A stretch of DNA of 64,000 nt from Streptomyces lichenis (GTDB taxonomy: Bacteria; Actinomycetota; Actinomycetes; Streptomycetales; Streptomycetaceae). A program made the translations under genes and the position numbers. The stretch is from assembly GCF_023218175.1 (NCBI RefSeq), contig NZ_JALPTH010000001.1, forward strand, positions 62,001 to 126,000, in the 5' to 3' direction. The notes under the pieces were generated by a model. That model did no database searches and was not told where the DNA came from. It saw only the letters and a list, made by a program, of their open reading frames with translations. Shown piece by piece: positions 1-64,000 of the stretch (its first letter is position 1; the number at the start of each line of letters is the position of its first letter).

Positions 1-144
1 TCCTCGCCGGGAATCATCCGGGTGCGTCACGCGTTGTGACGGTGACGGTGTACGACCGCCGAGGACCGTCGGCGGCTCCCGGCACCGTTCCGCCAGGCCC
101 GGCCCAGCCGAGCCATCCGTATCCCCGACCAGGTAAAGGATCCA

Positions 145-1638
145 ATGACCTCCTCTTCATCCCCTTCCCAGGACACGCAGAACCTCGCGGACACCAGCCG
201 CACCGAAGGCCGCCGGGCCGATGCCCTGATGGAAGAGGACGTCGCCTGGAGCCACGGACACGACGGGGAGCGTGACGGCGACCAGTTCGACCGGTCCGAC
301 CGCGCCGCCCTCCGCCGGGTGGCCGGTCTGTCCACCGAGCTGGAGGACGTGACCGAGGTCGAGTACCGCCAGCTGCGCCTGGAGCGCGTGGTGCTGGTCG
401 GCGTCTGGACCACCGGTACGGCCCGGGACGCGGAGAACTCCCTCGCGGAGCTGGCCGCGCTCGCCGAGACCGCGGGAGCCGTGGTGCTCGACGGCGTCAT
501 CCAGCGCCGCGACAAGCCGGACCCGGCCACCTACATCGGCTCGGGCAAGGCCGACGAGCTGCGGGACATCGTGCTGGAGACCGGCGCCGACACCGTCGTC
601 TGCGACGGTGAGCTCAGCCCCGGCCAGCTCATCCACCTCGAAGACGTCGTCAAGGTGAAGGTGGTCGACCGGACCGCGCTGATCCTGGACATCTTCGCCC
701 AGCACGCCAAGAGCCGTGAGGGCAAGGCGCAGGTCGCGCTCGCGCAGATGCAGTACATGCTGCCGCGGCTGCGCGGCTGGGGTCAGTCGCTGTCCCGGCA
801 GATGGGTGGCGGCGGCGGTGGCGGCATGGCCACCCGCGGTCCCGGTGAGACCAAGATCGAGACCGACCGGCGGCGGATCCGCGAGAAGATGGCGAAGATG
901 CGCCGGGAGATCGCGGAGATGAAGACCGGCCGCGACATCAAGCGGCAGGAGCGCCGCCGCAACAAGGTCCCCTCGGTCGCCATCGCCGGATACACCAACG
1001 CCGGCAAGTCCTCGCTGCTCAACCGGCTGACCGGGGCCGGTGTCCTGGTGGAGAACGCCCTGTTCGCCACCCTGGACCCGACCGTGCGCCGGGCCGAGAC
1101 GCCCAGCGGGCGGCTGTACACCCTGGCCGACACCGTCGGCTTTGTGCGGCACCTGCCGCACCACCTGGTCGAGGCGTTCCGCTCCACCATGGAGGAGGTC
1201 GGTGACTCCGACCTGATCCTGCATGTGGTGGACGGCTCGCACCCGGCCCCGGAGGAGCAGCTGGCGGCCGTGCGCGAGGTGATCCGCGACGTCGGCGCGA
1301 CCGACGTGCCGGAGATCGTGGTGATCAACAAGGCGGACGCGGCCGATCCGGTCGAGCTCCAGCGGCTGCTGAGGATCGAGCGCAACGCCATCGCGGTCTC
1401 GGCGCGCACCAGCGCCGGTATCGAGGAGCTGCTCGCGCTGATCGACGCCGAGCTGCCCCGGCCGCAGGTCGGGATCGAGGTGCTGGTGCCGTACACCGAG
1501 GGGGCGCTGGTCTCCCGGGTGCACGCCGAGGGTGAGGTCCTCTCCGAGGAGCACACCCCGGAGGGCACCCACCTCAAGGCCCGGGTGCACGAGGAACTCG
1601 CCGCGCTCCTCGCGCCCTATGTGCCCACGGTGCACTGA
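145..1638 (+). CDS. hflX: GTPase HflX
   Basis: Ribosome-associated GTPase of the HflX family, which binds the 50S subunit and splits stalled or stressed ribosomes. The 497-residue protein has the HflX N-terminal domain, a helical linker, a glycine-rich stretch followed by ATRGPGETKIETDRR, then the G domain: G1 GYTNAGKSS, G3 DTVGF, G4 NKAD. The acidic N-terminus of about 80 residues is longer than in E. coli, as is usual in actinobacteria. The ATG at 145 is preceded by AAAGGA. It is followed by a strong terminator and a convergent protease gene, so it ends its transcription unit. Identification is secure from motifs and order. Confidence 0.96.
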   Translation: MTSSSSPSQDTQNLADTSRTEGRRADALMEEDVAWSHGHDGERDGDQFDRSDRAALRRVAGLSTELEDVTEVEYRQLRLERVVLVGVWTTGTARDAENSLAELAALAETAGAVVLDGVIQRRDKPDPATYIGSGKADELRDIVLETGADTVVCDGELSPGQLIHLEDVVKVKVVDRTALILDIFAQHAKSREGKAQVALAQMQYMLPRLRGWGQSLSRQMGGGGGGGMATRGPGETKIETDRRRIREKMAKMRREIAEMKTGRDIKRQERRRNKVPSVAIAGYTNAGKSSLLNRLTGAGVLVENALFATLDPTVRRAETPSGRLYTLADTVGFVRHLPHHLVEAFRSTMEEVGDSDLILHVVDGSHPAPEEQLAAVREVIRDVGATDVPEIVVINKADAADPVELQRLLRIERNAIAVSARTSAGIEELLALIDAELPRPQVGIEVLVPYTEGALVSRVHAEGEVLSEEHTPEGTHLKARVHEELAALLAPYVPTVH

Positions 1639-1671
1639 CGACGCGCTGATTCCACAGGCCTCGCGGCCCCG

Positions 1672-1711
1672 AAGGCCCGCCTCCCGGTCATCCGACCGGG
1701 AGGCGGGCCTT
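1672..1711. terminator. Bidirectional intrinsic terminator between hflX and the protease gene
   Basis: A perfect 18-bp inverted repeat (AAGGCCCGCCTCCCGGTC and its complement) has a 4-base loop. It lies between two convergent genes and can serve both strands. Confidence 0.88.
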
Positions 1712-1772
1712 GCGCCTGTTCCGCCCGCCGGCGCCGCCCGTACGCCTACGGGAACGGCGGCCGGCTCCCGCG

Positions 1773-2957
1773 TCAGCGGCCGGCGAACTTGCGGCTGACC
1801 GCCTCGTAGACGCCCTTGGCGCCCTGGTCCAGGCGGGGGCCGGCCAGCCAGCCGCCGGTGACCGGGCCGATGGAGGTGTTGGACACCAGCGCCGGCTTGC
1901 CGTCGCGGCCGGTGCCGACCCAGCCGCCGCCGGAGGCCCCACCGGTCATCGTGCAGCCGATCCGGTACATGGTGGGCTGGTCCGCCTCGATGGACAGCCG
2001 GCCCGGCTCACCCTGGCACTGGAACATCCGCTGCCCGTCGAACGGCGGCGCGGCCGGGTAGCCGGTGGCCTGGAGGCTGCCCGCCTCGGCCGCCGCCGGA
2101 GCCGCGAACTCCACCGGCAGCGCCGTACCCACCGTCTCCTCCAGGGACGTGCCGTCGCCGCCCTTCTCCGGGGTCACATGGATGACCGCGTAGTCGTACG
2201 GGGCGCCCTGGCCGCCGGTGCTGGCGCCCTGGTCGATCCACTGCTCGGAGGTCTGCGCCCAGTCGCCCCACCACACGCCGTACGGCGCGATCTCCTCGCG
2301 GTTCGCGTCCTCCAGCTGTGCCGCCGACTCGCCGGAGTCGTTGTACGAGGGGACGAAGGCGATGTTGCGGTACCAGCCGCCGTCCTTGCCCGCGTGCACG
2401 CAGTGGCCGGCCGTCCACACCAGGTTGGACTTGCCGGGGTTGGCCGGGTCCTTCACCACGGTCGCCGAGCAGACCATCGACCCCTGCGGGCCGTCGAACA
2501 GCACCTTGCCGGAGGCCGGCGAGGCCGAGTGGTACGGACTCCGCACCGCCTGCGCCTCCACCGGTGCGGGCTCCGGGTCGGTCACCGCCTCGTCACCGGA
2601 GATGTCGCCCTCGTCCACCGGGCGCTGCGGCTCCTCCGCCTCCCGCATCCGGTCCGGGTCCCACAGGTCCTCGATGATCGGGTTGACGTAGTCCTTGGCC
2701 TCACGCAGCCAGCGGTCCTGGTCCCAGTTCTTCCACTCGCCGTCGCGCCACTTGTCGATGTCGATGCCGTGCTCCTTGAGCCGGCCCTTGAGGTCCTCCG
2801 GGATGGTGAAGCCGTCGGACCCGGAGCTCGCGGTCCGCGTGGCGGAAGCGGACGGCTCGCCGCCCGCGTTGTCCTCGCCGGGCCCGCAGGCGGTGGCGGT
2901 GAGCGCCAGCACCGCGGCGGCACCGGCCGCGGTGAGCAGCGGACGTATCGGTCGCAT
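1773..2957 (-). CDS. Secreted trypsin-like serine protease, probable lipoprotein
   Basis: S1/V8-like peptidase of 394 residues acting outside the membrane. I place the start at the ATG at 2957 (MRPIRPLL), because it begins directly with a signal peptide; an upstream in-frame start would add an unlikely leader. The signal peptide ends ALTATACGPG, so Cys24 is a plausible lipobox cysteine. A linker region of about 120 residues precedes the protease domain, where the triad is visible as WTAGHC (His), YDYAVIHV (Asp) and TGGASGGGW (Ser). The ASGG serine context is closer to V8/glutamyl endopeptidase-like proteases than to classical GDSGG trypsins. Substrate is unknown. Convergent with hflX. Confidence 0.88.
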   Translation of the reverse strand: MRPIRPLLTAAGAAAVLALTATACGPGEDNAGGEPSASATRTASSGSDGFTIPEDLKGRLKEHGIDIDKWRDGEWKNWDQDRWLREAKDYVNPIIEDLWDPDRMREAEEPQRPVDEGDISGDEAVTDPEPAPVEAQAVRSPYHSASPASGKVLFDGPQGSMVCSATVVKDPANPGKSNLVWTAGHCVHAGKDGGWYRNIAFVPSYNDSGESAAQLEDANREEIAPYGVWWGDWAQTSEQWIDQGASTGGQGAPYDYAVIHVTPEKGGDGTSLEETVGTALPVEFAAPAAAEAGSLQATGYPAAPPFDGQRMFQCQGEPGRLSIEADQPTMYRIGCTMTGGASGGGWVGTGRDGKPALVSNTSIGPVTGGWLAGPRLDQGAKGVYEAVSRKFAGR

Positions 2958-3480
2958 GTCGTGATCCCCCAGGGAACTTCGGGTTCGGGTTCGGGAAACG
3001 GCTCGGCGTACGTGCGGCGGCACGGGGACGGCAGGACGTACGGCACCGGAGTGCGGCCCCCACTATGCCGTGCCGGAGGGGACGGCTTCCGGGAGGGCCG
3101 CGGTTCCGTCCAAGGCGGCGGCCAACCCGGCGAACTGGGCGTCCGAGGGGCTCTGACGGGCCGCGACCGCGGGTAGGCGCGGAAGCGGGCCGCCGTCCGT
3201 GCGGTGCGGCGGCTCCCGTTGATCTCCCGCTGACGAGGACTCAACTCGGGTGCAAGAGACGGCGGTCGCGGGTATCCGGTCCGTGGTCGATGATCTTCAT
3301 CGGAGCCGTGTTCCTGAACGGAGGTGGTCGTTGGTACGTAGGGGGGCCTGAGGACGGCGTCTCACCGCCCTCCGCGGCGGACGCCGACACACCCATGCGC
3401 ACCGCGCCGGCACCGGCGGCCGGCTCCGTGCGCGCTTCGATCCCGCGCGCAGCGCGACCGTGACCGGGAGGACGAGAGCC
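2958..3480. other. Gene-free divergent region upstream of the siderophore operon
   Basis: This 520-bp stretch lies between the protease start and the aminotransferase start, so it must hold both promoters. A short TTCGGG run (three copies near 2976-2994) lies just upstream of the protease gene. I looked for an iron-box-like dyad (TTAGGTTAGGCT type, bound by DmdR/IdeR) and saw none. No convincing small gene was found; reading frames here have poor codon bias. Confidence 0.6.
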
Positions 3481-4905
3481 GTGGCCCTGACCCACACACC
3501 GGTGGCACCCACGTCCGTACACGAGGGCATCCTGCGCCGGCAGGCGCTGAGGGAGTCGGCCGCCCGGACCTACGCCCGGTCGCTGCCGATCGTCCCGGTG
3601 CGCGCCCGCGGGCTCACCATCGAGGGCGCGGACGGCCGCCGCTATCTGGACTGCCTCTCCGGGGCCGGCACCCTCGCCCTAGGCCACAACCACCCGGTGG
3701 TGCTGGAGGCCATCAAGAAGGTCATCGACTCCGGCGCCCCGCTCCATGTGCCGGACCTGGCCACCCCGGTCAAGGACGCCTTCACCACCGAGCTGTTCGC
3801 CACCCTCCCGGCCGGACTCGCCGACGACGCCCGGGTGCAGTTCTGCGGCCCGGCCGGCACGGACGCCGTCGAGGCGGCGCTCACCCTGGTCCGTACGGCC
3901 ACCGGCTGCGGCGGGCTGCTGGCCTTCACCGGGGCCCACCACGGCATGACCGCCGGAGCGCTCGCCGCCTCCGGGGGCGCCCCGGACGTCCGGGTGACCC
4001 GGCTGCCCTACCCGTACGACTACCGCTGCCCGTTCGGCACCGGCGGCGAGCGGGGCGCCGAACTCGCCGCCCGCTGGGTGGAGAACCTGCTCGACGACCC
4101 CAAGGCCGGTGTCCCCGCGCCGGCCGGGATGATCCTCGAACCGGTGCAGGGCGAGGGCGGGGTGATCCCCGCCCCCGACGGGTGGATGCGCCGGATGCGG
4201 GCGCTCACCGCGGACCGCTCCGTTCCGCTGATCGCCGACGAGGTGCAGACCGGCGTCGGGCGCACCGGGACCTTCTGGGCGGTCGAGCACAGCGGTATCG
4301 TCCCCGATGTGGTGATCATGTCGAAGGCCATCGGCGGATCCCTTCCGCTGGCCGTGATCGTCTACCGCTCCTCGCTCGACCAGTGGCGCCCGGGTGCCCA
4401 CGCCGGGACCTTCCGCGGCAACCAGCTCGCCATGGCCGCCGGCGCCGCCACCCTCGCCTACGTCCGGGAGAACCGCCTCGCCGAGCGCGCCGCCACCCTC
4501 GGCGCCCGGATGCTGGCCCGGCTCCAGAGCCTCGCCGCCGCCCACCCCTGCGTCGGTGACGTCCGCGGCCGAGGGCTGATGATCGGCGTCGAGCTGGTCT
4601 CGCCCCACTCGTCCGGAGCACCTGTCCGGCCGGGCCGGGACTCCGCACCGGACGGCGGTGCGCCGGCCGGGGACACCGGCGCCCCGCCCGCCGACCCCCG
4701 GCTCGCGGCCGCCGTCCGGCGCGAATGCCTCCGGCGGGGCCTCATCGTCGAACTCGGCGGCCGCCGCAACGCCGTCGTCCGCCTGCTGCCCCCGCTCACC
4801 CTCACCGACGAACAGGCGGAAGCCGTCCTCGACCGCTTCGCCGACGCCCTGGCCGCCGCGGAGCGCGCCGCACCGCACCCGGACGACCCGGCCGTACTCG
4901 GCTGA
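3481..4905 (+). CDS. Class III PLP aminotransferase (diaminobutyrate-type), siderophore operon
   Basis: Pyridoxal-phosphate aminotransferase resembling 2,4-diaminobutyrate:2-oxoglutarate transaminases such as RhbA of rhizobactin synthesis. It would make a diamine precursor for siderophore assembly. The 474-residue protein carries FTGAHHGMT, DEVQTGVGRTG and the PLP lysine in MSKAIGG. I chose GTG 3481 because GGGAGG lies 9 bases upstream; GTG 3460 is in frame but has no such site. A short low-complexity insert near residues 375-410 (rich in Pro, Gly, Asp) is unlike the family core. First gene of a four-gene operon; the next gene starts 33 bp downstream. The exact amine substrate cannot be read from the sequence. 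Confidence 0.87.
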   Translation: MALTHTPVAPTSVHEGILRRQALRESAARTYARSLPIVPVRARGLTIEGADGRRYLDCLSGAGTLALGHNHPVVLEAIKKVIDSGAPLHVPDLATPVKDAFTTELFATLPAGLADDARVQFCGPAGTDAVEAALTLVRTATGCGGLLAFTGAHHGMTAGALAASGGAPDVRVTRLPYPYDYRCPFGTGGERGAELAARWVENLLDDPKAGVPAPAGMILEPVQGEGGVIPAPDGWMRRMRALTADRSVPLIADEVQTGVGRTGTFWAVEHSGIVPDVVIMSKAIGGSLPLAVIVYRSSLDQWRPGAHAGTFRGNQLAMAAGAATLAYVRENRLAERAATLGARMLARLQSLAAAHPCVGDVRGRGLMIGVELVSPHSSGAPVRPGRDSAPDGGAPAGDTGAPPADPRLAAAVRRECLRRGLIVELGGRRNAVVRLLPPLTLTDEQAEAVLDRFADALAAAERAAPHPDDPAVLG

Positions 4906-4938
4906 CGTCCGCCCCCACTCACCAGAAAGCGCCACACC

Positions 4939-6978
4939 GTGAACCCCACCCCCGTACCCGACGCGGCCGGCGCCGACGGCCGTCCCACCCACCCACACCA
5001 CGACACACCGCTGACCGTGAACCCTCATGCCGCGGGATCCCCACACGCTTCGGGGTGTGCGGCCGCGGTCGAGTCCACCACCGTGCCGCGCCAGCCCCAC
5101 GGGGCCTATGACGCCCTGCCCGGCGGCGGGACGGCGGCACCCGACGGAGCCTGCCCCTGCACCGAGCCGGCAGCCGACCCGAGGAACACCGACCGGGAAG
5201 CGAACCGGGGCGAGGAGTGCCTGGAGGACGCCGACCCCCTCGACCACCCGGACGCGGGCCGGGCCGCCGACACCGCCGCCACCGAGAACCTGTTGCGGTG
5301 CTGGGTACGGGAGAGCGGCCTGGCCCGCCCCGACGGCCGCACCCTCCGGGTCCCGCTGGACGCCAGCGGTACGGCACTGCTGGTCCCCGTGCGCTACTGG
5401 TCCCCGACCGGCTGGCACCGCTTCGGATCCCCCCTCCTCGAAGGCGCCCCGCCCGCCGCGCCGCCCGTCGACGCGGTGACCGTCGCCGCGCTCCTGGGCC
5501 GGGAGTCCGCCCCCGGGGCCGCCCCCGGCGGGGGTACGCCCTCCGGCGATGGCGCCGACCTGGTCGGGCGGGTCGCCGACTCGGTCCGCCGCACCGCCGA
5601 CTTCATCACCCACCAGCGCGCCCGCCCCGAGGTCCGCCCCGAGGCCGACCTCTTCCTCACCGCCGAGCAGGCCCTGCTCCTCGGCCACCCGCTGCACCCG
5701 ACGCCCAAGAGCCGCGAAGGGCTGTCCGACTCGGAGGCCCGGCTCTACTCGCCGGAGCTGCACGGCTCCTTCCCGCTGCACTGGCTGGCCGTCGACCGGT
5801 CCGTGCTCGCCGCCGACTCGGCCTGGACCGAGCAGGGGCGGACCGTGCCCGCCGAACGGATCACCGCCGACCTCGCCGACGGGCCGGCGCTGCCGGACGG
5901 CACGGCCGCCCTGCCCGTGCACCCCTGGCAGGCCCGCGAGGTACTGGGCCGCCCCGAGGTCGCCGCACTGGTCTCCGCCGGGCTGCTGACGGCCCTCGGC
6001 CCGTACGGCGCGCCCTGGCACCCCACCTCCTCCATCCGCACCGTCCACCGCCCCGGCGCCCCCGCCATGCTCAAGCTGTCGCTGGGCGTACGGATCACCA
6101 ACTCCCGCCGGGAGAACCTCCGCAAGGAGCTCCACCGGGGCGTGGAGGTGCACCGGCTGCTCGGCACCGGGCTGTCCGAGCAGTGGCGGGCCGCGCACCC
6201 CGGCTTCGACATCGTGCGCGACCCCGCCTGGCTCGGCGTGGACACCCCCGCCGGCGAGCCCGTCGCGGGCCTCGACCTGATGATCCGCCACAACCCCTTC
6301 GGCTACGGCGACGACGCCGTCTGCATCGCCTCCCTCACCGCTCCCCGCCCCTGGCCCGGGCAGGACCGGATGCGCTCCCGGCTGGACGTCGCCGTCTCCC
6401 GGCTTGCCGCCCGCACCGGCCGGACCACCGGAGCCGTGGCGGAGGAGTGGTTCCTCCGCTACCTCGACCAGGTGGTGCGCCCGGTGCTGTGGCTGGACGG
6501 TACGGCGGGGGTCGCCCTGGAGGCGCACCAGCAGAACACCCTGGTCCTGCTCGACCCGGACGGCTGGCCCTGCGGCGGCCGCTACCGGGACAACCAGGGC
6601 TACTACTTCCGGAACTCCCACCGCGAGGCACTGGAGCGCCGCCTTCCCGGCATCGGCACCGCCAGTGACACCTTCGTCTCCGACGAGGTCACCGACGAGC
6701 GCTTCGCCTACTATCTCGGCATCAACAACGTCCTCGGGCTGATCGGCGCCTTCGGCGCGCAGGGCCTCGCCGACGAGCGCCTTCTCCTCGCCGCCTTCCG
6801 GCAGTTCCTCCACCAGTCCGCCGGACTCGGCTCGCCCCTGCCGGCCCGGCTCCTGGAGAGCCGCACCCTGCGCTGCAAGGCGAACCTCCTCACCCGCCTG
6901 CACGGCCTGGACGAACTCGTCGGACCGGTGGACACCCAGTCCGTCTACGTCACCATCGGCAACCCCCTGCATGACTGA
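4939..6978 (+). CDS. IucA/IucC-family NIS siderophore synthetase (first)
   Basis: ATP-dependent ligase that joins a carboxylate such as citrate to an amine or hydroxamate, the assembly step of NIS siderophores. Family motifs are clear: HPLHPTPKSREG (ATP site), LPVHPWQ, LEAHQQNTLV and the C-terminal FerF/FhuF-like region ending in a set of conserved arginines. The 679-residue protein has about 100 N-terminal residues rich in Pro, Ala, Gly and His before the conserved part, which begins near ENLLRCWVRE. The GTG start at 4939 has only a weak upstream site, so a later start cannot be excluded. Corresponds by position and type to RhbC/IucA. Second gene of the operon. Confidence 0.9.
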   Translation: MNPTPVPDAAGADGRPTHPHHDTPLTVNPHAAGSPHASGCAAAVESTTVPRQPHGAYDALPGGGTAAPDGACPCTEPAADPRNTDREANRGEECLEDADPLDHPDAGRAADTAATENLLRCWVRESGLARPDGRTLRVPLDASGTALLVPVRYWSPTGWHRFGSPLLEGAPPAAPPVDAVTVAALLGRESAPGAAPGGGTPSGDGADLVGRVADSVRRTADFITHQRARPEVRPEADLFLTAEQALLLGHPLHPTPKSREGLSDSEARLYSPELHGSFPLHWLAVDRSVLAADSAWTEQGRTVPAERITADLADGPALPDGTAALPVHPWQAREVLGRPEVAALVSAGLLTALGPYGAPWHPTSSIRTVHRPGAPAMLKLSLGVRITNSRRENLRKELHRGVEVHRLLGTGLSEQWRAAHPGFDIVRDPAWLGVDTPAGEPVAGLDLMIRHNPFGYGDDAVCIASLTAPRPWPGQDRMRSRLDVAVSRLAARTGRTTGAVAEEWFLRYLDQVVRPVLWLDGTAGVALEAHQQNTLVLLDPDGWPCGGRYRDNQGYYFRNSHREALERRLPGIGTASDTFVSDEVTDERFAYYLGINNVLGLIGAFGAQGLADERLLLAAFRQFLHQSAGLGSPLPARLLESRTLRCKANLLTRLHGLDELVGPVDTQSVYVTIGNPLHD

Positions 6979-7150
6979 GCCGTACACCTGGCTCGCGCGA
7001 CTGACCCGTACGCCTGACCCGTACGTCCGCCCGTACGCCTGAGAGGAGGCCTCCTCCCGAACTCCCCGCCGCCGGACCGACCTCACCTCCCCCGTACGCA
7101 CACCCCCCACCGGAACAGCGCAGACCCGTACTGCTGAGAGGAGCGCCACC

Positions 7151-8083
7151 ATGCCTCCCCCCGACCCCGGGGCCCACCCGGGCCGCGACGCCGACATAGG
7201 CACCAGCCCCGAGGCGGAGGCGCTGTTCGGCGCCAGGCGGGCACCGGCCCCCGGCCCCGGCCCGGTCTCGGCACCCGGAGGCCATCGGGGCGGGGCAGCG
7301 CCCGGGGCCGCCGTCCCGGGTCCAGGCGGTCGGAGCAGTGCGGATGTCGCGGGCAGCGTGGTCCGGGGGACGGCCGAGGGCGGCGGGGGGTACGGGGCCG
7401 CGGCCGACCCCGCCGCCGATGACCGGGCCGCGGCCGTCTCCGGCACCGGTGGCGAGATCGCCTCCGCCGCCGGTGGCGAAGCCCGGCCGGTACGGGGTGG
7501 CGATCGGGGCGGTGAGCTGGTCGGCGACATCGAAGGCTGGGGTCCGGTCGCCACCACCGTCGGCCGCTTCCGGCTGGTTCCCGTACGGCTCGACCGGGAT
7601 CTGGCGATGATCGCCGAGTGGATGAACGAGCCCGCCGTCGCCGCCTTCTGGGAGCTCGCCGGCCCCGAGTCGGTCACCGCCGACCACCTTCTTCCCCAAC
7701 TCGACGGCGACGGCCGCAGCGTGCCCTGCCTGGGGGTCCTCGACGGTGTCCCCATGAGCTACTTCGAGATCTACCGGGCCGATCTCGACCCGCTGGCTTC
7801 GGCGTATCCGGCCCGCGAGCACGACACCGGCGTCCACCTCCTCATGGGAGGCGCCGCCCACCGGGGGAGGGGGGTGGGCACCGCCCTGCTGAGAGCGGTG
7901 ACCGATCTCGTCCTGGACCACCGGCCCGCCTGCACCCGGGTCGTCGCGGAGCCCGATCTGCGCAACACCCCTTCCGTCTCCGCCTTTCTCAGCGCCGGCT
8001 ACCGCTACTCCGCCGAACTCGATCTTCCTGACAAGCGAGCGGCCCTCATGGTCAGCGAACGGTCCCTGCGGCACCTGCTCTGA
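7151..8083 (+). CDS. AlcB/MbtK-type GNAT acyltransferase with disordered N-terminal extension
   Basis: Siderophore N-acyltransferase that would acylate the amine (or hydroxylamine) precursor from acyl-CoA, as RhbD, IucB or AlcB do. Residues about 145-310 hold the GNAT domain with AlcB-type motifs: AAFWEL, HDTGVHLLMG, HRGRGVGTALL, EPDLRNTPS and LPDKRAALM. The first 140 residues are almost only Gly, Ala, Pro, Arg and Asp. The ATG at 7151 has a good GAGAGGAG site, so the extension is probably translated. A 172-bp gap before the gene contains several CCCGTACG copies and a second CTGAGAGGAG, a duplication of the ribosome-site region. Third gene of the operon. Confidence 0.87.
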   Translation: MPPPDPGAHPGRDADIGTSPEAEALFGARRAPAPGPGPVSAPGGHRGGAAPGAAVPGPGGRSSADVAGSVVRGTAEGGGGYGAAADPAADDRAAAVSGTGGEIASAAGGEARPVRGGDRGGELVGDIEGWGPVATTVGRFRLVPVRLDRDLAMIAEWMNEPAVAAFWELAGPESVTADHLLPQLDGDGRSVPCLGVLDGVPMSYFEIYRADLDPLASAYPAREHDTGVHLLMGGAAHRGRGVGTALLRAVTDLVLDHRPACTRVVAEPDLRNTPSVSAFLSAGYRYSAELDLPDKRAALMVSERSLRHLL

Positions 8084-8148
8084 AGCCGCCCGCTGCCGTG
8101 CGTCCACCGCTCGCTCGATCCGCATCGGTCCCACCCTGAGGAGTCCCT

Positions 8149-10224
8149 GTGCCGAAGTCCCCTGCCACCCACGACTCCACGGAGCCCGCCGTCTCCCGGG
8201 CTCCCGACACTCCCTCCGCTGCCGCCGGCCCGTCCACGCCACCGCCTCCCACCGGCGTGCGCCCCGTCTCCCCGTCCTCTTCTCCTCTTCCCAGTGCCCC
8301 TCCGTCCCCGGCCGCCCCTGCTGCCGCCGCTTCCCCGGCCTCCGCCCCGCCGGGCTCCGCTTCCCACGCGGGCGCTCCCGCCGCCTCGTCGCCGTCCGGC
8401 GCCGCGATACTGTCCGCCCCCGCCGAGCTGCGGGCCTCCACCTGGCTGAGCGCCTCACGCCGGCTGCTGGCCAAGACCCTCGGAGAGTTCGCCTACGAGG
8501 AGATCATCGAGCCGGTGCCCGTGGACGGCCCGGCACCGGACACGGCCGCGGGGGCCGACGGCTCCGGCCGCGCGTACGCCCTCGGGCTGGACGACGGCTC
8601 CCGGATCGGCTTCCACGCCCGCCGGACCGCCTACGGCAGCTGGCGGGTGGACGCCGACTCGATCACCCGCACCGATCCGGACGGCGGTGCCACCACCCCG
8701 TACACCGATCCGCTGGACTTCCTGGTCAGGGCGCGCGGCACGCTCGACCTGGACGGAGCCACCCTCGGACACCTCGTCCGTGAGCTGACCGCCACTCTCT
8801 CGGCCGACGCCCGGCTCGAACACACCGCACTGACCGTCGGGCGACTCGCCGACCTCGGCTACGCCGAACTGGAAGGGCACCAGACCGGCCACCCCTGGAT
8901 CGTGCTCAACAAGGGCCGGGTCGGCTTCTCCGCCACCCAGGCGGCCACCTGGGCACCGGAGGCCCGGACCCCCGTCACCCTGCCCTGGATCGCGGTCAGC
9001 AGGACGCTGGCCACCTACCGCGGTATCTCCACGCTCTCCACCCCCGACGACCTCTACTCCGGTGAACTGGGCGACGGCATCCGTGAGACCTTCACCGCCG
9101 AACTGCGCGCCCGCGGTCTGGACCCCGCGGACTACCTCCTCCTCCCCGTGCATCCCTGGCAGTGGGACGAGGTGGTGGTGCCCCTCTACGCCCCCGCCAT
9201 CGCCGACAACCTCATCGTGCCACTCCCCACTGACAACGCCCTGCGGCTGCCCCAGCAGTCGATCCGGACCTTCCTCAACCTCAGCGACCCGGACCGGCAC
9301 ACGGTCAAGCTGCCGCTGTCCATCCTCAACACCCTGGTGTGGCGCGGGCTGCCCACCGAACGCACCCTCGCCGCGCCGGCGGTCACCGCCTGGGTGCACG
9401 CGCTGCGCGACGGCGACCCGTTCCTGACCGAGGAGTGCCGGGTGGTGCTGCTCGGCGAGGTGGCCTCGGTCACCGTCGAGCACCCGCTCTACGACCGGCT
9501 GCCGGAAGTCCCGTACCAGTACCGGGAGCTGCTCGGCGCCATCTGGCGGGAGCCGCTGCGGCTGCCGCCCGGGGAACGCGCCCGCACCCTCGCGGCCCTG
9601 CTCCACACCGACCCCGACGGCCGGGCGTTCACCGCCGAACTGGTCGCCCGCTCCGGGCTGGAGCCGGGGGAGTGGCTGCGACGGCTCTTCGGCGCGCTGC
9701 TGCCGCCGCTGCTCCACTTCCTCTACCGCTACGGCACCGTCTTCTCCCCGCACGGGGAGAACGCCATCGTCGTCTTCGACGAGCACGACATCCCCGTCCG
9801 GCTGGCGATCAAGGACTTCGTGGACGACGTCAACGTCAGCGCGGCGGTGCTGCCGGAGCACGACTCGATGCCCGAGGACGTGAAGGCCGTGCTGCTCACC
9901 GAGGAGCCGGACTTCCTGCCGCAGTTCATCCACTCCGGGCTGTTCGTCGGCGTCTTCCGCTATCTCGCGCCGCTGTGCGAGGAGCAACTGGACTTCGCCG
10001 AGGCGGACTTCTGGTCACTCGTCCGGGCGGAAGTGCTGCGCTACCAAGGCCGCTTCCCGGAGCTCGCCGACCGCTACGAGCTGTTCGACCTGCTCACCCC
10101 CCGGATCGACCGCCTCTGCCTCAACCGGAACCGGTTGCACCTGGACGGCTACCGCGACCGCCCGCAGCGCCCGCACGCCGCCGTGCACGGCACCGTCCCC
10201 AACCCGCTGGCGGCCCGCGACTGA
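8149..10224 (+). CDS. IucA/IucC-family NIS siderophore synthetase (second)
   Basis: Second ATP-dependent siderophore ligase, of the RhbF/DesD kind that condenses N-acylated (hydroxy)diamines with citrate or its monoamide. The 691-residue protein shows GHPWIVLNKGRVGF, LPVHPWQWDEV, SPHGENAIVVFD and IKDFVDDVNV. The first 90 residues are a Pro/Ala/Ser-rich tail not found in the family core. GTG 8149 has GAGGAG five bases upstream, so the extension is likely real. It begins 65 bp after the acyltransferase and is followed by a strong terminator, closing the operon. With two synthetases and one acyltransferase the product is likely a citrate-centred bis-amide, but no hydroxylase or decarboxylase is present locally. 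Confidence 0.9.
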   Translation: MPKSPATHDSTEPAVSRAPDTPSAAAGPSTPPPPTGVRPVSPSSSPLPSAPPSPAAPAAAASPASAPPGSASHAGAPAASSPSGAAILSAPAELRASTWLSASRRLLAKTLGEFAYEEIIEPVPVDGPAPDTAAGADGSGRAYALGLDDGSRIGFHARRTAYGSWRVDADSITRTDPDGGATTPYTDPLDFLVRARGTLDLDGATLGHLVRELTATLSADARLEHTALTVGRLADLGYAELEGHQTGHPWIVLNKGRVGFSATQAATWAPEARTPVTLPWIAVSRTLATYRGISTLSTPDDLYSGELGDGIRETFTAELRARGLDPADYLLLPVHPWQWDEVVVPLYAPAIADNLIVPLPTDNALRLPQQSIRTFLNLSDPDRHTVKLPLSILNTLVWRGLPTERTLAAPAVTAWVHALRDGDPFLTEECRVVLLGEVASVTVEHPLYDRLPEVPYQYRELLGAIWREPLRLPPGERARTLAALLHTDPDGRAFTAELVARSGLEPGEWLRRLFGALLPPLLHFLYRYGTVFSPHGENAIVVFDEHDIPVRLAIKDFVDDVNVSAAVLPEHDSMPEDVKAVLLTEEPDFLPQFIHSGLFVGVFRYLAPLCEEQLDFAEADFWSLVRAEVLRYQGRFPELADRYELFDLLTPRIDRLCLNRNRLHLDGYRDRPQRPHAAVHGTVPNPLAARD

Positions 10225-10246
10225 GTGCGGACACCGGCCGGCCTTT

Positions 10247-10284
10247 CGGACCCGGTCACTTCCGCCTGGAAGTGACCGGGTCCG
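10247..10284 (+). terminator. Terminator of the siderophore operon
   Basis: A perfect 17-bp stem (CGGACCCGGTCACTTCC and its complement) has a GCCT loop. It lies 23 bp after the last synthetase and before dinG. Confidence 0.88.
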
Positions 10285-10366
10285 GCCGTTGCCCGACCGT
10301 CGTCCGGCGGGTGATCCGGTTGCCCGGCCACCCGTTGTCGGTGGTGCCCCGTAGGGTGGACGGGCT

Positions 10367-12352
10367 ATGACGAAGCCATCCCTCCCCGAGCTCCTGCACG
10401 CCGCCGTGACCGCCGTCGGCGGCGTGGAGCGGCCTGGCCAGACCGCCATGGCCGAGGCTGTCACCCAGGCCATCGACGACGGCTCCCATCTGCTGGTCCA
10501 GGCCGGCACGGGTACCGGCAAGTCCCTGGGGTACGTGGTGCCGGCCCTGGCCCACGGGGAGCGGGTGGTGGTCGCCACCGCCACGCTGGCCCTCCAGCGG
10601 CAGCTGGTCGAGCGCGATCTGCCGCGCACGGTGGAGGCGCTCCATCCGCTGCTGCGGCGCCGGGCCGAGTTCGCCATGCTCAAAGGCCGGTCGAACTACC
10701 TGTGCCTGCACCGGCTGCACGAGGGCATGCCGCAGGACGAGGAGGAGGGGCTGTTCGACCAGTTCGAGGCCGCCGCGCCCTCCAGCAAGCTGGGGCAGGA
10801 CCTGCTGCGGCTGCGGGACTGGTCCGACGACACGGAGACGGGCGACCGGGACGATCTGACGCCGGGTGTCTCGGACCGGGCCTGGGCCCAGGTGTCCGTC
10901 TCCTCCCGAGAGTGCCTCGGCGCCTCGAAGTGCGCCTATGGCGCGGAGTGCTTCGCCGAGGCGGCGCGCGAGCGGGCCAAGCTGTCCGATGTGGTGGTCA
11001 CCAACCACGCGCTGCTGGCGATCGACGCGATCGAGGGCGCCCCGGTCCTGCCGTCGCACGAGGTGCTGATCGTGGACGAGGCGCATGAGCTGGTCTCCCG
11101 GGTCACCGGGGCCGCCACCGGCGAGCTCACCCCCGGGCAGGTCAACCGGGCCGTGCGCCGGGCGGCCAAGCTGGTGGACGAGAAGGCGGCGGACCAGCTC
11201 CAGACCGCCTCCGAAGGGTTCGAGCGGCTGATGGAGCTGGCCCTGCCGGGGCGGCTGGAGGAGGTCCCGGAGGACCTCGGTTACGCGCTGGCGGCGCTGC
11301 GTGACGCGGCCCGTACGGTCATCTCGGCCCTGGGCAGCACCCGCGACCGGTCGGTGCAGGACGAGGACGCGGTCCGCAAGCAGGCCATGGCCTCGGTGCA
11401 GAACGTCCACGACGTGGCCGAGCGCATCACCCAGGGCTCCGAGTACGACGTGGTCTGGTACGAGCGGCACGACCGGTTCGGCGCCTCGCTGCGGGTGGCG
11501 CCGCTCTCCGTCTCCGGTCTGCTGCGCGAGAAGCTGTTCTCCGACCGCTCGGTGGTGCTGACCTCGGCCACCCTCAAGCTGGGCGGCGACTTCAACGGGG
11601 TGGGGGCGTCGCTGGGGCTGCCCCCGGAGGGCACGGTCGGTACGGCGGACGAGGAGCTTCCGTCCTGGCGCGGCATCGACGTCGGCTCGCCGTTCGACTA
11701 CCGCAAGCAGGGCATCCTCTATGTGGCCCGGCACCTGGCCACCCCCGGTCGCGAGGGCGGCCGCGGGGACATGCTGGACGAGCTGGCGGAGCTGGTCGAG
11801 GCCGCCGGGGGCCGTACGCTCGGCCTCTTCTCCTCGATGCGGGCCGCGCAGGCGGCGGCGGAGGAGCTGCGCGGCCGGTTGGACAAGCCGATCCTGCTCC
11901 AGGGCGAGGACACCCTCGGAGAGCTGATCAAGAACTTCTCGGCCGACGCGGAGACCTGCCTGTTCGGCACCCTCTCGCTGTGGCAGGGCGTGGACGTCCC
12001 GGGCGCCAGCTGCCAGCTGGTGGTCATGGACCGCATTCCGTTCCCCCGCCCCGACGACCCGCTGATGAGCGCCCGGCAGAAGGCCGTGGAGGAGGCCGGG
12101 GGGAACGGCTTCATGGCCGTGGCCGCCACCCATGCCGCCCTGCTGATGGCCCAGGGGGCCGGGCGGCTGGTGCGGGCGACCGGGGACCGGGGCGTGGTCG
12201 CCGTGCTGGACCCGCGGCTGGCGACGGCCCGCTACGGAAGCTACCTCCGCGCCTCACTGCCCGACTTCTGGTACACCACGGACCGCAACCAGGTCCGCCG
12301 CTCCCTCGCCGCCATCGACGCGGCCGCCCGCGCGGGAGACGGCACCGGCTGA
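10367..12352 (+). CDS. dinG: DinG/XPD-like ATP-dependent DNA helicase
   Basis: Superfamily 2 iron-sulfur helicase of the DinG/Rad3 group, 661 residues. Walker A is AGTGTGKS, the DEAH box is VDEAHEL, and four cysteines between them (in NYLCL, RECLG, KCAYG and ECFAE) fit the 4Fe-4S ligand set. C-terminal helicase motifs include SLWQGVDVPG and the QGAGRLVR arginine-finger motif. The ATG at 10367 lies 9 bases after a TAGGGT hexamer, so transcription may begin close to the start codon. It is convergent with lexA across a bidirectional terminator. Its pairing with lexA fits a DNA repair role, but I see no SOS box in front of it. Confidence 0.93.
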   Translation: MTKPSLPELLHAAVTAVGGVERPGQTAMAEAVTQAIDDGSHLLVQAGTGTGKSLGYVVPALAHGERVVVATATLALQRQLVERDLPRTVEALHPLLRRRAEFAMLKGRSNYLCLHRLHEGMPQDEEEGLFDQFEAAAPSSKLGQDLLRLRDWSDDTETGDRDDLTPGVSDRAWAQVSVSSRECLGASKCAYGAECFAEAARERAKLSDVVVTNHALLAIDAIEGAPVLPSHEVLIVDEAHELVSRVTGAATGELTPGQVNRAVRRAAKLVDEKAADQLQTASEGFERLMELALPGRLEEVPEDLGYALAALRDAARTVISALGSTRDRSVQDEDAVRKQAMASVQNVHDVAERITQGSEYDVVWYERHDRFGASLRVAPLSVSGLLREKLFSDRSVVLTSATLKLGGDFNGVGASLGLPPEGTVGTADEELPSWRGIDVGSPFDYRKQGILYVARHLATPGREGGRGDMLDELAELVEAAGGRTLGLFSSMRAAQAAAEELRGRLDKPILLQGEDTLGELIKNFSADAETCLFGTLSLWQGVDVPGASCQLVVMDRIPFPRPDDPLMSARQKAVEEAGGNGFMAVAATHAALLMAQGAGRLVRATGDRGVVAVLDPRLATARYGSYLRASLPDFWYTTDRNQVRRSLAAIDAAARAGDGTG

Positions 12353-12370
12353 CCGGTCGCCGGACAGGGG

Positions 12371-12407
12371 CGGGCCCCGGAACCGGCGCAGTGGGTTCCG
12401 GGGCCCG
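12371..12407. terminator. Bidirectional terminator between dinG and lexA
   Basis: A perfect 14-bp inverted repeat, CGGGCCCCGGAACC with its complement, has a 9-base loop. It sits between convergent genes. Confidence 0.85.
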
Positions 12408-12498
12408 GTCGGAGCCGACGGTGGAGGAGGCGGGAGCCTGCGGTGCGAGGCCCGGGAGCCTCACATCCGCCGGGAGCCTTCGCACGCGCCGGGAGCCC

Positions 12499-13296
12499 TC
12501 ACACGCGCCGGAGCACGGCGACCACCTTGCCCAGGATGGTGGCCTCGTCGCCGGGGATGGGCTGGTAGGCGGCGTTGTGCGGAAGCAGCCAGACATGGCC
12601 GTCCTCCCGCTTGAAGCGCTTGACCGTGGCCTCGCCGTCCAGCATCGCGGCCACGATGTCGCCGTTCTCCGCGACCGGCTGACGACGGACGGTGACCCAG
12701 TCGCCGTCGCAGATGGCGGCCTCGATCATCGAGTCACCGACGACCTTGAGGACGAAGAGCTCGCCGTCTCCGACCAGCTGCCGGGGGAGGGGGAAGACGT
12801 CCTCCACCGACTCCTCGGCCAGGATGGGCCCACCGGCCGCGATCCGGCCGACGAGCGGGACATAGGAGGCGGCGGGCTTGCCGGTGGTGTCGGTGGGCTG
12901 GCTGCTGGGCTGGTCGGAGCCGCGGACCTCGTACGCCCGGGGGCGGTGCGGGTCCCGGCGCAGGAAGCCCTTCCGCTCCAGCGCCATGAGCTGGTGCGCC
13001 ACGGAGGAGGTGCTGGAGAGGCCCACCGCCTGGCCGATCTCCCGCATCGACGGCGGGTAACCCCGGCGCTGGACGGAATCCCGGATCACCTCGATCACCC
13101 GCCGCTGCCGCTCGGTGAGCCCGGAGCTGTCGGCCCTGATGCCTGGGGGGCGGCCAGGGAGGGAGCGCGCGGGCTTGGCGCCCTCCGGACTCGTACCCGG
13201 GTCGCCGACGGCGCGCACCGGTTCGAAGCGGCCGGGCGAGCGGTCCGGTGCGGCCTGGGCGGTGATGGTGGCGGCACTGTCTGCGGTGGTGGTCAC
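12499..13296 (-). CDS. lexA: SOS repressor LexA
   Basis: LexA, self-cleaving repressor of the SOS DNA-damage regulon. The winged helix domain begins at [12 protein letters not shown] after an N-terminal extension of about 57 residues, typical of Streptomyces LexA. The peptidase domain shows the Ala-Gly cleavage site in RIAAGGP, catalytic Ser in [10 protein letters not shown] and catalytic Lys in GEATVKRFK. Start is GTG at 13296, with GAGAGGGG just upstream. An SOS-like box 63 bp upstream suggests autoregulation. Convergent with dinG, divergent from nrdR. 265 residues, normal for the genus. Confidence 0.97.
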
Positions 13297-13358
13297 GTCA
13301 GCCCCTCTCGAATGGTCTCCCTAGCTGGACAACGGTAGTTGCTTTCGAAAGGTTGCGC

Positions 13359-13372
13359 CAAACACACGTTCG
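13359..13372 (-). promoter_or_regulatory. SOS (LexA) box upstream of lexA
   Basis: On the minus strand the sequence reads CGAAC-GTGT-GTTTG, one mismatch from the actinobacterial CGAAC-N4-GTTCG LexA site. It lies 63 bp upstream of the lexA start codon in an AT-rich segment, where an autoregulatory operator is expected. Confidence 0.72.
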
Positions 13373-13732
13373 AGTGAAAAATCGCGAATTGGCTTACCAG
13401 TGCGGCTGGCGAGGTGTATGTGCGATCGCCGTGCAGAGGTGATCGCACGGACGTCCACACGTCGCCGGGCGGTGCGAGGTCCACCGCCGTCGCTCCGCCG
13501 CGCGTCGCCAGGGCGGCGCACGGCCGTCGCCGTCGGTGCGACGCCCGCCGGGCTTCACCGTAGCCGCCCGGGCGGCCGCCGCCCCGGGCGGGTGGCCGGC
13601 GCTGCCCGGGGACCCGGCGGGTGGCCGGGTGCGGGCGGCCGCCGTGGTTCCCGTAGGCTCGGGCCGGCCCCTGGTTCCCCGTGCCGCTCGCCTGCCATCC
13701 GTACCGCAAGGCGCGTGTCGCGAACGGGGTAG

Positions 13733-13748
13733 ACCCTAGATCTAGTGG
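13733..13748 (+). promoter_or_regulatory. NrdR box 1
   Basis: ACCCTAGATCTAGTGG is a near-palindromic 16-mer matching the general NrdR-box form (ACACTATATATAGTG-like). It precedes nrdR by about 145 bp. The repressor encoded next door would bind here and shut down nrdRJ when dATP is high. Confidence 0.78.
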
Positions 13749-13763
13749 TTGGATTGCTCCGGT

Positions 13764-13779
13764 CACCCAGAAGTAGTGG
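13764..13779 (+). promoter_or_regulatory. NrdR box 2
   Basis: CACCCAGAAGTAGTGG shares the ACCC and TAGTGG ends of box 1. The boxes are exactly 31 bp apart, three helical turns, as known for paired NrdR sites. Confidence 0.75.
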
Positions 13780-13891
13780 TCCCGGGGCTTCCGGGGCTCT
13801 GGCGATCGCCTATGCTGGTGGCTGCCCCGCAGGGCTCGTCCCGAGCCTGCGGCGGGGCTGTCGAGTCGTGCTGTGAGGGAGGGTTGGGACC

Positions 13892-14404
13892 ATGCACTGC
13901 CCCTTCTGCAGGCACCCCGACAGTCGGGTCGTGGACAGTCGCACCACCGACGACGGGACGTCCATCCGGCGCCGCCGCCAGTGTCCCGACTGCTCCCGCC
14001 GTTTCACCACGGTGGAGACCGCGTCCCTGATGGTGATCAAGCGGAGCGGGGTCACCGAGCCCTTCAGCCGCACCAAGGTCATCTCCGGGGTGCGCAAGGC
14101 GTGCCAGGGCCGCCCGGTCACCGAGGACGCGCTGGCCCAGCTCGGCCAGCGGGTCGAGGAGGCGGTGCGCGCCACCGGCAGCGCGGAGCTGACCACACAC
14201 GACGTCGGGCTCGCCATACTCGGACCGCTCCAGGAACTCGACCTCGTCGCGTACCTGCGCTTCGCGTCCGTGTACCGGGCGTTCGACTCACTGGAGGACT
14301 TCGAGGCGGCCATCGCGGAGCTCCGCGAGCGGCAGCCCGACGGCGCCGAGGACGGGAAGGAGACGCCGGCCGGCGTCCCCGTACCGGCCAAAGCCGCCGA
14401 CTGA
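13892..14404 (+). CDS. nrdR: Transcriptional repressor NrdR
   Basis: Zinc-ribbon/ATP-cone repressor of ribonucleotide reductase genes, sensing ATP/dATP. The zinc ribbon is MHCPFC...CPDCSRRF at residues 1-36; the ATP-cone follows ([16 protein letters not shown]). The protein has 170 residues, with a C-terminal tail of about 25 residues after the usual end. ATG at 13892 follows a GAGGGAGGG site. It heads an operon with nrdJ and is preceded by two NrdR boxes, so it very likely represses itself and nrdJ. Confidence 0.97.
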
Positions 14405-14659
14405 GCGCGCGGCCGGCCGCCCCGCACGGCTGACCGGCCGCCGACCCGGCCCACCGGCCCGCCGACGTGCTTCGGCGCCAGGTCGCCGGGGCCCGTGGGG
14501 GCCCCTTGGCGGCGGGACCGTCCACGGCCGGGTGCGGCCGCGGAGCGGCACACATGCGTGTCGCGGACCCCGAGCGGGGCCCGTGACGACAGACAGATAG
14601 GGGACGCCCGGGGAAGTTCCGGGCAGTCCAGGGTGTTTTGCCCGTATATGGGAGGCGGC

Positions 14660-17566
14660 ATGACAGAGACGGCGAGCAGCCCGGCACGTGGGACCCGTAC
14701 GAAGGGTTCGAAGGCCGGCAAGGGGCTGCGTATCGAGCGCGTCCACACGACCCCCGGTGTGCATCCGTACGACGAGGTGGTCTGGGAGCGTCGTGACGTC
14801 GTCATGACCAACTGGCGGGACGGCTCGGTCAACTTCGAGCAGCGGGGCGTCGAGTTCCCCGACTTCTGGACGGTCAACGCGGTCAACATCGTCACCAGCA
14901 AGTACTTCCGCGGCGCGGTCGGCACCCCGCAGCGCGAGACCGGTCTGAAGCAGCTCATCGACCGGATCGTGAAGACGTACCGCAAGGCCGGTGAGGACTT
15001 CGGCTACTTCGCCACGCCCGCCGACGCGGAGACCTTCGAGCACGAGCTGGCGTACGCCCTGCTGCACCAGGTCTTCAGCTTCAACTCGCCGGTCTGGTTC
15101 AACGTCGGCACGCCCCAGCCGCAGCAGGTGTCCGCCTGCTTCATCCTGTCCGTCGACGACTCCATGGAGTCGATCCTCGACTGGTACAAGGAAGAGGGCA
15201 TGATCTTCAAGGGTGGCTCCGGGGCCGGCCTGAACCTCTCCCGTATCCGCTCCTCCAAGGAGCTCCTCTCCTCCGGCGGCAACGCCTCCGGCCCGGTCTC
15301 CTTCATGCGCGGCGCCGACGCCTCCGCCGGGACGATCAAGTCCGGTGGCGCCACCCGCCGGGCGGCCAAGATGGTCATCCTGGACGTCGACCACCCCGAC
15401 ATCGAGGACTTCATCAAGACCAAGGTCACCGAGGAGGAGAAGATCCGCGCCCTGCGCGACGCGGGCTTCGACATGGACCTGGGCGGCGACGACATCACGT
15501 CCGTCCAGTACCAGAACGCCAACAACTCCGTCCGGGTCAACGACGCCTTCATGAAGGCCGTCGAGGAGGGCGGGAAGTTCGGGCTGCGCGCCCGGATGAC
15601 CGGCGAGGTCATCGAGGAGGTCGACGCCAAGTCGCTCTTCCGCAAGATGGCCGAGGCCGCCTGGGCCTGCGCCGACCCCGGCATCCAGTACGACGACACC
15701 ATCAACCACTGGCACACCTGCCCGGAGTCCGGCCGGATCAACGGCTCGAACCCCTGCAGCGAGTACATGCACCTGGACAACACCTCGTGCAACCTGGCCT
15801 CGCTGAACCTGATGAAGTTCCTCAAGGACGACGGCAAGGGCAACCAGTCCTTCGAGGCCGAGCGCTTCGCCAAGGTCGTCGAGCTGGTCATCACCGCGAT
15901 GGACATCTCCATCTGCTTCGCGGACTTCCCCACCCGGAAGATCGGCGAGAACACCCGCGCCTTCCGCCAGCTGGGCATCGGCTACGCCAACCTCGGCGCC
16001 CTGCTGATGGCCACCGGCCACGCCTACGACTCCGACGGCGGCCGCGCGCTGGCCGGTGCCATCACCTCGCTGATGACCGGCACCTCCTACCGGCGCTCGG
16101 CCGAGCTGGCCGCGGTCGTCGGTCCGTACGACGGCTACGCGCTGAACGCGACCGCCCACAAGCGGGTCATGCTCCAGCACGCCGACGCCAACACCAAGGC
16201 CGTCCGCGTGGACGACCTGGACACCCCGGTCTGGGCCGCCGCCACGGAGGCCTGGCAGGACGTGATCCGGCTCGGCGAGAAGAACGGGTTCCGCAACTCC
16301 CAGGCGTCCGTCATCGCCCCGACCGGCACCATCGGCCTGGCGATGTCCTGCGACACCACCGGCCTGGAGCCCGACCTCGCGCTGGTCAAGTTCAAGAAGC
16401 TGGTCGGCGGCGGCTCGATGCAGATCGTCAACGGCACCGTCCCGCAGGCCCTGCGCCGCCTGGGCTACCAGGAGGAGCAGATCGAGGCGATCGTCGCCCA
16501 CATCGCCGAGCACGGCAACGTGGTCGACGCCCCCGGCCTCAAGCCGGAGCACTACGAGGTGTTCGACTGCGCCATGGGCGACCGGTCCATCTCCGCGATG
16601 GGCCACGTCCGGATGATGGCCGCGATCCAGCCGTGGATCTCCGGCGCCCTGTCCAAGACGGTCAACATGCCGGAGTCGGCGACCGTCGAGGAGGTCGAGG
16701 AGATCTACTTCGAGGCCTGGAAGATGGGCGTCAAGGCGCTGGCCATCTACCGCGACAACTGCAAGGTCGGCCAGCCGCTCTCCGCCAAGAAGAAGGAGCA
16801 GGAGAAGGCCGAGGTCACCGAGAAGGCCGAGGTCACCGAGAAGGCCGAGGAGACGATCCGGGCCGCGGTCGAGAAGGTCGTGGAGTACCGCCCGGTCCGC
16901 AAGCGCCTGCCCAAGGGCCGCCCCGGCATCACCACCTCCTTCACGGTCGGCGGCGCCGAGGGCTACATGACCGCCAACTCCTACCCGGACGACGGTCTGG
17001 GCGAGGTCTTCCTGAAGATGTCGAAGCAGGGCTCCACCCTGGCCGGCATGATGGACGCCTTCTCCATCGCCGTCTCGGTCGGCCTCCAGTACGGGGTGCC
17101 GCTGGAGACCTACGTCTCGAAGTTCACCAACATGCGCTTCGAGCCGGCCGGTATGACGGACGACCCGGACGTGCGGATGGCGCAGTCCATCGTGGACTAC
17201 ATCTTCCGCCGCCTGGCGCTGGACTTCCTGCCCTTCGAGACCCGCTCGGCGCTCGGCATCCACTCGGCCGAGGAGCGCCAGCGCCACCTGGAGACCGGCT
17301 CGTACGAGCCCTCCGAGGACGAGGTGGACGTCGAGGCCCTGGCCCAGTCCGCCCCGCTCCACCGGGAGGCCCCGGCCGCCCCCGTCACCCTGCGGCAGGT
17401 GGACACCCCGGAGCGCAAGCAGGCCCACACCTCGGCGGAACTGGTCGAGATGCAGCTCGGCATCAGCGCGGACGCGCCGCTCTGCTTCTCCTGCGGCACC
17501 AAGATGCAGCGGGCCGGCTCCTGCTACATCTGCGAGGGCTGCGGCTCCACCAGCGGCTGCAGCTGA
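14660..17566 (+). CDS. nrdJ: Class II (adenosylcobalamin-dependent) ribonucleotide reductase
   Basis: Vitamin B12-dependent ribonucleotide reductase making deoxyribonucleotides without oxygen dependence. I place the start at ATG 14660 (MTETASSP), with GGAGGC 3 bases before it; the open frame runs further upstream but without support. 968 residues. Visible signatures include the FNSPVWFN segment, the active-site loop NPCSEYMHLDNTSCNL, and a C-terminal zinc/redox tail with CFSCG and CYICEGCG. A Lys/Glu-rich insert near residue 715-730 is made of 18-bp direct repeats (EKAEVT). It lies 255 bp after nrdR. No cobalamin riboswitch is visible in that gap. Confidence 0.96.
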   Translation: MTETASSPARGTRTKGSKAGKGLRIERVHTTPGVHPYDEVVWERRDVVMTNWRDGSVNFEQRGVEFPDFWTVNAVNIVTSKYFRGAVGTPQRETGLKQLIDRIVKTYRKAGEDFGYFATPADAETFEHELAYALLHQVFSFNSPVWFNVGTPQPQQVSACFILSVDDSMESILDWYKEEGMIFKGGSGAGLNLSRIRSSKELLSSGGNASGPVSFMRGADASAGTIKSGGATRRAAKMVILDVDHPDIEDFIKTKVTEEEKIRALRDAGFDMDLGGDDITSVQYQNANNSVRVNDAFMKAVEEGGKFGLRARMTGEVIEEVDAKSLFRKMAEAAWACADPGIQYDDTINHWHTCPESGRINGSNPCSEYMHLDNTSCNLASLNLMKFLKDDGKGNQSFEAERFAKVVELVITAMDISICFADFPTRKIGENTRAFRQLGIGYANLGALLMATGHAYDSDGGRALAGAITSLMTGTSYRRSAELAAVVGPYDGYALNATAHKRVMLQHADANTKAVRVDDLDTPVWAAATEAWQDVIRLGEKNGFRNSQASVIAPTGTIGLAMSCDTTGLEPDLALVKFKKLVGGGSMQIVNGTVPQALRRLGYQEEQIEAIVAHIAEHGNVVDAPGLKPEHYEVFDCAMGDRSISAMGHVRMMAAIQPWISGALSKTVNMPESATVEEVEEIYFEAWKMGVKALAIYRDNCKVGQPLSAKKKEQEKAEVTEKAEVTEKAEETIRAAVEKVVEYRPVRKRLPKGRPGITTSFTVGGAEGYMTANSYPDDGLGEVFLKMSKQGSTLAGMMDAFSIAVSVGLQYGVPLETYVSKFTNMRFEPAGMTDDPDVRMAQSIVDYIFRRLALDFLPFETRSALGIHSAEERQRHLETGSYEPSEDEVDVEALAQSAPLHREAPAAPVTLRQVDTPERKQAHTSAELVEMQLGISADAPLCFSCGTKMQRAGSCYICEGCGSTSGCS

Positions 17567-17614
17567 CGAGGGTCACACGGGGCTGACCGACCAGGCCGCT
17601 GCCCCACAGGACGC

Positions 17615-17652
17615 AGCAGGTGGGAGGGCACTATGGTGCCCTCCCACCTGCT
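17615..17652. terminator. Bidirectional terminator after nrdJ
   Basis: A perfect 17-bp stem, AGCAGGTGGGAGGGCAC, has a TATG loop. It separates nrdJ from the convergent orphan gene, whose stop codon is 2 bp away. Confidence 0.87.
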
Positions 17653-17653
17653 C

Positions 17654-18991
17654 TCATCCGCGGGTGCGTTTCCGTGCCTGCCGCCTGGGTCTGAGCGCCT
17701 GTCCCTCGCGGGCGGCGCGCAGTGCGGGCAGCATCTGGTCGACCGTGAGGCCGCGGTCGCCAAGACCTGTCCCGAAGCCCTGCAGTCGCCCGTGCAACCC
17801 GGAGGGGAGACTGCTGCTCTCCGATCGGTCACCGGAGGGGGAGCCGCCGTCCTGCCGGACATGCGCGGCGAGCTCGGAGCGGTCCAGGTCCACCACCAGG
17901 TTTCGCAGGAACAGGGCGCACATGTCGGGGCCGTACATGTGGACGTGCTCTTCGGCCAGGATGAGCCCTGCGAGTCCGGGCTCCCGCTCTCGCAAGAACA
18001 GCCGAAAAATTGCGGGAACGCGTGCGCACAGCCAGGAGAACTCCGTCGTCCTGAGCCGTGCGCCCGGGAACACCGCCTGGAGCAGGTCGTGCACGCCCCA
18101 CGGAAGCCCGCCGTGGTGCTCGTGGAAAATTGCCAGGGCCTCTCCCTGGTGCGCCAGAACGAGGCCCTCCAGCATGCGAGCCCATGCCTCTCCGATGAGC
18201 CGCCACGCCTCCCGTATTTGCTCGTAGAAATCGTCAGAGGTGTCTCGGGAAAAGGTGCGTGAGCGTTCGACTTCCTCGGTGGCCAACTTTTCAGAGACAC
18301 GCGATGCCTCCTGCCCGGCAGCGACTGCGGACAGCCAACTCGGCAGGAAGTTCTGGTTCGCGTAGCCGCGCGCACCAAGCCATGAGGTGATGTTTCGAGC
18401 GTCGCACTCCTCCTCGGCGACATCCAGGAAGGTTGCGTACCGGTCCTGATGCTGGCGCGGCGTCTTGCCGCTGAGGACCCATGCGGCGGCCAGCATGACA
18501 GGAAGCCGGCCGGCCAGTTCGCCTTCCAGGCGGCTGACCAGCGTCCGACGCTCCTCCTGGCAGCGCTCCCAGTGACGGGACAGATCTCCTCCACGGTCAT
18601 CCGCCCGTTCCGTGAGGCCCGTGCGCAGATGGCTGTAGGCGGAAATATCGACATGCTGCTCCGCAAGGCGCACTGCGGCTTCGCGCGTGCGCGCATCGAA
18701 GTCGAGGAGCGCTTGAGCGGATCGATGGTGATCGCCCAGCGGACCGGGGGGAGAGCAGTGGAGCGGGTTCGGGAAAACGCGATCCGCCATGGTGCCCGAG
18801 GCCGGCTGGATGTATGTCTCCTCCTGGGCCCGGCTACGCAGTGCGTGGCAGTCCGGGTCCCCGTGCCAGACCTTGCCCGTCCTGGATGCCCAGAACGGGG
18901 TCTCTGCGCCTGCCCACGGGCCAAGCGGTAGATCGTCAAGTGCCAGACCGGTGGCGCTGACGAGATCCCCGCCATGCGATGTGCTTCGCAC
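17654..18991 (-). CDS. Hypothetical protein of low GC content
   Basis: I do not recognise this protein. GTG 18991 is chosen because GAGGAGAGG lies a few bases upstream; it gives 445 residues. The N-terminal part contains VWHGDPDCHALRS, a short His/Cys motif that could bind metal. The rest looks soluble and helical, with many Trp and charged residues and no membrane segment or signal peptide. The C-terminal part repeats a pattern of hydrophobic helices ending in long Leu/Arg stretches. A 60-base sample has roughly 63 percent GC, clearly below its neighbours, and third-position bias is weaker. It sits between nrdJ and terD as a single gene with its own promoter. These signs suggest horizontal acquisition. 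Function unknown. Confidence 0.72.
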   Translation of the reverse strand: MRSTSHGGDLVSATGLALDDLPLGPWAGAETPFWASRTGKVWHGDPDCHALRSRAQEETYIQPASGTMADRVFPNPLHCSPPGPLGDHHRSAQALLDFDARTREAAVRLAEQHVDISAYSHLRTGLTERADDRGGDLSRHWERCQEERRTLVSRLEGELAGRLPVMLAAAWVLSGKTPRQHQDRYATFLDVAEEECDARNITSWLGARGYANQNFLPSWLSAVAAGQEASRVSEKLATEEVERSRTFSRDTSDDFYEQIREAWRLIGEAWARMLEGLVLAHQGEALAIFHEHHGGLPWGVHDLLQAVFPGARLRTTEFSWLCARVPAIFRLFLREREPGLAGLILAEEHVHMYGPDMCALFLRNLVVDLDRSELAAHVRQDGGSPSGDRSESSSLPSGLHGRLQGFGTGLGDRGLTVDQMLPALRAAREGQALRPRRQARKRTRG

Positions 18992-19179
18992 ACCAGGCCC
19001 CTCTCCTCGCTCGAAAGCTGTCTGGTCGCCAACATAGGCGCCCGCACTGACAGTCCACGGACGCTGCGTCAAGGGCCACCGCAGCCCTTGGACCTTCCGC
19101 GCGCCATCGGCGTCGTTGTATCGGGGGGACCGGCGGACGCCGGTCCCCCCGCCCTTCTCTGTCAGCCGGCCCTCCTCTG

Positions 19180-19719
19180 TCAGTCGGCGGCGCCGCCCAT
19201 CAGTTCCGTGAAGGAGCGCGGGTCGGCGTCGAAGCCGCGCAGGGAGCGGCTCCACCGCCAGCCGCCGGTGCCGCCGTCGGCACGGGTGAACTCCGCGATC
19301 GTCGCGGCGGTGGCCGGGCCGAGGTCGGCCAGGGGGAGGTTGTCCAGCTCCTGGTAGCCCTCCTTGACCGCCACCTGCCCGCCCGCGACATCGGCGAAGG
19401 CGACCCGGCCGCCGCCCTGCTGGATGGCCACGCCCACCACCACCCGCCCGTAGGCGGGCGACAGCCGCTCCAGCTCCAGGGTCATCACCTCGTCCGAGCC
19501 GAACCCCTGGCCGGTGCGGCTGTCCCGGTCCAGCGTGATGGTGCCGTCCGGCGAGCGGCTGCCGAAGTGCACCAGGTAGACGGGCGTGCCGTGCGGGTCC
19601 TCCTGGGGGTACACCGCGGCGATGATGTCGAGGTCGTGGTCGGGCGCGCCGGCCGGGCTCGGGTCCCACCGGAGTGTCACCTGCACCTTGCCGACACCCT
19701 TGTTGAGACTGCTGGTCAC
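19180..19719 (-). CDS. TerD-family (tellurium resistance/stress) protein
   Basis: Calcium-binding TerD domain protein of 179 residues, a family linked to tellurite resistance, phage inhibition and cell-envelope stress responses. Visible: LNKGVGKVQVTLRWDP at the N-terminus, HDLDIIAAVY, and the DSRTGQGFGSDEVM segment with acidic Ca2+ ligands. GTG 19719 starts MTSSLNKG. It stands alone, without the TerA-F neighbours of a full ter cluster. Streptomyces carry many such single copies; the exact role is unknown. Confidence 0.9.
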   Translation of the reverse strand: MTSSLNKGVGKVQVTLRWDPSPAGAPDHDLDIIAAVYPQEDPHGTPVYLVHFGSRSPDGTITLDRDSRTGQGFGSDEVMTLELERLSPAYGRVVVGVAIQQGGGRVAFADVAGGQVAVKEGYQELDNLPLADLGPATAATIAEFTRADGGTGGWRWSRSLRGFDADPRSFTELMGGAAD

Positions 19720-19879
19720 GCCATCCCCTCTCGTCTGCGGCCATCGGAACCGGTTCCTCCGCGCACGGCCGCCCGGTCAACCCCCCGCCCCCAACGCTCC
19801 CCGTGGACAGGGCCGTTGCCATGGTGTCATGCGGTGGATCGTGCGGGAGCCGGTATCTCCCGGGCCTTACCATGGCGCG

Positions 19880-20485
19880 GTGCTGGTCAAGTGGATGCGC
19901 TGCACCGTCGTGGACCGCCGAGGTTTCGAACGCGCGCAGCGGAAATGGGCGGGGCTGCCTGGTGAGCCGGGCTTCCGCGGGCAGGGCGGCGGCTGGAGCC
20001 GGACCCGCCCCGATGTCGCCCATGTCTTCGCCTTCTGGGAGAGCCGCCCCTTCTACGACTCCTTCATGGCCCGCTCCCACGACCGGCTCGCCGCCTCGCA
20101 GGTCGGCACCTACACCCGGTCGCGGGCCAAGCTGTTCGAGCACCGCTTCGATGTGAAGACCGGGTTCGAGCCGCGCTTCACCGACGCGGACGTGGTGCGG
20201 GTGGCGCACAGCAGGATCCACGAGGAGCGGGCCGAGCACTACGCGCTGATGCAGGAGAAGGTGTGGAACCCGGCGATGGCCGGCTCGCCCGGGATGCTGC
20301 GCGGGCTGTTCGGGGAGGCGCCGGGGCACGAGTTCCTGGTGCTGTCGATGTGGCGCTCCGCGGCCGAGCACGGCAAGTACCGTGCCGAGCGGGTGGAGCG
20401 GCTGGCGCTGCGCACCCAGATCGAGGCCGATGTGGCGGCGCTGACCGGGGACGTGGTCGACCTGGAGACGGCGTGGACGGTGTGA
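19880..20485 (+). CDS. YdbC-like DUF4937 family protein
   Basis: Small cytoplasmic protein of about 201 residues resembling the YdbC/DUF4937 family (two dimeric alpha-beta-barrel-like repeats). Features include VLVKWMRCTV at the start, repeated FAFWESR and VLSMWRS segments, and conserved Trp/Arg positions. GTG 19880 matches where relatives begin, but the upstream site is weak; ATG 19829 is in frame and would add 17 residues. Biochemical role is unknown. It is divergent from the TerD gene. Confidence 0.72.
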   Translation: MLVKWMRCTVVDRRGFERAQRKWAGLPGEPGFRGQGGGWSRTRPDVAHVFAFWESRPFYDSFMARSHDRLAASQVGTYTRSRAKLFEHRFDVKTGFEPRFTDADVVRVAHSRIHEERAEHYALMQEKVWNPAMAGSPGMLRGLFGEAPGHEFLVLSMWRSAAEHGKYRAERVERLALRTQIEADVAALTGDVVDLETAWTV

Positions 20486-20622
20486 GCGCGGGGTGACTCG
20501 GCTGCCCGGCGGACGCCCCGTACGGCGCTGCTGCCGGGCGGATGCTCGGTACGGCGCCGTAGGTCTGCGATACGCGCACCCCCCCGGCAGGATCCGTCAC
20601 GTACGGGGCCTATCGTCGGGGC

Positions 20623-21282
20623 ATGGCACGACCGCGGCGCATCGTCCTCGTACGGCACGGCGAATCGGAGGGCAACACCGATGACACGGTGTACGAGCGC
20701 GAGCCCGACCACGCGCTGAGGCTCACCGACCGGGGGCGGCGCCAGGCCGAAGCGGCGGGGGAGCGGCTGCGGGAGGCCTTCGGCGAGGAGCGGGTCAGCG
20801 TCTATGTCTCGCCCTACCGCCGCACCCACGAGACCCTGCGGGCCCTCCGGCTCGACCCGGCCCTGACCCGGGTACGGGAGGAGCCGCGCCTGCGCGAGCA
20901 GGACTGGGGCAACTGGCAGGACCCCGCCGACGTACGCCGCCAGAAGACGAGGCGCGACGCCTACGGGCACTTCTTCTACCGCTTCGCCCAGGGCGAGTCC
21001 GGCGCCGATGTGTACGACCGGGTCGGCGCCTTCCTGGAGAGTCTGTACCGCAGCTTCGCCGAGCCCGACCACCCGCCGAACGTCCTGCTGGTCACCCATG
21101 GGCTGACCATGCGGCTGTTCTGCATGCGGTGGTTCCACTGGACGGTCGACGAGTTCGAGTGCCTGCGCAACCCCTCGAACGGGGAGACGCGCACGCTGCT
21201 GCTCGGCGCCGACGGCCGGTACGTGCTGGACCGCCCGTTCGAACGGTGGCGGGAGCCCGAGCCGTACGGGACCACCGGTTAG
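20623..21282 (+). CDS. Histidine phosphatase family protein
   Basis: Phosphoglycerate-mutase-like phosphatase of 219 residues. The catalytic motif is VRHGESEGN near residue 10, the second conserved block is SPYRRTHET, and the second catalytic His is in VTHGLTMRL. ATG 20623 follows a TATCGT hexamer by 6 bases, so the transcript may be leaderless. Substrate is not predictable. Followed 12 bp later by an ADP-ribosylglycohydrolase, possibly co-transcribed; a TAGAGT hexamer overlaps the stop codon and could drive the next gene. Confidence 0.92.
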   Translation: MARPRRIVLVRHGESEGNTDDTVYEREPDHALRLTDRGRRQAEAAGERLREAFGEERVSVYVSPYRRTHETLRALRLDPALTRVREEPRLREQDWGNWQDPADVRRQKTRRDAYGHFFYRFAQGESGADVYDRVGAFLESLYRSFAEPDHPPNVLLVTHGLTMRLFCMRWFHWTVDEFECLRNPSNGETRTLLLGADGRYVLDRPFERWREPEPYGTTG

Positions 21283-21294
21283 AGTGGCGGTGCG

Positions 21295-22302
21295 ATGACG
21301 GCTGACTCCTCTTCCCGCTCCACGGACGGTCCCCGCACCCCTGGCGACCATCCCACCCCCACCTCCTCCTTCTCCTCCTCCGCCTCCGGTCCGGCCTCCG
21401 CGCCCGACCCGCTGGGGCGCGCGCTCGCCGGCCTGCGCGGGCTGTCGGTGGGCGACGCCCTCGGCTCGCAGTTCTTCGTCCCGGCCCACTACCCGCTGCT
21501 GAAGCAACGCGAGCTGCCGCCCGGGCGGTGGCAGTGGACCGACGACACCGAGATGGCCTGCTCGGTCGTCGCCGTCCTCGCCCGGCACGGCCGCGTCGAC
21601 CAGGACGCCCTGGCCCTCTCCTTCGCCGAGCACCATGACTTCGACCGCGGCTACGGCCCCGCGGTCAACCGTATGCTCCGGCTGGTCCGCGAGGGGACGG
21701 ACTGGCGAGAACTCGCCGCGGCCTTGTTCAACGGGCAGGGCTCGTGGGGCAATGGAGCGGCGATGCGGATCGCCCCGCTCGGTGCCTGGTACGCCGACGA
21801 CCCCGAGCAGGCGACGCACCAGGCCGAGATCTCCTCGTACACCACCCACCAGCACCGCGAGGCGGTCGTCGGCTGTATGGCGGTGGCCGCCGCGGCGGCG
21901 CTGGCGGCCCGTCCCGGGGGGCCTCCGACCCCGGAGGAGCTGCTGGACGGTGTCGTGGCCCTGGTGCCGCGCAGCGCGGTCGGGGCCGGGCTCCGCCGTG
22001 CCCGGGACATGCTCGACTACGCGGACGCCGGCACGGTGGCGGCGGTGCTCGGCTGCGGCCGCCGCACCAGCGCGCACGACACGGTGCCCTTCGCGCTCTG
22101 GTCGGCCGCCCGGGCGCTGGGCGACTACGAGCGGATGTTCTGGACGACGGCGCAGGCCGGCGGGGACGTCGACACCACCTGCGCCATCGCCGGGGGAGTG
22201 GTGGCCGCGGCAGGTGGCGCACCGCCGGCCGCCTGGCTGGAGCGCACCGAGACGCTGCCGGACTGGCTGACGGCCGCCACGACCGGCGTGCTCGGCGCCT
22301 GA
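21295..22302 (+). CDS. ADP-ribosylglycohydrolase family protein
   Basis: Predicted hydrolase that removes ADP-ribose from proteins or small molecules (DraG/ARH family), 335 residues. The metal-binding residues are visible in GDALGSQ, WTDDTEMA, GNGAAMR and GGDVDTTCAIAGG. The first 35 residues are a Ser/Pro-rich tail. It lies 12 bp after the histidine phosphatase. An NrtR-like regulator that could respond to ADP-ribose lies elsewhere in the window; a link is only speculative. Confidence 0.93.
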   Translation: MTADSSSRSTDGPRTPGDHPTPTSSFSSSASGPASAPDPLGRALAGLRGLSVGDALGSQFFVPAHYPLLKQRELPPGRWQWTDDTEMACSVVAVLARHGRVDQDALALSFAEHHDFDRGYGPAVNRMLRLVREGTDWRELAAALFNGQGSWGNGAAMRIAPLGAWYADDPEQATHQAEISSYTTHQHREAVVGCMAVAAAAALAARPGGPPTPEELLDGVVALVPRSAVGAGLRRARDMLDYADAGTVAAVLGCGRRTSAHDTVPFALWSAARALGDYERMFWTTAQAGGDVDTTCAIAGGVVAAAGGAPPAAWLERTETLPDWLTAATTGVLGA

Positions 22303-22560
22303 CGCCGGAGGGGCCGGTCGGTCCTTGTGCCGGATACCGGGTGCTGGGCGCCGGTCGGACCGGTCCGACCGGCATGGCCGGGCTGACTGTCACGGTCCTG
22401 CCACAGCGCGGCCTCGGCGGCGGGGGCAGGCGGTTTCCGGGCTAGCCTGTCGGCCACACCGCCGCCTTGATCATCAACGGCCGCGCTGAGCAGACACCGG
22501 AGCCGGTCCGTCCGGGCCGCCCCGTGACGGGTGGCACGCGGCCGGCCGGGAGGGGGTCCC

Positions 22561-24513
22561 GTGTCCGATACACCGTCCATACCGCCGCCGCCACCGGAGC
22601 GGCCGGGCCAGGGTCAGGGCCAGGGCCAGGGTGACGAGCCGGCCGACGCGGTCCCCGCGCCGCGGGCCAGCCGCCCTGGCGGTGCGGAAGCCGATGCCGG
22701 TGGCGGGAGCGGGGCTGATGCCGGTGGCGGGGCCGGGGCTGGTGGCGGTAGCGAGGCCGGTGGCGGTGCCGGGGCTGGTACGGCTTCGGGCGTGGCTGTG
22801 GCAAAGGGTGCGGCGCCCGATCCGGACGCGGCACTTATCCCGGTACAGGCGGCGGGCGCGTCGGCCGCCGGCCGGGCGGGCACGCCGGGGGCGCACACGG
22901 GACGGCCGCAGGCGCGTACCGGCGCTCCCACCCACGTACGGGTGCCGCCGCAACCGCCGCGGCGCGGACCCAGTCCGATACGCCCGCGGCCTCCCGCCCC
23001 CGTCCCGACCGGGGCGCTGGTCGCCGTGCTCGCCACCGGTCTGCTCAGCGCCCTCCTCCTGGGCGACGGGGGCATCGGGCTCAACCTGCTGATCGTCGCC
23101 GTGCCGGCCGCCCTCGCCGCCGGCTTCGCCGCGGTCGCCGCCGGACGGCGGATCCGCCCCTGGACGGTCGTCTGGGCCCTGGGCGGGCTCGCCCTGCTGA
23201 CCGTGCCCGCGCTGCGCGACGCGGGCTGGCCCACCTTCCTCGCCCTCGCCGCCGCCTTCGGGCTCGGCGCGCTGGCCCTGCACGGCAGCCGGAGTTGGCG
23301 CGGCATCGTCCTCGCCCCGTTGGGCCTCTTCGACTCGCTGCCCGCCGGGATCGTCTGGGGGTGGCAGGGGGTACGCAAGCGCGCCGCCGCGCGGGGCTCG
23401 CTCGGCCCCGTCCTGCGGACGACCGGGGTGGCGCTGGCCCTGCTCGTCGTCTTCGGCGCCCTGTTCGCCGGTGCGGACGCGGCCTTCGCCGGCCTGGTGG
23501 GCTCCCTGGTGCCGGACGTCTCCGTCACGGAGGGGCCCTGGCGGGTGCTGCTCTTCGTCTGGGGCCTCATCGGGGCGCTGTGCGCCGCCCGTACCGCCGC
23601 CGCGCCACTGCGCTGGGACCTGCTCCCGGCGAGCCCCGGCCGCCCGCGCAGCCGCTTGGAATGGGCGTTTCCGCTCATCGTGCTCACGGTGCTGTTCGCG
23701 GTCTTCAACGCCGTACAACTCGCGGTGCTGCTCCGGGGCTACGACCGGGTGCTCAGCGAGACCGGCCTCACCAACGCCGAGTACGCCCGCCAGGGGTTCT
23801 GGCAACTGCTGTGGGCCACCCTGCTCACCGTGGTCGTCATCGCCCTGGCCGTCCGCTGGGCGCCTCGCGGCGGGGCCCGCGACCGCACCCTGGTCCGGGC
23901 GGTGCTCGGCACGCTCTGCCTGATGACGCTGGTGGTGGTCGCCTCGGCGCTGCGGCGGATGGATCTGTACGTGGACGCCTACGGGCTCACCCGGCTTCGG
24001 GTCTCGGTGGCCGCCGTGGAGCTGTGGCTGGGCGTCGTCCTCGTCCTGGTGATGGCGGCGGGCGCCCTCGGTGCCCGGCGCCTCCCGCTGCCGCGGGCCG
24101 TGGCGGTGAGCGCGGCGGTGTTCGTGCTCGGCTTCGGCCTGATCTCCCCGGACGCGCTGGTCGCCGAGCGGAACGTCCAGCGGTACGAGAGGAGCGGCAC
24201 CATCGACATCGGCTACCTCGACAGCCTGTCGGCCGACGCCGCCCCCGCCCTGGACCGGCTGCCCGAGCCGTTGCGCTCCTGCGCGCTGCGGAACATCGAG
24301 CGGGACCTCGACGCCGCGGACACGCCTTGGTACGCGCTCAGCCTCGGCGAGCACCGTGCCCGGGAGATCATCGAGGCCCGCCCGGTCACCACCGCCGGAT
24401 ACGAGTGCACGCCGGGGCGGGACGGCGATCGGGACGAGTTCGACGAGTACGGGGACTGGGAGCCGGACACCGGGGGCGGAGGTGCGGATCCGTTCGGGGA
24501 GTACGGACGGTAG
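22561..24513 (+). CDS. DUF4173/DUF4153-type multi-pass membrane protein
   Basis: Integral membrane protein of 650 residues. GTG 22561 is preceded by GGAGGGGG; an earlier in-frame start at 22531 lacks such a site. Residues 1-150 are a low-complexity Gly/Ala/Pro cytoplasmic tail containing AGGG-type repeats (about 22690-22790). After that come about ten hydrophobic segments, then a soluble C-terminus of about 110 residues with two cysteines (LRSCALRN and YECTPG) and an acidic end. Family membership is judged from the topology and from conserved segments such as WAFPLIVLTVLFAVFNAVQL. Function unknown. Convergent with the MFS gene. Confidence 0.8.
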   Translation: MSDTPSIPPPPPERPGQGQGQGQGDEPADAVPAPRASRPGGAEADAGGGSGADAGGGAGAGGGSEAGGGAGAGTASGVAVAKGAAPDPDAALIPVQAAGASAAGRAGTPGAHTGRPQARTGAPTHVRVPPQPPRRGPSPIRPRPPAPVPTGALVAVLATGLLSALLLGDGGIGLNLLIVAVPAALAAGFAAVAAGRRIRPWTVVWALGGLALLTVPALRDAGWPTFLALAAAFGLGALALHGSRSWRGIVLAPLGLFDSLPAGIVWGWQGVRKRAAARGSLGPVLRTTGVALALLVVFGALFAGADAAFAGLVGSLVPDVSVTEGPWRVLLFVWGLIGALCAARTAAAPLRWDLLPASPGRPRSRLEWAFPLIVLTVLFAVFNAVQLAVLLRGYDRVLSETGLTNAEYARQGFWQLLWATLLTVVVIALAVRWAPRGGARDRTLVRAVLGTLCLMTLVVVASALRRMDLYVDAYGLTRLRVSVAAVELWLGVVLVLVMAAGALGARRLPLPRAVAVSAAVFVLGFGLISPDALVAERNVQRYERSGTIDIGYLDSLSADAAPALDRLPEPLRSCALRNIERDLDAADTPWYALSLGEHRAREIIEARPVTTAGYECTPGRDGDRDEFDEYGDWEPDTGGGGADPFGEYGR

Positions 24514-24576
24514 CCCCCGGCCTCCGGGTCTCATCCGCCCGCCCCCGGGCCTCTTCTGCTCACCCCCAGGCCTCCG

Positions 24577-26139
24577 TCAGCCCAGGCCCGGCCCGGCGGA
24601 CTCGGCCGTTCCGCTGAGGGCCGCCAGATCACTGCGGCGTACCCGGACGACGAGCAGGGCGGTCAGCAGCGCCACCGCCACCATGGCGACCGCGGCCATG
24701 AAGGACGTGGAGATGCCCTCCGTCAGGACCTGGCCGCCCCAGGGGGCGGGCAGTTCGCGGGTGGCGGCGAACTCCTTCAACTGCTCGGGGGTGGCCTGCG
24801 CCATGAAGTCGGGCAGCTGCTTCTCCGCCTCCTCGCGGCTCGCCGTGCCGAAGACGGTGACCAGGATGGACAGTCCCAGCGAACCGCCCACCTGCTGGGT
24901 GGCGTTCAGCAGACCCGAGGCCGCGCCCGCCTCGTGCGGGGCCACCCCGGAGACGGCCGTCAGGGTCAGGGTGACGAAGTTCAGCCCCATGCCGAAGCCG
25001 AAGAGCAGCAGCGGCCCGAGGATGCCGCCCAGGTAGGTGCTGTCCGGCGAGACGAAGGTCTGCCAGAACAGCCCCGCACCGGTGATCGCCGCACCGGACA
25101 CCATGAACGGCTTCGGTCCCAGTACCGGCAGCAGCCGCTGCGCCAGCCCGGCGGCGACGATGATCGCCGCGGTGACCGGCAGGAAGGCGAGTCCCGCCTC
25201 GATCGGGCTGTAGACCAGCACGTTCTGGACGAAGAGCACGATGAAGAAGAACATGCCGAACATGGCCGCCGACAGGCTGAGCATGATCACATATGTGCCC
25301 GAGCGGTTGCGGTCGGCGAACATCCGCAGCGGGGTGATGGGCTCCTTCGCCCGCCGCTCGACCACCGCGAAGGCGGCCAGCAGGATCACGGCGGCCACGA
25401 ACGACCCGATGGTCAGCGCGTCGCGCCACCCCTCCTCGGAGGCCCGGATGAAGCCGTAGACGAGCGAGGCCATACCACCCGTCGAGGTCAGCGCGCCCGC
25501 GACGTCGAACCGTCCGGGGTGGCGCTCGGACTCCCGGATGCAGCGCGGGGCGAGGAAGGCGATCAGCAGCCCGATCGGCACGTTGACGAAGAGCACCCAG
25601 CGCCAGTCCAGCCACTCGGTGAGCATTCCGCCGGCCAGCAGGCCGATGGCGCCGCCACCGGCCGAGACGGCCGCGAAGACGCCGAACGCCCGGTTCCGGG
25701 CCGGCCCCTCCGGGAACGTGGTGGTGATCAGCGCCAGCGAGGTCGGGGAGGCGATCGCGCCGCCGACCCCCTGGAGCGCCCGGGCCGCCAACAACTGCCA
25801 GGGCTCCTGCGCGAATCCGCCCAGCAGCGAGGCCGCGGTGAAGAGCAGGATGCCGGTCATGAACACCCGGCGGCGGCCGAGCACGTCCCCGGCGCGCCCG
25901 CCGAGCAGCAGCAGGCCGCCGAAGGTGAGGGTGTAGGCGCTCAGCACCCAGGAGAGGCCGGTGGTGGAGAAGGAGAGCGCGTCCTGGATGTGGGGCAGCG
26001 CGATGTTCACGATGGTGGAGTCGAGCACCACCATCAACTGGCAGGCGGCGATGACCGCGAGGGCCAGACCCGCACGGGCCGGTGGCCCCGCCGCCGGTCC
26101 GCTGCGCTCCCGCTGGGTCTCCGGCGCGGAAATTGTCAC
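24577..26139 (-). CDS. MFS drug exporter, DHA2 (EmrB/QacA) type
   Basis: Proton-driven multidrug exporter of the 14-helix DHA2 group, about 520 residues. Motif C-like and A motifs are visible: VLDSTIVNIALPHIQ in helix 1 and GRAGDVLGRRRVF after helix 2, with many further membrane helices. I favour GTG 26139 because GGGGGG lies 8 bases upstream; the frame extends to 26193 but would overlap an operator. It is divergent from a TetR-family gene, with two dyads between them, the common arrangement for substrate-induced efflux. The exported compound is unknown. Confidence 0.9.
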   Translation of the reverse strand: MTISAPETQRERSGPAAGPPARAGLALAVIAACQLMVVLDSTIVNIALPHIQDALSFSTTGLSWVLSAYTLTFGGLLLLGGRAGDVLGRRRVFMTGILLFTAASLLGGFAQEPWQLLAARALQGVGGAIASPTSLALITTTFPEGPARNRAFGVFAAVSAGGGAIGLLAGGMLTEWLDWRWVLFVNVPIGLLIAFLAPRCIRESERHPGRFDVAGALTSTGGMASLVYGFIRASEEGWRDALTIGSFVAAVILLAAFAVVERRAKEPITPLRMFADRNRSGTYVIMLSLSAAMFGMFFFIVLFVQNVLVYSPIEAGLAFLPVTAAIIVAAGLAQRLLPVLGPKPFMVSGAAITGAGLFWQTFVSPDSTYLGGILGPLLLFGFGMGLNFVTLTLTAVSGVAPHEAGAASGLLNATQQVGGSLGLSILVTVFGTASREEAEKQLPDFMAQATPEQLKEFAATRELPAPWGGQVLTEGISTSFMAAVAMVAVALLTALLVVRVRRSDLAALSGTAESAGPGLG

Positions 26140-26160
26140 TATGGTTCCCCCCAGGGTAAT

Positions 26161-26184
26161 GCAGTGAACGGGGGCGTTCACTGC
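26161..26184. promoter_or_regulatory. TetR-type operator 1
   Basis: A perfect 10-bp inverted repeat, GCAGTGAACG-GGGG-CGTTCACTGC, lies just upstream of the MFS exporter. Its core GNGAACG-N4-CGTTCAC recurs at operator 2. Confidence 0.82.
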
Positions 26185-26211
26185 GCTCGCCACGGTAGTG
26201 AGTCCCCGTCA

Positions 26212-26229
26212 GGGAACGCAAGCGTTCAC
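26212..26229. promoter_or_regulatory. TetR-type operator 2
   Basis: GGGAACGCAAGCGTTCAC matches operator 1 at all outer positions except one. The dyad centres are 48 bp apart, on the side of the tetR-like gene. Confidence 0.75.
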
Positions 26230-26326
26230 TGAATCACCGCCGCGGGGGGTTGCCGGGCGGCATCAGCCGTCCGGTGCCGCTCCGGGCCGGCCCCGCGCCC
26301 GGCCCGTGACCGATGGAGAGTTGCCG

Positions 26327-26950
26327 ATGGCGAACACCCGCACCGAGGACGCCCACCACGAGCGCACGGCCTGCCGCCGGCACGGCGCCGTGCTGGAGCG
26401 GGCCATCCTCGAAGCCGCCCTCGCGGAGCTGGCTCGGGTCGGCTGGAACGGCCTGACCATGGAAGGGGTGGCCGCCGCCGCGCGGACCGGCAAGGCGGCC
26501 GTCTATCGCCGCTGGTCAGGCAAGGAGGATCTGGTCGCGGACGCGCTCCGGGCCGCGCTGCCGGCGCTGGACGAGGTCCCCGACCTCGGCGGGGTGCGCG
26601 AGGACCTCCACGCCCTGTGCCGGATGATCCGGGACGCGATGTTCTCCGCGTCGGGCACGGCGCTTCGCTCGGTGCTTCACGAATGCGACGGCGCGGGCGG
26701 CGAACGGTTCCACGGCCTCATCCGAACGGGCGTCATCGATCCCGGAACCCGGCTGATCCGCATGGTGCTGGACCGTGGCCGCGAGCGGGGCGACGTCCGG
26801 GCGGACAGCGGCGACGGGCTGGTCGTGGATGTGCTCCCCGCCCTGCTGATGTACCGCTCGAAGGTGCACGGGAGCGAGTGGCCGGACACGGAGGTCGCGG
26901 AGCTCGTCGACCAGGTGCTGGTGCCGCTGCTGCGCCCCGGCGCCCGCTGA
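26327..26950 (+). CDS. TetR-family transcriptional repressor
   Basis: Repressor of 207 residues with a TetR helix-turn-helix near residues 25-65 (ILEAALAELARVGWNGLTMEGVAAAARTGKAAVYRRW in two parts) and a ligand-binding C-domain. ATG 26327 (MANTRTED) has GGAGAG upstream; the longer frame from 26198 has no such site and crosses the operator. It is divergent from the DHA2 exporter, and the two dyads in between are its likely binding sites, so it probably represses both genes until a drug ligand binds. Confidence 0.9.
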   Translation: MANTRTEDAHHERTACRRHGAVLERAILEAALAELARVGWNGLTMEGVAAAARTGKAAVYRRWSGKEDLVADALRAALPALDEVPDLGGVREDLHALCRMIRDAMFSASGTALRSVLHECDGAGGERFHGLIRTGVIDPGTRLIRMVLDRGRERGDVRADSGDGLVVDVLPALLMYRSKVHGSEWPDTEVAELVDQVLVPLLRPGAR

Positions 26951-26995
26951 GCCCTCTATGCCTCCACGCCTCTCGCGCGCGGCCTTTGGGGGCAT

Positions 26996-27133
26996 GGATA
27001 CCCGACGGTGCCCCGGGGCGGATGCCGGGCGGTGTCGTGGGGGGATACCGGGTGGTGCCGGGGGGTGGATACCGGCCGGTAAGGGGGCAGATGTCCGATG
27101 CTGCGGGGGCGGGTAACCGGCGGTACGGGAGCG
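26996..27133. repeat. Imperfect 23-24 bp tandem repeats
   Basis: Four clear units begin GGATACC or GGATGCC at 26996, 27020, 27043 and 27067, each followed by a GGCGGTG-like block; two more degenerate units follow. They fill the intergenic region between tetR and rnhB and show no coding potential. Confidence 0.75.
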
Positions 27134-27199
27134 GCCGGGGTCCCGTAGGGCAATCCGGGTATCGCGGGCCGGGCCGGGCGGCGTAACCTGTCTGGCGCC

Positions 27200-27910
27200 A
27201 TGCCGTACGAACCTCCCACCCACACCGTCGAACGCTCGATCCGAGCGACCACCGGCGCCAAGACCATCGCCGGGGTCGACGAGGTCGGACGCGGGGCGTG
27301 GGCCGGGCCCGTCACGGTCTGCGCCGCCGTCACCGGTCTGCGCCGGCCGCCCGCCGGGCTGACCGACTCCAAGCTCATCAACCCCAAGCGCCGCGCCGAA
27401 CTCGCCGTGGAGCTGGAGAAGTGGGTCACCTCGCACGCCCTCGGCCATGCCTCTCCGGAGGAGATCGACGAGCTCGGGATGACCGCGGCGCTGCGGCTGG
27501 CCGCCGTCCGCGCCCTGGACGCGCTGCCGGTGCGGCCGGACGCGGTGATACTGGACGGCAAGCACGACTACCTGGGGGTGCCCTGGCAGGTGCGTACGGT
27601 GATCAAGGGCGACCAGTCCTGTGTCGCCGTCGCGGCGGCCTCCGTCATCGCCAAGGTGCGCCGGGACGCGATGATGGCCGAACTGGAGGCGGAGTCGGCG
27701 CAGTACGCCGCCTTCGGGTTCGGGGCCAACGCCGGTTACCCCTCGCCGGTGCACAAAGCGGCGCTCCACGAGTGGGGGCCCACGCCCTACCACCGGCTCA
27801 GCTGGGCCTATCTCGACGGGCTGCCCCAGTGGCGGCACCTCAAGAAGGTCCGCATCCCACCCCAGGCGGCCGAACGGGAAAGCGGGGGCCAACTCGGCTT
27901 CGACTTCTGA
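27200..27910 (+). CDS. rnhB: Ribonuclease HII
   Basis: Ribonuclease that cuts the RNA strand of RNA-DNA hybrids and excises single ribonucleotides. The 236-residue protein has the catalytic [13 protein letters not shown] near residue 30, ILDGKHDYL, and [21 protein letters not shown], supplying the acidic residues. ATG 27200 lies 10 bases after a TAACCT hexamer, with no clear ribosome site, so the transcript may be nearly leaderless. Unusual only in being flanked on both sides by short tandem repeat arrays. Confidence 0.95.
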
Positions 27911-27920
27911 CGCGAACCGC

Positions 27921-28100
27921 TCGACCTTCGACCGTTCGGTTTCGACCATCCGACGTCGACCGCTCGACCCCCGACCGCTCGACTTCGACCGCTCCGATCC
28001 CGACTGCTCGATTCCCGACCGATCGACTTCCGACTGCTCGATTCCCGACCGATCGACTTCCGACTGCTCGGCTTCCGATCGGTCGACTTCCGACCGCTCG
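27921..28100. repeat. 30-bp tandem repeat array downstream of rnhB
   Basis: Positions 28001-28030 and 28031-28060 are identical 30-base units, starting CGACTGCTCGATTCCCGACC. A third copy at 28061-28090 has a few changes. Upstream, 27921-28000 is made of degenerate CGACCGCTCGAC half-units. No gene-like frame is supported here. Confidence 0.9.
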
Positions 28101-28195
28101 CGGACGGCCGGCGGCCCTGACCGACCGCCCCCCGTGCCGCGTGCAAGCACCACCCGCCGCCGTCGTTTCGGCCGGCGTCTGACAGACAACCATCC

Positions 28196-28849
28196 ATGCC
28201 TCTCATCCCCGAGGAGCCTCAGATTCCCGAGAGTGCCCAGGGTCCCCGCGCCACCCCGGCCGCAGGCCGTACCGCGCCGACCCCTCGACCCGTACCCGGT
28301 CCGCGAGCCGTCCCCGGCCCGCGCTCCGCTTCCGCGCCGCGTCCCGGACGTCCGGGCCCCGGCCCCGCCCGGCCGGCGCCGCCCGCCCAGCGCCAGCACG
28401 GCTCCACCGCTCCGGCTCCCGGCCCGCGGGTGGAGAATCGTTCCGCGACGCAGGGCTCCGGGCCCCAGATCCAGCTGATCCTCGCCCCGGTGGACGGCGC
28501 GCTCGACGCCGCCGAGGAGGCGGTGGACCTGCTGCTGGACACCGGCCGTGCGCCCGGCGACATCCTGGTGCTCACCACCGGTGAGCAGCACCCCTGGGCC
28601 GCCCATGAACTGTCCTTCGGCGAGGCGTCCTACTGGGCGCAGCACGACGCCGGGGAGGACGTGTTCTTCGCGGACGCCACCGCCGCCACCCGTGCCTCCG
28701 ACCGGCCGGTGGTGGTGGTCGCCCTGAACGGCGGCGACGACGACGCGGCCGCTCGCACCCTGCCGACCGCACTGACCCGGGCCACCGCCCTGCTGGTCGT
28801 CTGCGGCGACTCGGAGCGCGTCAACTCGGTTCTGGGCGCCGGGGTCTGA
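28196..28849 (+). CDS. Hypothetical protein with UvrD-helicase C-terminal-like domain
   Basis: Protein of 217 residues. The first 90 are Pro/Arg/Ala-rich and likely disordered. Residues about 95-217 resemble the C-terminal domain of UvrD/Rep-like helicases: a GDILVLTTG strand, HPWAAHELSFGEASYW, DVFFADATAATR, and a final LLVVCGDSERVN. No Walker A is present, so it cannot be a helicase by itself. Role unknown; perhaps a regulator or partner in DNA repair, given recQ and rnhB nearby. Confidence 0.72.
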   Translation: MPLIPEEPQIPESAQGPRATPAAGRTAPTPRPVPGPRAVPGPRSASAPRPGRPGPGPARPAPPAQRQHGSTAPAPGPRVENRSATQGSGPQIQLILAPVDGALDAAEEAVDLLLDTGRAPGDILVLTTGEQHPWAAHELSFGEASYWAQHDAGEDVFFADATAATRASDRPVVVVALNGGDDDAAARTLPTALTRATALLVVCGDSERVNSVLGAGV

Positions 28850-28929
28850 GCGGTCGCCCGGGCGCCCGCCGCCCGGACACCGATCGGTCCTCGCCGCCGG
28901 GCGCCCCATGGCAGCGCCCGACGAACGGC

Positions 28930-28970
28930 CCGTACGCGGCCGGCACCATCAGGGTGCCGGCCGCGTACGG
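28930..28970. terminator. Bidirectional terminator
   Basis: A perfect 18-bp stem, CCGTACGCGGCCGGCACC, has a 5-base loop. It lies between the UvrD-C-like gene and the convergent gene ending at 29053. Confidence 0.87.
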
Positions 28971-29052
28971 CTGTGCGGTGACCGGTGGTTCGCCCCGGTC
29001 GGCGGTACGGAGCCGAGCCCAGCGCAGCCCGGTCGAGCCGTCTGAGGGGGGC

Positions 29053-29682
29053 TCAGCGGGCCGCCGAGCGGCGCAGCGCCTCGGGGGCACCGCCCGCCCC
29101 GCGCGGTACCGCGAGCAATCCCTCCGGCGCCGGATCGGCCAGGTCGCTCGGGGGTGACGCGGAGTGCGGCCGCCGGCCTCCCCGGCCCTCGCCCAGCACC
29201 TGCCAACCGCCCTTGGTCAGGGTGATGTACGCGCCGCAGCGCAGCCCGTGCAGGGTGCAGGCGTCCCGCAGCCCCCACATCCACGCCCCGTCCTCCTCGG
29301 TCCAGCGCTCGTCGCCCTCTCGGCAGTAGAGCAGCACCGCCGTGCGCACCGGAGTGCGGCGGCGCAGGTCGTGCGGGATGACCCGGCGCAGATGCGAGAG
29401 CAGCGCGTTACGGAACTCCCAGCCGTCCGCCGGTACGGGGCGCCGGGCGAAGGAGGCGCTGGCGGTGAGCCGTTCCTCCTGGTCGAGCACGGCCACCACG
29501 GCGGTGGCGGGGGTCGGATGGTGGCGGGCGTGCAGACCGCTGACGATCTCGCGCGGGCTGCGCAGCAGGGGGATGCCCGCCGCCGCCCACTCCGTCGGCT
29601 GGAGCATCCTGGCAAGGCTGCTCGCGGAATGGTCCGGAGAGTCGATGGAAGTGGCAGTGGACGGGGCGAATCCGAAGGTCAC
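29053..29682 (-). CDS. Hypothetical actinobacterial protein
   Basis: Protein of 209 residues starting at GTG 29682, which is preceded by GGGAGGACC. The N-terminus (TFGFAPSTATSIDSPDHS) is followed by a folded region with VVAVLDQEERLTASASF and a RTAVLLYCREGDERWTEEDGAWMWGLRDAC segment. I do not recognise a named family, although its position between recQ and rnhB seems conserved in Streptomyces. No signal peptide or membrane helix. The C-terminal 40 residues are low-complexity. Confidence 0.68.
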   Translation of the reverse strand: MTFGFAPSTATSIDSPDHSASSLARMLQPTEWAAAGIPLLRSPREIVSGLHARHHPTPATAVVAVLDQEERLTASASFARRPVPADGWEFRNALLSHLRRVIPHDLRRRTPVRTAVLLYCREGDERWTEEDGAWMWGLRDACTLHGLRCGAYITLTKGGWQVLGEGRGGRRPHSASPPSDLADPAPEGLLAVPRGAGGAPEALRRSAAR

Positions 29683-29954
29683 GGTCCTCCCTTCGCATAC
29701 GCGCCCACAAGGGCGGCAGGGTCGAGTGAGGGACGCACCGGCATGGCCCTTCCAGGGCGAATGGGCCGCACGGGGAGCGGATTCCAATTGTTCCTGGCGG
29801 AACGGGCCAGCGGCAACGAGCAATTGGGGCCGACGCCGGGAATGGGTTGGTATGACACTCATATCCTGCCCGTTCCCAGGCGGCTGATGCCTTCCCGCGC
29901 TCCCGGGAGCGGCCCAAGGCCCTCCGAAGGCCCGTCGGCGGCCCGCGCGGCCGA

Positions 29955-32135
29955 TCATCCCTGTGCGGCGAGGACCAGCGGAAACACCCCCTCCGCTCCG
30001 GCTCCGCGCAGCAGTCGGGCCGCTACCGCGAGCGTCCACCCGCTGTCGGTGAGATCGTCCACCAGCAGCACCGGCCCGCTCGCCGCCGCCAACTCCGAGG
30101 CCAGCTCCGCCGGTACCTCCAACGCGTGATGCAGCCCCAGCACCCGCTGGGCGCTGTTGGTCCGGGACAGCCGGTCCGACGGGCCGGGCGCGTACCGCAG
30201 AGCGCCCAGCAGCGGCATCCGCCCCACCTCCGCGATCCGGCGGCCCAGCGAACCCACCAGCTCCGGCCGGCCGCGCGAGGGGACCGTCACCACCCCGACG
30301 GGCCGTGACGGGGCGTCGGCAGCGCCGGAGGCCCAGCCACCCGGGCCGCGCGCCCAGTCGGCCATCACCCGCACCACCGCGTCCCCCACATCGTCCGGCA
30401 CCGGCCCGTCCGGCGCGCCCGGGGCGAACAGCGGCCGGAGCCGGTTGCCCCACCCGATGTCCGACAGCCGGCCCAGTGCCCGGCCCGCGAACGACTGCTC
30501 CGACGCCGGGATACGGCCCTTCAGCTCCACCCCCGCCGCCGGCAGCCCGGTCGGCCACATCCGGCGCGGCTCCACCTCGACCCCGGGACGCCCCAGCTCA
30601 CCGCGCGCGGCGTCCAGCGCGGCCGGTGACACCTTGGTGTCGAAGCGGGGCCCCGCGCAGTTGTCGCAGCGGCCGCAGGGGGCCGCCTCCTCGTCGTCCA
30701 GCCGTCGCCGCAGGAACTCCATCCGGCAGCCCTCCGACACGGCGTACTCCCGCATCGCCTGCTGCTCCGCCGAGCGCTGGCGGGCCACCCACGCGTACCG
30801 CTCGGTGTCGTACGCCCAGGGCGTGCCGGTGCTCGTCCAGCCGCCCTTCACCCGCCGGACCGCGCCGTCCACGTCCAGCACCTTCAGCATCGTCTCCAGC
30901 CGGGTGCGGCGCAGCTCCACCAGCGGCTCCAGCGCCGGCAGCGACAGCGGGCGCTCGGCGCGGGCCAGCACATCGAGCGTCCGGCGCACCTGCTCCTCGG
31001 GCGGGAAGGCCACCGAGGCGAAGTACTGCCAGATGGCCTCGTCCTCCGCGCCGGGCAGCAGCAGCACCTCCGCGTGCCGGACTCCGCGCCCGGCGCGCCC
31101 CACCTGCTGGTAGTACGCGATGGGCGAGGACGGCGAGCCGAAGTGGACCACGAACCCCAGATCGGGCTTGTCGAACCCCATGCCCAGCGCCGAGGTGGCC
31201 ACCAGCGCCTTGACGCGGTTGGCCAGCAGATCCTCCTCCGCCTGCCGGCGGTCCGCGTCCTCGGTGCGCCCGGTGTAGGAGGCCACCGTGTGCCCGCACT
31301 GCCGCAGATAGGCCGTGACCTCCTCGGCCGCCGCCACGGTCAGCGTGTAGATGATGCCGGACCCCGGCAGCGCGTCCAGATGGTCGGCCAGCCAGGCGAG
31401 GCGGTGCGCCGCGTCCGGCAGGCGCAGCACTCCCAGGGCCAGGCTCTCGCGGTCCAGCGGGCCGCGCAGCACCAGCGCGTCACCGCCCGCCCCGGTGCCC
31501 AGTTGCTCGGCCACGTCGGAGGTCACCCGGGCGTTGGCCGTGGCGGTCGTCGCCAGCACGGGGACCCCGTCCGGCAGCTCGGCCAGCATGGTCCGCAGCC
31601 GCCGGTAGTCGGGCCGGAAGTCATGGCCCCAGTCGGAGACGCAGTGCGCCTCGTCGACGACCAGCATCCCGGTCGCCGCCGCCAGCCGGGGCAGCACCTG
31701 GTCGCGGAAGTCGGGGTTGTTCAGCCGCTCGGGGCTCACCAGCAGCACGTCCACCTCGCCCGTGGCCACCTCCTGGTGGATCGCCTCCCACTCCTCGGTG
31801 TTGGAGGAGTTGATCGTGCGGGCGCGGATCCCGGCCCGGGCGGCAGCGTCCACCTGGTTGCGCATCAGCGCCAGCAGCGGCGAGACGATCACCGTGGGCC
31901 CGGCGCCCTGCGCGCGCAGCAGCGAGGTGGCGACGAAGTACACCGCGGACTTGCCCCATCCGGTGCGCTGTACCACCAGCGCGCGGCGGCGGTCCGCGAC
32001 CAGCGCCTCGATCGCCCGCCACTGGTCCTCGCGCAACCGCGCCGTCCCGCTCTCGTCCCCGACCAGGCGGGCGAGCACGGCGTCGGCCGCCGCGCGGAGA
32101 TCCTGGGGTGCTGCTGCCTCGCTCGTGTGCTCCAT
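29955..32135 (-). CDS. recQ: RecQ-type DNA helicase with C-terminal phosphoribosyltransferase-like domain
   Basis: Superfamily 2 3'-5' DNA helicase used in recombination repair, 726 residues. Motifs: QRTGWGKS (Walker A), VDEAHCVSDWGHDFRPDY, TTATANARV, SALGMGFDKPDLGFVVHF and QQVGRAGR. A RecQ zinc site follows (CRMEF, CGRCDNC). The last 130 residues look unlike RecQ: they contain SAQRVLGLHHAL and VLLVDDLTDSGWTLAVAARLL, matching the PRPP-binding motif of type I phosphoribosyltransferases of the ComF kind. ATG 32135 follows a GGGGG run. Divergent from the DUF4192 gene across a palindromic region. Confidence 0.93.
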   Translation of the reverse strand: MEHTSEAAAPQDLRAAADAVLARLVGDESGTARLREDQWRAIEALVADRRRALVVQRTGWGKSAVYFVATSLLRAQGAGPTVIVSPLLALMRNQVDAAARAGIRARTINSSNTEEWEAIHQEVATGEVDVLLVSPERLNNPDFRDQVLPRLAAATGMLVVDEAHCVSDWGHDFRPDYRRLRTMLAELPDGVPVLATTATANARVTSDVAEQLGTGAGGDALVLRGPLDRESLALGVLRLPDAAHRLAWLADHLDALPGSGIIYTLTVAAAEEVTAYLRQCGHTVASYTGRTEDADRRQAEEDLLANRVKALVATSALGMGFDKPDLGFVVHFGSPSSPIAYYQQVGRAGRGVRHAEVLLLPGAEDEAIWQYFASVAFPPEEQVRRTLDVLARAERPLSLPALEPLVELRRTRLETMLKVLDVDGAVRRVKGGWTSTGTPWAYDTERYAWVARQRSAEQQAMREYAVSEGCRMEFLRRRLDDEEAAPCGRCDNCAGPRFDTKVSPAALDAARGELGRPGVEVEPRRMWPTGLPAAGVELKGRIPASEQSFAGRALGRLSDIGWGNRLRPLFAPGAPDGPVPDDVGDAVVRVMADWARGPGGWASGAADAPSRPVGVVTVPSRGRPELVGSLGRRIAEVGRMPLLGALRYAPGPSDRLSRTNSAQRVLGLHHALEVPAELASELAAASGPVLLVDDLTDSGWTLAVAARLLRGAGAEGVFPLVLAAQG

Positions 32136-32255
32136 GCCCCCATGCAACAGCACGGCTCTGACATTCGGCGAACCCCGGCGGCCACCGTGGCCAGGACTCG
32201 CCACCACGGCTCCGACGAGGGCGGAGGTCTCCGATAACCCCTGGTGGGCGGCGGT

Positions 32256-32293
32256 GTCGACCCCTGTGGACAACGCTGTCCACAGGGGTCGAC
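32256..32293. repeat. 17-bp palindrome with paired DnaA-box-like sequences
   Basis: A perfect inverted repeat of 17 bp (GTCGACCCCTGTGGACA) has an ACGC spacer. The left arm runs into TGTGGACAA, the exact complement of the DnaA box TTGTCCACA, and the right arm gives CTGTCCACA, one base off. It lies between the divergent recQ and DUF4192 starts, 33 bp before the latter. It could be an operator or a DnaA site. Confidence 0.75.
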
Positions 32294-32325
32294 GGGGGCT
32301 TGCGGAGTGCGGGACGGTCTCGGCC

Positions 32326-34002
32326 ATGAGCGAACGACAGGACAGCCCCCAGCCGCACGACCGCCCTCTTCCCCTCCCCGAGCACTCCGAGCCCGCCCTT
32401 CCCACCGACCGCGTCACCGACCCCACCGGAGCAGCCATGCCGCTCGTCCCCGCCGGTTCCTCCGAGTCCTCCGGGCCCGTCGCGCCCCCCGAGCCCGGCG
32501 ACGACCACGGCAAGCGCTCCGACGACCAGTCGTCGGACCACCGGTCCGGCGGGTGGGCGGCCGGCCGACCGGAGTCCCGGCCAGGGGCCGTGGAGCAGAT
32601 CACCCTGCGCGGCCCCGCCGAGCTGGCCGATGCCCTGCCGTACATGCTGGGCTACCACCCGACCGACTCCATCGTGCTGGTCGCGCTCCACGGTGACCGG
32701 GGCAGGTTCGGCGGCCGGGTGCGGCTGGGCATTCCGCGCTCGGCCCGCGAATGGCCCTCCGTCGCCGACCAGCTCGCCGAGGCGCTGGTCGAAGGGGGCG
32801 AGCGGCGCGGCACCCGTCCGGACGGCATCGTGGCGTTCCTCTGCCAGGACCCCGCGGAGGGCGAGTCCGCCCTGCGGGTCATGGAGCGGCTGCGTCCGCT
32901 GGCCCAGCGGCTGCGCACCGCCTGCGGCGCGCTCGACGTGCCGGTGTATGAGGCGCTGTGCGTCTCGGACGGCCGCTATTGGTCCTACTGCTGCCCGGAC
33001 AGCCGCTGCTGCCCGCCCGACGGCACCCCGCTGGTGGCGCCGGGCACCTCGGTGATGGCCGCCGCCGCGACCTACGCGGGCATCCAGGTCCGCGGTTCGC
33101 TACGGGACTTCCAGGCCCGGCTGCGCCCCTGGGACCGGGGCACCCGGGCCGCCGACGAGCAGTTGCGGGCGCTGGACGAGGCGGGGGCGGCCCTGGTGCC
33201 GGCCATCCTGGGCGAACAGGGCCGGGACGGGGTGCGGGAGGACACCCTGCGGCTCGCCGAGGAGCTGATGCGGCGGCTCGCGCAGAACCCGCCCGGCGGC
33301 GACTCCGCCGCCGCCGACACCCACGACGACGGGCTGCTCGGCCACCGGGAGGCGGCCTCGGTCATCCTCGGATTGCAGGACCGGCTGACGCGGGACCGCG
33401 CTGCGGAGTGGATGGAGGGGCCCGGCGCGCCCGCCGCGCTGCGGCTCTGGCGCGCGCTGTCCCGCCGCTGTGTGGGCGCCTACGTCGAGCACTCGGCCGC
33501 CCCGCTGACCCTGGCCGGCTGGGTGTCCTGGTCGACCGGCGACGAGCCGGCCGCCCGGATCGCGCTGGGGCTGGCCTTGGAGGTGGACCCCGAGTACGTC
33601 TTCGCCAGGCTGCTGCACCAGGCGTGCAACGAGAACCTGGACCCCGAGTCGTTGCGCCAGTGCCTTCGGAAGGAGCGCGAGGTGCGGGTGGCGGCGGAGG
33701 AGGGTGCGGTGGCCTCCGCCCGTCCCCCGGAGCCCGGGGCCGTCCGGACCAGGACCAGGACCCGGACCCGGCTTCGGACCCGGGCCGGGGCCGGTGACGG
33801 CGGCGACGGCGGCCGGAGGACCGGTGCGCCGCGCGCTGCCAGGGTCCGGCCGGCGGCGGGAGCTCGGAGGGCTGATGCCTCACGACCGGCCGCCGGTTCG
33901 GCACCGACGAAGGCGGCCCGCACGGTCGGCGGAGTGCCGAGCAGCGGCCTCCGCGCGGCGGGCCGGGGAGAGGAGGGAGATCGTACGGAGAGCCGCACGT
34001 GA
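32326..34002 (+). CDS. DUF4192 family protein
   Basis: Actinobacterial protein of 558 residues with a DUF4192 domain from about residue 90 to 460 (LRGPAELADALPYMLGYHPTDSIVLVAL is its hallmark start, in two parts). Function of the family is unknown. N-terminal 85 residues are disordered and acidic/Pro-rich; the C-terminal 100 residues are Arg/Ala-rich with an RTRTRTRTR run. A CYW-like cluster YWSYCCPDSRCC could bind metal. Start ATG 32326 lacks a clear ribosome site. Divergent from recQ. Confidence 0.85.
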   Translation: MSERQDSPQPHDRPLPLPEHSEPALPTDRVTDPTGAAMPLVPAGSSESSGPVAPPEPGDDHGKRSDDQSSDHRSGGWAAGRPESRPGAVEQITLRGPAELADALPYMLGYHPTDSIVLVALHGDRGRFGGRVRLGIPRSAREWPSVADQLAEALVEGGERRGTRPDGIVAFLCQDPAEGESALRVMERLRPLAQRLRTACGALDVPVYEALCVSDGRYWSYCCPDSRCCPPDGTPLVAPGTSVMAAAATYAGIQVRGSLRDFQARLRPWDRGTRAADEQLRALDEAGAALVPAILGEQGRDGVREDTLRLAEELMRRLAQNPPGGDSAAADTHDDGLLGHREAASVILGLQDRLTRDRAAEWMEGPGAPAALRLWRALSRRCVGAYVEHSAAPLTLAGWVSWSTGDEPAARIALGLALEVDPEYVFARLLHQACNENLDPESLRQCLRKEREVRVAAEEGAVASARPPEPGAVRTRTRTRTRLRTRAGAGDGGDGGRRTGAPRAARVRPAAGARRADASRPAAGSAPTKAARTVGGVPSSGLRAAGRGEEGDRTESRT

Positions 34003-34439
34003 ACCCTGGATGTCGGGGCGCGCTGGACCGGGCGCTGAGCCGACCCCGTCGCCTGGCGGCCGGAGCTGTCGTACGTGGCCGACGCTTCGAACGGCCTGGC
34101 CGCGAACTGGTTCCGTTGCCTGCCGACCTGCCGACCTGCCGACCTGCCGACCTGCCGACCTGCCGACCGCCGCGGGTGGCCGGTTCGGCCGAGTCGGGTC
34201 GGGGCGCGGCCGGTCGGGGCGGGCTGGGTGTGACGGGGCTCGATGAGAGGTGATCAGGGGATGGCGACGGTGGTGGATGGTGACGTAGCTGTCGGAAGGA
34301 GGTGCATGGGCGGTGGCGGGGGGCTCGGCGTGACCGGATGGTCTGCCTGGCCGTTGACCCTGGTGGCGGAGTCGCCTGACCCGTGCCGCCGTACGTCCAG
34401 CGGCTGTCCGGAGCACACAGAAGGCCCTCTCACCCCTCC
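34003..34439. other. Gene-free region with 8-bp repeats
   Basis: A stretch of 437 bp between the DUF4192 gene and the split debranching-like gene. Its only distinct structure is the TGCCGACC tandem array. Reading frames across it have no homologous look. Confidence 0.55.
34121..34168. repeat. Six perfect copies of TGCCGACC
   Basis: An uninterrupted 48-bp microsatellite of an 8-base unit. The 8-base period would shift the reading frame with each copy gained or lost, but no gene clearly spans it. Confidence 0.9.
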
Positions 34440-36554
34440 ATGGACCTCCCTCATCCCGATCCGGCCTCCGATTCGGTTCCTGGTCCGGCACCCGGTCTGT
34501 GGCGCACCCTGCCTCGGCAGGCGTCACCGTGGCCCGGCCGGGGAGCGCCCGGGGCGTCGTCCACTCGGTATGGCGGGCCGCCACCGGTCCACGAGTCGCT
34601 CGCCAGCGTCGCCATGCCCGCCTTCGCCCTCTCCCCGCCTCATGGCCAGCTCACCGGGCACGGTGTCGACGGGGTGTACCACGCGGGTCGACGCGTCCTC
34701 GTCCGGGCACGGCTCCGGGTCGCGGGCCGGGAGCCGGTCACCGTCCAGGCAGGCATGGTGGGAGCGGGTTCGACCCGGTTCATGGCGCTGGTCCAGGCGC
34801 CGGCCGGAGGTGGGCCGGATCCCGCGATCGTGGTGGAGCGGAGCAGAGACGCCGACGGGTCCGAGCGGATCAGCCTGCGCAGCACACTCGACCGGGTGCT
34901 GCGCCTGCCGGTCGAACTCCTCCTCGGCGCCGACCTCGCCGAGTTGGGCACGATCGCGGCGGGGCGCCCCTGTCCCGAGCCGCCCGCCGCGGTCCATGGT
35001 GCGGGGCTTCGCTGGTCGGCTCCGGTCGGCTGGGCCTCCGTCACCGCCGAGCCGGCTCCGGACGACACCCTCGCCTCGGCCGGGGTGCTGCGCTGGCTGC
35101 TCGATCTCGGACCGGGGGAGGAGCGCACCATCGAGCTGCGGGTCCGCTCGTCCCTCCTGCCCCGTGGCGGCCCCGGCCACCTCCATCCCACCGTCGGTGG
35201 TGCGCTCGCGGCCGAGGGAGCGAGCGGTGGTCGCTGCTTCTCCGACGCCCGTGCCGAGGCGGACGATCCGCGGGTGGAGCGGCTGTTGGCGGCGGGCGTC
35301 GCCGACCTGTGAGCCTTGCTGCTGCGTGACCCTGCCCATCCCGGCCGCGCCTTGCTCGCCGCGGGTGTCCCCTGGCGCGCCCGCCCGGTGCCGGCGGAGG
35401 CGCTGCGGGCCGCGCGGATGGCTCTCCCACTGGGCACCGGGGCGGCGGCCGGGACGCTGCGGGCGCTGGCGCGGACCCAGCACACCGCGCCGGGGGAAGG
35501 GGCCGGGTTCATCCCCGGGCCGCTGCGCGACGGCGGGCCCGGGCTGCCTCCCGTATGCACCGGCACCGAAGCCACCCTGGCGTTCCCGGTGGTGCTGGCC
35601 GAGGCCCGCCGCTGGGGGCTGCCCGACGGTGAGCTCGCCGAACTGCTGCCCGCCGCCGAGCGCTGCCTGCGCTGGTTGCGGGCCGCAGCGGACGAGGACG
35701 GTTATGTGCCGGAGCCGGGCTCTGTCCGGGTACTCCGCGCCGAGACGCAGGCGCACGCGCACCGGGCCGCCATGCTCGGCGCCGACCTGCTGGAGGCGTG
35801 CGGCCGCCCGGGCGCGGAGGAGTGGCGGTCCTGGGCCGGCCGGCTGCCCACCCGGTTCCGCGCCGACTTCTGGATCGACGACCGGGGCGGCGGCCGGCCG
35901 GTGGCCGTACGCACCCCGGGCGGACCGCGCCCGCACCTCGGCGGTGCCGCCGCCCATCTGCTGGATACCGGCCTCGGCGACGGCGTGCGACCGGCGTGCG
36001 GACTGCTCGACCCGGTCCGCACCGGGCGGCTCGCCCGGCTGCTCGGCAGCCCCGCCCTGGACTCCGGCTGGGGACTGCGGGGGCTCGGCGAGGTTGAGCC
36101 GGGCTTCAACCCGTTCGGCCACCGCACCGGTGCGGTACGGGTGTACGAGACGGCCGTCGCCGTCGCGGGGCTCGCGGCGAGCGGTCACGAGCAGGAGGCG
36201 GCCGCCCTGCTCGACGGCCTGGTGCGGGCCGCGGAGGCCTTCGCGTACCGGCTGCCGGAGATGTACGGCGGGGGCCGGCACACGGCGGGCGGCGCCCCGG
36301 TGCCGCATCCGGCCGCCTGCCGCCCCTCCGCCCTCTCCGCGGCCTCGGCCGTGCACCTGCTCACCACGGCTGCGGGCATCCGCCCGGACGTACCGGCGGG
36401 GCTCCTCGCGGTACGGCCGCTGCGCTCCGCGCCCCTGGGCGCGTTCCGGCTCTCCGGGCTCGCCGTCGCGGGGGAGCCCCTCGCCGTCCGGGTCGGCGGG
36501 ATCGGGCTGGGGCTGGTCGAGGCCGCCGCCCCGGGCCTCCGGCTCGGCGGCTGA
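34440..36554 (+). pseudogene. Glycogen debranching-like enzyme (amylo-alpha-1,6-glucosidase family), interrupted by an in-frame TGA
   Basis: A 705-codon frame from ATG 34440 encodes an N-terminal debranching domain (VHESLASVAMPAFALSPPHGQ, then GQLTGHGVDGVY) and a C-terminal alpha/alpha-toroid glucosidase-like region with GTEATLAFPVVLAEAR and EVEPGFNPFGHRTGAVRVYET. At 35310-35312 a TGA splits it. Both halves are in the same frame, and the next codons (GCC TTG CTG CTG CGT) continue the family pattern, where an Arg codon (CGA) is expected. The second half has only a TTG at 35316 with no ribosome site. It may be a recent nonsense mutation, a sequencing error, or readthrough. Confidence 0.8.
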
Positions 36555-36776
36555 CCGGCCATCGCCGTCGCTCGGTGCCCCGGGCGGGGACGGCCGGGCG
36601 GGCAGGACCTGCCGGACGGTGGTCGGCGCGCGGGCGGCGGCCTCCTGGATGCGAGCGCCGCTGGTGATGGCAGCTGCTCCGAGAAGCGGTCACCATCTGA
36701 CCTCATCCGCTGCGATGGTGGTCACTGGACCGAACCGCACCTGATCGAACCGAGTCTTCCTGGAGATGGTGAGCGG

Positions 36777-37874
36777 ATGACTGTTCTGAGCGACAGGGCC
36801 CTGGGCCGCGCGACACTCGCCCGGCAACTGCTGCTCGACCCGGCCGACATGCCTGTCGAGGACGCTGTTTCCCACCTCGGCGGTCTGCAGGCGCAGGAGC
36901 CTCAGGAGCCATTCGTCGGACTCTGGTCGAGGCTGCGCGCCTTCGACCCCTCGCACCTGTCCGATGCACTGGCCGGACGGCGTGTGGTGCGGACCCATCT
37001 CATGCGCCGCACCGTCCACCTCGTCACCGCCGAGGACGCCCTGGGCTGGCGGTCCCGCCATGACGCCATGCTGCGCCAGCGGGTCCTGGGGACGTACCGC
37101 CGCGAACTCGCCGGGGTCGATCTGGACGAACTCGCCGCGGCGGGGCGGGCGGTGATGGCCGACGCCGAGCCCCGCACCATGGGCGAGCTGGTGCGGGCCG
37201 TGGAAGGGCGGTGGCCGGCGGGGCGGCGGGCGCTGGGCGAGATGCTGGTCGCCGCCCTGCTCCCCGTCGCGCAGATCCCGCCCCGTGGGCTGTGGCGCAC
37301 CAAGGCCGGAGTGCGCAATGTCCTGCTCTCCGCCTGGCTCGGCCGCGAGATCGCCCCGCCCGCCCCGGACGGCTCCGACCCGGTCGGCCAGACCCTGGTG
37401 AGGCGCTACCTCGCCGCGTACGGCCCCGCCACCTCGGCCGACCTCCGGGCCTGGTGCGGCCTGGCCGGGCTGCCCGCCGCGGTGGCCGCCGTGCGCCCGG
37501 AGCTGGTCGGCTTCCGCGACGAGCACGGGAGGGAACTGCTGGATCTGCCCGACGCCCCGCGGCCCGGCCCCGACGCGCCTGCCCCGTTGCGGTTCCTGCC
37601 GGCCTTCGACAGCGCGATCCTCGGCTACCGGTATCGCGGCAGGATCATCGACGACGCCCACCGCGGTCTGTCGGTCGCCGGTGAGCGCGTCGTCCTGGTC
37701 GACGGGCGGGTCGCCGCGACCTGGGACGTCGGCCGGGACGCCACCGTCACCGTCACCCCGCTGCGCCGCCTCACCCGGGCCGAGCGCTCCGAGAGCGCCG
37801 AACAGGGGCAGGCGCTGGCCTCGTTCCTCTCGGACGGGGAGAGTGATCGCGTCGAGATCACCGCACCGGACTGA
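36777..37874 (+). CDS. AlkZ-like winged-helix DNA glycosylase family protein (HTH_42)
   Basis: Protein of 365 residues of the HTH_42/DUF1006 superfamily, whose studied members AlkZ and YcaQ are DNA glycosylases for bulky adducts and interstrand crosslinks. The QxQ catalytic motif is visible as Q38-A-Q40 in HLGGLQAQEP, then VVRTHLMRRTVHLV, a typical second signature. Other blocks: RRYLAAYGPATSADL and LPAFDSAILGYR. ATG 36777 has a GGAGATGGTGAG upstream. No antibiotic cluster is nearby, so a self-resistance role like that of azinomycin AlkZ is not supported. Actual activity is inferred from family only. Confidence 0.82.
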   Translation: MTVLSDRALGRATLARQLLLDPADMPVEDAVSHLGGLQAQEPQEPFVGLWSRLRAFDPSHLSDALAGRRVVRTHLMRRTVHLVTAEDALGWRSRHDAMLRQRVLGTYRRELAGVDLDELAAAGRAVMADAEPRTMGELVRAVEGRWPAGRRALGEMLVAALLPVAQIPPRGLWRTKAGVRNVLLSAWLGREIAPPAPDGSDPVGQTLVRRYLAAYGPATSADLRAWCGLAGLPAAVAAVRPELVGFRDEHGRELLDLPDAPRPGPDAPAPLRFLPAFDSAILGYRYRGRIIDDAHRGLSVAGERVVLVDGRVAATWDVGRDATVTVTPLRRLTRAERSESAEQGQALASFLSDGESDRVEITAPD

Positions 37875-37901
37875 CCGTGCGGGGAGGGAGGAAGGAGGGA
37901 C

Positions 37902-38073
37902 GTGGCCGGCGGAACTGTCCGGCGAGGAGGTCACCGGGCAGGCCCTGGCCGATCTTCTGGCCGACCCGGCCGGCTGGGCGTACCAGGAGGAGCCGACCCG
38001 CTGGATCTGCGTGGCCTCCGGCGACGGTGGCATCCAGGAGCTGGAGGAAGGCATGTGCCACCAGGAGCGGTGA
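37902..38073 (+). pseudogene. Small gene, apparently frameshifted
   Basis: A strong GGAGGGAGGAAGGAGGG site precedes GTG 37902. The convincing protein-like frame begins one base off: AELSGEEVTGQALADLLADP, then WAYQEEPTRWICVASGDGG, ending CHQER at 38073. Removing one G around 37909-37912 would join them as MAGELSGEEV. It may be a frameshift, a sequencing error, or a non-AUG start. I do not recognise the protein. About 56 residues. Confidence 0.4.
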
Positions 38074-38127
38074 CCCTGGCGGGCCCTCGGCAGGCCGTGG
38101 CGGTGGCGGTGCGGCGAGGGCGACTGC

Positions 38128-40104
38128 TCATGCTGTGGGCTTGGTGGGTCGGGGCCAGGCGGACTCGCGTAGCAGGCGCAGGCCGTTGAGGCCGACGATG
38201 ACGGTGGAGCCCTCATGGCCGGCGACCCCCAGGGGCAGGGGCAGGGCGCCGATCAGGTCCCAGGCCACCAGGACGGCGATGAACGCGCCGGCGAGGGCCA
38301 GGTTCCGGATGACGAAGCGGCGTGCGGTGCGGGAGAGCTGCACGATCGAGGGGATGGCGGCGAGTTCGTCGCGCACGACCACGGCGTCGGCGGTCTCCAG
38401 GGCGAGGTCGGAGCCGGCCTTGCCCATCGCGATCCCGGAGTGGGCGGCGGCCAGGGCGGGGGCGTCGTTGACGCCGTCGCCGACCACCAGCACCCGGCGT
38501 CCCTGGGCTTCCCACTCCTGGACGGCCGCCACCTTGTCCTGGGGCAGCAGTCCGGCGCGGACGTCGGTGATGCCGACCTCGGCGGCCAGGTGCCGGGCGG
38601 CGCGTTCGTTGTCGCCGGTCAGCAGGATGGGCGTGCGACCGGTCAGCCGGGTGAGGGCGGCGACGGTGGCCGCCGCGTCCGGTCGCAGCCGGTCGGCGAT
38701 CCCGAGCACGCCCACCGGTTCCTGGTCGCGCAGGACGGCGACGGCGGTCCGTCCGGCCTCTTCCAGCTCGGCCACCACGGCTCGCCCGGGCTGGTGGCCG
38801 GCGGCGTCCAGGAGCCGGGCGGGGGCGCCGACCGTGACGGTGCGGCCGTCGACGGTGGCGGTGACGCCCCGGCCCGGTGCGGAGGTGAAGTCCTCGACGC
38901 CGGTCAGCGGCAGGCCGCGTTCGCGGGCGGCGGCGACCACGGCACGCGCGAGCGGGTGTTCGCTGGGGTGCTCGGCGGATGCCGCCAGCATCAGCAGGCT
39001 GTCCTGGTCCAGGCCGCTGCCGGGCAGCGGGCGCAGGTCGGTGACGCGGGGGGTGCCCTCGGTAAGGGTGCCGGTCTTGTCCAGGGCGACGGTGTCGATC
39101 CGGCCGAGGCGCTCCATGACGACGGCGGACTTGGCGAGGACGCCGTGGCGGCCGGCGTTGGCGATGGCGGACAGCAGCGGCGGCATGGTGGACAGGACGA
39201 CCGCGCACGGCGAGGCCACGATCATGAACGTCATGGCTCGTAGCAGGGCGGCGGAGAGGGCGTCGCCGAAGGCGAGCGGGATCGCGAAGACAGCGAGGGT
39301 CGCGGCCACCATGCCGATCGAGTAGCGCTGTTCGATCTTCTCGATGAACAGCTGGGTGGGGGCCTTGGTCTCGGAGGCTTCCTCGACCATCCTCACGATC
39401 CGGGCGATCACCGAGTCCGACGGGTCGCGCTCGACCTGGACCCGCAGGGCGCCGGTGCCGTTGACGGTGCCGGCGAACACCCCGTCACCGACCTGCTTGG
39501 CCACCGGCAGCGGCTCGCCGGTGATGGTGGCCTGGTCGACGTCACTGGCCCCGTCGATGACCCGGCCGTCCGCGCCGACCCGTTCGCCGGGCCGCACCAG
39601 GATCGTGTTCCCGACCGCCAGGCGCTCCGTCTCGACCGTCTCCTCGGTGCCGTCGGGCAGCAGCCGGGTGGCGGTGGCCGGGGCGAGGTCGAGCAGACCA
39701 CGCACGGAGTCGGCGGTCCGCGCGGTGGCGACGGCCTCCAGGGCACCGGAGGTGGCGAAGATGACGATCAGCAGCGCGCCGTCGAGGACCTGTCCGATCG
39801 CGGCGGCTCCCAGGGCCGCGACGACCATCAGCAGGTCCACGTCCAAGGTCTTGTCCCTGAGGGCCTTCAGCCCCTCCCATCCGGGCTCCCAGCCGCCGGT
39901 GGCACAGGTGGCGGCGAACAGCGTTCCCCACAGCCATGCCGGGCCGCCCAGCAGGTGTACGGGCAGGCCGGTCAGGAACAGCACCAGGGCCGCGACCGCC
40001 CAGCGGGCCTCCGGCAGCGCCAGCAGCCGCGTCCGGCGGCGGATGGCCGAGGAGCGGTGCGCGGCGACGGGCGGCGCGGGCCGCTGATCGAGGACGGAGG
40101 GCAT
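38128..40104 (-). CDS. P1B-4-type metal-exporting ATPase (CtpD/NmtA-like)
   Basis: Membrane ATPase of 658 residues exporting transition metals. Key features: phosphorylation motif DKTGTLTEG (Asp342), SPC motif at 298-300 in the metal-binding helix instead of the CPC of Cu/Zn/Cd pumps, TITGEPLPV, GDGVNDAPAL, and HEGST at about 630 in the last helices. SPC with HEG(G/S)T defines the P1B-4 group (Co, Ni, Fe). There is no cytoplasmic N-terminal metal domain. Divergent from an NmtR-like Ni/Co sensor with an operator between, so Co/Ni (possibly Fe) efflux is most likely. Confidence 0.92.
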   Translation of the reverse strand: MPSVLDQRPAPPVAAHRSSAIRRRTRLLALPEARWAVAALVLFLTGLPVHLLGGPAWLWGTLFAATCATGGWEPGWEGLKALRDKTLDVDLLMVVAALGAAAIGQVLDGALLIVIFATSGALEAVATARTADSVRGLLDLAPATATRLLPDGTEETVETERLAVGNTILVRPGERVGADGRVIDGASDVDQATITGEPLPVAKQVGDGVFAGTVNGTGALRVQVERDPSDSVIARIVRMVEEASETKAPTQLFIEKIEQRYSIGMVAATLAVFAIPLAFGDALSAALLRAMTFMIVASPCAVVLSTMPPLLSAIANAGRHGVLAKSAVVMERLGRIDTVALDKTGTLTEGTPRVTDLRPLPGSGLDQDSLLMLAASAEHPSEHPLARAVVAAARERGLPLTGVEDFTSAPGRGVTATVDGRTVTVGAPARLLDAAGHQPGRAVVAELEEAGRTAVAVLRDQEPVGVLGIADRLRPDAAATVAALTRLTGRTPILLTGDNERAARHLAAEVGITDVRAGLLPQDKVAAVQEWEAQGRRVLVVGDGVNDAPALAAAHSGIAMGKAGSDLALETADAVVVRDELAAIPSIVQLSRTARRFVIRNLALAGAFIAVLVAWDLIGALPLPLGVAGHEGSTVIVGLNGLRLLRESAWPRPTKPTA

Positions 40105-40179
40105 GACAGAACCGACCCTTCACGGGCGAAACGGAACGACCCCGCACGGTCGAACCGGGGTAATGTCATCACCATACAC

Positions 40180-40207
40180 GAACACATGAACAGGTCTTCA
40201 TGTGTTC
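40180..40207. promoter_or_regulatory. ArsR/NmtR operator
   Basis: A perfect 11-bp inverted repeat, GAACACATGAA-CAGGTC-TTCATGTGTTC, lies between the ATPase and the sensor, in an AT-rich segment. It covers the -35 zone of the sensor gene. Confidence 0.85.
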
Positions 40208-40211
40208 TCGG

Positions 40212-40217
40212 TATGAT
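40212..40217 (+). promoter_or_regulatory. -10 element TATGAT of the NmtR-like gene (leaderless)
   Basis: TATGAT ends 7 bases before ATG 40225, so the transcript should start at or next to the start codon. The operator lies directly upstream. Confidence 0.65.
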
Positions 40218-40224
40218 GAGGTCC

Positions 40225-40623
40225 ATGGGTCACGGAACCGGCACCGCCAGCAGCGCCACCACCCGCGAGCGCCTTGACGCGGTGGGCACCGCCGATGTCG
40301 CCGCCACCCTCCAGGCTCTGTCCACCCCGTCCCGGCTCTACATCCTGGCCCGCCTGCAGGAGGGGCCCTGCTCGGTGAGCGAGCTGGCCGACGCGGTCGG
40401 TATGGAAGCCTCCGCCTGCTCCCACCAGCTGCGCCTGCTGCGCAACCTCGGTCTGGTCACCGGCGAACGCCACGGGCGGTCCATCGTCTACGCCCTGTAC
40501 GACAACCATGTCGCCGAGCTCCTCGACCAGGCCCTCTACCACGTCGAACACTTGCGCCTCGGCGCCCATGACGCCCCCGTCGCCGCCGAGCACGGGGCCT
40601 CGAAGCAGCTGCGGTCGACGTGA
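40225..40623 (+). CDS. nmtR: NmtR-like ArsR-family Ni/Co-responsive repressor
   Basis: Winged-helix metal sensor of 132 residues. It begins MGHGTG, and Gly2-His3 are part of the Ni site in mycobacterial NmtR. The alpha-5 ligands are also conserved: Asp93 and His95 (LYDNHVA), His106 and His109 (YHVEH). The recognition helix is SACSHQLRLLRNLGLV. ATG 40225 is chosen over the earlier in-frame ATG at 40189 because of this N-terminal motif and a -10 hexamer 7 bases upstream. It should repress itself and the divergent P1B-4 ATPase, releasing DNA when Ni(II) or Co(II) binds. Confidence 0.9.
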   Translation: MGHGTGTASSATTRERLDAVGTADVAATLQALSTPSRLYILARLQEGPCSVSELADAVGMEASACSHQLRLLRNLGLVTGERHGRSIVYALYDNHVAELLDQALYHVEHLRLGAHDAPVAAEHGASKQLRST

Positions 40624-40744
40624 CCGCCGGTGATCCGGTGCGCGCGATCACGCGCACCGGATCGCGTGGATCATCACGCGGAAGTGCTCGCGGAACCGCG
40701 GAACCTGACGGAAGACCGCCCTCGGGCCGGTCTGTAGGGCGTGC

Positions 40745-40769
40745 TTATCGTCAGGAAGACGACTATGAT
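40745..40769 (+). promoter_or_regulatory. Promoter with dyad operator of the NUDIX regulator (leaderless)
   Basis: TTATCGTC-AGGAA-GACGACTA is a dyad with 6 of 8 matching positions. It overlaps a TATGAT -10 at 40764-40769, which lies 7 bases before ATG 40777. This would fit autorepression by the encoded NrtR-like protein. Confidence 0.5.
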
Positions 40770-40776
40770 GCGCGGC

Positions 40777-41544
40777 ATGTCGCCCTACGACCCCTCGGCC
40801 TTTCCGCCCTTCGCCGTCACCGTCGACCTCGTGGTGCTCACCGTGCGCCGCCACGCGCTGTGCGCGCTCGTCGTGCGGCGCGGGGAGCAGCCGTTCCAAG
40901 GGCGTTGGGCGCTGCCGGGCGGCTTCGTACGGGAGGACGAGGACCTCGGCGCCGCGGCCCGCCGGGAACTCGCCGAGGAGACCGGGTTGTGCGCCCATGA
41001 CGCGGGTACGCCTCCGGCGGAGACGAGCGGCGCCCACCTCGAACAGCTCGCCACCTACGGCGCCCCGGGCCGCGACCCCCGGATGCGGGTGGTCAGCGTC
41101 GCCCATCTCGCCCTGGCGCCCGATCTTCCCGCGCCCCGGCCGGGTGGCGATGCCAACAGCGCGCGCTGGGCGCCGGTGGAGGAACTCCTCGAACCGGAGG
41201 GAGCCCCGCCGCACTCGGACGAGCAGCAGACCCCGCTCGCCTTCGACCACGGCCGGATCCTCGCCGATGGTGTGGAGCGCGCCCGGTCGAAGATCGAGTA
41301 CTCCTCGCTGGCCACCGCCTTCTGCCCGCCCGAGTTCACCGTGGGTGAGCTGCGCCGGGTGTACGAGGGCGTCTGGGGCGTGGCGCTGGATCCGCGCAAC
41401 TTCCACCGCAAGGTGACCGGCACCCCGGGCTTCCTGGTGCCGTCCGGCGGGACCACGACCCGCCAAGGCGGCCGCCCCGCCCAGCTGTTCCGGGCCGGCG
41501 GCGCCACCCTGCTCAATCCGCCGATGCTGCGTCCCGAGGTCTGA
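40777..41544 (+). CDS. NrtR-like NUDIX-domain transcriptional regulator
   Basis: Fusion of a NUDIX domain (residues about 15-155) and a C-terminal winged helix (about 160-240), the architecture of NrtR, the ADP-ribose-responsive repressor of NAD metabolism. The NUDIX box is partly kept: GGFVREDEDLGAAARRELAEETGL, in which the REx2E2xG-type acidic residues (RELAEE) are present. The winged helix includes FTVGELRRVYEGVWG and FHRKV. ATG 40777 is placed 7 bases after a TATGAT element; nearby ATGs at 40765 and 40768 are alternatives. Regulon unknown; no NAD gene is next to it. Confidence 0.87.
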   Translation: MSPYDPSAFPPFAVTVDLVVLTVRRHALCALVVRRGEQPFQGRWALPGGFVREDEDLGAAARRELAEETGLCAHDAGTPPAETSGAHLEQLATYGAPGRDPRMRVVSVAHLALAPDLPAPRPGGDANSARWAPVEELLEPEGAPPHSDEQQTPLAFDHGRILADGVERARSKIEYSSLATAFCPPEFTVGELRRVYEGVWGVALDPRNFHRKVTGTPGFLVPSGGTTTRQGGRPAQLFRAGGATLLNPPMLRPEV

Positions 41545-41727
41545 CACCGGTCCGGGTCCGGTAGTGAGCCTGATTTCGCGAGTCGGGTGTCGTGAGTCGA
41601 ATATCGAGGGGTGAATCGCCCGATTCTGTGCGTTTAGTAGGAAATGTAGCGCTATCTTGTCGCGGTACGACCCGCCCCGCCGCGGAGCGCCTGCCGCCGA
41701 GCGGCCCCCGACCTCGCGGGAGTAGCG

Positions 41728-44178
41728 ATGCTCCAGGCCATCGGACTGACCAGTACCAGCCGCCGCCCAGGCCGCCCGCCCGCGGTCGACGACCTGACCT
41801 TCGAGGCCCGCCCCGGCAGTGTCACCGCGCTGCTCGGCGCCCGCGGTTCCGGCAAGACCACCGCCCTGCGGATGATGCTGGAGCTCGAACCGGGGCGGGG
41901 GATCACCTGCTTCCGCGGCAGGCCGCTGCACCGCATCGCCCATCCGCCACGCGAGGTCGGCGTCCTCCTCGGCGATGTACCCGGGCATCCGTCCCGCACC
42001 GCGCGCGGGCAGTTGAGGATGCTCGCGGCCGCCGCCGGGGTCCCCGCCTCGCGCGCCGACGAGCTGCTGGACGTCGTCGGGCTGGCCGCCCTGCGAAGCC
42101 ATCGGCTCGGCGCGCTCTCGCTCGGGATGGACCGCCGACTCGGCATCGCCTCCGCGCTGTTGGGCGATCCGCACACGCTGCTGCTCGACCAGCCGTCGGC
42201 CGGGCTGGCCCCGCGCGAGGCCCAGTGGCTGCACGGGCTGCTGCGCGCCCACGCCGACCACGGCGGCACCGTGCTCTACACCACCGACGACCCGAGGGAG
42301 GCGGCCCGCCGGGCCGACCGTGTGCTGGCCCTGGACGGGGGCCGGCTGGTGGCGGACCAGGACGGCGCCGCCTTCGCCCGTACCCGGCTCCGGCCCCGGG
42401 TCGCCGTCCACACCCCGCACGCGGCGCGGCTCGCCGCACTTGTCGCCCGCGAGGCCCGGGCTTCGGGGCGGTCCGTCGAGGTGGTGGCCGAGAGCGGGGG
42501 CCGGCTCTCCGTCTACGGCAGCGACTGCGCGCGGATCGGCGAGACCGCGTTCCGGCACGGCGTACTGCTCCACCGGCTCGCCGACGAGACGGGCGAAGAG
42601 TCCGCACCCGTCCGAACCCCCGGCCCGCCTCGGTCTCCCGGTACGGCCCCCGGCCCTCGTCGGTCGCCGCTCTCGGCCCCGGCTCCGGCTCCTGGCGAGA
42701 CCTCGCGGCTGCCTCGGTCGCCGCTCTCGGCCCCGGCTCCAGGCGGAGCCTCCGGGCCGCCTCGGTCACTGGGCCCGGCCCCCGAGGGAGTGTCCGGCGG
42801 CTCGACGCCTCCGGTTCCGGCCCCTGATGGGGCGTCCGGCAGCTCGACGCCCCCGGTTCCGGTCCTGAATCCGACTGCCGCTCAAGACGGAGCCTCCAGG
42901 TTCCTTCGGACTCCGGCTGCGGCTCAGGGCGGAGCCTCCGAACTCGGTCGGACTCCGGCTGCGTGTCCCGGCGAGGCGCCCGACGGGGGGATCGCCCCCT
43001 CCTCGTCCCCGGTCGCCGGACCCGCCCCTGAGGCGACGGCGGCTCCCGCGAAGATGCCCTGCCCGGCAGTCCGGCCCGCTCTGGGGCCGACGCCGGCTCC
43101 GTCGGTGTTGCCCACTCCCACCAGGGCGCCCGCCGCCGCTGCCGGATCCGCGCCCGCCTCGGCCTTCGAGTCCGCGCCCGCCCCCGTCGCCGGATCCGCG
43201 GCCGCTCCGGCCCCCGGGTCCGCGGCCTCCGCGACCGCCCCGGCCTCCGACTCCGCGCCCGCCACCGCTGCCGGGTCCCCGGCCGCCCAGGCCGCCAAGT
43301 CCGCGCTCGCCCCGGCCCCCGGGGTCCCGCCTACCTCGGTCGCCCGGCCCGCGGTGGCCGCTCTGGTGAGGCAGGCCGCCGTACCGCCGCTGGTGCGGCG
43401 GCCGCCGCGGGGGCCTTCGCGGCCGGTGCGTTACGAGGTGCGGCGGCTGCTGGGGGTGCCCAGTACCCCGCTCACCGCGGCCGCCGGGCTCGCCGCCTCG
43501 GTCCTGATCGCGGTCCTGCTGGCGCGGTCCGGGGGTGTTCCACTCCCGACCGCCCTGGCCGCCTGGCCACGGCTGCTGCCGTTGCCGCCCGCCGCGCTCG
43601 CCGCCGGGCTGCTGGGCGCGCTTTCCTTCGGTGACGAGTACCGCCACCCCGCCTTGAGTTCCGGGCGGGGTACCGTCCCGCGCCGGCTCGGGCTGCTGCT
43701 CGCCAAGCTCCTCGTCACCGCGGCCACCGCGGCACTGCTCGCCCTGGTCTCGGCGCTGGCCGCCTTCGCCGCGCTGCGGCTGCTGTACGGCGGCGAGGCC
43801 ATCCCGGTGCCCCGGCACTGGGCGGCACTGGTCGCGATCTGGACGGCGCTCTGCGTCGGTTGCGGCTGGGCCGGGCTGCTCGGGGCGGGCGTCTTCCGGG
43901 TCACCGCGGCAGGGGTCGCCGCGGTACTGGCCGTGCCGGTGGTGGTGGCTCCGCTCGTCCAGCGGGCGTCGGCGGGGCCCTCCGTCCGCCCGATCGCCGG
44001 TCTGCCGCACCGGCTTCGCGAACTCCTGTGGCCACGCTGGCCGTTCGACACCGATGGCGTGCTGGGCGCCGCGACGCGGATGGCGGCCCAACCGATGGGT
44101 GCGGCACTGGTGTTGTCGCTTTCGGTCTTGATCTGCGCGTATCTGATCACTGGATGTCGGCGCCGCGCCCGTTGGTGA
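41728..44178 (+). CDS. Fused ABC transporter ATPase-permease with long linker and altered Walker B
   Basis: Protein of 816 residues. Residues 1-290 form an ABC ATPase: Walker A GARGSGKT (37-44), signature LSLGM, Walker B LLLDQPSAGL, where Gln155 replaces the catalytic Glu. A linker of about 270 residues of Pro/Ala/Ser-rich repeats (SAPAP, STPPVPAP) follows. From about residue 570, six hydrophobic segments form an ABC-2-like membrane domain. ATG 41728 has GGGAGTAG upstream. The upstream 180 bp is AT-rich, a likely promoter. Located just before whiH; a role in development is possible but not shown. Substrate unknown. Confidence 0.82.
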   Translation: MLQAIGLTSTSRRPGRPPAVDDLTFEARPGSVTALLGARGSGKTTALRMMLELEPGRGITCFRGRPLHRIAHPPREVGVLLGDVPGHPSRTARGQLRMLAAAAGVPASRADELLDVVGLAALRSHRLGALSLGMDRRLGIASALLGDPHTLLLDQPSAGLAPREAQWLHGLLRAHADHGGTVLYTTDDPREAARRADRVLALDGGRLVADQDGAAFARTRLRPRVAVHTPHAARLAALVAREARASGRSVEVVAESGGRLSVYGSDCARIGETAFRHGVLLHRLADETGEESAPVRTPGPPRSPGTAPGPRRSPLSAPAPAPGETSRLPRSPLSAPAPGGASGPPRSLGPAPEGVSGGSTPPVPAPDGASGSSTPPVPVLNPTAAQDGASRFLRTPAAAQGGASELGRTPAACPGEAPDGGIAPSSSPVAGPAPEATAAPAKMPCPAVRPALGPTPAPSVLPTPTRAPAAAAGSAPASAFESAPAPVAGSAAAPAPGSAASATAPASDSAPATAAGSPAAQAAKSALAPAPGVPPTSVARPAVAALVRQAAVPPLVRRPPRGPSRPVRYEVRRLLGVPSTPLTAAAGLAASVLIAVLLARSGGVPLPTALAAWPRLLPLPPAALAAGLLGALSFGDEYRHPALSSGRGTVPRRLGLLLAKLLVTAATAALLALVSALAAFAALRLLYGGEAIPVPRHWAALVAIWTALCVGCGWAGLLGAGVFRVTAAGVAAVLAVPVVVAPLVQRASAGPSVRPIAGLPHRLRELLWPRWPFDTDGVLGAATRMAAQPMGAALVLSLSVLICAYLITGCRRRARW

Positions 44179-44246
44179 TCGCATACGGAAGGGATGTGCC
44201 CAACGGGTCGTAAAACCCGGGAGATTGCCTGAGTTCTGCTCTTCTG

Positions 44247-44274
44247 GCGTCAATGGATGAGCGGGCGCCGATCA
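44247..44274 (+). promoter_or_regulatory. Candidate sigma-WhiG promoter of whiH
   Basis: GCCGATCA at 44267-44274 matches 7 of 8 bases of the sigma-WhiG/FliA -10 (GCCGATAA). The possible -35 TCAA at 44250 is weak and its spacing of 13 is short. whiH is known in S. coelicolor to depend on sigma-WhiG. It lies 64 bp before the start codon. Confidence 0.35.
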
Positions 44275-44337
44275 CCCTTTCGTGTGCTTTTCACTAAAGA
44301 CCTCAAGGGGCGTGGAACCGGCGCCGACAAAGGATGC

Positions 44338-45225
44338 GTGAACACCCTTGCGCACACGATGATGACCGCCGCCGCCCGCCCCGTGGACAGCCTCACGGCA
44401 CCCGGCGCCCTGGACCGTTACCCCTACCCCGAGGGCCCCGTCGCCGATCGCCTGGCGCCGCCCGCCTGGGAGGGGCCCGACACCGAGCTGGGCCGGGTGG
44501 GCCGCCGGGCGACCGGCAGCCGAGGCCGCGGCCTGCACGGCCAACTGGTCCAGCAACTTGGCCAGATGATCGTCTCCGGCGACCTCGGCGCGGACCGCCC
44601 CCTGGTACCCGAGGAGATCGGCCAGCGTTTCGAGGTGTCCCGCACCGTGGTGCGCGAGTCGCTGCGCGTGCTGGAGGCGAAGGGGCTGGTGAGCGCCCGC
44701 CCCAACGTCGGCACCCGGGTACGCCCGGTCGCTGACTGGAACCTGCTCGACCCGGACATCATCGAGTGGCGCGCCTTCGGCCCGCAGCGCGAGGACCAGC
44801 GCCGTGAACTCGGCGAGCTGCGTTGGACGATCGAGCCGCTGGCCGCCCGCCTCGCCGCCGGGCACGGCCGGGAGGACGTGCAGCAGCGCCTCCACGACAT
44901 GGTCGAGATCCTGGGCCACGCGCTCGCCCAGGGCGACGCGATCACCTTCTCCCGGGCCGACACCGAGTTCCACGCCCTGCTGATCCAGCTCGCCGGCAAC
45001 CGCATGCTGGAGCACCTGTCGGGCATCGTCTCCGCCGCTCTCCAGGTGTCCGGCGCCCCGGCCACCGGCTGCGACCGCCCCAGCGACAGCTGCGTCGCGC
45101 ACCACGCGCGGATCGTGGACGCCCTGGCAGCCGGGGACGGCACCGCCGCCGAGTCGGCCATGCGCCAGCTGCTCACCGTCCACCCCGAGGTCGAGCGGGT
45201 CGTCCCCGCCCCGCGCGAGCACTGA
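44338..45225 (+). CDS. whiH: Sporulation regulator WhiH (GntR/FadR family)
   Basis: Developmental regulator needed for sporulation septation in aerial hyphae of Streptomyces. The 295-residue protein has a GntR winged helix at about 60-130 (LVPEEIGQRFEVSRTVVRES) and a FadR-type effector domain with a His/Asp/Glu set (ADTEFHALLI, HHARIVDAL). GTG 44338 with AAAGGA upstream gives the known WhiH N-terminus; the frame is open to 44257 but unsupported. It sits between the fused ABC gene and hrdB, the same context as in S. coelicolor. WhiH is reported to bind its own promoter. Confidence 0.94.
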   Translation: MNTLAHTMMTAAARPVDSLTAPGALDRYPYPEGPVADRLAPPAWEGPDTELGRVGRRATGSRGRGLHGQLVQQLGQMIVSGDLGADRPLVPEEIGQRFEVSRTVVRESLRVLEAKGLVSARPNVGTRVRPVADWNLLDPDIIEWRAFGPQREDQRRELGELRWTIEPLAARLAAGHGREDVQQRLHDMVEILGHALAQGDAITFSRADTEFHALLIQLAGNRMLEHLSGIVSAALQVSGAPATGCDRPSDSCVAHHARIVDALAAGDGTAAESAMRQLLTVHPEVERVVPAPREH

Positions 45226-45584
45226 TCCGACCGACCGGCCCGGCGCCCCGGCCGCGTAACGGCTGCGCCCGGCCGGGTGCGGGGACGCGCCGTCCGGCCC
45301 CCGCGCGGGGCCCGATCCCCGAGAGCGGGGTCCGACCCCCCCCCGTACGGGGCCCCGATCCCCGTACCGGGTCCTCCGTCCCCGGCTCCTCCGTTCCCGT
45401 ACCTGGGCCCGGTCCGTGTACCGGGAGATGCCTGCCGGAGTACGCGGGGACATCCGGAGGTGCGCATGGGCGGCCGAAGCCGCCGAGGCGCCGCTTCCGG
45501 GCCGGAGGGCACTCCCGAAGGCCCCGCCCGGCGGCGGGACGCCTCCGCCGCCGGCGATCCGCCGAGGGGCGAGCGCGGTCACCA

Positions 45585-45669
45585 GACCCACAGAGCTTAC
45601 GAAGCCCACCAGTCCACCAGGCCCACGAAGCCCACAGAGCCCACCAGGCCCATAAGGCCCACAAAGCCC
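45585..45669. repeat. Degenerate 9-bp tandem repeat (GCCCACNAR)
   Basis: About nine copies of a GCCCACCAG/GCCCACGAA unit run without interruption. It is clearly richer in A than its surroundings. Confidence 0.85.
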
Positions 45670-46051
45670 GGGGGCGTGTACGGCGATCCGGTGGGGGTAG
45701 GCGGGGGACGTCGCCTGAAGGGTTCACCCGAGTGGACCCCCGGGTGGGTCTGGAGTACGGATGCCGCGGTCGAACCGCACCGCGGAGTCCGGGACGGGCC
45801 CCGCGCGGCGGATCATCCGGCCGCGGCCGCGGAGAGCCGCCGTGGAGTCCGGGGCACGGAGTGCCACTCCGCCGGCCGGTCGGGTCGGGCGCCTCGGCGC
45901 CGTCCGGCAGCGGTTCCGGCGGGTCTCCGGGCGGGTTTCCGAGGAGGGACTCGGCGGATCGGTCGTCCGAAGGGAGTCGAACCGGGGGCGAACTCCCGTT
46001 CTGTGCCCTTTCGCCGGGTATGTGGTGTGACTCGGGCCACGCGGATTGGGC

Positions 46052-46078
46052 GTAACGCTCCCGTAAGCCCTGCGATGA
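46052..46078 (+). promoter_or_regulatory. Candidate ECF-type promoter of hrdB
   Basis: GTAACG-N15-CGATGA has the AAC -35 core and CGA -10 of ECF sigma promoters and lies about 165 bp upstream of hrdB. In S. griseus hrdB depends on the ECF factor ShbA. Just downstream, GGAAT at 46102 with GCT 18 bases later resembles a degenerate sigma-R site (GGAAT-N18-GTT). Confidence 0.45.
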
Positions 46079-46244
46079 CCTAAGAGGTGATGGCCGAGGA
46101 AGGAATACAGCCGCCGTGGACGGCGCTGTGCAGCTCCGAGGTTCCAGCCCGCGTCGTCGGCACACTCCCCGCCGACGGCCGTCGGCACCGACCCGATCAC
46201 GGGCGGCGCCGGAAGCCGTTTCCCATCATTCCGAGAGGTTGTTC

Positions 46245-47789
46245 GTGTCGGCCAGCACATCCCGTACGCTCCCGCCGGAGATCGCCGAGTCCGAGTCTGT
46301 GATGGCGCTCATCGAGCGGGGAAAGGCTGATGGACAGATCGCGGGCGATGACGTGCGTCGGGCCTTCGAGGCCGACCAGATTCCGCCGACCCAGTGGAAG
46401 AATGTCCTGCGCAGCCTCAATCAGATCCTCGAGGAAGAGGGTGTGACGCTGATGGTCAGTGCAGCGGAGCCGAAGCGCACCCGCAAGAGCGTCGCGGCGA
46501 AGAGTCCGGCGAAGCGCACCGCCACCAAGGCCGTCACCGCGAAGACGACCGTGGCGAAGTCCGTCCCCGCGGCCGCCCCCGCGACGCCGGGCGCCGACGT
46601 TTCGGCCGACGAGGCCGGCGGCCCCGCCAAGAAGGCGGCCGCCAAGAAGACCGCCGTCAAGAAGGCGGCGACGGCGAAGAAGACCGTCGCCAAGAAGACC
46701 GCGGCCAAGAAGACCGCCGGCAAGAAGGACGCCGACGAGGTCCTGGAGTCCGAGGAGCTTATCGAGGACGTCGCGCCCGGCAAGGGCGAGGACGAGGAGG
46801 CCGAGGGCGAGAACAAGGGCTTCGTCCTCTCCGACGAGGACGAGGACGACGCACCCGCCCAGCAGGTCGCCGTCGCCGGTGCCACCGCCGACCCGGTCAA
46901 GGACTACCTCAAGCAGATCGGCAAGGTCCCGCTGCTCAACGCCGAGCAGGAGGTCGAGCTCGCCAAGCGGATCGAGGCCGGCCTGTTCGCCGAGGACAAG
47001 CTCGCCAACTCCGACAAGCTCGCCCCGAAGCTCAAGCGCGAGCTGGAGATCATCGCCGAGGACGGCCGCCGCGCCAAGAACCACCTGCTGGAGGCCAACC
47101 TCCGTCTGGTGGTCTCGCTGGCCAAGCGGTACACCGGCCGCGGCATGCTCTTCCTGGACCTCATCCAGGAGGGCAACCTCGGTCTGATCCGCGCGGTCGA
47201 GAAGTTCGACTACACCAAGGGCTACAAGTTCTCCACGTACGCCACCTGGTGGATCCGGCAGGCGATCACCCGCGCCATGGCCGACCAGGCCCGCACCATC
47301 CGTATCCCGGTGCACATGGTCGAGGTCATCAACAAGCTCGCGCGCGTCCAGCGCCAGATGCTCCAGGACCTGGGCCGCGAGCCCACCCCGGAGGAGCTGG
47401 CCAAGGAGCTCGACATGACCCCCGAGAAGGTCATCGAGGTCCAGAAGTACGGCCGTGAGCCGATCTCGCTGCACACCCCCCTCGGCGAGGACGGCGACAG
47501 CGAGTTCGGTGACCTGATCGAGGACTCCGAGGCGGTCGTGCCGGCCGACGCGGTCAGCTTCACCCTGCTGCAGGAGCAGCTGCACTCGGTCCTGGACACG
47601 CTCTCCGAGCGCGAGGCCGGTGTGGTGTCCATGCGCTTCGGTCTGACCGACGGCCAGCCCAAGACGCTGGACGAGATCGGCAAGGTCTACGGGGTCACCC
47701 GTGAGCGCATCCGCCAGATCGAGTCCAAGACCATGTCCAAGCTGCGCCACCCGTCCCGCTCCCAGGTGCTGCGCGACTACCTGGACTGA
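46245..47789 (+). CDS. hrdB: Principal RNA polymerase sigma factor HrdB
   Basis: Essential housekeeping sigma factor of Streptomyces, 514 residues. GTG 46245 ([12 protein letters not shown]) follows GAGAGG. After region 1.1 comes a Lys/Ala-rich repeat zone (about 120-165, KKTA/KKAA units) and an acidic zone. Regions 1.2 ([17 protein letters not shown]), 2 ([21 protein letters not shown]), 3 and 4 ([19 protein letters not shown]) are canonical. Followed by a terminator. The N-terminal basic repeat resembles histone H1 tails and is typical of HrdB. Confidence 0.98.
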
Positions 47790-47849
47790 TCCCGCCGCGC
47801 GCGGAGGCGGTCCGCCGCCTGTACCGCGAGCACGCTGGTGACCTGCGAG

Positions 47850-47889
47850 GAAGCCGCCGTCCGAGGGTTCTGCCCCGGGCGGCGGCTTC
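47850..47889 (+). terminator. hrdB terminator
   Basis: The stem GAAGCCGCCGTCC pairs with GGGCGGCGGCTTC (one G-T pair) around a 14-base loop, 60 bp after the hrdB stop. Confidence 0.75.
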
Positions 47890-48033
47890 GTCGTGCGGAC
47901 ACCTCCCCGCCACGCCCTCACCGAGGCCCGGTTCCGCCGAGGAGCCGGGCCTCGGCCGTGCTCCGGGGGTGCGGCAGACGGCGTAGTACGTGACCCTTGG
48001 TGAAGCCGGTCCACCGGAGAGTAAGGAGACCGT

Positions 48034-48897
48034 ATGCGTCGCCCCATCAGCCGGACCATCAGCCGGACCACCAACCGGAGGAAGCGGACGGCCCGGAGGT
48101 GCGCGGCCCCGCTGGCCGCCCTCGTGGCCGCGGCCACCCTGCCGCTCGGTACGGCCGCTCCGGCGGCCGCCGACAGCGTCGTCGTCGGCGGACAGCCGGT
48201 CCGGGCCGAGGACAGCCCCTGGGTCGTCGCCCTCTCCAGCCGTGACCGGTTCGGCGGTACCCGGGCCGGCCAGTTCTGCGGGGGAGTGGTGGTGGCTCCC
48301 ACCCAGGTCGTCACCGCCGCCCACTGCCTGGGCCCCTCGGTGCTCGGCACCGACTCCAAGGAGCTGACCGACCTCAGCGTGATCGCGGGCCGCACCGAGC
48401 TGCGCGACTCCGGCGGGGTGGAGATCGCGGTCACCGGCACCTGGATCAGCCCCTCGTACGACCCGGCCACCCAGGCGGGCGACTTCGCCATGGTCACGCT
48501 GGAGACGGCGCTGCCGCGCGGCTACGTCATCGAGACGGCGAAGGCGGGCGACCCCGCGTACCGGGCGGGCACCCGCGCCGCCGTCTACGGCTGGGGGGAC
48601 ACCACCGGCTCCGGTTCCTACGCCTACGCGCTGCGCGCCGCCCAGGTGCGGGTCCTCGACGACGCGGTGTGCGCCCGGGCCTACCCGGCGGAGTCGGGCG
48701 GCGGCTATCTGCCCGCGACGATGCTCTGCGCGGGCGACCCGGCCGGGGGGCGGGACGCCTGCCAGGGCGACAGCGGCGGCCCGCTGGTGGCCCGGGGCCG
48801 GCTGATCGGCCTGGTCTCCTGGGGGAGCGGCTGCGGCGAGGCGGACGCCCCCGGCGTCTACACCCGGCTGTCGGCGGTGCTCCCGGAGGAGCCGTGA
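48034..48897 (+). CDS. Secreted trypsin-like serine protease
   Basis: S1A peptidase of 287 residues. A Tat-like or Sec signal with many N-terminal arginines ([13 protein letters not shown]) precedes a hydrophobic core and an AAPAAADS cleavage region. Mature start VVVGGQPV resembles the IVGG of activated trypsins. Triad: His97 (TAAHC), Asp150 (GDFAMV), Ser247 (GDSGGP). Asp241, six residues before Ser, predicts trypsin-like Arg/Lys specificity. ATG 48034 has AAGGAG upstream. Confidence 0.95.
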
Positions 48898-49284
48898 CGG
48901 TCCGCGGGGCAGTGAATCAGGAGCCGGTGGGCGAGGGCGGGGCCTCGGCGGGCCGGCGCCGGCCTGGGGCGGGCTGACGGGCGTACGGGGCGCAAGGCGG
49001 CCCGGGCGGTGCGGGGTTGGCTACGGGGGCCTGGCGTGGCCGTATGGAGCCTGTCCAGGGGGTCGTACGGGGGTTCCTGGCGGCTCCCACGGCCCTGAAC
49101 GGGCTGACGGTGCCGGGCGGGAGGGCGGCCGGGGCACCGGGCCCGTACGAGCGGCGACGCTCGGGCTCGCGCGGCCGGCGTGGTCGGGGCAAGGGGTACG
49201 AGAACGGGCGACCGCCTCCGGGAGGGAGGTGGTCGCCCGTCGGCCGGTCCGGGACCGGCCCCTGGCTCGTCGGGGATGCGAGTG
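48898..49284. other. Gene-free intergenic region
   Basis: 387 bp between convergent genes. Apart from the terminator at its right end, I see nothing in it. Confidence 0.6.
49205..49239. terminator. Terminator of the zinc-ribbon gene
   Basis: CGGGCGACCGCCTCC pairs with GGAGGTGGTCGCCCG (one mismatch) around a 5-base loop, downstream of the minus-strand gene ending at 49285. Confidence 0.75.
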
Positions 49285-49512
49285 TCAGCGCTCCTCTTCC
49301 GGTGCGCCCGGCACGGCGGTCAACCGGTCCGTCTCATCCTGTATTTCCGAAGCGATCTTCTTGAGTTCCGGCTCGAACTTGCGCCCGTGGTGGGCACAGA
49401 AGAGCAGCTCACCACCGCTGGTCAGCACGACGCGCAGATAAGCCTGGGCGCCGCAGCGGTCGCAGCGGTCGGCGGCCGTCAGCGGGCTCGCGGGGGTCAG
49501 AACAGTAGTCAC
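49285..49512 (-). CDS. Small zinc-ribbon protein (DUF7455-like)
   Basis: Protein of 75 residues. DRCDRCGAQAYLRV and LFCAHHGRKFEP supply Cys and His residues for one zinc. GTG 49512 follows AGAGGCGAC. This short protein between hrdB and parE is conserved in Streptomyces as far as I recall. Function unknown, perhaps nucleic-acid binding. Confidence 0.85.
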   Translation of the reverse strand: MTTVLTPASPLTAADRCDRCGAQAYLRVVLTSGGELLFCAHHGRKFEPELKKIASEIQDETDRLTAVPGAPEEER

Positions 49513-49943
49513 GTCGCCTCTTCTCTAGCTCGACGAGCTGTCGTACCAGGGTCAACATCCAACCAGGCCGAAAACGTTCCCGCTCGTGGCTTTTCCTCGA
49601 AAGTTTCCCTCCGAGGGGGTTGTCTGCCGACGGTTGGCGGCGAATGAGCCGTATTGCTGTGCTCTACGGGTTTCGCGTTGCTTACGTCTTACGCCCTCCC
49701 GGCGGTTGCCGGTTGTGCAAGAGGACGTGCCCGGAGCCTAAATGGTTCATGCCTCGAAGGGAACGTGATGTCCACGTCACCCCTTCGGGCGATCGAACAG
49801 ACATGCGAGCGTGGACTAGCATGAACATCGCGGTGGGTGGCGTGACAACCGCTCTACCAGGCCTCTGTACGCTCTGATCCGGCGACAGCCGTCCGGCCTT
49901 ACCCACCAAGGCCCTATCCCAAATTCAGCGAGGAGCGAACCGC
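49513..49943. other. Divergent promoter region of the zinc-ribbon gene and parE
   Basis: This 431-bp region is less GC-rich than its neighbours, as expected for promoters. On the minus strand TTGACC (49549-49554) is a plausible -35 for the zinc-ribbon gene. A partial dyad GTGATGTCCACGTCAC lies at 49764-49779. I cannot place the parE promoter with confidence. Confidence 0.5.
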
Positions 49944-52070
<2,127 letters not shown>

Positions 52071-52109
52071 TCCGTACGGGAATGCTCCGTTGTGCCCGTC
52101 AAGCTGCTT

Positions 52110-52149
52110 GATCCGGCCCGGAACCGCCGACGCGGTTCCGGGCCGGATC
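52110..52149 (+). terminator. parE terminator
   Basis: A perfect 18-bp stem, GATCCGGCCCGGAACCGC, has a 4-base loop, 40 bp after the parE stop. Confidence 0.87.
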
Positions 52150-52271
52150 GGTTCCCGGGCTCCGGTCACCTGATGGGGTGAAGACTCCCTGGATCGGGGG
52201 TCGGGAGCGTCCCGGTCTGTCCATCCTTGTGCACGCGGCCGAAACGGTTCGCTGACAAGGAGAGTTGACCG

Positions 52272-53231
52272 GTGATCGATGACCCGTGGTACGACGCGCT
52301 GGCCTCCGAATGGGGGGAGGGGGCCGGGGCCGGCGGACCGGCCGTCCCGGGCGTCCCGGGTGCCCGGAGGGAACCGGCCCCGCCGCACCCCCGCAGCGCC
52401 GCCGACATCTACCTGGAGGTGCACCGCAGCGCCGCCTTCCAGGAGGTGCGCAGCCGCTACCGGCGGTTCGTCGTGCCCGCCACCGCCGGGTTCCTCCTCT
52501 GGTACCTGAGCTATGTGGTCGCGGCCACCGCCGCGCCCGGGCTGATGTCCCGGCCGGTTTTCGGCGCGGTGAACGTGGCGATGCTGGCCGGGCTCGGCCA
52601 GTTCCTCACCACCTTCCTGCTGACCTGGGCGTATGTCCGGCACGCCGGCCGCCATCGGGACCAGGCCGCGCTTGACCTGCGGTGGACGGTCTTCGACCAG
52701 GGCCGGGCCGCCGCGCAACGACCGCCGGCCGAGGAGGAGCAGCCGTACGCACGGGAGGAGCGCCTGCCGGAGGCGTACGCGCCGGAGGCGTCGGTACCGG
52801 AGACGTACGGGCCGCGGACGTACGCGCCGGAGTCGTACGTACCGGAGACGTACGTACGGGAGGGATACGCGGCCCCGGAGTCGTCCGTACCGGAGGGATA
52901 CGGGGGCCCGGAGTCGTACGTCCCTCAGGGGTACGCCCCGGAGACCTCCGCGACCCAGCCGCACCCCTCCGAGCAGCACAGGACCGAGCAGTACGGGACC
53001 GAGCGGTACGGGACGGAGCGGTACGGGACCGAGGCGGCCGCTTCGGCGCAGGCGGCGGCGCCCGGGTGGCCGGTCGGGGGCGCCGCGGCTCCTGAGGCGG
53101 TCGCGCCGGGGTCGGTCGTGCCGGGGCCGGTCGCGGCGGTGCGGCAGGCGGCCAGGGGTGCGGCCGGGCTGCCGCTCCAGCCGCTGCCCGGCCGTCCGGC
53201 GACCGCGACCGGCGGGGAGGCGGCGCGATGA
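52272..53231 (+). CDS. DUF485 membrane protein with long repetitive C-terminal tail
   Basis: DUF485 proteins are small two-helix partners of ActP-type symporters. Here residues about 45-140 form that domain: SAAFQEVRSRYRRFVVPATA, two membrane helices (FLLWYLSYVVAA and GLGQFLTTFLLTWAYV), then HAGRHRDQAALDLR. The remaining 170 residues are a repetitive hydrophilic tail of PE(S/T)YVPE and YGTER units. GTG 52272 with GGAGAG upstream. The stop overlaps the start of the symporter by 4 bp, so translation is coupled. Confidence 0.88.
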   Translation: MIDDPWYDALASEWGEGAGAGGPAVPGVPGARREPAPPHPRSAADIYLEVHRSAAFQEVRSRYRRFVVPATAGFLLWYLSYVVAATAAPGLMSRPVFGAVNVAMLAGLGQFLTTFLLTWAYVRHAGRHRDQAALDLRWTVFDQGRAAAQRPPAEEEQPYAREERLPEAYAPEASVPETYGPRTYAPESYVPETYVREGYAAPESSVPEGYGGPESYVPQGYAPETSATQPHPSEQHRTEQYGTERYGTERYGTEAAASAQAAAPGWPVGGAAAPEAVAPGSVVPGPVAAVRQAARGAAGLPLQPLPGRPATATGGEAAR

Positions 53232-54823
53232 CCGGCGACCACCAGACCCTGGCGCTGGTCCTGTTCAGCGTCTTCATCGCGGTCACCCTGGCCATCACCA
53301 GCTGGGTCAGCCGCAGCCGGCACGGCTCCGCCGAGGAGTTCTACGCCGGCGGGCGGCTCTTCTCGCCCATGGAGAACGGCTTCGCCATCGCCGGCGACTA
53401 CATGTCGGCCGCCTCCTTCCTCGGCATCTCCGGACTGATCGCCCTCTTCGGCTACGACGGCATGCTCTACTCGGTCGGCTTCCTGGTCGCCTGGCTGGTC
53501 GTCCTGCTGCTCGTCGCCGAACTGGTCCGCAACTGCGGCCGGTTCACCCTGGCCGACGTCCTCGCGGCCCGGATGCGGGAACGCCCGGTGCGGATCGCCG
53601 CGGGCACCTCCTCGGTCACCGTCTCGGTGCTCTACCTGGTGGCGCAGATGGTCGGCGCGGGGAGCCTGGTCGCGCTGCTGCTCGGCGGCACCAGCGAGGC
53701 GGCGCGCGCCTGGACCGTGATCGGCGTGGGCGCGCTGATGGTGATCTACGTCTCCTGGGGCGGGATGCGGGCCACCACCTGGATCCAGATCGTCAAGGCC
53801 GTGCTGCTGATGGCCGGAGCGATCACCCTCACCGTGCTCGTCCTGCTGCGCTTCCACGGGGACATCGGGCTGCTGCTCACCAGCGCCGCCGAACGCAGCG
53901 GCCATGGCGCCTCGTTCCTCGGCCCCGGGCTCCGCTACGGCGGCGACTGGACCGCCCGTCTGGACTTCGTCAGCCTCGGACTGGCCCTGGTCCTGGGCAC
54001 CGCCGGGCTGCCGCACATCCTGTCCCGGTTCTACACGGTGCCCACCGCCCGGGCCGCCCGCCGCTCGGTCGTCTGGTCCATCGGCCTGATCGGCGGCTTC
54101 TACCTGATGACCATCGTGCTCGGCTTCGGGGCCGCCGCGCTGGTCGGCAGCGACGCGGTCCGCGCCTCCAACGCGGCCGGCAACACCGCCGTACCGCTGC
54201 TCGCCCTGGACCTCGGCGGAGGCGCCGGTTCCACCGGGGGAGCGGTGCTGTTCGCGGTGGTCGCCGCGGTCGCCTTCGCCACCATCCTGGCCGTGGTCGC
54301 GGGCATCACGCTCGCTTCCTCCGCGGCCGTCGCCCATGACCTCTACGCCTCGGTGCGCCGGGCTCCCGGCCGGAAGCGGTACAGCGAGGTCGCGGTGGCC
54401 CGGGTCGCCGCCGCGCTCGTCGGGGCGCTGGCCATCGGGCTCGGGCTGCTGGCCCGCGACCTGAACGTGGCCTTCCTGGTCGGCCTCGCCTTCGCGGTCG
54501 CCGCCTCCGCCAATCTGCCGGTGCTGCTGTACTCGCTGTTCTGGCGCCGGTTCACCACCCGGGGCGCGGTCTGGTCGGTGTACGGCGGCCTGGTGCCGGC
54601 CGTGCTGCTGGTGGTGTTCTCGCCGGTGGTCTCGGGCACTCCGGGGGCCCTCTTCCCGGGGATGGACTTCCACCTCTTCCCGCTGGAGAACCCGGGCATC
54701 GTCTCCGTACCGCTCGGCTTCCTCGCCGGCTGGCTGGGCACCGTCACCTCAACCGAGCCCCCCGACGAGCAGCGGCACGCCGAGACCGAGGTGCGGGCGC
54801 TGACGGGGGCCGGGGCGGTCTGA
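53228..54823 (+). CDS. SSS-family cation/organic acid symporter (ActP-like)
   Basis: Sodium:solute symporter of 531 residues with about 13 membrane helices. It matches the acetate permease ActP group: EEFYAGGRLFSPMENGFAIAGDYMSAASFLGISG is its hallmark region (read in overlapping parts), and GLPHILSRFYTVPTARAARRS is a further conserved block. Likely substrates are acetate, pyruvate or other monocarboxylates. ATG 53228 overlaps the DUF485 stop (ATGA). Convergent, 49 bp apart, with a CitA/DcuS-like two-component system that may regulate it. Confidence 0.92.
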   Translation: MTGDHQTLALVLFSVFIAVTLAITSWVSRSRHGSAEEFYAGGRLFSPMENGFAIAGDYMSAASFLGISGLIALFGYDGMLYSVGFLVAWLVVLLLVAELVRNCGRFTLADVLAARMRERPVRIAAGTSSVTVSVLYLVAQMVGAGSLVALLLGGTSEAARAWTVIGVGALMVIYVSWGGMRATTWIQIVKAVLLMAGAITLTVLVLLRFHGDIGLLLTSAAERSGHGASFLGPGLRYGGDWTARLDFVSLGLALVLGTAGLPHILSRFYTVPTARAARRSVVWSIGLIGGFYLMTIVLGFGAAALVGSDAVRASNAAGNTAVPLLALDLGGGAGSTGGAVLFAVVAAVAFATILAVVAGITLASSAAVAHDLYASVRRAPGRKRYSEVAVARVAAALVGALAIGLGLLARDLNVAFLVGLAFAVAASANLPVLLYSLFWRRFTTRGAVWSVYGGLVPAVLLVVFSPVVSGTPGALFPGMDFHLFPLENPGIVSVPLGFLAGWLGTVTSTEPPDEQRHAETEVRALTGAGAV

Positions 54824-54872
54824 GCGGTCGCCTGGACGCCGGTCGCCTCGGTGTCGGTCAGCCGGGCGCCGG

Positions 54873-55556
54873 TCAGCCGGGTGGCGCCCAGGCGTAGCGG
54901 TGCTCGGGGCGGCCGGTCTCGCCGTAGCGGAGCGAGAGCACCACCCGCCCCGCCCGCTCCAGGAGCTTCAGATACCGCTGGGCGGTCTGCCGGCTCATCC
55001 CGGCCCGCTCGGCGATCGCCTGGGCGGAGAGCGGTTCCTCGGCGGTCAGCAGCACCTGCCGGACCAGTTCGGCCGTGGTGGGCGAGTGGCCCTTCGGCAG
55101 ATCGGGCGGGGCCGCCGAGCGGGCCGACAGCGCGCCGAAGATGCGGTCCACCTCGGCCTGCTCGGCCTCGCCGCCGACATCGAGGATGCGGCGCAGCTCC
55201 GCGTAGGCCTCCAGTTTGGGCCGCAGCCCGGCGAAGGAGAACGGTTTCACCAGGTACTGGAGCGCACCATGGCGCTGCGCCGCCTGCACGGTGGCCACGT
55301 CCCGGGCCGCCGTCACCATGATCACGTCGGTGTGGTGGCCGCGCCGGCGCAGCTCCCGGACGGCCGCCAGCCCGTCGCCGTCGGGGAGGTAGTGGTCGAG
55401 CAGCACCAGGTCCACCGGCTGCTCGGCGAGCCGGGCCAGCGCCTCGGCGGCCGAGTGGGCCAGCGCGACCACGGTGAAACCGGGCACCTTGCCGACGTAC
55501 GCGGCGTTCACCTTGGCCACCCGGACGTCGTCGTCCACCACCAGGACCCGGATCAC
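54873..55556 (-). CDS. Response regulator, CitB/DcuR type
   Basis: Two-component response regulator of 227 residues. The receiver has Asp8-10 acidic pocket, phosphoacceptor Asp54 (VLLDHYLP) and Lys in LVKPF. The C-terminal DNA-binding domain has a helix-turn-helix SAQAIAERAGMSRQTAQRYL, as in CitB/DcuR. GTG 55556 overlaps the kinase stop by 4 bp (GTGA), so the two are translationally coupled. The most likely target is the adjacent DUF485-symporter operon. Confidence 0.93.
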   Translation of the reverse strand: MIRVLVVDDDVRVAKVNAAYVGKVPGFTVVALAHSAAEALARLAEQPVDLVLLDHYLPDGDGLAAVRELRRRGHHTDVIMVTAARDVATVQAAQRHGALQYLVKPFSFAGLRPKLEAYAELRRILDVGGEAEQAEVDRIFGALSARSAAPPDLPKGHSPTTAELVRQVLLTAEEPLSAQAIAERAGMSRQTAQRYLKLLERAGRVVLSLRYGETGRPEHRYAWAPPG

Positions 55557-57298
55557 CGCGCACCTCCGGGCGGGGACGGCACAGATGCCGGTACGGCCTC
55601 ACCGGGCCTGCCGGGAATCCCGTCGGGTCCGCCGAGGGCGGCGTCGGAGTCGGGCGGGTCGGCCAGGGCGTCCGGGAGGACGACGGTGAACTCCGCGCCG
55701 CCCGCCTCGGCCTCCGCCACGGCCACCGAGCCGCCCTGCCGCTCAGCGAGCCGGCGCACCAGGGCCAGCCCCAGTCCACGCCGTCCGCCGTGTGCCGGGC
55801 GGTCCTTGGTGGACCACCCCTCGGTGAAGACCAGCTCCCGGTGGCCGGCCGGCACGCCCGGACCGCTGTCCGCGACCCGCAGCCGCACCGTACGGCCCTC
55901 GGCCCGCAGCTCGACCTCCACCCGCGCCCGGCCGCTGCCGGCGGCCGCGTCCACCGCGTTGTCGACCAGGTTCCCCACCACCGTCACCAGCTCCCGCGGC
56001 TCCACCAGCCGGTCCGGCAGCAGGGTCGAGGGGGCGACCCGCAGGCCCACCCCGCGCTCCGCCGCCACCGTCGCCTTGCCGACCAGCAGCGCGGCCAGCA
56101 GCGGATCGCGGACCTTCTCGGTGACCTGCTCGGCGGTCGCCCGGTGCACGCCCACCACCTCGGTGACGAACTCCACCGCCTCCTCGTGCAGCTCCAGTTC
56201 CAGCAGCCCCAGCAGGGTGTGCAGCCGGTTGGCGTGCTCATGGTCCTGAGCCCGGAGCGCGTCGATCAGCCCCCGGGTGGCGTCCAGCTCGCGGCCCAGC
56301 CGCTCCAGCTCGGTGCGGTCCCGCAGGGTGGCCACCGCGCCCCCGTCGTCGGTGGGCATCCGGTTGGCGATCAGCACCCGCTGACCGCGTACCGTCACCA
56401 GGTCCTCGCCGGTGACCCGCCCCGCCAGCACCTCGGCGGTCCTGCCTGCACCCAGTGCCTCGTCCAGCGGCTTCCCGGTGGCCTCGGGGCCCAGGCCCAG
56501 CAGCCGCTGCGCCTCGTCGTTCATCAGCCGGATGCGGCCGGAACGGTCCAGCGCCAGCACGCCCTCGCGGATGCCGTGCAGCATCGCCTCGCGCTCGGCG
56601 AGCAGCGCGGAGATATCGGAGAAGGCCAGGTCATGGGTCCGCCGCTGGAGCCGCCGGGAGATCAGATACGCGGCCAGCGCCCCGACGGCCAGGGCCCCGC
56701 CCGCGTACGCCAGCAGCCCGGGGATGGCCGACAGCAGCCGGGCCCGGACGCTGTCGTACTCGATACCGACCGACACCGCGCCGACGATGGTGCCGCCCTG
56801 GTCCCGCAGCGGGACCTTGCCGCGCGCCGACCGGCCGAGGGTGCCGCTGTCGATCTCCATCAGGTCCCGGCCGGCCAGCACGGCACTGGGGTCGGTGGAG
56901 ACGGGCCGGCCGATCTGCGCCGGGTCGGTGTGCGACCAGCGCACCCCCCAGCGGTCCATCACCACCACGTACTCCGCGCCGGTCTCCCGCCGGATGCGCT
57001 CGGCCTCCCGCTGGACCGGGCCGGTCGCGCTGGGCCGGGAGGCGGTCAGATCCGCCGCCAGGTCGGTGGAGGCGGTGGTCTCGGCGATGGCGAGCGCCCG
57101 CCGCATGGCCTGGTCGTCCAGCTGGGCGCTGAGCGGTGCCAGGAACAGGCCGGTGGCCAGCGCCGTCACCCCGAGCACGATCAGCAGCTGCATCAGCAGG
57201 ACCTGCGCGAACACCCGCCGGGGCCAGCCCAGCCGCCGGCGCCGGACGACCGGGCGCGCGGCCGGAGCGAAGGGCGAGGCGGCGGATACGGGAGGCAT
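55553..57298 (-). CDS. Sensor histidine kinase, CitA/DcuS type
   Basis: Membrane sensor kinase of 581 residues. It has a helix near residues 30-55, an extracytoplasmic PAS-like CitA/DcuS sensor (about 60-190, ending VSVGIEYDSVRA), a second helix (GLLAYAGGALAVGALAAYLI), a cytoplasmic PAS (ILAEREAMLHGIREGVLALD region), then the kinase core with phospho-His in DHEHANRLH, N box NLVDNAVDAA, and G boxes DSGPGVP and GGRRGLGLALV. ATG 57298. The ligand is probably a small carboxylate. Operon with the downstream regulator. Confidence 0.93.
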   Translation of the reverse strand: MPPVSAASPFAPAARPVVRRRRLGWPRRVFAQVLLMQLLIVLGVTALATGLFLAPLSAQLDDQAMRRALAIAETTASTDLAADLTASRPSATGPVQREAERIRRETGAEYVVVMDRWGVRWSHTDPAQIGRPVSTDPSAVLAGRDLMEIDSGTLGRSARGKVPLRDQGGTIVGAVSVGIEYDSVRARLLSAIPGLLAYAGGALAVGALAAYLISRRLQRRTHDLAFSDISALLAEREAMLHGIREGVLALDRSGRIRLMNDEAQRLLGLGPEATGKPLDEALGAGRTAEVLAGRVTGEDLVTVRGQRVLIANRMPTDDGGAVATLRDRTELERLGRELDATRGLIDALRAQDHEHANRLHTLLGLLELELHEEAVEFVTEVVGVHRATAEQVTEKVRDPLLAALLVGKATVAAERGVGLRVAPSTLLPDRLVEPRELVTVVGNLVDNAVDAAAGSGRARVEVELRAEGRTVRLRVADSGPGVPAGHRELVFTEGWSTKDRPAHGGRRGLGLALVRRLAERQGGSVAVAEAEAGGAEFTVVLPDALADPPDSDAALGGPDGIPGRPGEAVPASVPSPPGGAR

Positions 57299-57514
57299 GC
57301 ACCGAACGGTAAGCGGCGGCGCCCGCAGAGCGAAATGTCCGGAGGGGGATGGGCAGGCAGGCAGGGGGAGCGAACGGGGCGGGCGGTGGTGGATGAGGGG
57401 AGTACGGGAGTACGGGAGTGCCGGGCGGCGGCCGGTGGGGGCGCGCGGGCGTCCTATCCTGGGGCCCGCCTCGACCCCCTCACTCCTGCATCCCCACTCA
57501 TGGAAGGGCACCCC

Positions 57515-58609
57515 TTGAGCAGCGCGCAGCCGATCCCCGTCGTCGTCCTCGCGGGATTCCTCGGATCGGGCAAGACGACCCTGCTGAACCATCTGCTGCG
57601 CAGCGCCAGAGGCACCCGGATCGGCGTGATGGTCAACGACTTCGGCTCGATCGAGATCGACGCCATGACCGTCGCCGGGCAGGTCGGCTCCACCGTCTCG
57701 CTCGGCAACGGCTGTCTGTGTTGTGCGCTGGACGCCAGTGAGCTGGACAGCTACCTGGAGACGCTGACCAGGCCGTCGGCCGGGCTGGACGTCATCGTGA
57801 TCGAGGCCAGCGGGCTCGCCGAGCCGCAGGAGCTGGTGCGGATGGTGCTGGCCAGTGACAACGGGCGGGCGGTGTACGGGGGGCTGGTCCAGGTCGTGGA
57901 CGCGGCCGAGTACGACGCCACCCGGCAGCGGCACCCGGAGACCGACCGGCACCTGGCCATCGCGGACCTGGTGGTGGTCAACAAGGCGGACCGGGTCCCG
58001 GCCGAGGAGCTGCGGCGGGTACGCGCCTCGGTCACCGCCCTGGCCGGCCGGGCCGCTGTGGTGGAGGCGGCGCACGGGCGGGTCGACCCGGAGTTGCTGT
58101 TCGAGCGGGCCGCACCGCGCGACGGGGCCGGCGAGGGTCAGCTCTCCTTCGACGACCTGCGGGAGGACGAGCACGCGGACCATCCGCACGCGGCGTACGA
58201 CACGGTCTCCTTCACCGCCGACCGGCCGATGCACCCGCGCCGGCTGCTGGACTTCCTCGACGGCAGGTCGGAGGGGCTGTACCGGATCAAGGGCTTCGTG
58301 GACTTCGGTGCGGCCGATCCGGCCAACCGGTACGCGGTGCACGCGGTCGGCCGGTTCCTGCGCTTCTATCCGGAGCCCTGGCCGGAGGGCGAGCCGCGCC
58401 GCACCCAGCTGGTGCTGATCGGCTCCGGGGTGGACGGCGCGGCGCTGGGCGCGGCACTGGAGGGCTGCCGGGTCGCCGGCCCCGAGGACGTACCGGAGGA
58501 GCACAGCATGTGGGGCGTGCTGCGCTACGTCCCGGAGAAGGGCGAACCGGAGCCGGGCGGACCGGGCGGGAGCGAACCGGAGACGTCCGAAGTGCCGGTG
58601 GAGGTCTGA
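57515..58609 (+). CDS. CobW/COG0523-family GTPase
   Basis: P-loop metallochaperone of 364 residues. Walker A is GFLGSGKT (14-21), and the metal motif is CLCC at Cys67-Cys69-Cys70. The base-specificity motif is NKAD, and the C-terminal CobW_C domain begins near FTADRPMHPRRLL. TTG 57515 is chosen because GGAAGGG lies 6 bases before it; ATG 57500 is in frame but has no site. The metal delivered (Zn, Co or other) cannot be told. No zinc-box was recognised upstream. Confidence 0.9.
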   Translation: MSSAQPIPVVVLAGFLGSGKTTLLNHLLRSARGTRIGVMVNDFGSIEIDAMTVAGQVGSTVSLGNGCLCCALDASELDSYLETLTRPSAGLDVIVIEASGLAEPQELVRMVLASDNGRAVYGGLVQVVDAAEYDATRQRHPETDRHLAIADLVVVNKADRVPAEELRRVRASVTALAGRAAVVEAAHGRVDPELLFERAAPRDGAGEGQLSFDDLREDEHADHPHAAYDTVSFTADRPMHPRRLLDFLDGRSEGLYRIKGFVDFGAADPANRYAVHAVGRFLRFYPEPWPEGEPRRTQLVLIGSGVDGAALGAALEGCRVAGPEDVPEEHSMWGVLRYVPEKGEPEPGGPGGSEPETSEVPVEV

Positions 58610-58728
58610 CCTCCGGGAGCGGCGGACGACGGCTGCCTCCCGGGGGTCGACCCGACCTGGCGATCACCGCACCCCGGAGTGGTTCATGGGATCGTCCTCA
58701 TGATGTCGGGGACGGGGCGGGGACGGGG

Positions 58729-60990
58729 ATGACAAGAGCTCAGGGGACGGCGGGGCCGGTGGGGTCGGCGGCGTCGGGGGCGTCGGGGGGTCCGCAGGGC
58801 TCGCCAAGCTCTTCCGGGTCGGGCTCGTCCGGGTCGGGCTCTTCCGGGTCGGCGGGGGAGTGGGCGGCGCCCACCGCGGTCGAGCGGTGGCTGGTGGAGG
58901 CAGCGCACGGCGGCGGCCGGGACGCGGTGCCGGCGGTCCTCGCCGGCGTACGGGTCTTCCGGCCGCTGCCCCGGTTGGTGGCCGACACATCCGGGGTGAC
59001 CGCCCCGCTCGCCCCGGTGCGGGACCCGGTCACCGGTAAGCGGACCATCGTCGTCCACACCGTCGGCTCGTTGCCGCCCTGGCATCCGGAGCAGGCGCTG
59101 CGCGCCGTCACCCTGACCGAGCTGGCCGCCCTCTGGCCCAGCGGCCGCTACCGGCTGGCCGTCAACCCGGGCACCCCCTGGGCGGTCACCGTCGGGGCGA
59201 TGCCCACCGACCGGGCGCGCTGGCGCCGGGCCGACGCGGCGGCCGGCGGCCCGCCGCGCGGTCTGCCGCTCACCCACGTCGGCCGCCCGAGCGAGGGCGC
59301 CCTCGCCCATGGCCTGGCCTGCGGCGCCCATCTGCCGCTGCACAACAGCCTGCCCTGGAACGACCTGGCGACCAGCTACTTCGGCTACGACGAGGACATC
59401 GACACCCTCCGTTCGACCTGGCGGGTCACCGACCGGGCCGGGTTCACCGAGGTGCCGGCCGATCTGCACGGGGCGCGGTTCGGCGGCTGGAAGGAGACGC
59501 CGGCGCTGACCGCCCGCGCCGAGCTGGCCGGCCGGCTGGGCCGGGAGCCCTCCCCGGGCGAATGGCAGCGCGTCGTCGGCCAGGTGCTGGACCGGCGCCG
59601 GGCGGACGTCGGCCTCCGGGCCGAGGTGCACGGCCTGGTCCCGCGGATCGCCGGATACGAGGCCGCTTTCCGCCGGGACGGGGTGCTCGGCGCGGAGCAG
59701 CGGGTCGACAGCCTGGCCGCGTTCGACTACGGGCGGGTGATTTCCCTGGTGCGGCTCGGGCTCGGCGCCCGCCTCTGCGACCCGGGGCGCGCCGAGGAGG
59801 CGGTGCTGGCGGCGGGGCGGCTCGGCAGGGCCGCGTACGGCTCCTGGCAGTCCTTCTCGGCGGCGTACGCCCTGACCCGGGTGCTCGTGAACTGGACCCC
59901 GCCCACCCCGATCGAGCGGGAGCTGTACGAGGCCGGGCTGCGCGGCGACACGGCGGCGCAACTGCGGGTGCTGGCCGGTGAGGAGCTGTACGTCGGGCAG
60001 CACCGGCACGAGGTGGACGCCGACCCGGACCGGAACACCTGGCACACGCAGCGGGACCCGGCCGGGGACCGGCTGTACCGGCCGCTGCTGACCCGGGGCA
60101 TGCTGCCGCCCTGGCACCCCGACTGGGTGTTCCACGCGGTCGACCTGGACTGGGTGGCCCGCTTCGACTGGTCGGGGCCGCCCCGGCTGCTGGCCGTCAA
60201 CGGCGGCTCCCCGGCCGCCGTCATCCTCCCCACGGCACCGGAGCACCGCGCGGTCTGGCCGCCGCCACGCCGCGGAGAACGACCGCACCGGCAGCCACCG
60301 GCTGCTGGCCCTGCACACCGGGCCGCTGCACGGCCCGCTCGCCTTCGGGCCGGCCTGCGGCGCCCACTTCCCGGTGCGCGACGGGGTGCCGTGGAACGAG
60401 ATGGGCACGGTCTACCACGACTACCCGGACGAACGGCGGGCCCTGAAGCGGGACTGGGGACTCACCGGCCACGACGGCTGGCAGCGGCAGATCACGGCCC
60501 TGCTCGACTACCGCAACAGCCCTGCGGAGCCTGAGCTCGCCCTGCGGATGCGCGCACAGCTGCGCCGGGGGCTCGGCGAGCTTCCGACGGCTTCGCTCTG
60601 GCGGGAGACCGCCGCGGGCACCCTGCACGACCACGCCGCGTCGCCGCGGGAGGTCGGGGAGATGGACGAGCTGGTCCGCCGGATCATCCGGTACGAGGCC
60701 CGGTTCCGGCCGACGGACTGCTGCCTCCCGACGGCTGGGTCAGCACGGCCGCCGCCTATGACTACGGGCGGGCCGTCGGCCTAGCCCGCTGGGGGCTGGC
60801 CGCCCGATTCTGCGACCCGCACCAGGCCGAGCAAGCCATCGTGCACGCCGGCGCGCTGAGCCGGGCCGCGTACGGCTCCTGGCGGGACCTCTCGGCGGGC
60901 TACGCGCTGGGGCGGGTGCTGCGGTTCGACGACGAGGAGTACGGCCCGTACTACGAGGACACCCTCGCCGCCCACCGGACGGATTCGGCG
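58729..60990 (+). pseudogene. DUF1266 two-domain protein, frameshifted
   Basis: ATG 58729 opens a frame with a Ser/Gly tail built of three 15-bp repeats (58810-58854) and then a DUF1266-like domain: SYFGYDEDIDTLRSTW, FDYGRVISLVRLGLGARLCD, SWQSFSAAYALTRVL. Family sequence leaves this frame near 60260 and continues one base over (ENDRTGSHRLLALHTGP, GVPWNEMGTVYHDYPDERR), then returns to the first frame near 60725 (YDYGRAVGLARWGLAARFCD, GYALGRVLRFDDEEYG). So two domains with two frameshifts. The end after residue AAHR at about 60985 runs into unrelated DNA. Non-functional as sequenced. Confidence 0.8.
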
Positions 60991-61039
60991 CTCGGTGCCT
61001 TACGGTCGTGGCGCCTGGTCGGCGTGACGATGGTGCGTG

Positions 61040-61225
61040 GCCCGGCGCGGGACTGGAGGCGGTGCCACGTGCGCAAGGCGTATGCCTCCCGCCTCAACCG
61101 CGCCTGGCTGCCGGGGCGTGGAATTGGCTGCACCATCCCCGGACGAGGCCGGCGAGGTCGGCAACCACAAGAAGCGCGGCTCGCGCGGCGGCGGCCACCG
61201 GCCTTCGACCAGGACGACGGTCCTC
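61040..61225 (+). mobile_element. Remnant of an IS5-family DDE transposase
   Basis: One frame reads RKAYASRLNRAWLPGRGIGC (compare DKAYSSRxNRAxLRxRGI in IS5-type enzymes), and the next frame continues GEVGNHKKRGSRGG, then RPPAFDQDD in the first frame again. These blocks occur near the C-terminal part of the DDE domain. The rest of the transposase and the terminal repeats are gone. Confidence 0.68.
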
Positions 61226-61580
61226 GCCCATCTCAAGGACCTCTCCTCGACGGGACGCACCCTGGAGGGCGTGCTGGCACGCGAGGACGTCCCTGCCAAG
61301 GAGCGCATCCTCGCACTGTTCTACCCGCCCCCGACCGGCACGGATCCCGTGCGCGGATGCCCGTTCATCGACGCCGCCGCGGAGTTCCCCGGCCCCCAGA
61401 ACGCGGTCCACTCCTACGCCCGCGAACAGAAACTGCTGATGGTGCGGCTGGTGACCGACCTGGTAGCGGAACTGGGCTGCCGCCAGCCGCGCCATGGTGC
61501 TGGGCGAGGCGCACTACGGCCGGTACGCGCGGACAGCGGCGGAGGCCCTTGTGGGTAACGCGCTGCCGACCACGATCTGA
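61210..61580 (+). pseudogene. Remnant of a TetR-family regulator (C-terminal domain)
   Basis: A frame from about 61210 reads LAREDVPAKERILALFYPPP, then RGCPFIDAAAEFPGPQNAVH and LLMVRLVTDLVAELGCRQ, the ligand-binding domain of a TetR protein. The frame then shifts, and the last 29 codons (MVLGEAHYGRYARTAAEALV ... stop at 61580) supply the C-terminus, with an internal deletion. The DNA-binding domain is missing; the IS remnant takes its place. Confidence 0.7.
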
Positions 61581-61705
61581 CGGGCCCCAGGCCCCGGCCC
61601 GAGTGCCGTACGGCCGGGTACGGCTCGCCCGGCTGTGGGTACTCCGCCACCGGGTGGCGCTGGTGGGCGCGTTGGGTGTGGCGATCCGGGGGTAGCGTCC
61701 TGGAC

Positions 61706-62467
61706 ATGGATCTTCGTACCACTGTCGCGCGCGCTCAGCGCCTCAAGCAGCTGCATGCCGACCACAAGCCGCTCGTACTGCCCACCGTCTGGGACGTCTG
61801 GTCCGCGCGGACGGCAGTCGGCGCCGGGTTCCCCGCGCTGACGGTCGGCAGCCATCCGCTCGCCGACTCCCGAGGGGCCGACGACCACGAGGGGCAGACC
61901 TTCGAGGAGGTGCTCGCCGCCGTCCGGCCGATCATCGCGGCGGTGGACGTCCCCGTGTCCGTGGACCTGGAGGCCGGGTACGGGCAGCAGCCCGCGGACC
62001 TCGTCGCCGGACTCACCGAGGTCGGCGGCGTCGGGCTCAACATCGAGGACACCGTCCACTCGGAGGGCGGACGGCTGCGCGACACCCAGGAGCACGCGAA
62101 CTATGTCGCCGGTCTGCGCGCGGCGGCCGACGACGCGGGGATCCCGCTCTGGGTCAACGGGCGCACCGACCTCTTCCTGCACGCGGAGGACCCCTCCGCT
62201 GTCCTCGACGAGGCGGTCGAGCGGTTGCGGGCCATGGAGCAGGCCGGTGCCGACAGCGTCTACCCGGTGCGTATCCAGGACGACGACGAGCTGCTCGCGG
62301 CAGTGGTCGGCGCCGTCGCCATCCCCGTGAACTCCACGGCCCACCCCGTCAAGCACGATCTTGAGCGCTTCCGCCGCCTCGGCGTCGGCCGGATCACCTA
62401 CGGCCCGCTGCTGCAACTCGCCCTGACGGATGCCATGAAGGGCATGCTCGGGCCGTGGGCGCCCTGA
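61706..62467 (+). CDS. Isocitrate lyase/PEP mutase family protein
   Basis: Predicted C-C or P-C lyase of the ICL/PEPM superfamily, 253 residues. Metal-binding and active-site regions are seen as VWDVWSARTAVGAGFPAL, SVDLEAGYG, GLNIEDTVH and WVNGRTDLFL. The catalytic loop lacks the KKCGH of isocitrate lyase, so it is not that enzyme; a phosphonate or 2-methylisocitrate-like activity cannot be assigned. ATG 61706 is 7 bases after TAGCGT, suggesting a leaderless transcript. A terminator follows. Confidence 0.9.
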   Translation: MDLRTTVARAQRLKQLHADHKPLVLPTVWDVWSARTAVGAGFPALTVGSHPLADSRGADDHEGQTFEEVLAAVRPIIAAVDVPVSVDLEAGYGQQPADLVAGLTEVGGVGLNIEDTVHSEGGRLRDTQEHANYVAGLRAAADDAGIPLWVNGRTDLFLHAEDPSAVLDEAVERLRAMEQAGADSVYPVRIQDDDELLAAVVGAVAIPVNSTAHPVKHDLERFRRLGVGRITYGPLLQLALTDAMKGMLGPWAP

Positions 62468-62769
62468 CCGGCTGCCTCTTGATCGGTCGACTTCTCTGAC
62501 ACGCACGTCCCGGCGGCCCGCCGGGGCGTGCGTGAACGTTGTATGTCACGCCCGGTGGGCCGCTGGTCCGCATGACGCGGCTGTGCTTACGTGAGTGCGT
62601 CACCGCTCTTCCGCCCGGCTTCCACGGCTGTGCTCCCGCCTGTGCCACCGCCGTGTGGCGCCTCGCGGCGGGCACCTCGGCCCGCCCTCCCGACTTCCCG
62701 TACACCGCCCCGCCCCGGGCAGGGCGCGAAGCCGTGCGCGCACCCGTACCTCGTACTAGGAGCACCGCC
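62468..62769 (+). other. Upstream region of metY
   Basis: 302 bp. The left end holds a terminator. I looked for a SAM riboswitch, common before metY in actinobacteria, and saw none of its core sequences. A weak TGACGC/GCGTCA inverted repeat lies near 62574-62612. Confidence 0.5.
62500..62534 (+). terminator. Terminator after the ICL/PEPM gene
   Basis: CACGCACGTCCCGGC pairs with GCCGGGGCGTGCGTG (one G-T pair) around a 5-base loop, 33 bp after the stop. Confidence 0.8.
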
Positions 62770-64000
62770 ATGAGCCAGCCCATCGACTCCGTCGCCGCCG
62801 GCCACACCCCCGAGGACGAGCCCACCGGGCCCGACACCTCGGCGTGGTCCTTCGAGACCAAGCAGATCCACGCGGGCGCGACGCCCGACCCGGCGACCGG
62901 GGCGCGGGCCACACCGATCTACCAGACGACGTCCTTCGTGTTCCGGGACACCCAGCACGCCGCCGACCTGTTCTCGCTGGCCGAGCCGGGCAACATCTAC
63001 ACCCGTATCCACAACCCCACCCAGGACGTCTTCGAGCAGCGGATCGCCGCGTTGGAGGGCGGTGTCGCGGCCGTCGCGCTGTCCTCCGGGCAGGCGGCCG
63101 AGACCCTGGCGATCCTCACCCTGGCCGGCGCCGGCGACCACCTGGTGGCCAGCACCTCGCTGTACGGGGGCACGTACAACCTGTTCCGGCACACCCTGCC
63201 CCGGTTCGGCGTCGAGGTGTCCTTCGTGGACGACCCGGACGACGCCGAGGCCTGGCGGGCGGCGATCCGGCCGGAGACCAAGGCGCTGTTCGCCGAGACG
63301 CTGGGCAATCCGCGCGGCAACGTCCTGGACGTGCGCGCGGTCGCCGACGTGGCGCACGCGGCCGGTGTCCCGCTGATCGTGGACAACACCGTGCCCACGC
63401 CCTACCTGCTGCGGCCCCTCGAACACGGCGCCGACATCGTCGTCCACTCGGCGACCAAGTTCCTCGGCGGGCACGGCACCACCGTCGCGGGCGTCGTCGT
63501 GGACGGCGGCACCTTCGACTTCGGCGCACACGCCGACCGCTTCCCCGGCTTCACCGAGCCCGACCCCAGCTACCACGGCCTGCGGTACTGGCCGGCACTC
63601 GGCCCGGGCGCGTTCGCGGTCAAACTGCGCGTGCAGCTCCTGCGCGACCTCGGCCCCGCCCTCTCTCCGCACTCCGCCTTCCTGCTGCTGCAGGGGGTCG
63701 AGACGCTGAGCCTGCGCATCGAGCGGCACTCCGCCAACGCGCAGGCCCTCGCCGAATGGCTGGAGCAGCGCGACGAGGTCGCCGCCGTGCACTACCCCGG
63801 CCTGCCGTCGAACCGCTGGTACGAGGCGGGCCGGCGCTATCTGCCGCGCGGCGCGGGCGCGGTGCTCTCCTTCGAGCTGCGCGACGGCGTCGAGGCGGGC
63901 AAGCGGTTCGTGGACGCCGTCGAGCTGTTCAGCCATCTGGCCAACATCGGGGACGTACGCAGCCTGATCATCCATCCGGCGTCCACCACCCACAGCCAAC
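62770..64000 (+). CDS. metY: O-acetylhomoserine sulfhydrylase, cut by window end
   Basis: PLP enzyme of the Cys/Met metabolism class that makes homocysteine from O-acetylhomoserine and sulfide. 410 codons are in the window, without a stop. Seen: FETKQIHAGATPDPATGARA, the typical MetY start; TPIYQTTSFVF; SSGQAAETLA; the PLP lysine in HSATKFLGGHGTT; and RYLPRGAGAVLSFEL. ATG 62770 has AGGAGC upstream. The final part ends SLIIHPASTTHSQ, so only about 20-30 residues are missing. An O-acetyl- rather than succinyl-homoserine substrate is inferred from the family. Confidence 0.95.
   Translation, partial: MSQPIDSVAAGHTPEDEPTGPDTSAWSFETKQIHAGATPDPATGARATPIYQTTSFVFRDTQHAADLFSLAEPGNIYTRIHNPTQDVFEQRIAALEGGVAAVALSSGQAAETLAILTLAGAGDHLVASTSLYGGTYNLFRHTLPRFGVEVSFVDDPDDAEAWRAAIRPETKALFAETLGNPRGNVLDVRAVADVAHAAGVPLIVDNTVPTPYLLRPLEHGADIVVHSATKFLGGHGTTVAGVVVDGGTFDFGAHADRFPGFTEPDPSYHGLRYWPALGPGAFAVKLRVQLLRDLGPALSPHSAFLLLQGVETLSLRIERHSANAQALAEWLEQRDEVAAVHYPGLPSNRWYEAGRRYLPRGAGAVLSFELRDGVEAGKRFVDAVELFSHLANIGDVRSLIIHPASTTHSQ

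What the first reader, a model, noticed from the sequence alone, without database searches (positions are those of the whole stretch)
35295..35330. Single in-frame TGA splits a debranching-type enzyme
Both halves share one frame and keep family features, so one base change (CGA to TGA) explains the stop. The second half has no usable start. This is a nonsense mutation, an error, or a readthrough site.
Basis: partly seen in the sequence, partly recalled or inferred. Interest (0 to 1): 0.55.

Follow-up and report, generated by a model that had tools for sequence, protein, structure and literature searches.

The report
Lone stop codon breaks debranching-like gene
In one soil bacterium a sugar-enzyme-like gene that is whole in its relatives carries a single stop signal in its middle, most likely an ordinary recent gene-breaking mutation rather than a special decoding trick.

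Summary
In detail: TGA at 35310-35312 interrupts one frame (about 34440-36554), with a GDE_N_bis domain before it and the helical glycosidase-like half after it. The gene sits in its ancestral place between a DUF4192 gene and an NrtR-like NUDIX gene. None of 57 aligned close relatives has a stop; nor do the 149 other matches printed for 295 congeneric genomes. Relatives carry mostly Arg or Gln there. There is no frameshift, the start region is intact, and both halves show dN/dS below 1. The window's copy is the longest branch of the family, but the six neighbouring genes tested are also faster in this lineage. No tRNA-Sec reaches its cut-off. Best reading: a recent species- or strain-level nonsense mutation in a dispensable gene. 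Sequence error, and restart at a TTG 3 nt past the stop, are not excluded; programmed readthrough is unlikely. 'Debranching enzyme' is doubtful: in 58 of 58 members the GRD triplet, invariant in 12 of 12 canonical relatives, has become [PTAG]A[ED], and W.HD has changed too. That rewritten subfamily is more interesting than the stop. Overall interest is low.

The parts
34440..36554 (+). Interrupted gene as a whole: GDE_N_bis plus helical glycosidase-like half (ATG 34440 preferred start; GTG 34383 also possible)
   Evidence: ATG and leader DNA resemble those of L059-L061
34440..35312 (+). First open part, ends at the TGA; contains GDE_N_bis
35310..35312 (+). In-frame TGA
   Evidence: 0 of 57 aligned relatives have a stop
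35316..35318 (+). TTG, a possible restart codon 3 nt after the stop; 0 of 57 relatives have TTG in this column
35313..36554 (+). Second open part in the same frame, glycosidase-like helical half
   Evidence: PDB 7vma match of the family profile
35385..35405 (+). Rewritten motif PVPAEAL, where canonical relatives have LFGRDSL
36132..36155 (+). Rewritten motif AVRVYETA, where canonical relatives have S[VI]W[TP]HDTA
36249..36272 (+). RLPE motif, kept in this copy
   Evidence: 53 of 58 E, 5 of 58 D
32605..33666 (+). Conserved stretch of the upstream DUF4192-type neighbour (family name recalled, not searched here)
   Evidence: synteny
36777..40623 (.). Block of AlkZ-like gene (+), cadmium-family P-type ATPase (-) and ArsR/SmtB regulator (+), absent between the two neighbours in 10 of 10 relatives' stretches
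40768..41544 (+). NrtR-like NUDIX gene, next conserved neighbour downstream

Best explanation
A recent nonsense mutation, private to this species or strain as far as sampled, has put a TGA in the middle of a non-essential, Streptomyces-type GDE_N_bis protein gene. Translation would stop after about 290 residues, at the start of the helical half, and the truncated product is probably useless. Shown: the stop, its absence from the relatives examined, the otherwise intact frame, start and location. Inferred: that the DNA base is real, that it is recent, and that the product is non-functional.
For: Only this copy has a stop among 58 aligned members and among 150 printed matches in a 295-genome search. 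Frame, length and start are otherwise kept. On the window's branch dN/dS is about 0.4-0.6 (first part) and 0.3-0.4 (second part), ratios taken. The window branch of this gene exceeds its sister about 1.7-2.4-fold in dN; the six neighbouring genes give about 1.1-2.9-fold, so no extra decay specific to this gene is evident. The gene is dispensable in the genus: a match at E <= 1e-100 in 184 of 295 genomes. It is single copy here, and two GH13 GlgX-type debranching genes over the curated cut-off remain.
Against: No reads and no second strain of the species were available. The nearest species have CGG/CGT/CGG, so more than one change is needed from those codons. The window copy is the longest branch of the family (0.51; next 0.35), departs at 7 columns invariant in the other 57 (rank 1 of 58; next 6 and 5) and is the most divergent from consensus in the first part, which could mean relaxation began before the stop, so 'recent' is not secure.
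Confidence: 0.62

Rival explanations
1. The TGA is a sequencing or assembly error and the gene is intact in the organism.
For: Otherwise undamaged gene with codon bias and dN/dS below 1 in both halves; draft assembly of 67 contigs.
Against: Neighbouring sequence has no homopolymer at the site. In-frame stops of this kind are rare in the sample: of 344 kb examined, 11 candidate sites, 2 of them (this one and L074:3335) without ATG/GTG within 20 codons, so the assembly is not riddled with errors. A single wrong base cannot turn the nearest species' codons into TGA.
Confidence: 0.18
2. The gene has been split into two working proteins: ribosomes stop at TGA and restart at TTG 35316, making a beta-domain protein and a helical-domain protein that could associate.
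For: TTG lies 3 nt beyond the stop, a place where 0 of 57 relatives have TTG (CTN in 55, ATG in 2); TTG is rare for Leu in the family (163 of 4764, 3.4%) and 5 of 84 in this copy. The stop lies between the end of the GDE_N_bis match and the helical half. The second half keeps dN/dS below 1.
Against: A chance TTG at one given Leu codon has odds of about 6% in this copy, and other start codons or places would have been noticed too. No Shine-Dalgarno-like run is seen. Constraint on the second half is equally explained by a recent stop. The restart would begin inside a predicted helix (low confidence).
Confidence: 0.12
3. Programmed or efficient readthrough (including selenocysteine or suppression) makes the full protein.
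For: TGA is the leakiest stop according to passages in PMC5289835; both halves look constrained.
Against: Stop not conserved. Column is mostly Arg or Gln; Cys in 1 of 57. tRNA-Sec: no match over the 47-bit cut-off; best 44.1 bits is read by ARAGORN as tRNA-Ser. RNA after the stop folds no better than shuffles (z 0.99). Suppressor tRNAs were not searched genome-wide.
Confidence: 0.05

Closest known systems
Nonsense (single-stop) pseudogenes of bacterial genomes
   Same: One in-frame stop in an otherwise aligned orthologue, seen in one genome among those examined.
   Different: No further lesions found; product and expression untested; real base not confirmed.
Archaeal-type glycogen debranching enzyme, PDB 7vma (amylo-alpha-1,6-glucosidase, putative)
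   Same: Family profile matches over both halves, E 2e-27; RLPE kept.
   Different: 7vma has FGRD where this family has [PTAG]A[ED].
Pfam GDE_N_bis proteins with canonical LFGRDS motif in the same order or class
   Same: Same domain order, 29-41% identity of 12 fetched relatives to L002.
   Different: Window family replaces GRD and W.HD motifs in 58 of 58 and, at the Asp of HD, 57 of 58 rows.
GH13 GlgX debranching enzyme
   Same: Proposed activity only.
   Different: Different family; two GlgX-type loci over cut-off exist elsewhere in this genome.

Membership tests
GDE_N_bis domain proteins (PF14742) | Match to PF14742 over its curated cut-off | tested here: met
   75.2 bits against 22.1
Active glycogen debranching enzyme / amylo-alpha-1,6-glucosidase of this fold | FGRD motif with Asp (catalytic role recalled, not from a call) | tested here: not met
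   12 of 12 canonical relatives have GRD; 0 of 58 family rows do; acid kept as E in 51 and D in 7
Active glycogen debranching enzyme / amylo-alpha-1,6-glucosidase of this fold | RLPE motif Glu (catalytic role recalled) | tested here: met
   E in the window; 53 of 58 E, 5 of 58 D
Active glycogen debranching enzyme / amylo-alpha-1,6-glucosidase of this fold | Hydrolysis of alpha-1,6 links | not testable with these tools
   needs an assay
Nonsense pseudogene | Internal stop absent from orthologues | tested here: met
   0 of 57 relatives with stop; 149 of 149 other printed matches none
Nonsense pseudogene | Decay of constraint beyond that of its neighbours | tested here: inconclusive
   faster branch, but six neighbours are faster too; most private changes at invariant columns
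Programmed stop readthrough | Stop conserved among relatives | tested here: not met
Selenoprotein | tRNA-Sec in the genome | tested here: not met
   0 matches over cut-off in own genome; candidates are other tRNAs

The most novel reading that the evidence does not exclude
The gene belongs to a genus-wide family whose active-site motifs have been rewritten (possible pseudoenzyme or new specificity), and in this species it has undergone fission into two separately translated domains by a TGA..TTG stop-restart pair.
Probability: 0.1. Interest if true: 0.45.

Novelty: new member of a known kind. Interest (0 to 1): 0.15.

Why it matters
As a stop codon it matters little: it is one more gene-breaking change in a dispensable bacterial gene, and a caution against annotating the two pieces as separate enzymes. 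The by-product is more useful: relatives annotated as glycogen debranching proteins in this genus form a family with altered catalytic motifs, conserved beside an NrtR-like regulator, whose activity should not be taken for granted.

Tried and rejected
Selenocysteine: rejected. RNA readthrough signal: no structure beyond shuffles. Compensated frameshift at the odd 'PWRARPVPAEAL' stretch, suspected at first as decay: rejected, because the altered motif is family-wide. Rapid decay specific to this gene: not supported against neighbours, though searches show it is the most diverged copy. Structure model: mean pLDDT 45.7, pTM 0.40, from 7 sequences, too poor for a fold search, so none was run; it is used only to say that the stop column falls in a predicted helix. 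Background scan: my first thresholds gave 4 sites and did not flag this TGA; I then loosened them after seeing its scores, so that count is post hoc. Of its 11 sites, the second one lacking nearby ATG/GTG (L074:3335) gave no Pfam family on either 100-residue side. Distant, low-scoring matches (about 30-45% identity, paralogues) include many rows flagged with stops; two of those genomes that I fetched (G070, G065) gave uninterrupted 736- and 725-residue frames, and the others were not examined. Promoter/terminator scan: nothing found. Papers: and one search gave nothing on the catalytic residues of 7vma; for PMC11046441 and PMC5289835 I saw passages only; PMC9530166 only as a listing with the start of its abstract.

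Full report
What is there. The TGA is at 35310-35312. It joins two open parts of one frame, 34383-35312 and 35316-36554, and is the only internal stop when the frame is read on. The first part carries GDE_N_bis (E 7.4e-21, over cut-off), the second a weak MGH1-like glycoside hydrolase match under its cut-off. No NCBIfam model matched either part at E <= 0.1. A profile of seven members, the window's copy among them, matches one solved structure, 7vma, a putative archaeal-type glycogen debranching enzyme, across both halves.

Is it chance? No. The full frame aligns with intact relatives at up to 69% identity. In the own genome it is the only match to itself and the only GDE_N_bis match. I aligned 57 relatives: 29, 6, and 22. 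They are the best-scoring ones fetched, so this is a sample of close relatives. Stops: 0 of 57; the column holds Arg in 30 (CGG 20, CGC 5, CGT 3, CGA 1, AGA 1), Gln 20, Gly 4, and His, Glu, Cys one each. In the 295-genome genus search, 184 genomes had a match at E <= 1e-100; 150 matches were printed, the window's own and 149 others, all 149 without stops; 34 were not printed.

Place. In 10 of 10 stretches of relatives the gene lies between the RecQ-like and DUF4192-type genes on one side and an NrtR-like NUDIX gene on the other, with 106-143 bases between the matched stretches of the last two. In the window that gap is 4.2 kb and holds an AlkZ-like gene, a cadmium-family P-type ATPase and an ArsR/SmtB regulator. 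So the window gene is the orthologue in its ancestral place, with a block arrived downstream. Its start region (ATG 34440 and the leader before it) resembles those of the three nearest species. The genus is taken to be Streptomyces from the named loci and their synteny (inference).

How old is the damage? Three-point branch estimates against G006, G289 and G249, with G153 as outgroup, give the window dN 0.193-0.214 in the first part against 0.088-0.114 for the sister, and 0.143-0.147 against 0.066-0.075 in the second. All six neighbouring stretches tested also have the longer window branch (ratio about 1.1 to 2.9; one of them, 26327-26938, against one sister only). dS is near 0.7-1.0, so near saturation. 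The ratios dN/dS on the window branch remain under 1 in both parts. Against a purely recent event: the window has the longest end branch of the family (0.51, next 0.35), 7 private changes at columns invariant in the other 57 (next 6 and 5), and the first rank in divergence from consensus in the first part, second in the second part. I take the stop as recent but cannot show it.

Mechanism. Most likely, translation simply ends at the TGA. Restart is possible in principle: TTG at 35316 follows the stop by three bases and is absent from that column in 57 of 57 relatives. The odds of a TTG at a Leu codon in this copy are 5 in 84, so this is a hint and no more. Readthrough has no support: no conservation, no tRNA-Sec over cut-off, no RNA structure beyond shuffles. 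Genome-wide suppressor tRNAs were not searched. Loss would be tolerable: the gene has no E <= 1e-100 match in 111 of 295 congeneric genomes, and this genome keeps two GlgX-type loci over cut-off.

What the protein is. Compared with 12 relatives of about 29-41% identity, all 58 members have lost the GRD triplet: Arg became Ala in 58 of 58, Asp became Glu in 51 and stayed Asp in 7, Gly is mostly Pro or Thr (Gly in 1). W of W.HDTA became Arg in 57 and His in 1; its Asp became Glu in 56, stayed Asp in 1 and is Ala in 1. RLPE keeps Glu in 53 and has Asp in 5. In the tree of 58 members and 5 canonical relatives the members are separated by a fully supported branch. That the Asp and Glu are catalytic in this fold is recalled, not taken from a call. 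Either the family has a changed reaction, or it binds glucans without cutting them. This is a property of the family, not of the window's copy.

Verdict. Observation confirmed; interpretation partly supported; an ordinary interrupted gene in a mildly interesting family.

Noticed in passing
35385-35405 and 36132-36155, and 57 relatives: Genus-wide GDE_N_bis subfamily with rewritten catalytic motifs (GRD to [PTAG]A[ED]; W.HD to R..E in most), possibly a pseudoenzyme family.
   Followed up: partly
36777-40623: AlkZ-like gene, cadmium-family P-type ATPase and ArsR/SmtB regulator form a block missing between the same neighbours in 10 of 10 relatives' stretches.
   Followed up: partly
34120-34167: Six perfect copies of the 8-base unit ctgccgac just upstream of the gene (read).
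   Followed up: no
L074:3335: Another in-frame TGA with coding-like sequence on both sides and no ATG/GTG within 20 codons; no Pfam family on either 100-residue side.
   Followed up: partly
L064:15785 and 16184 (minus strand): Two TAG codons with coding-like sequence in the same frame on both sides.
   Followed up: no
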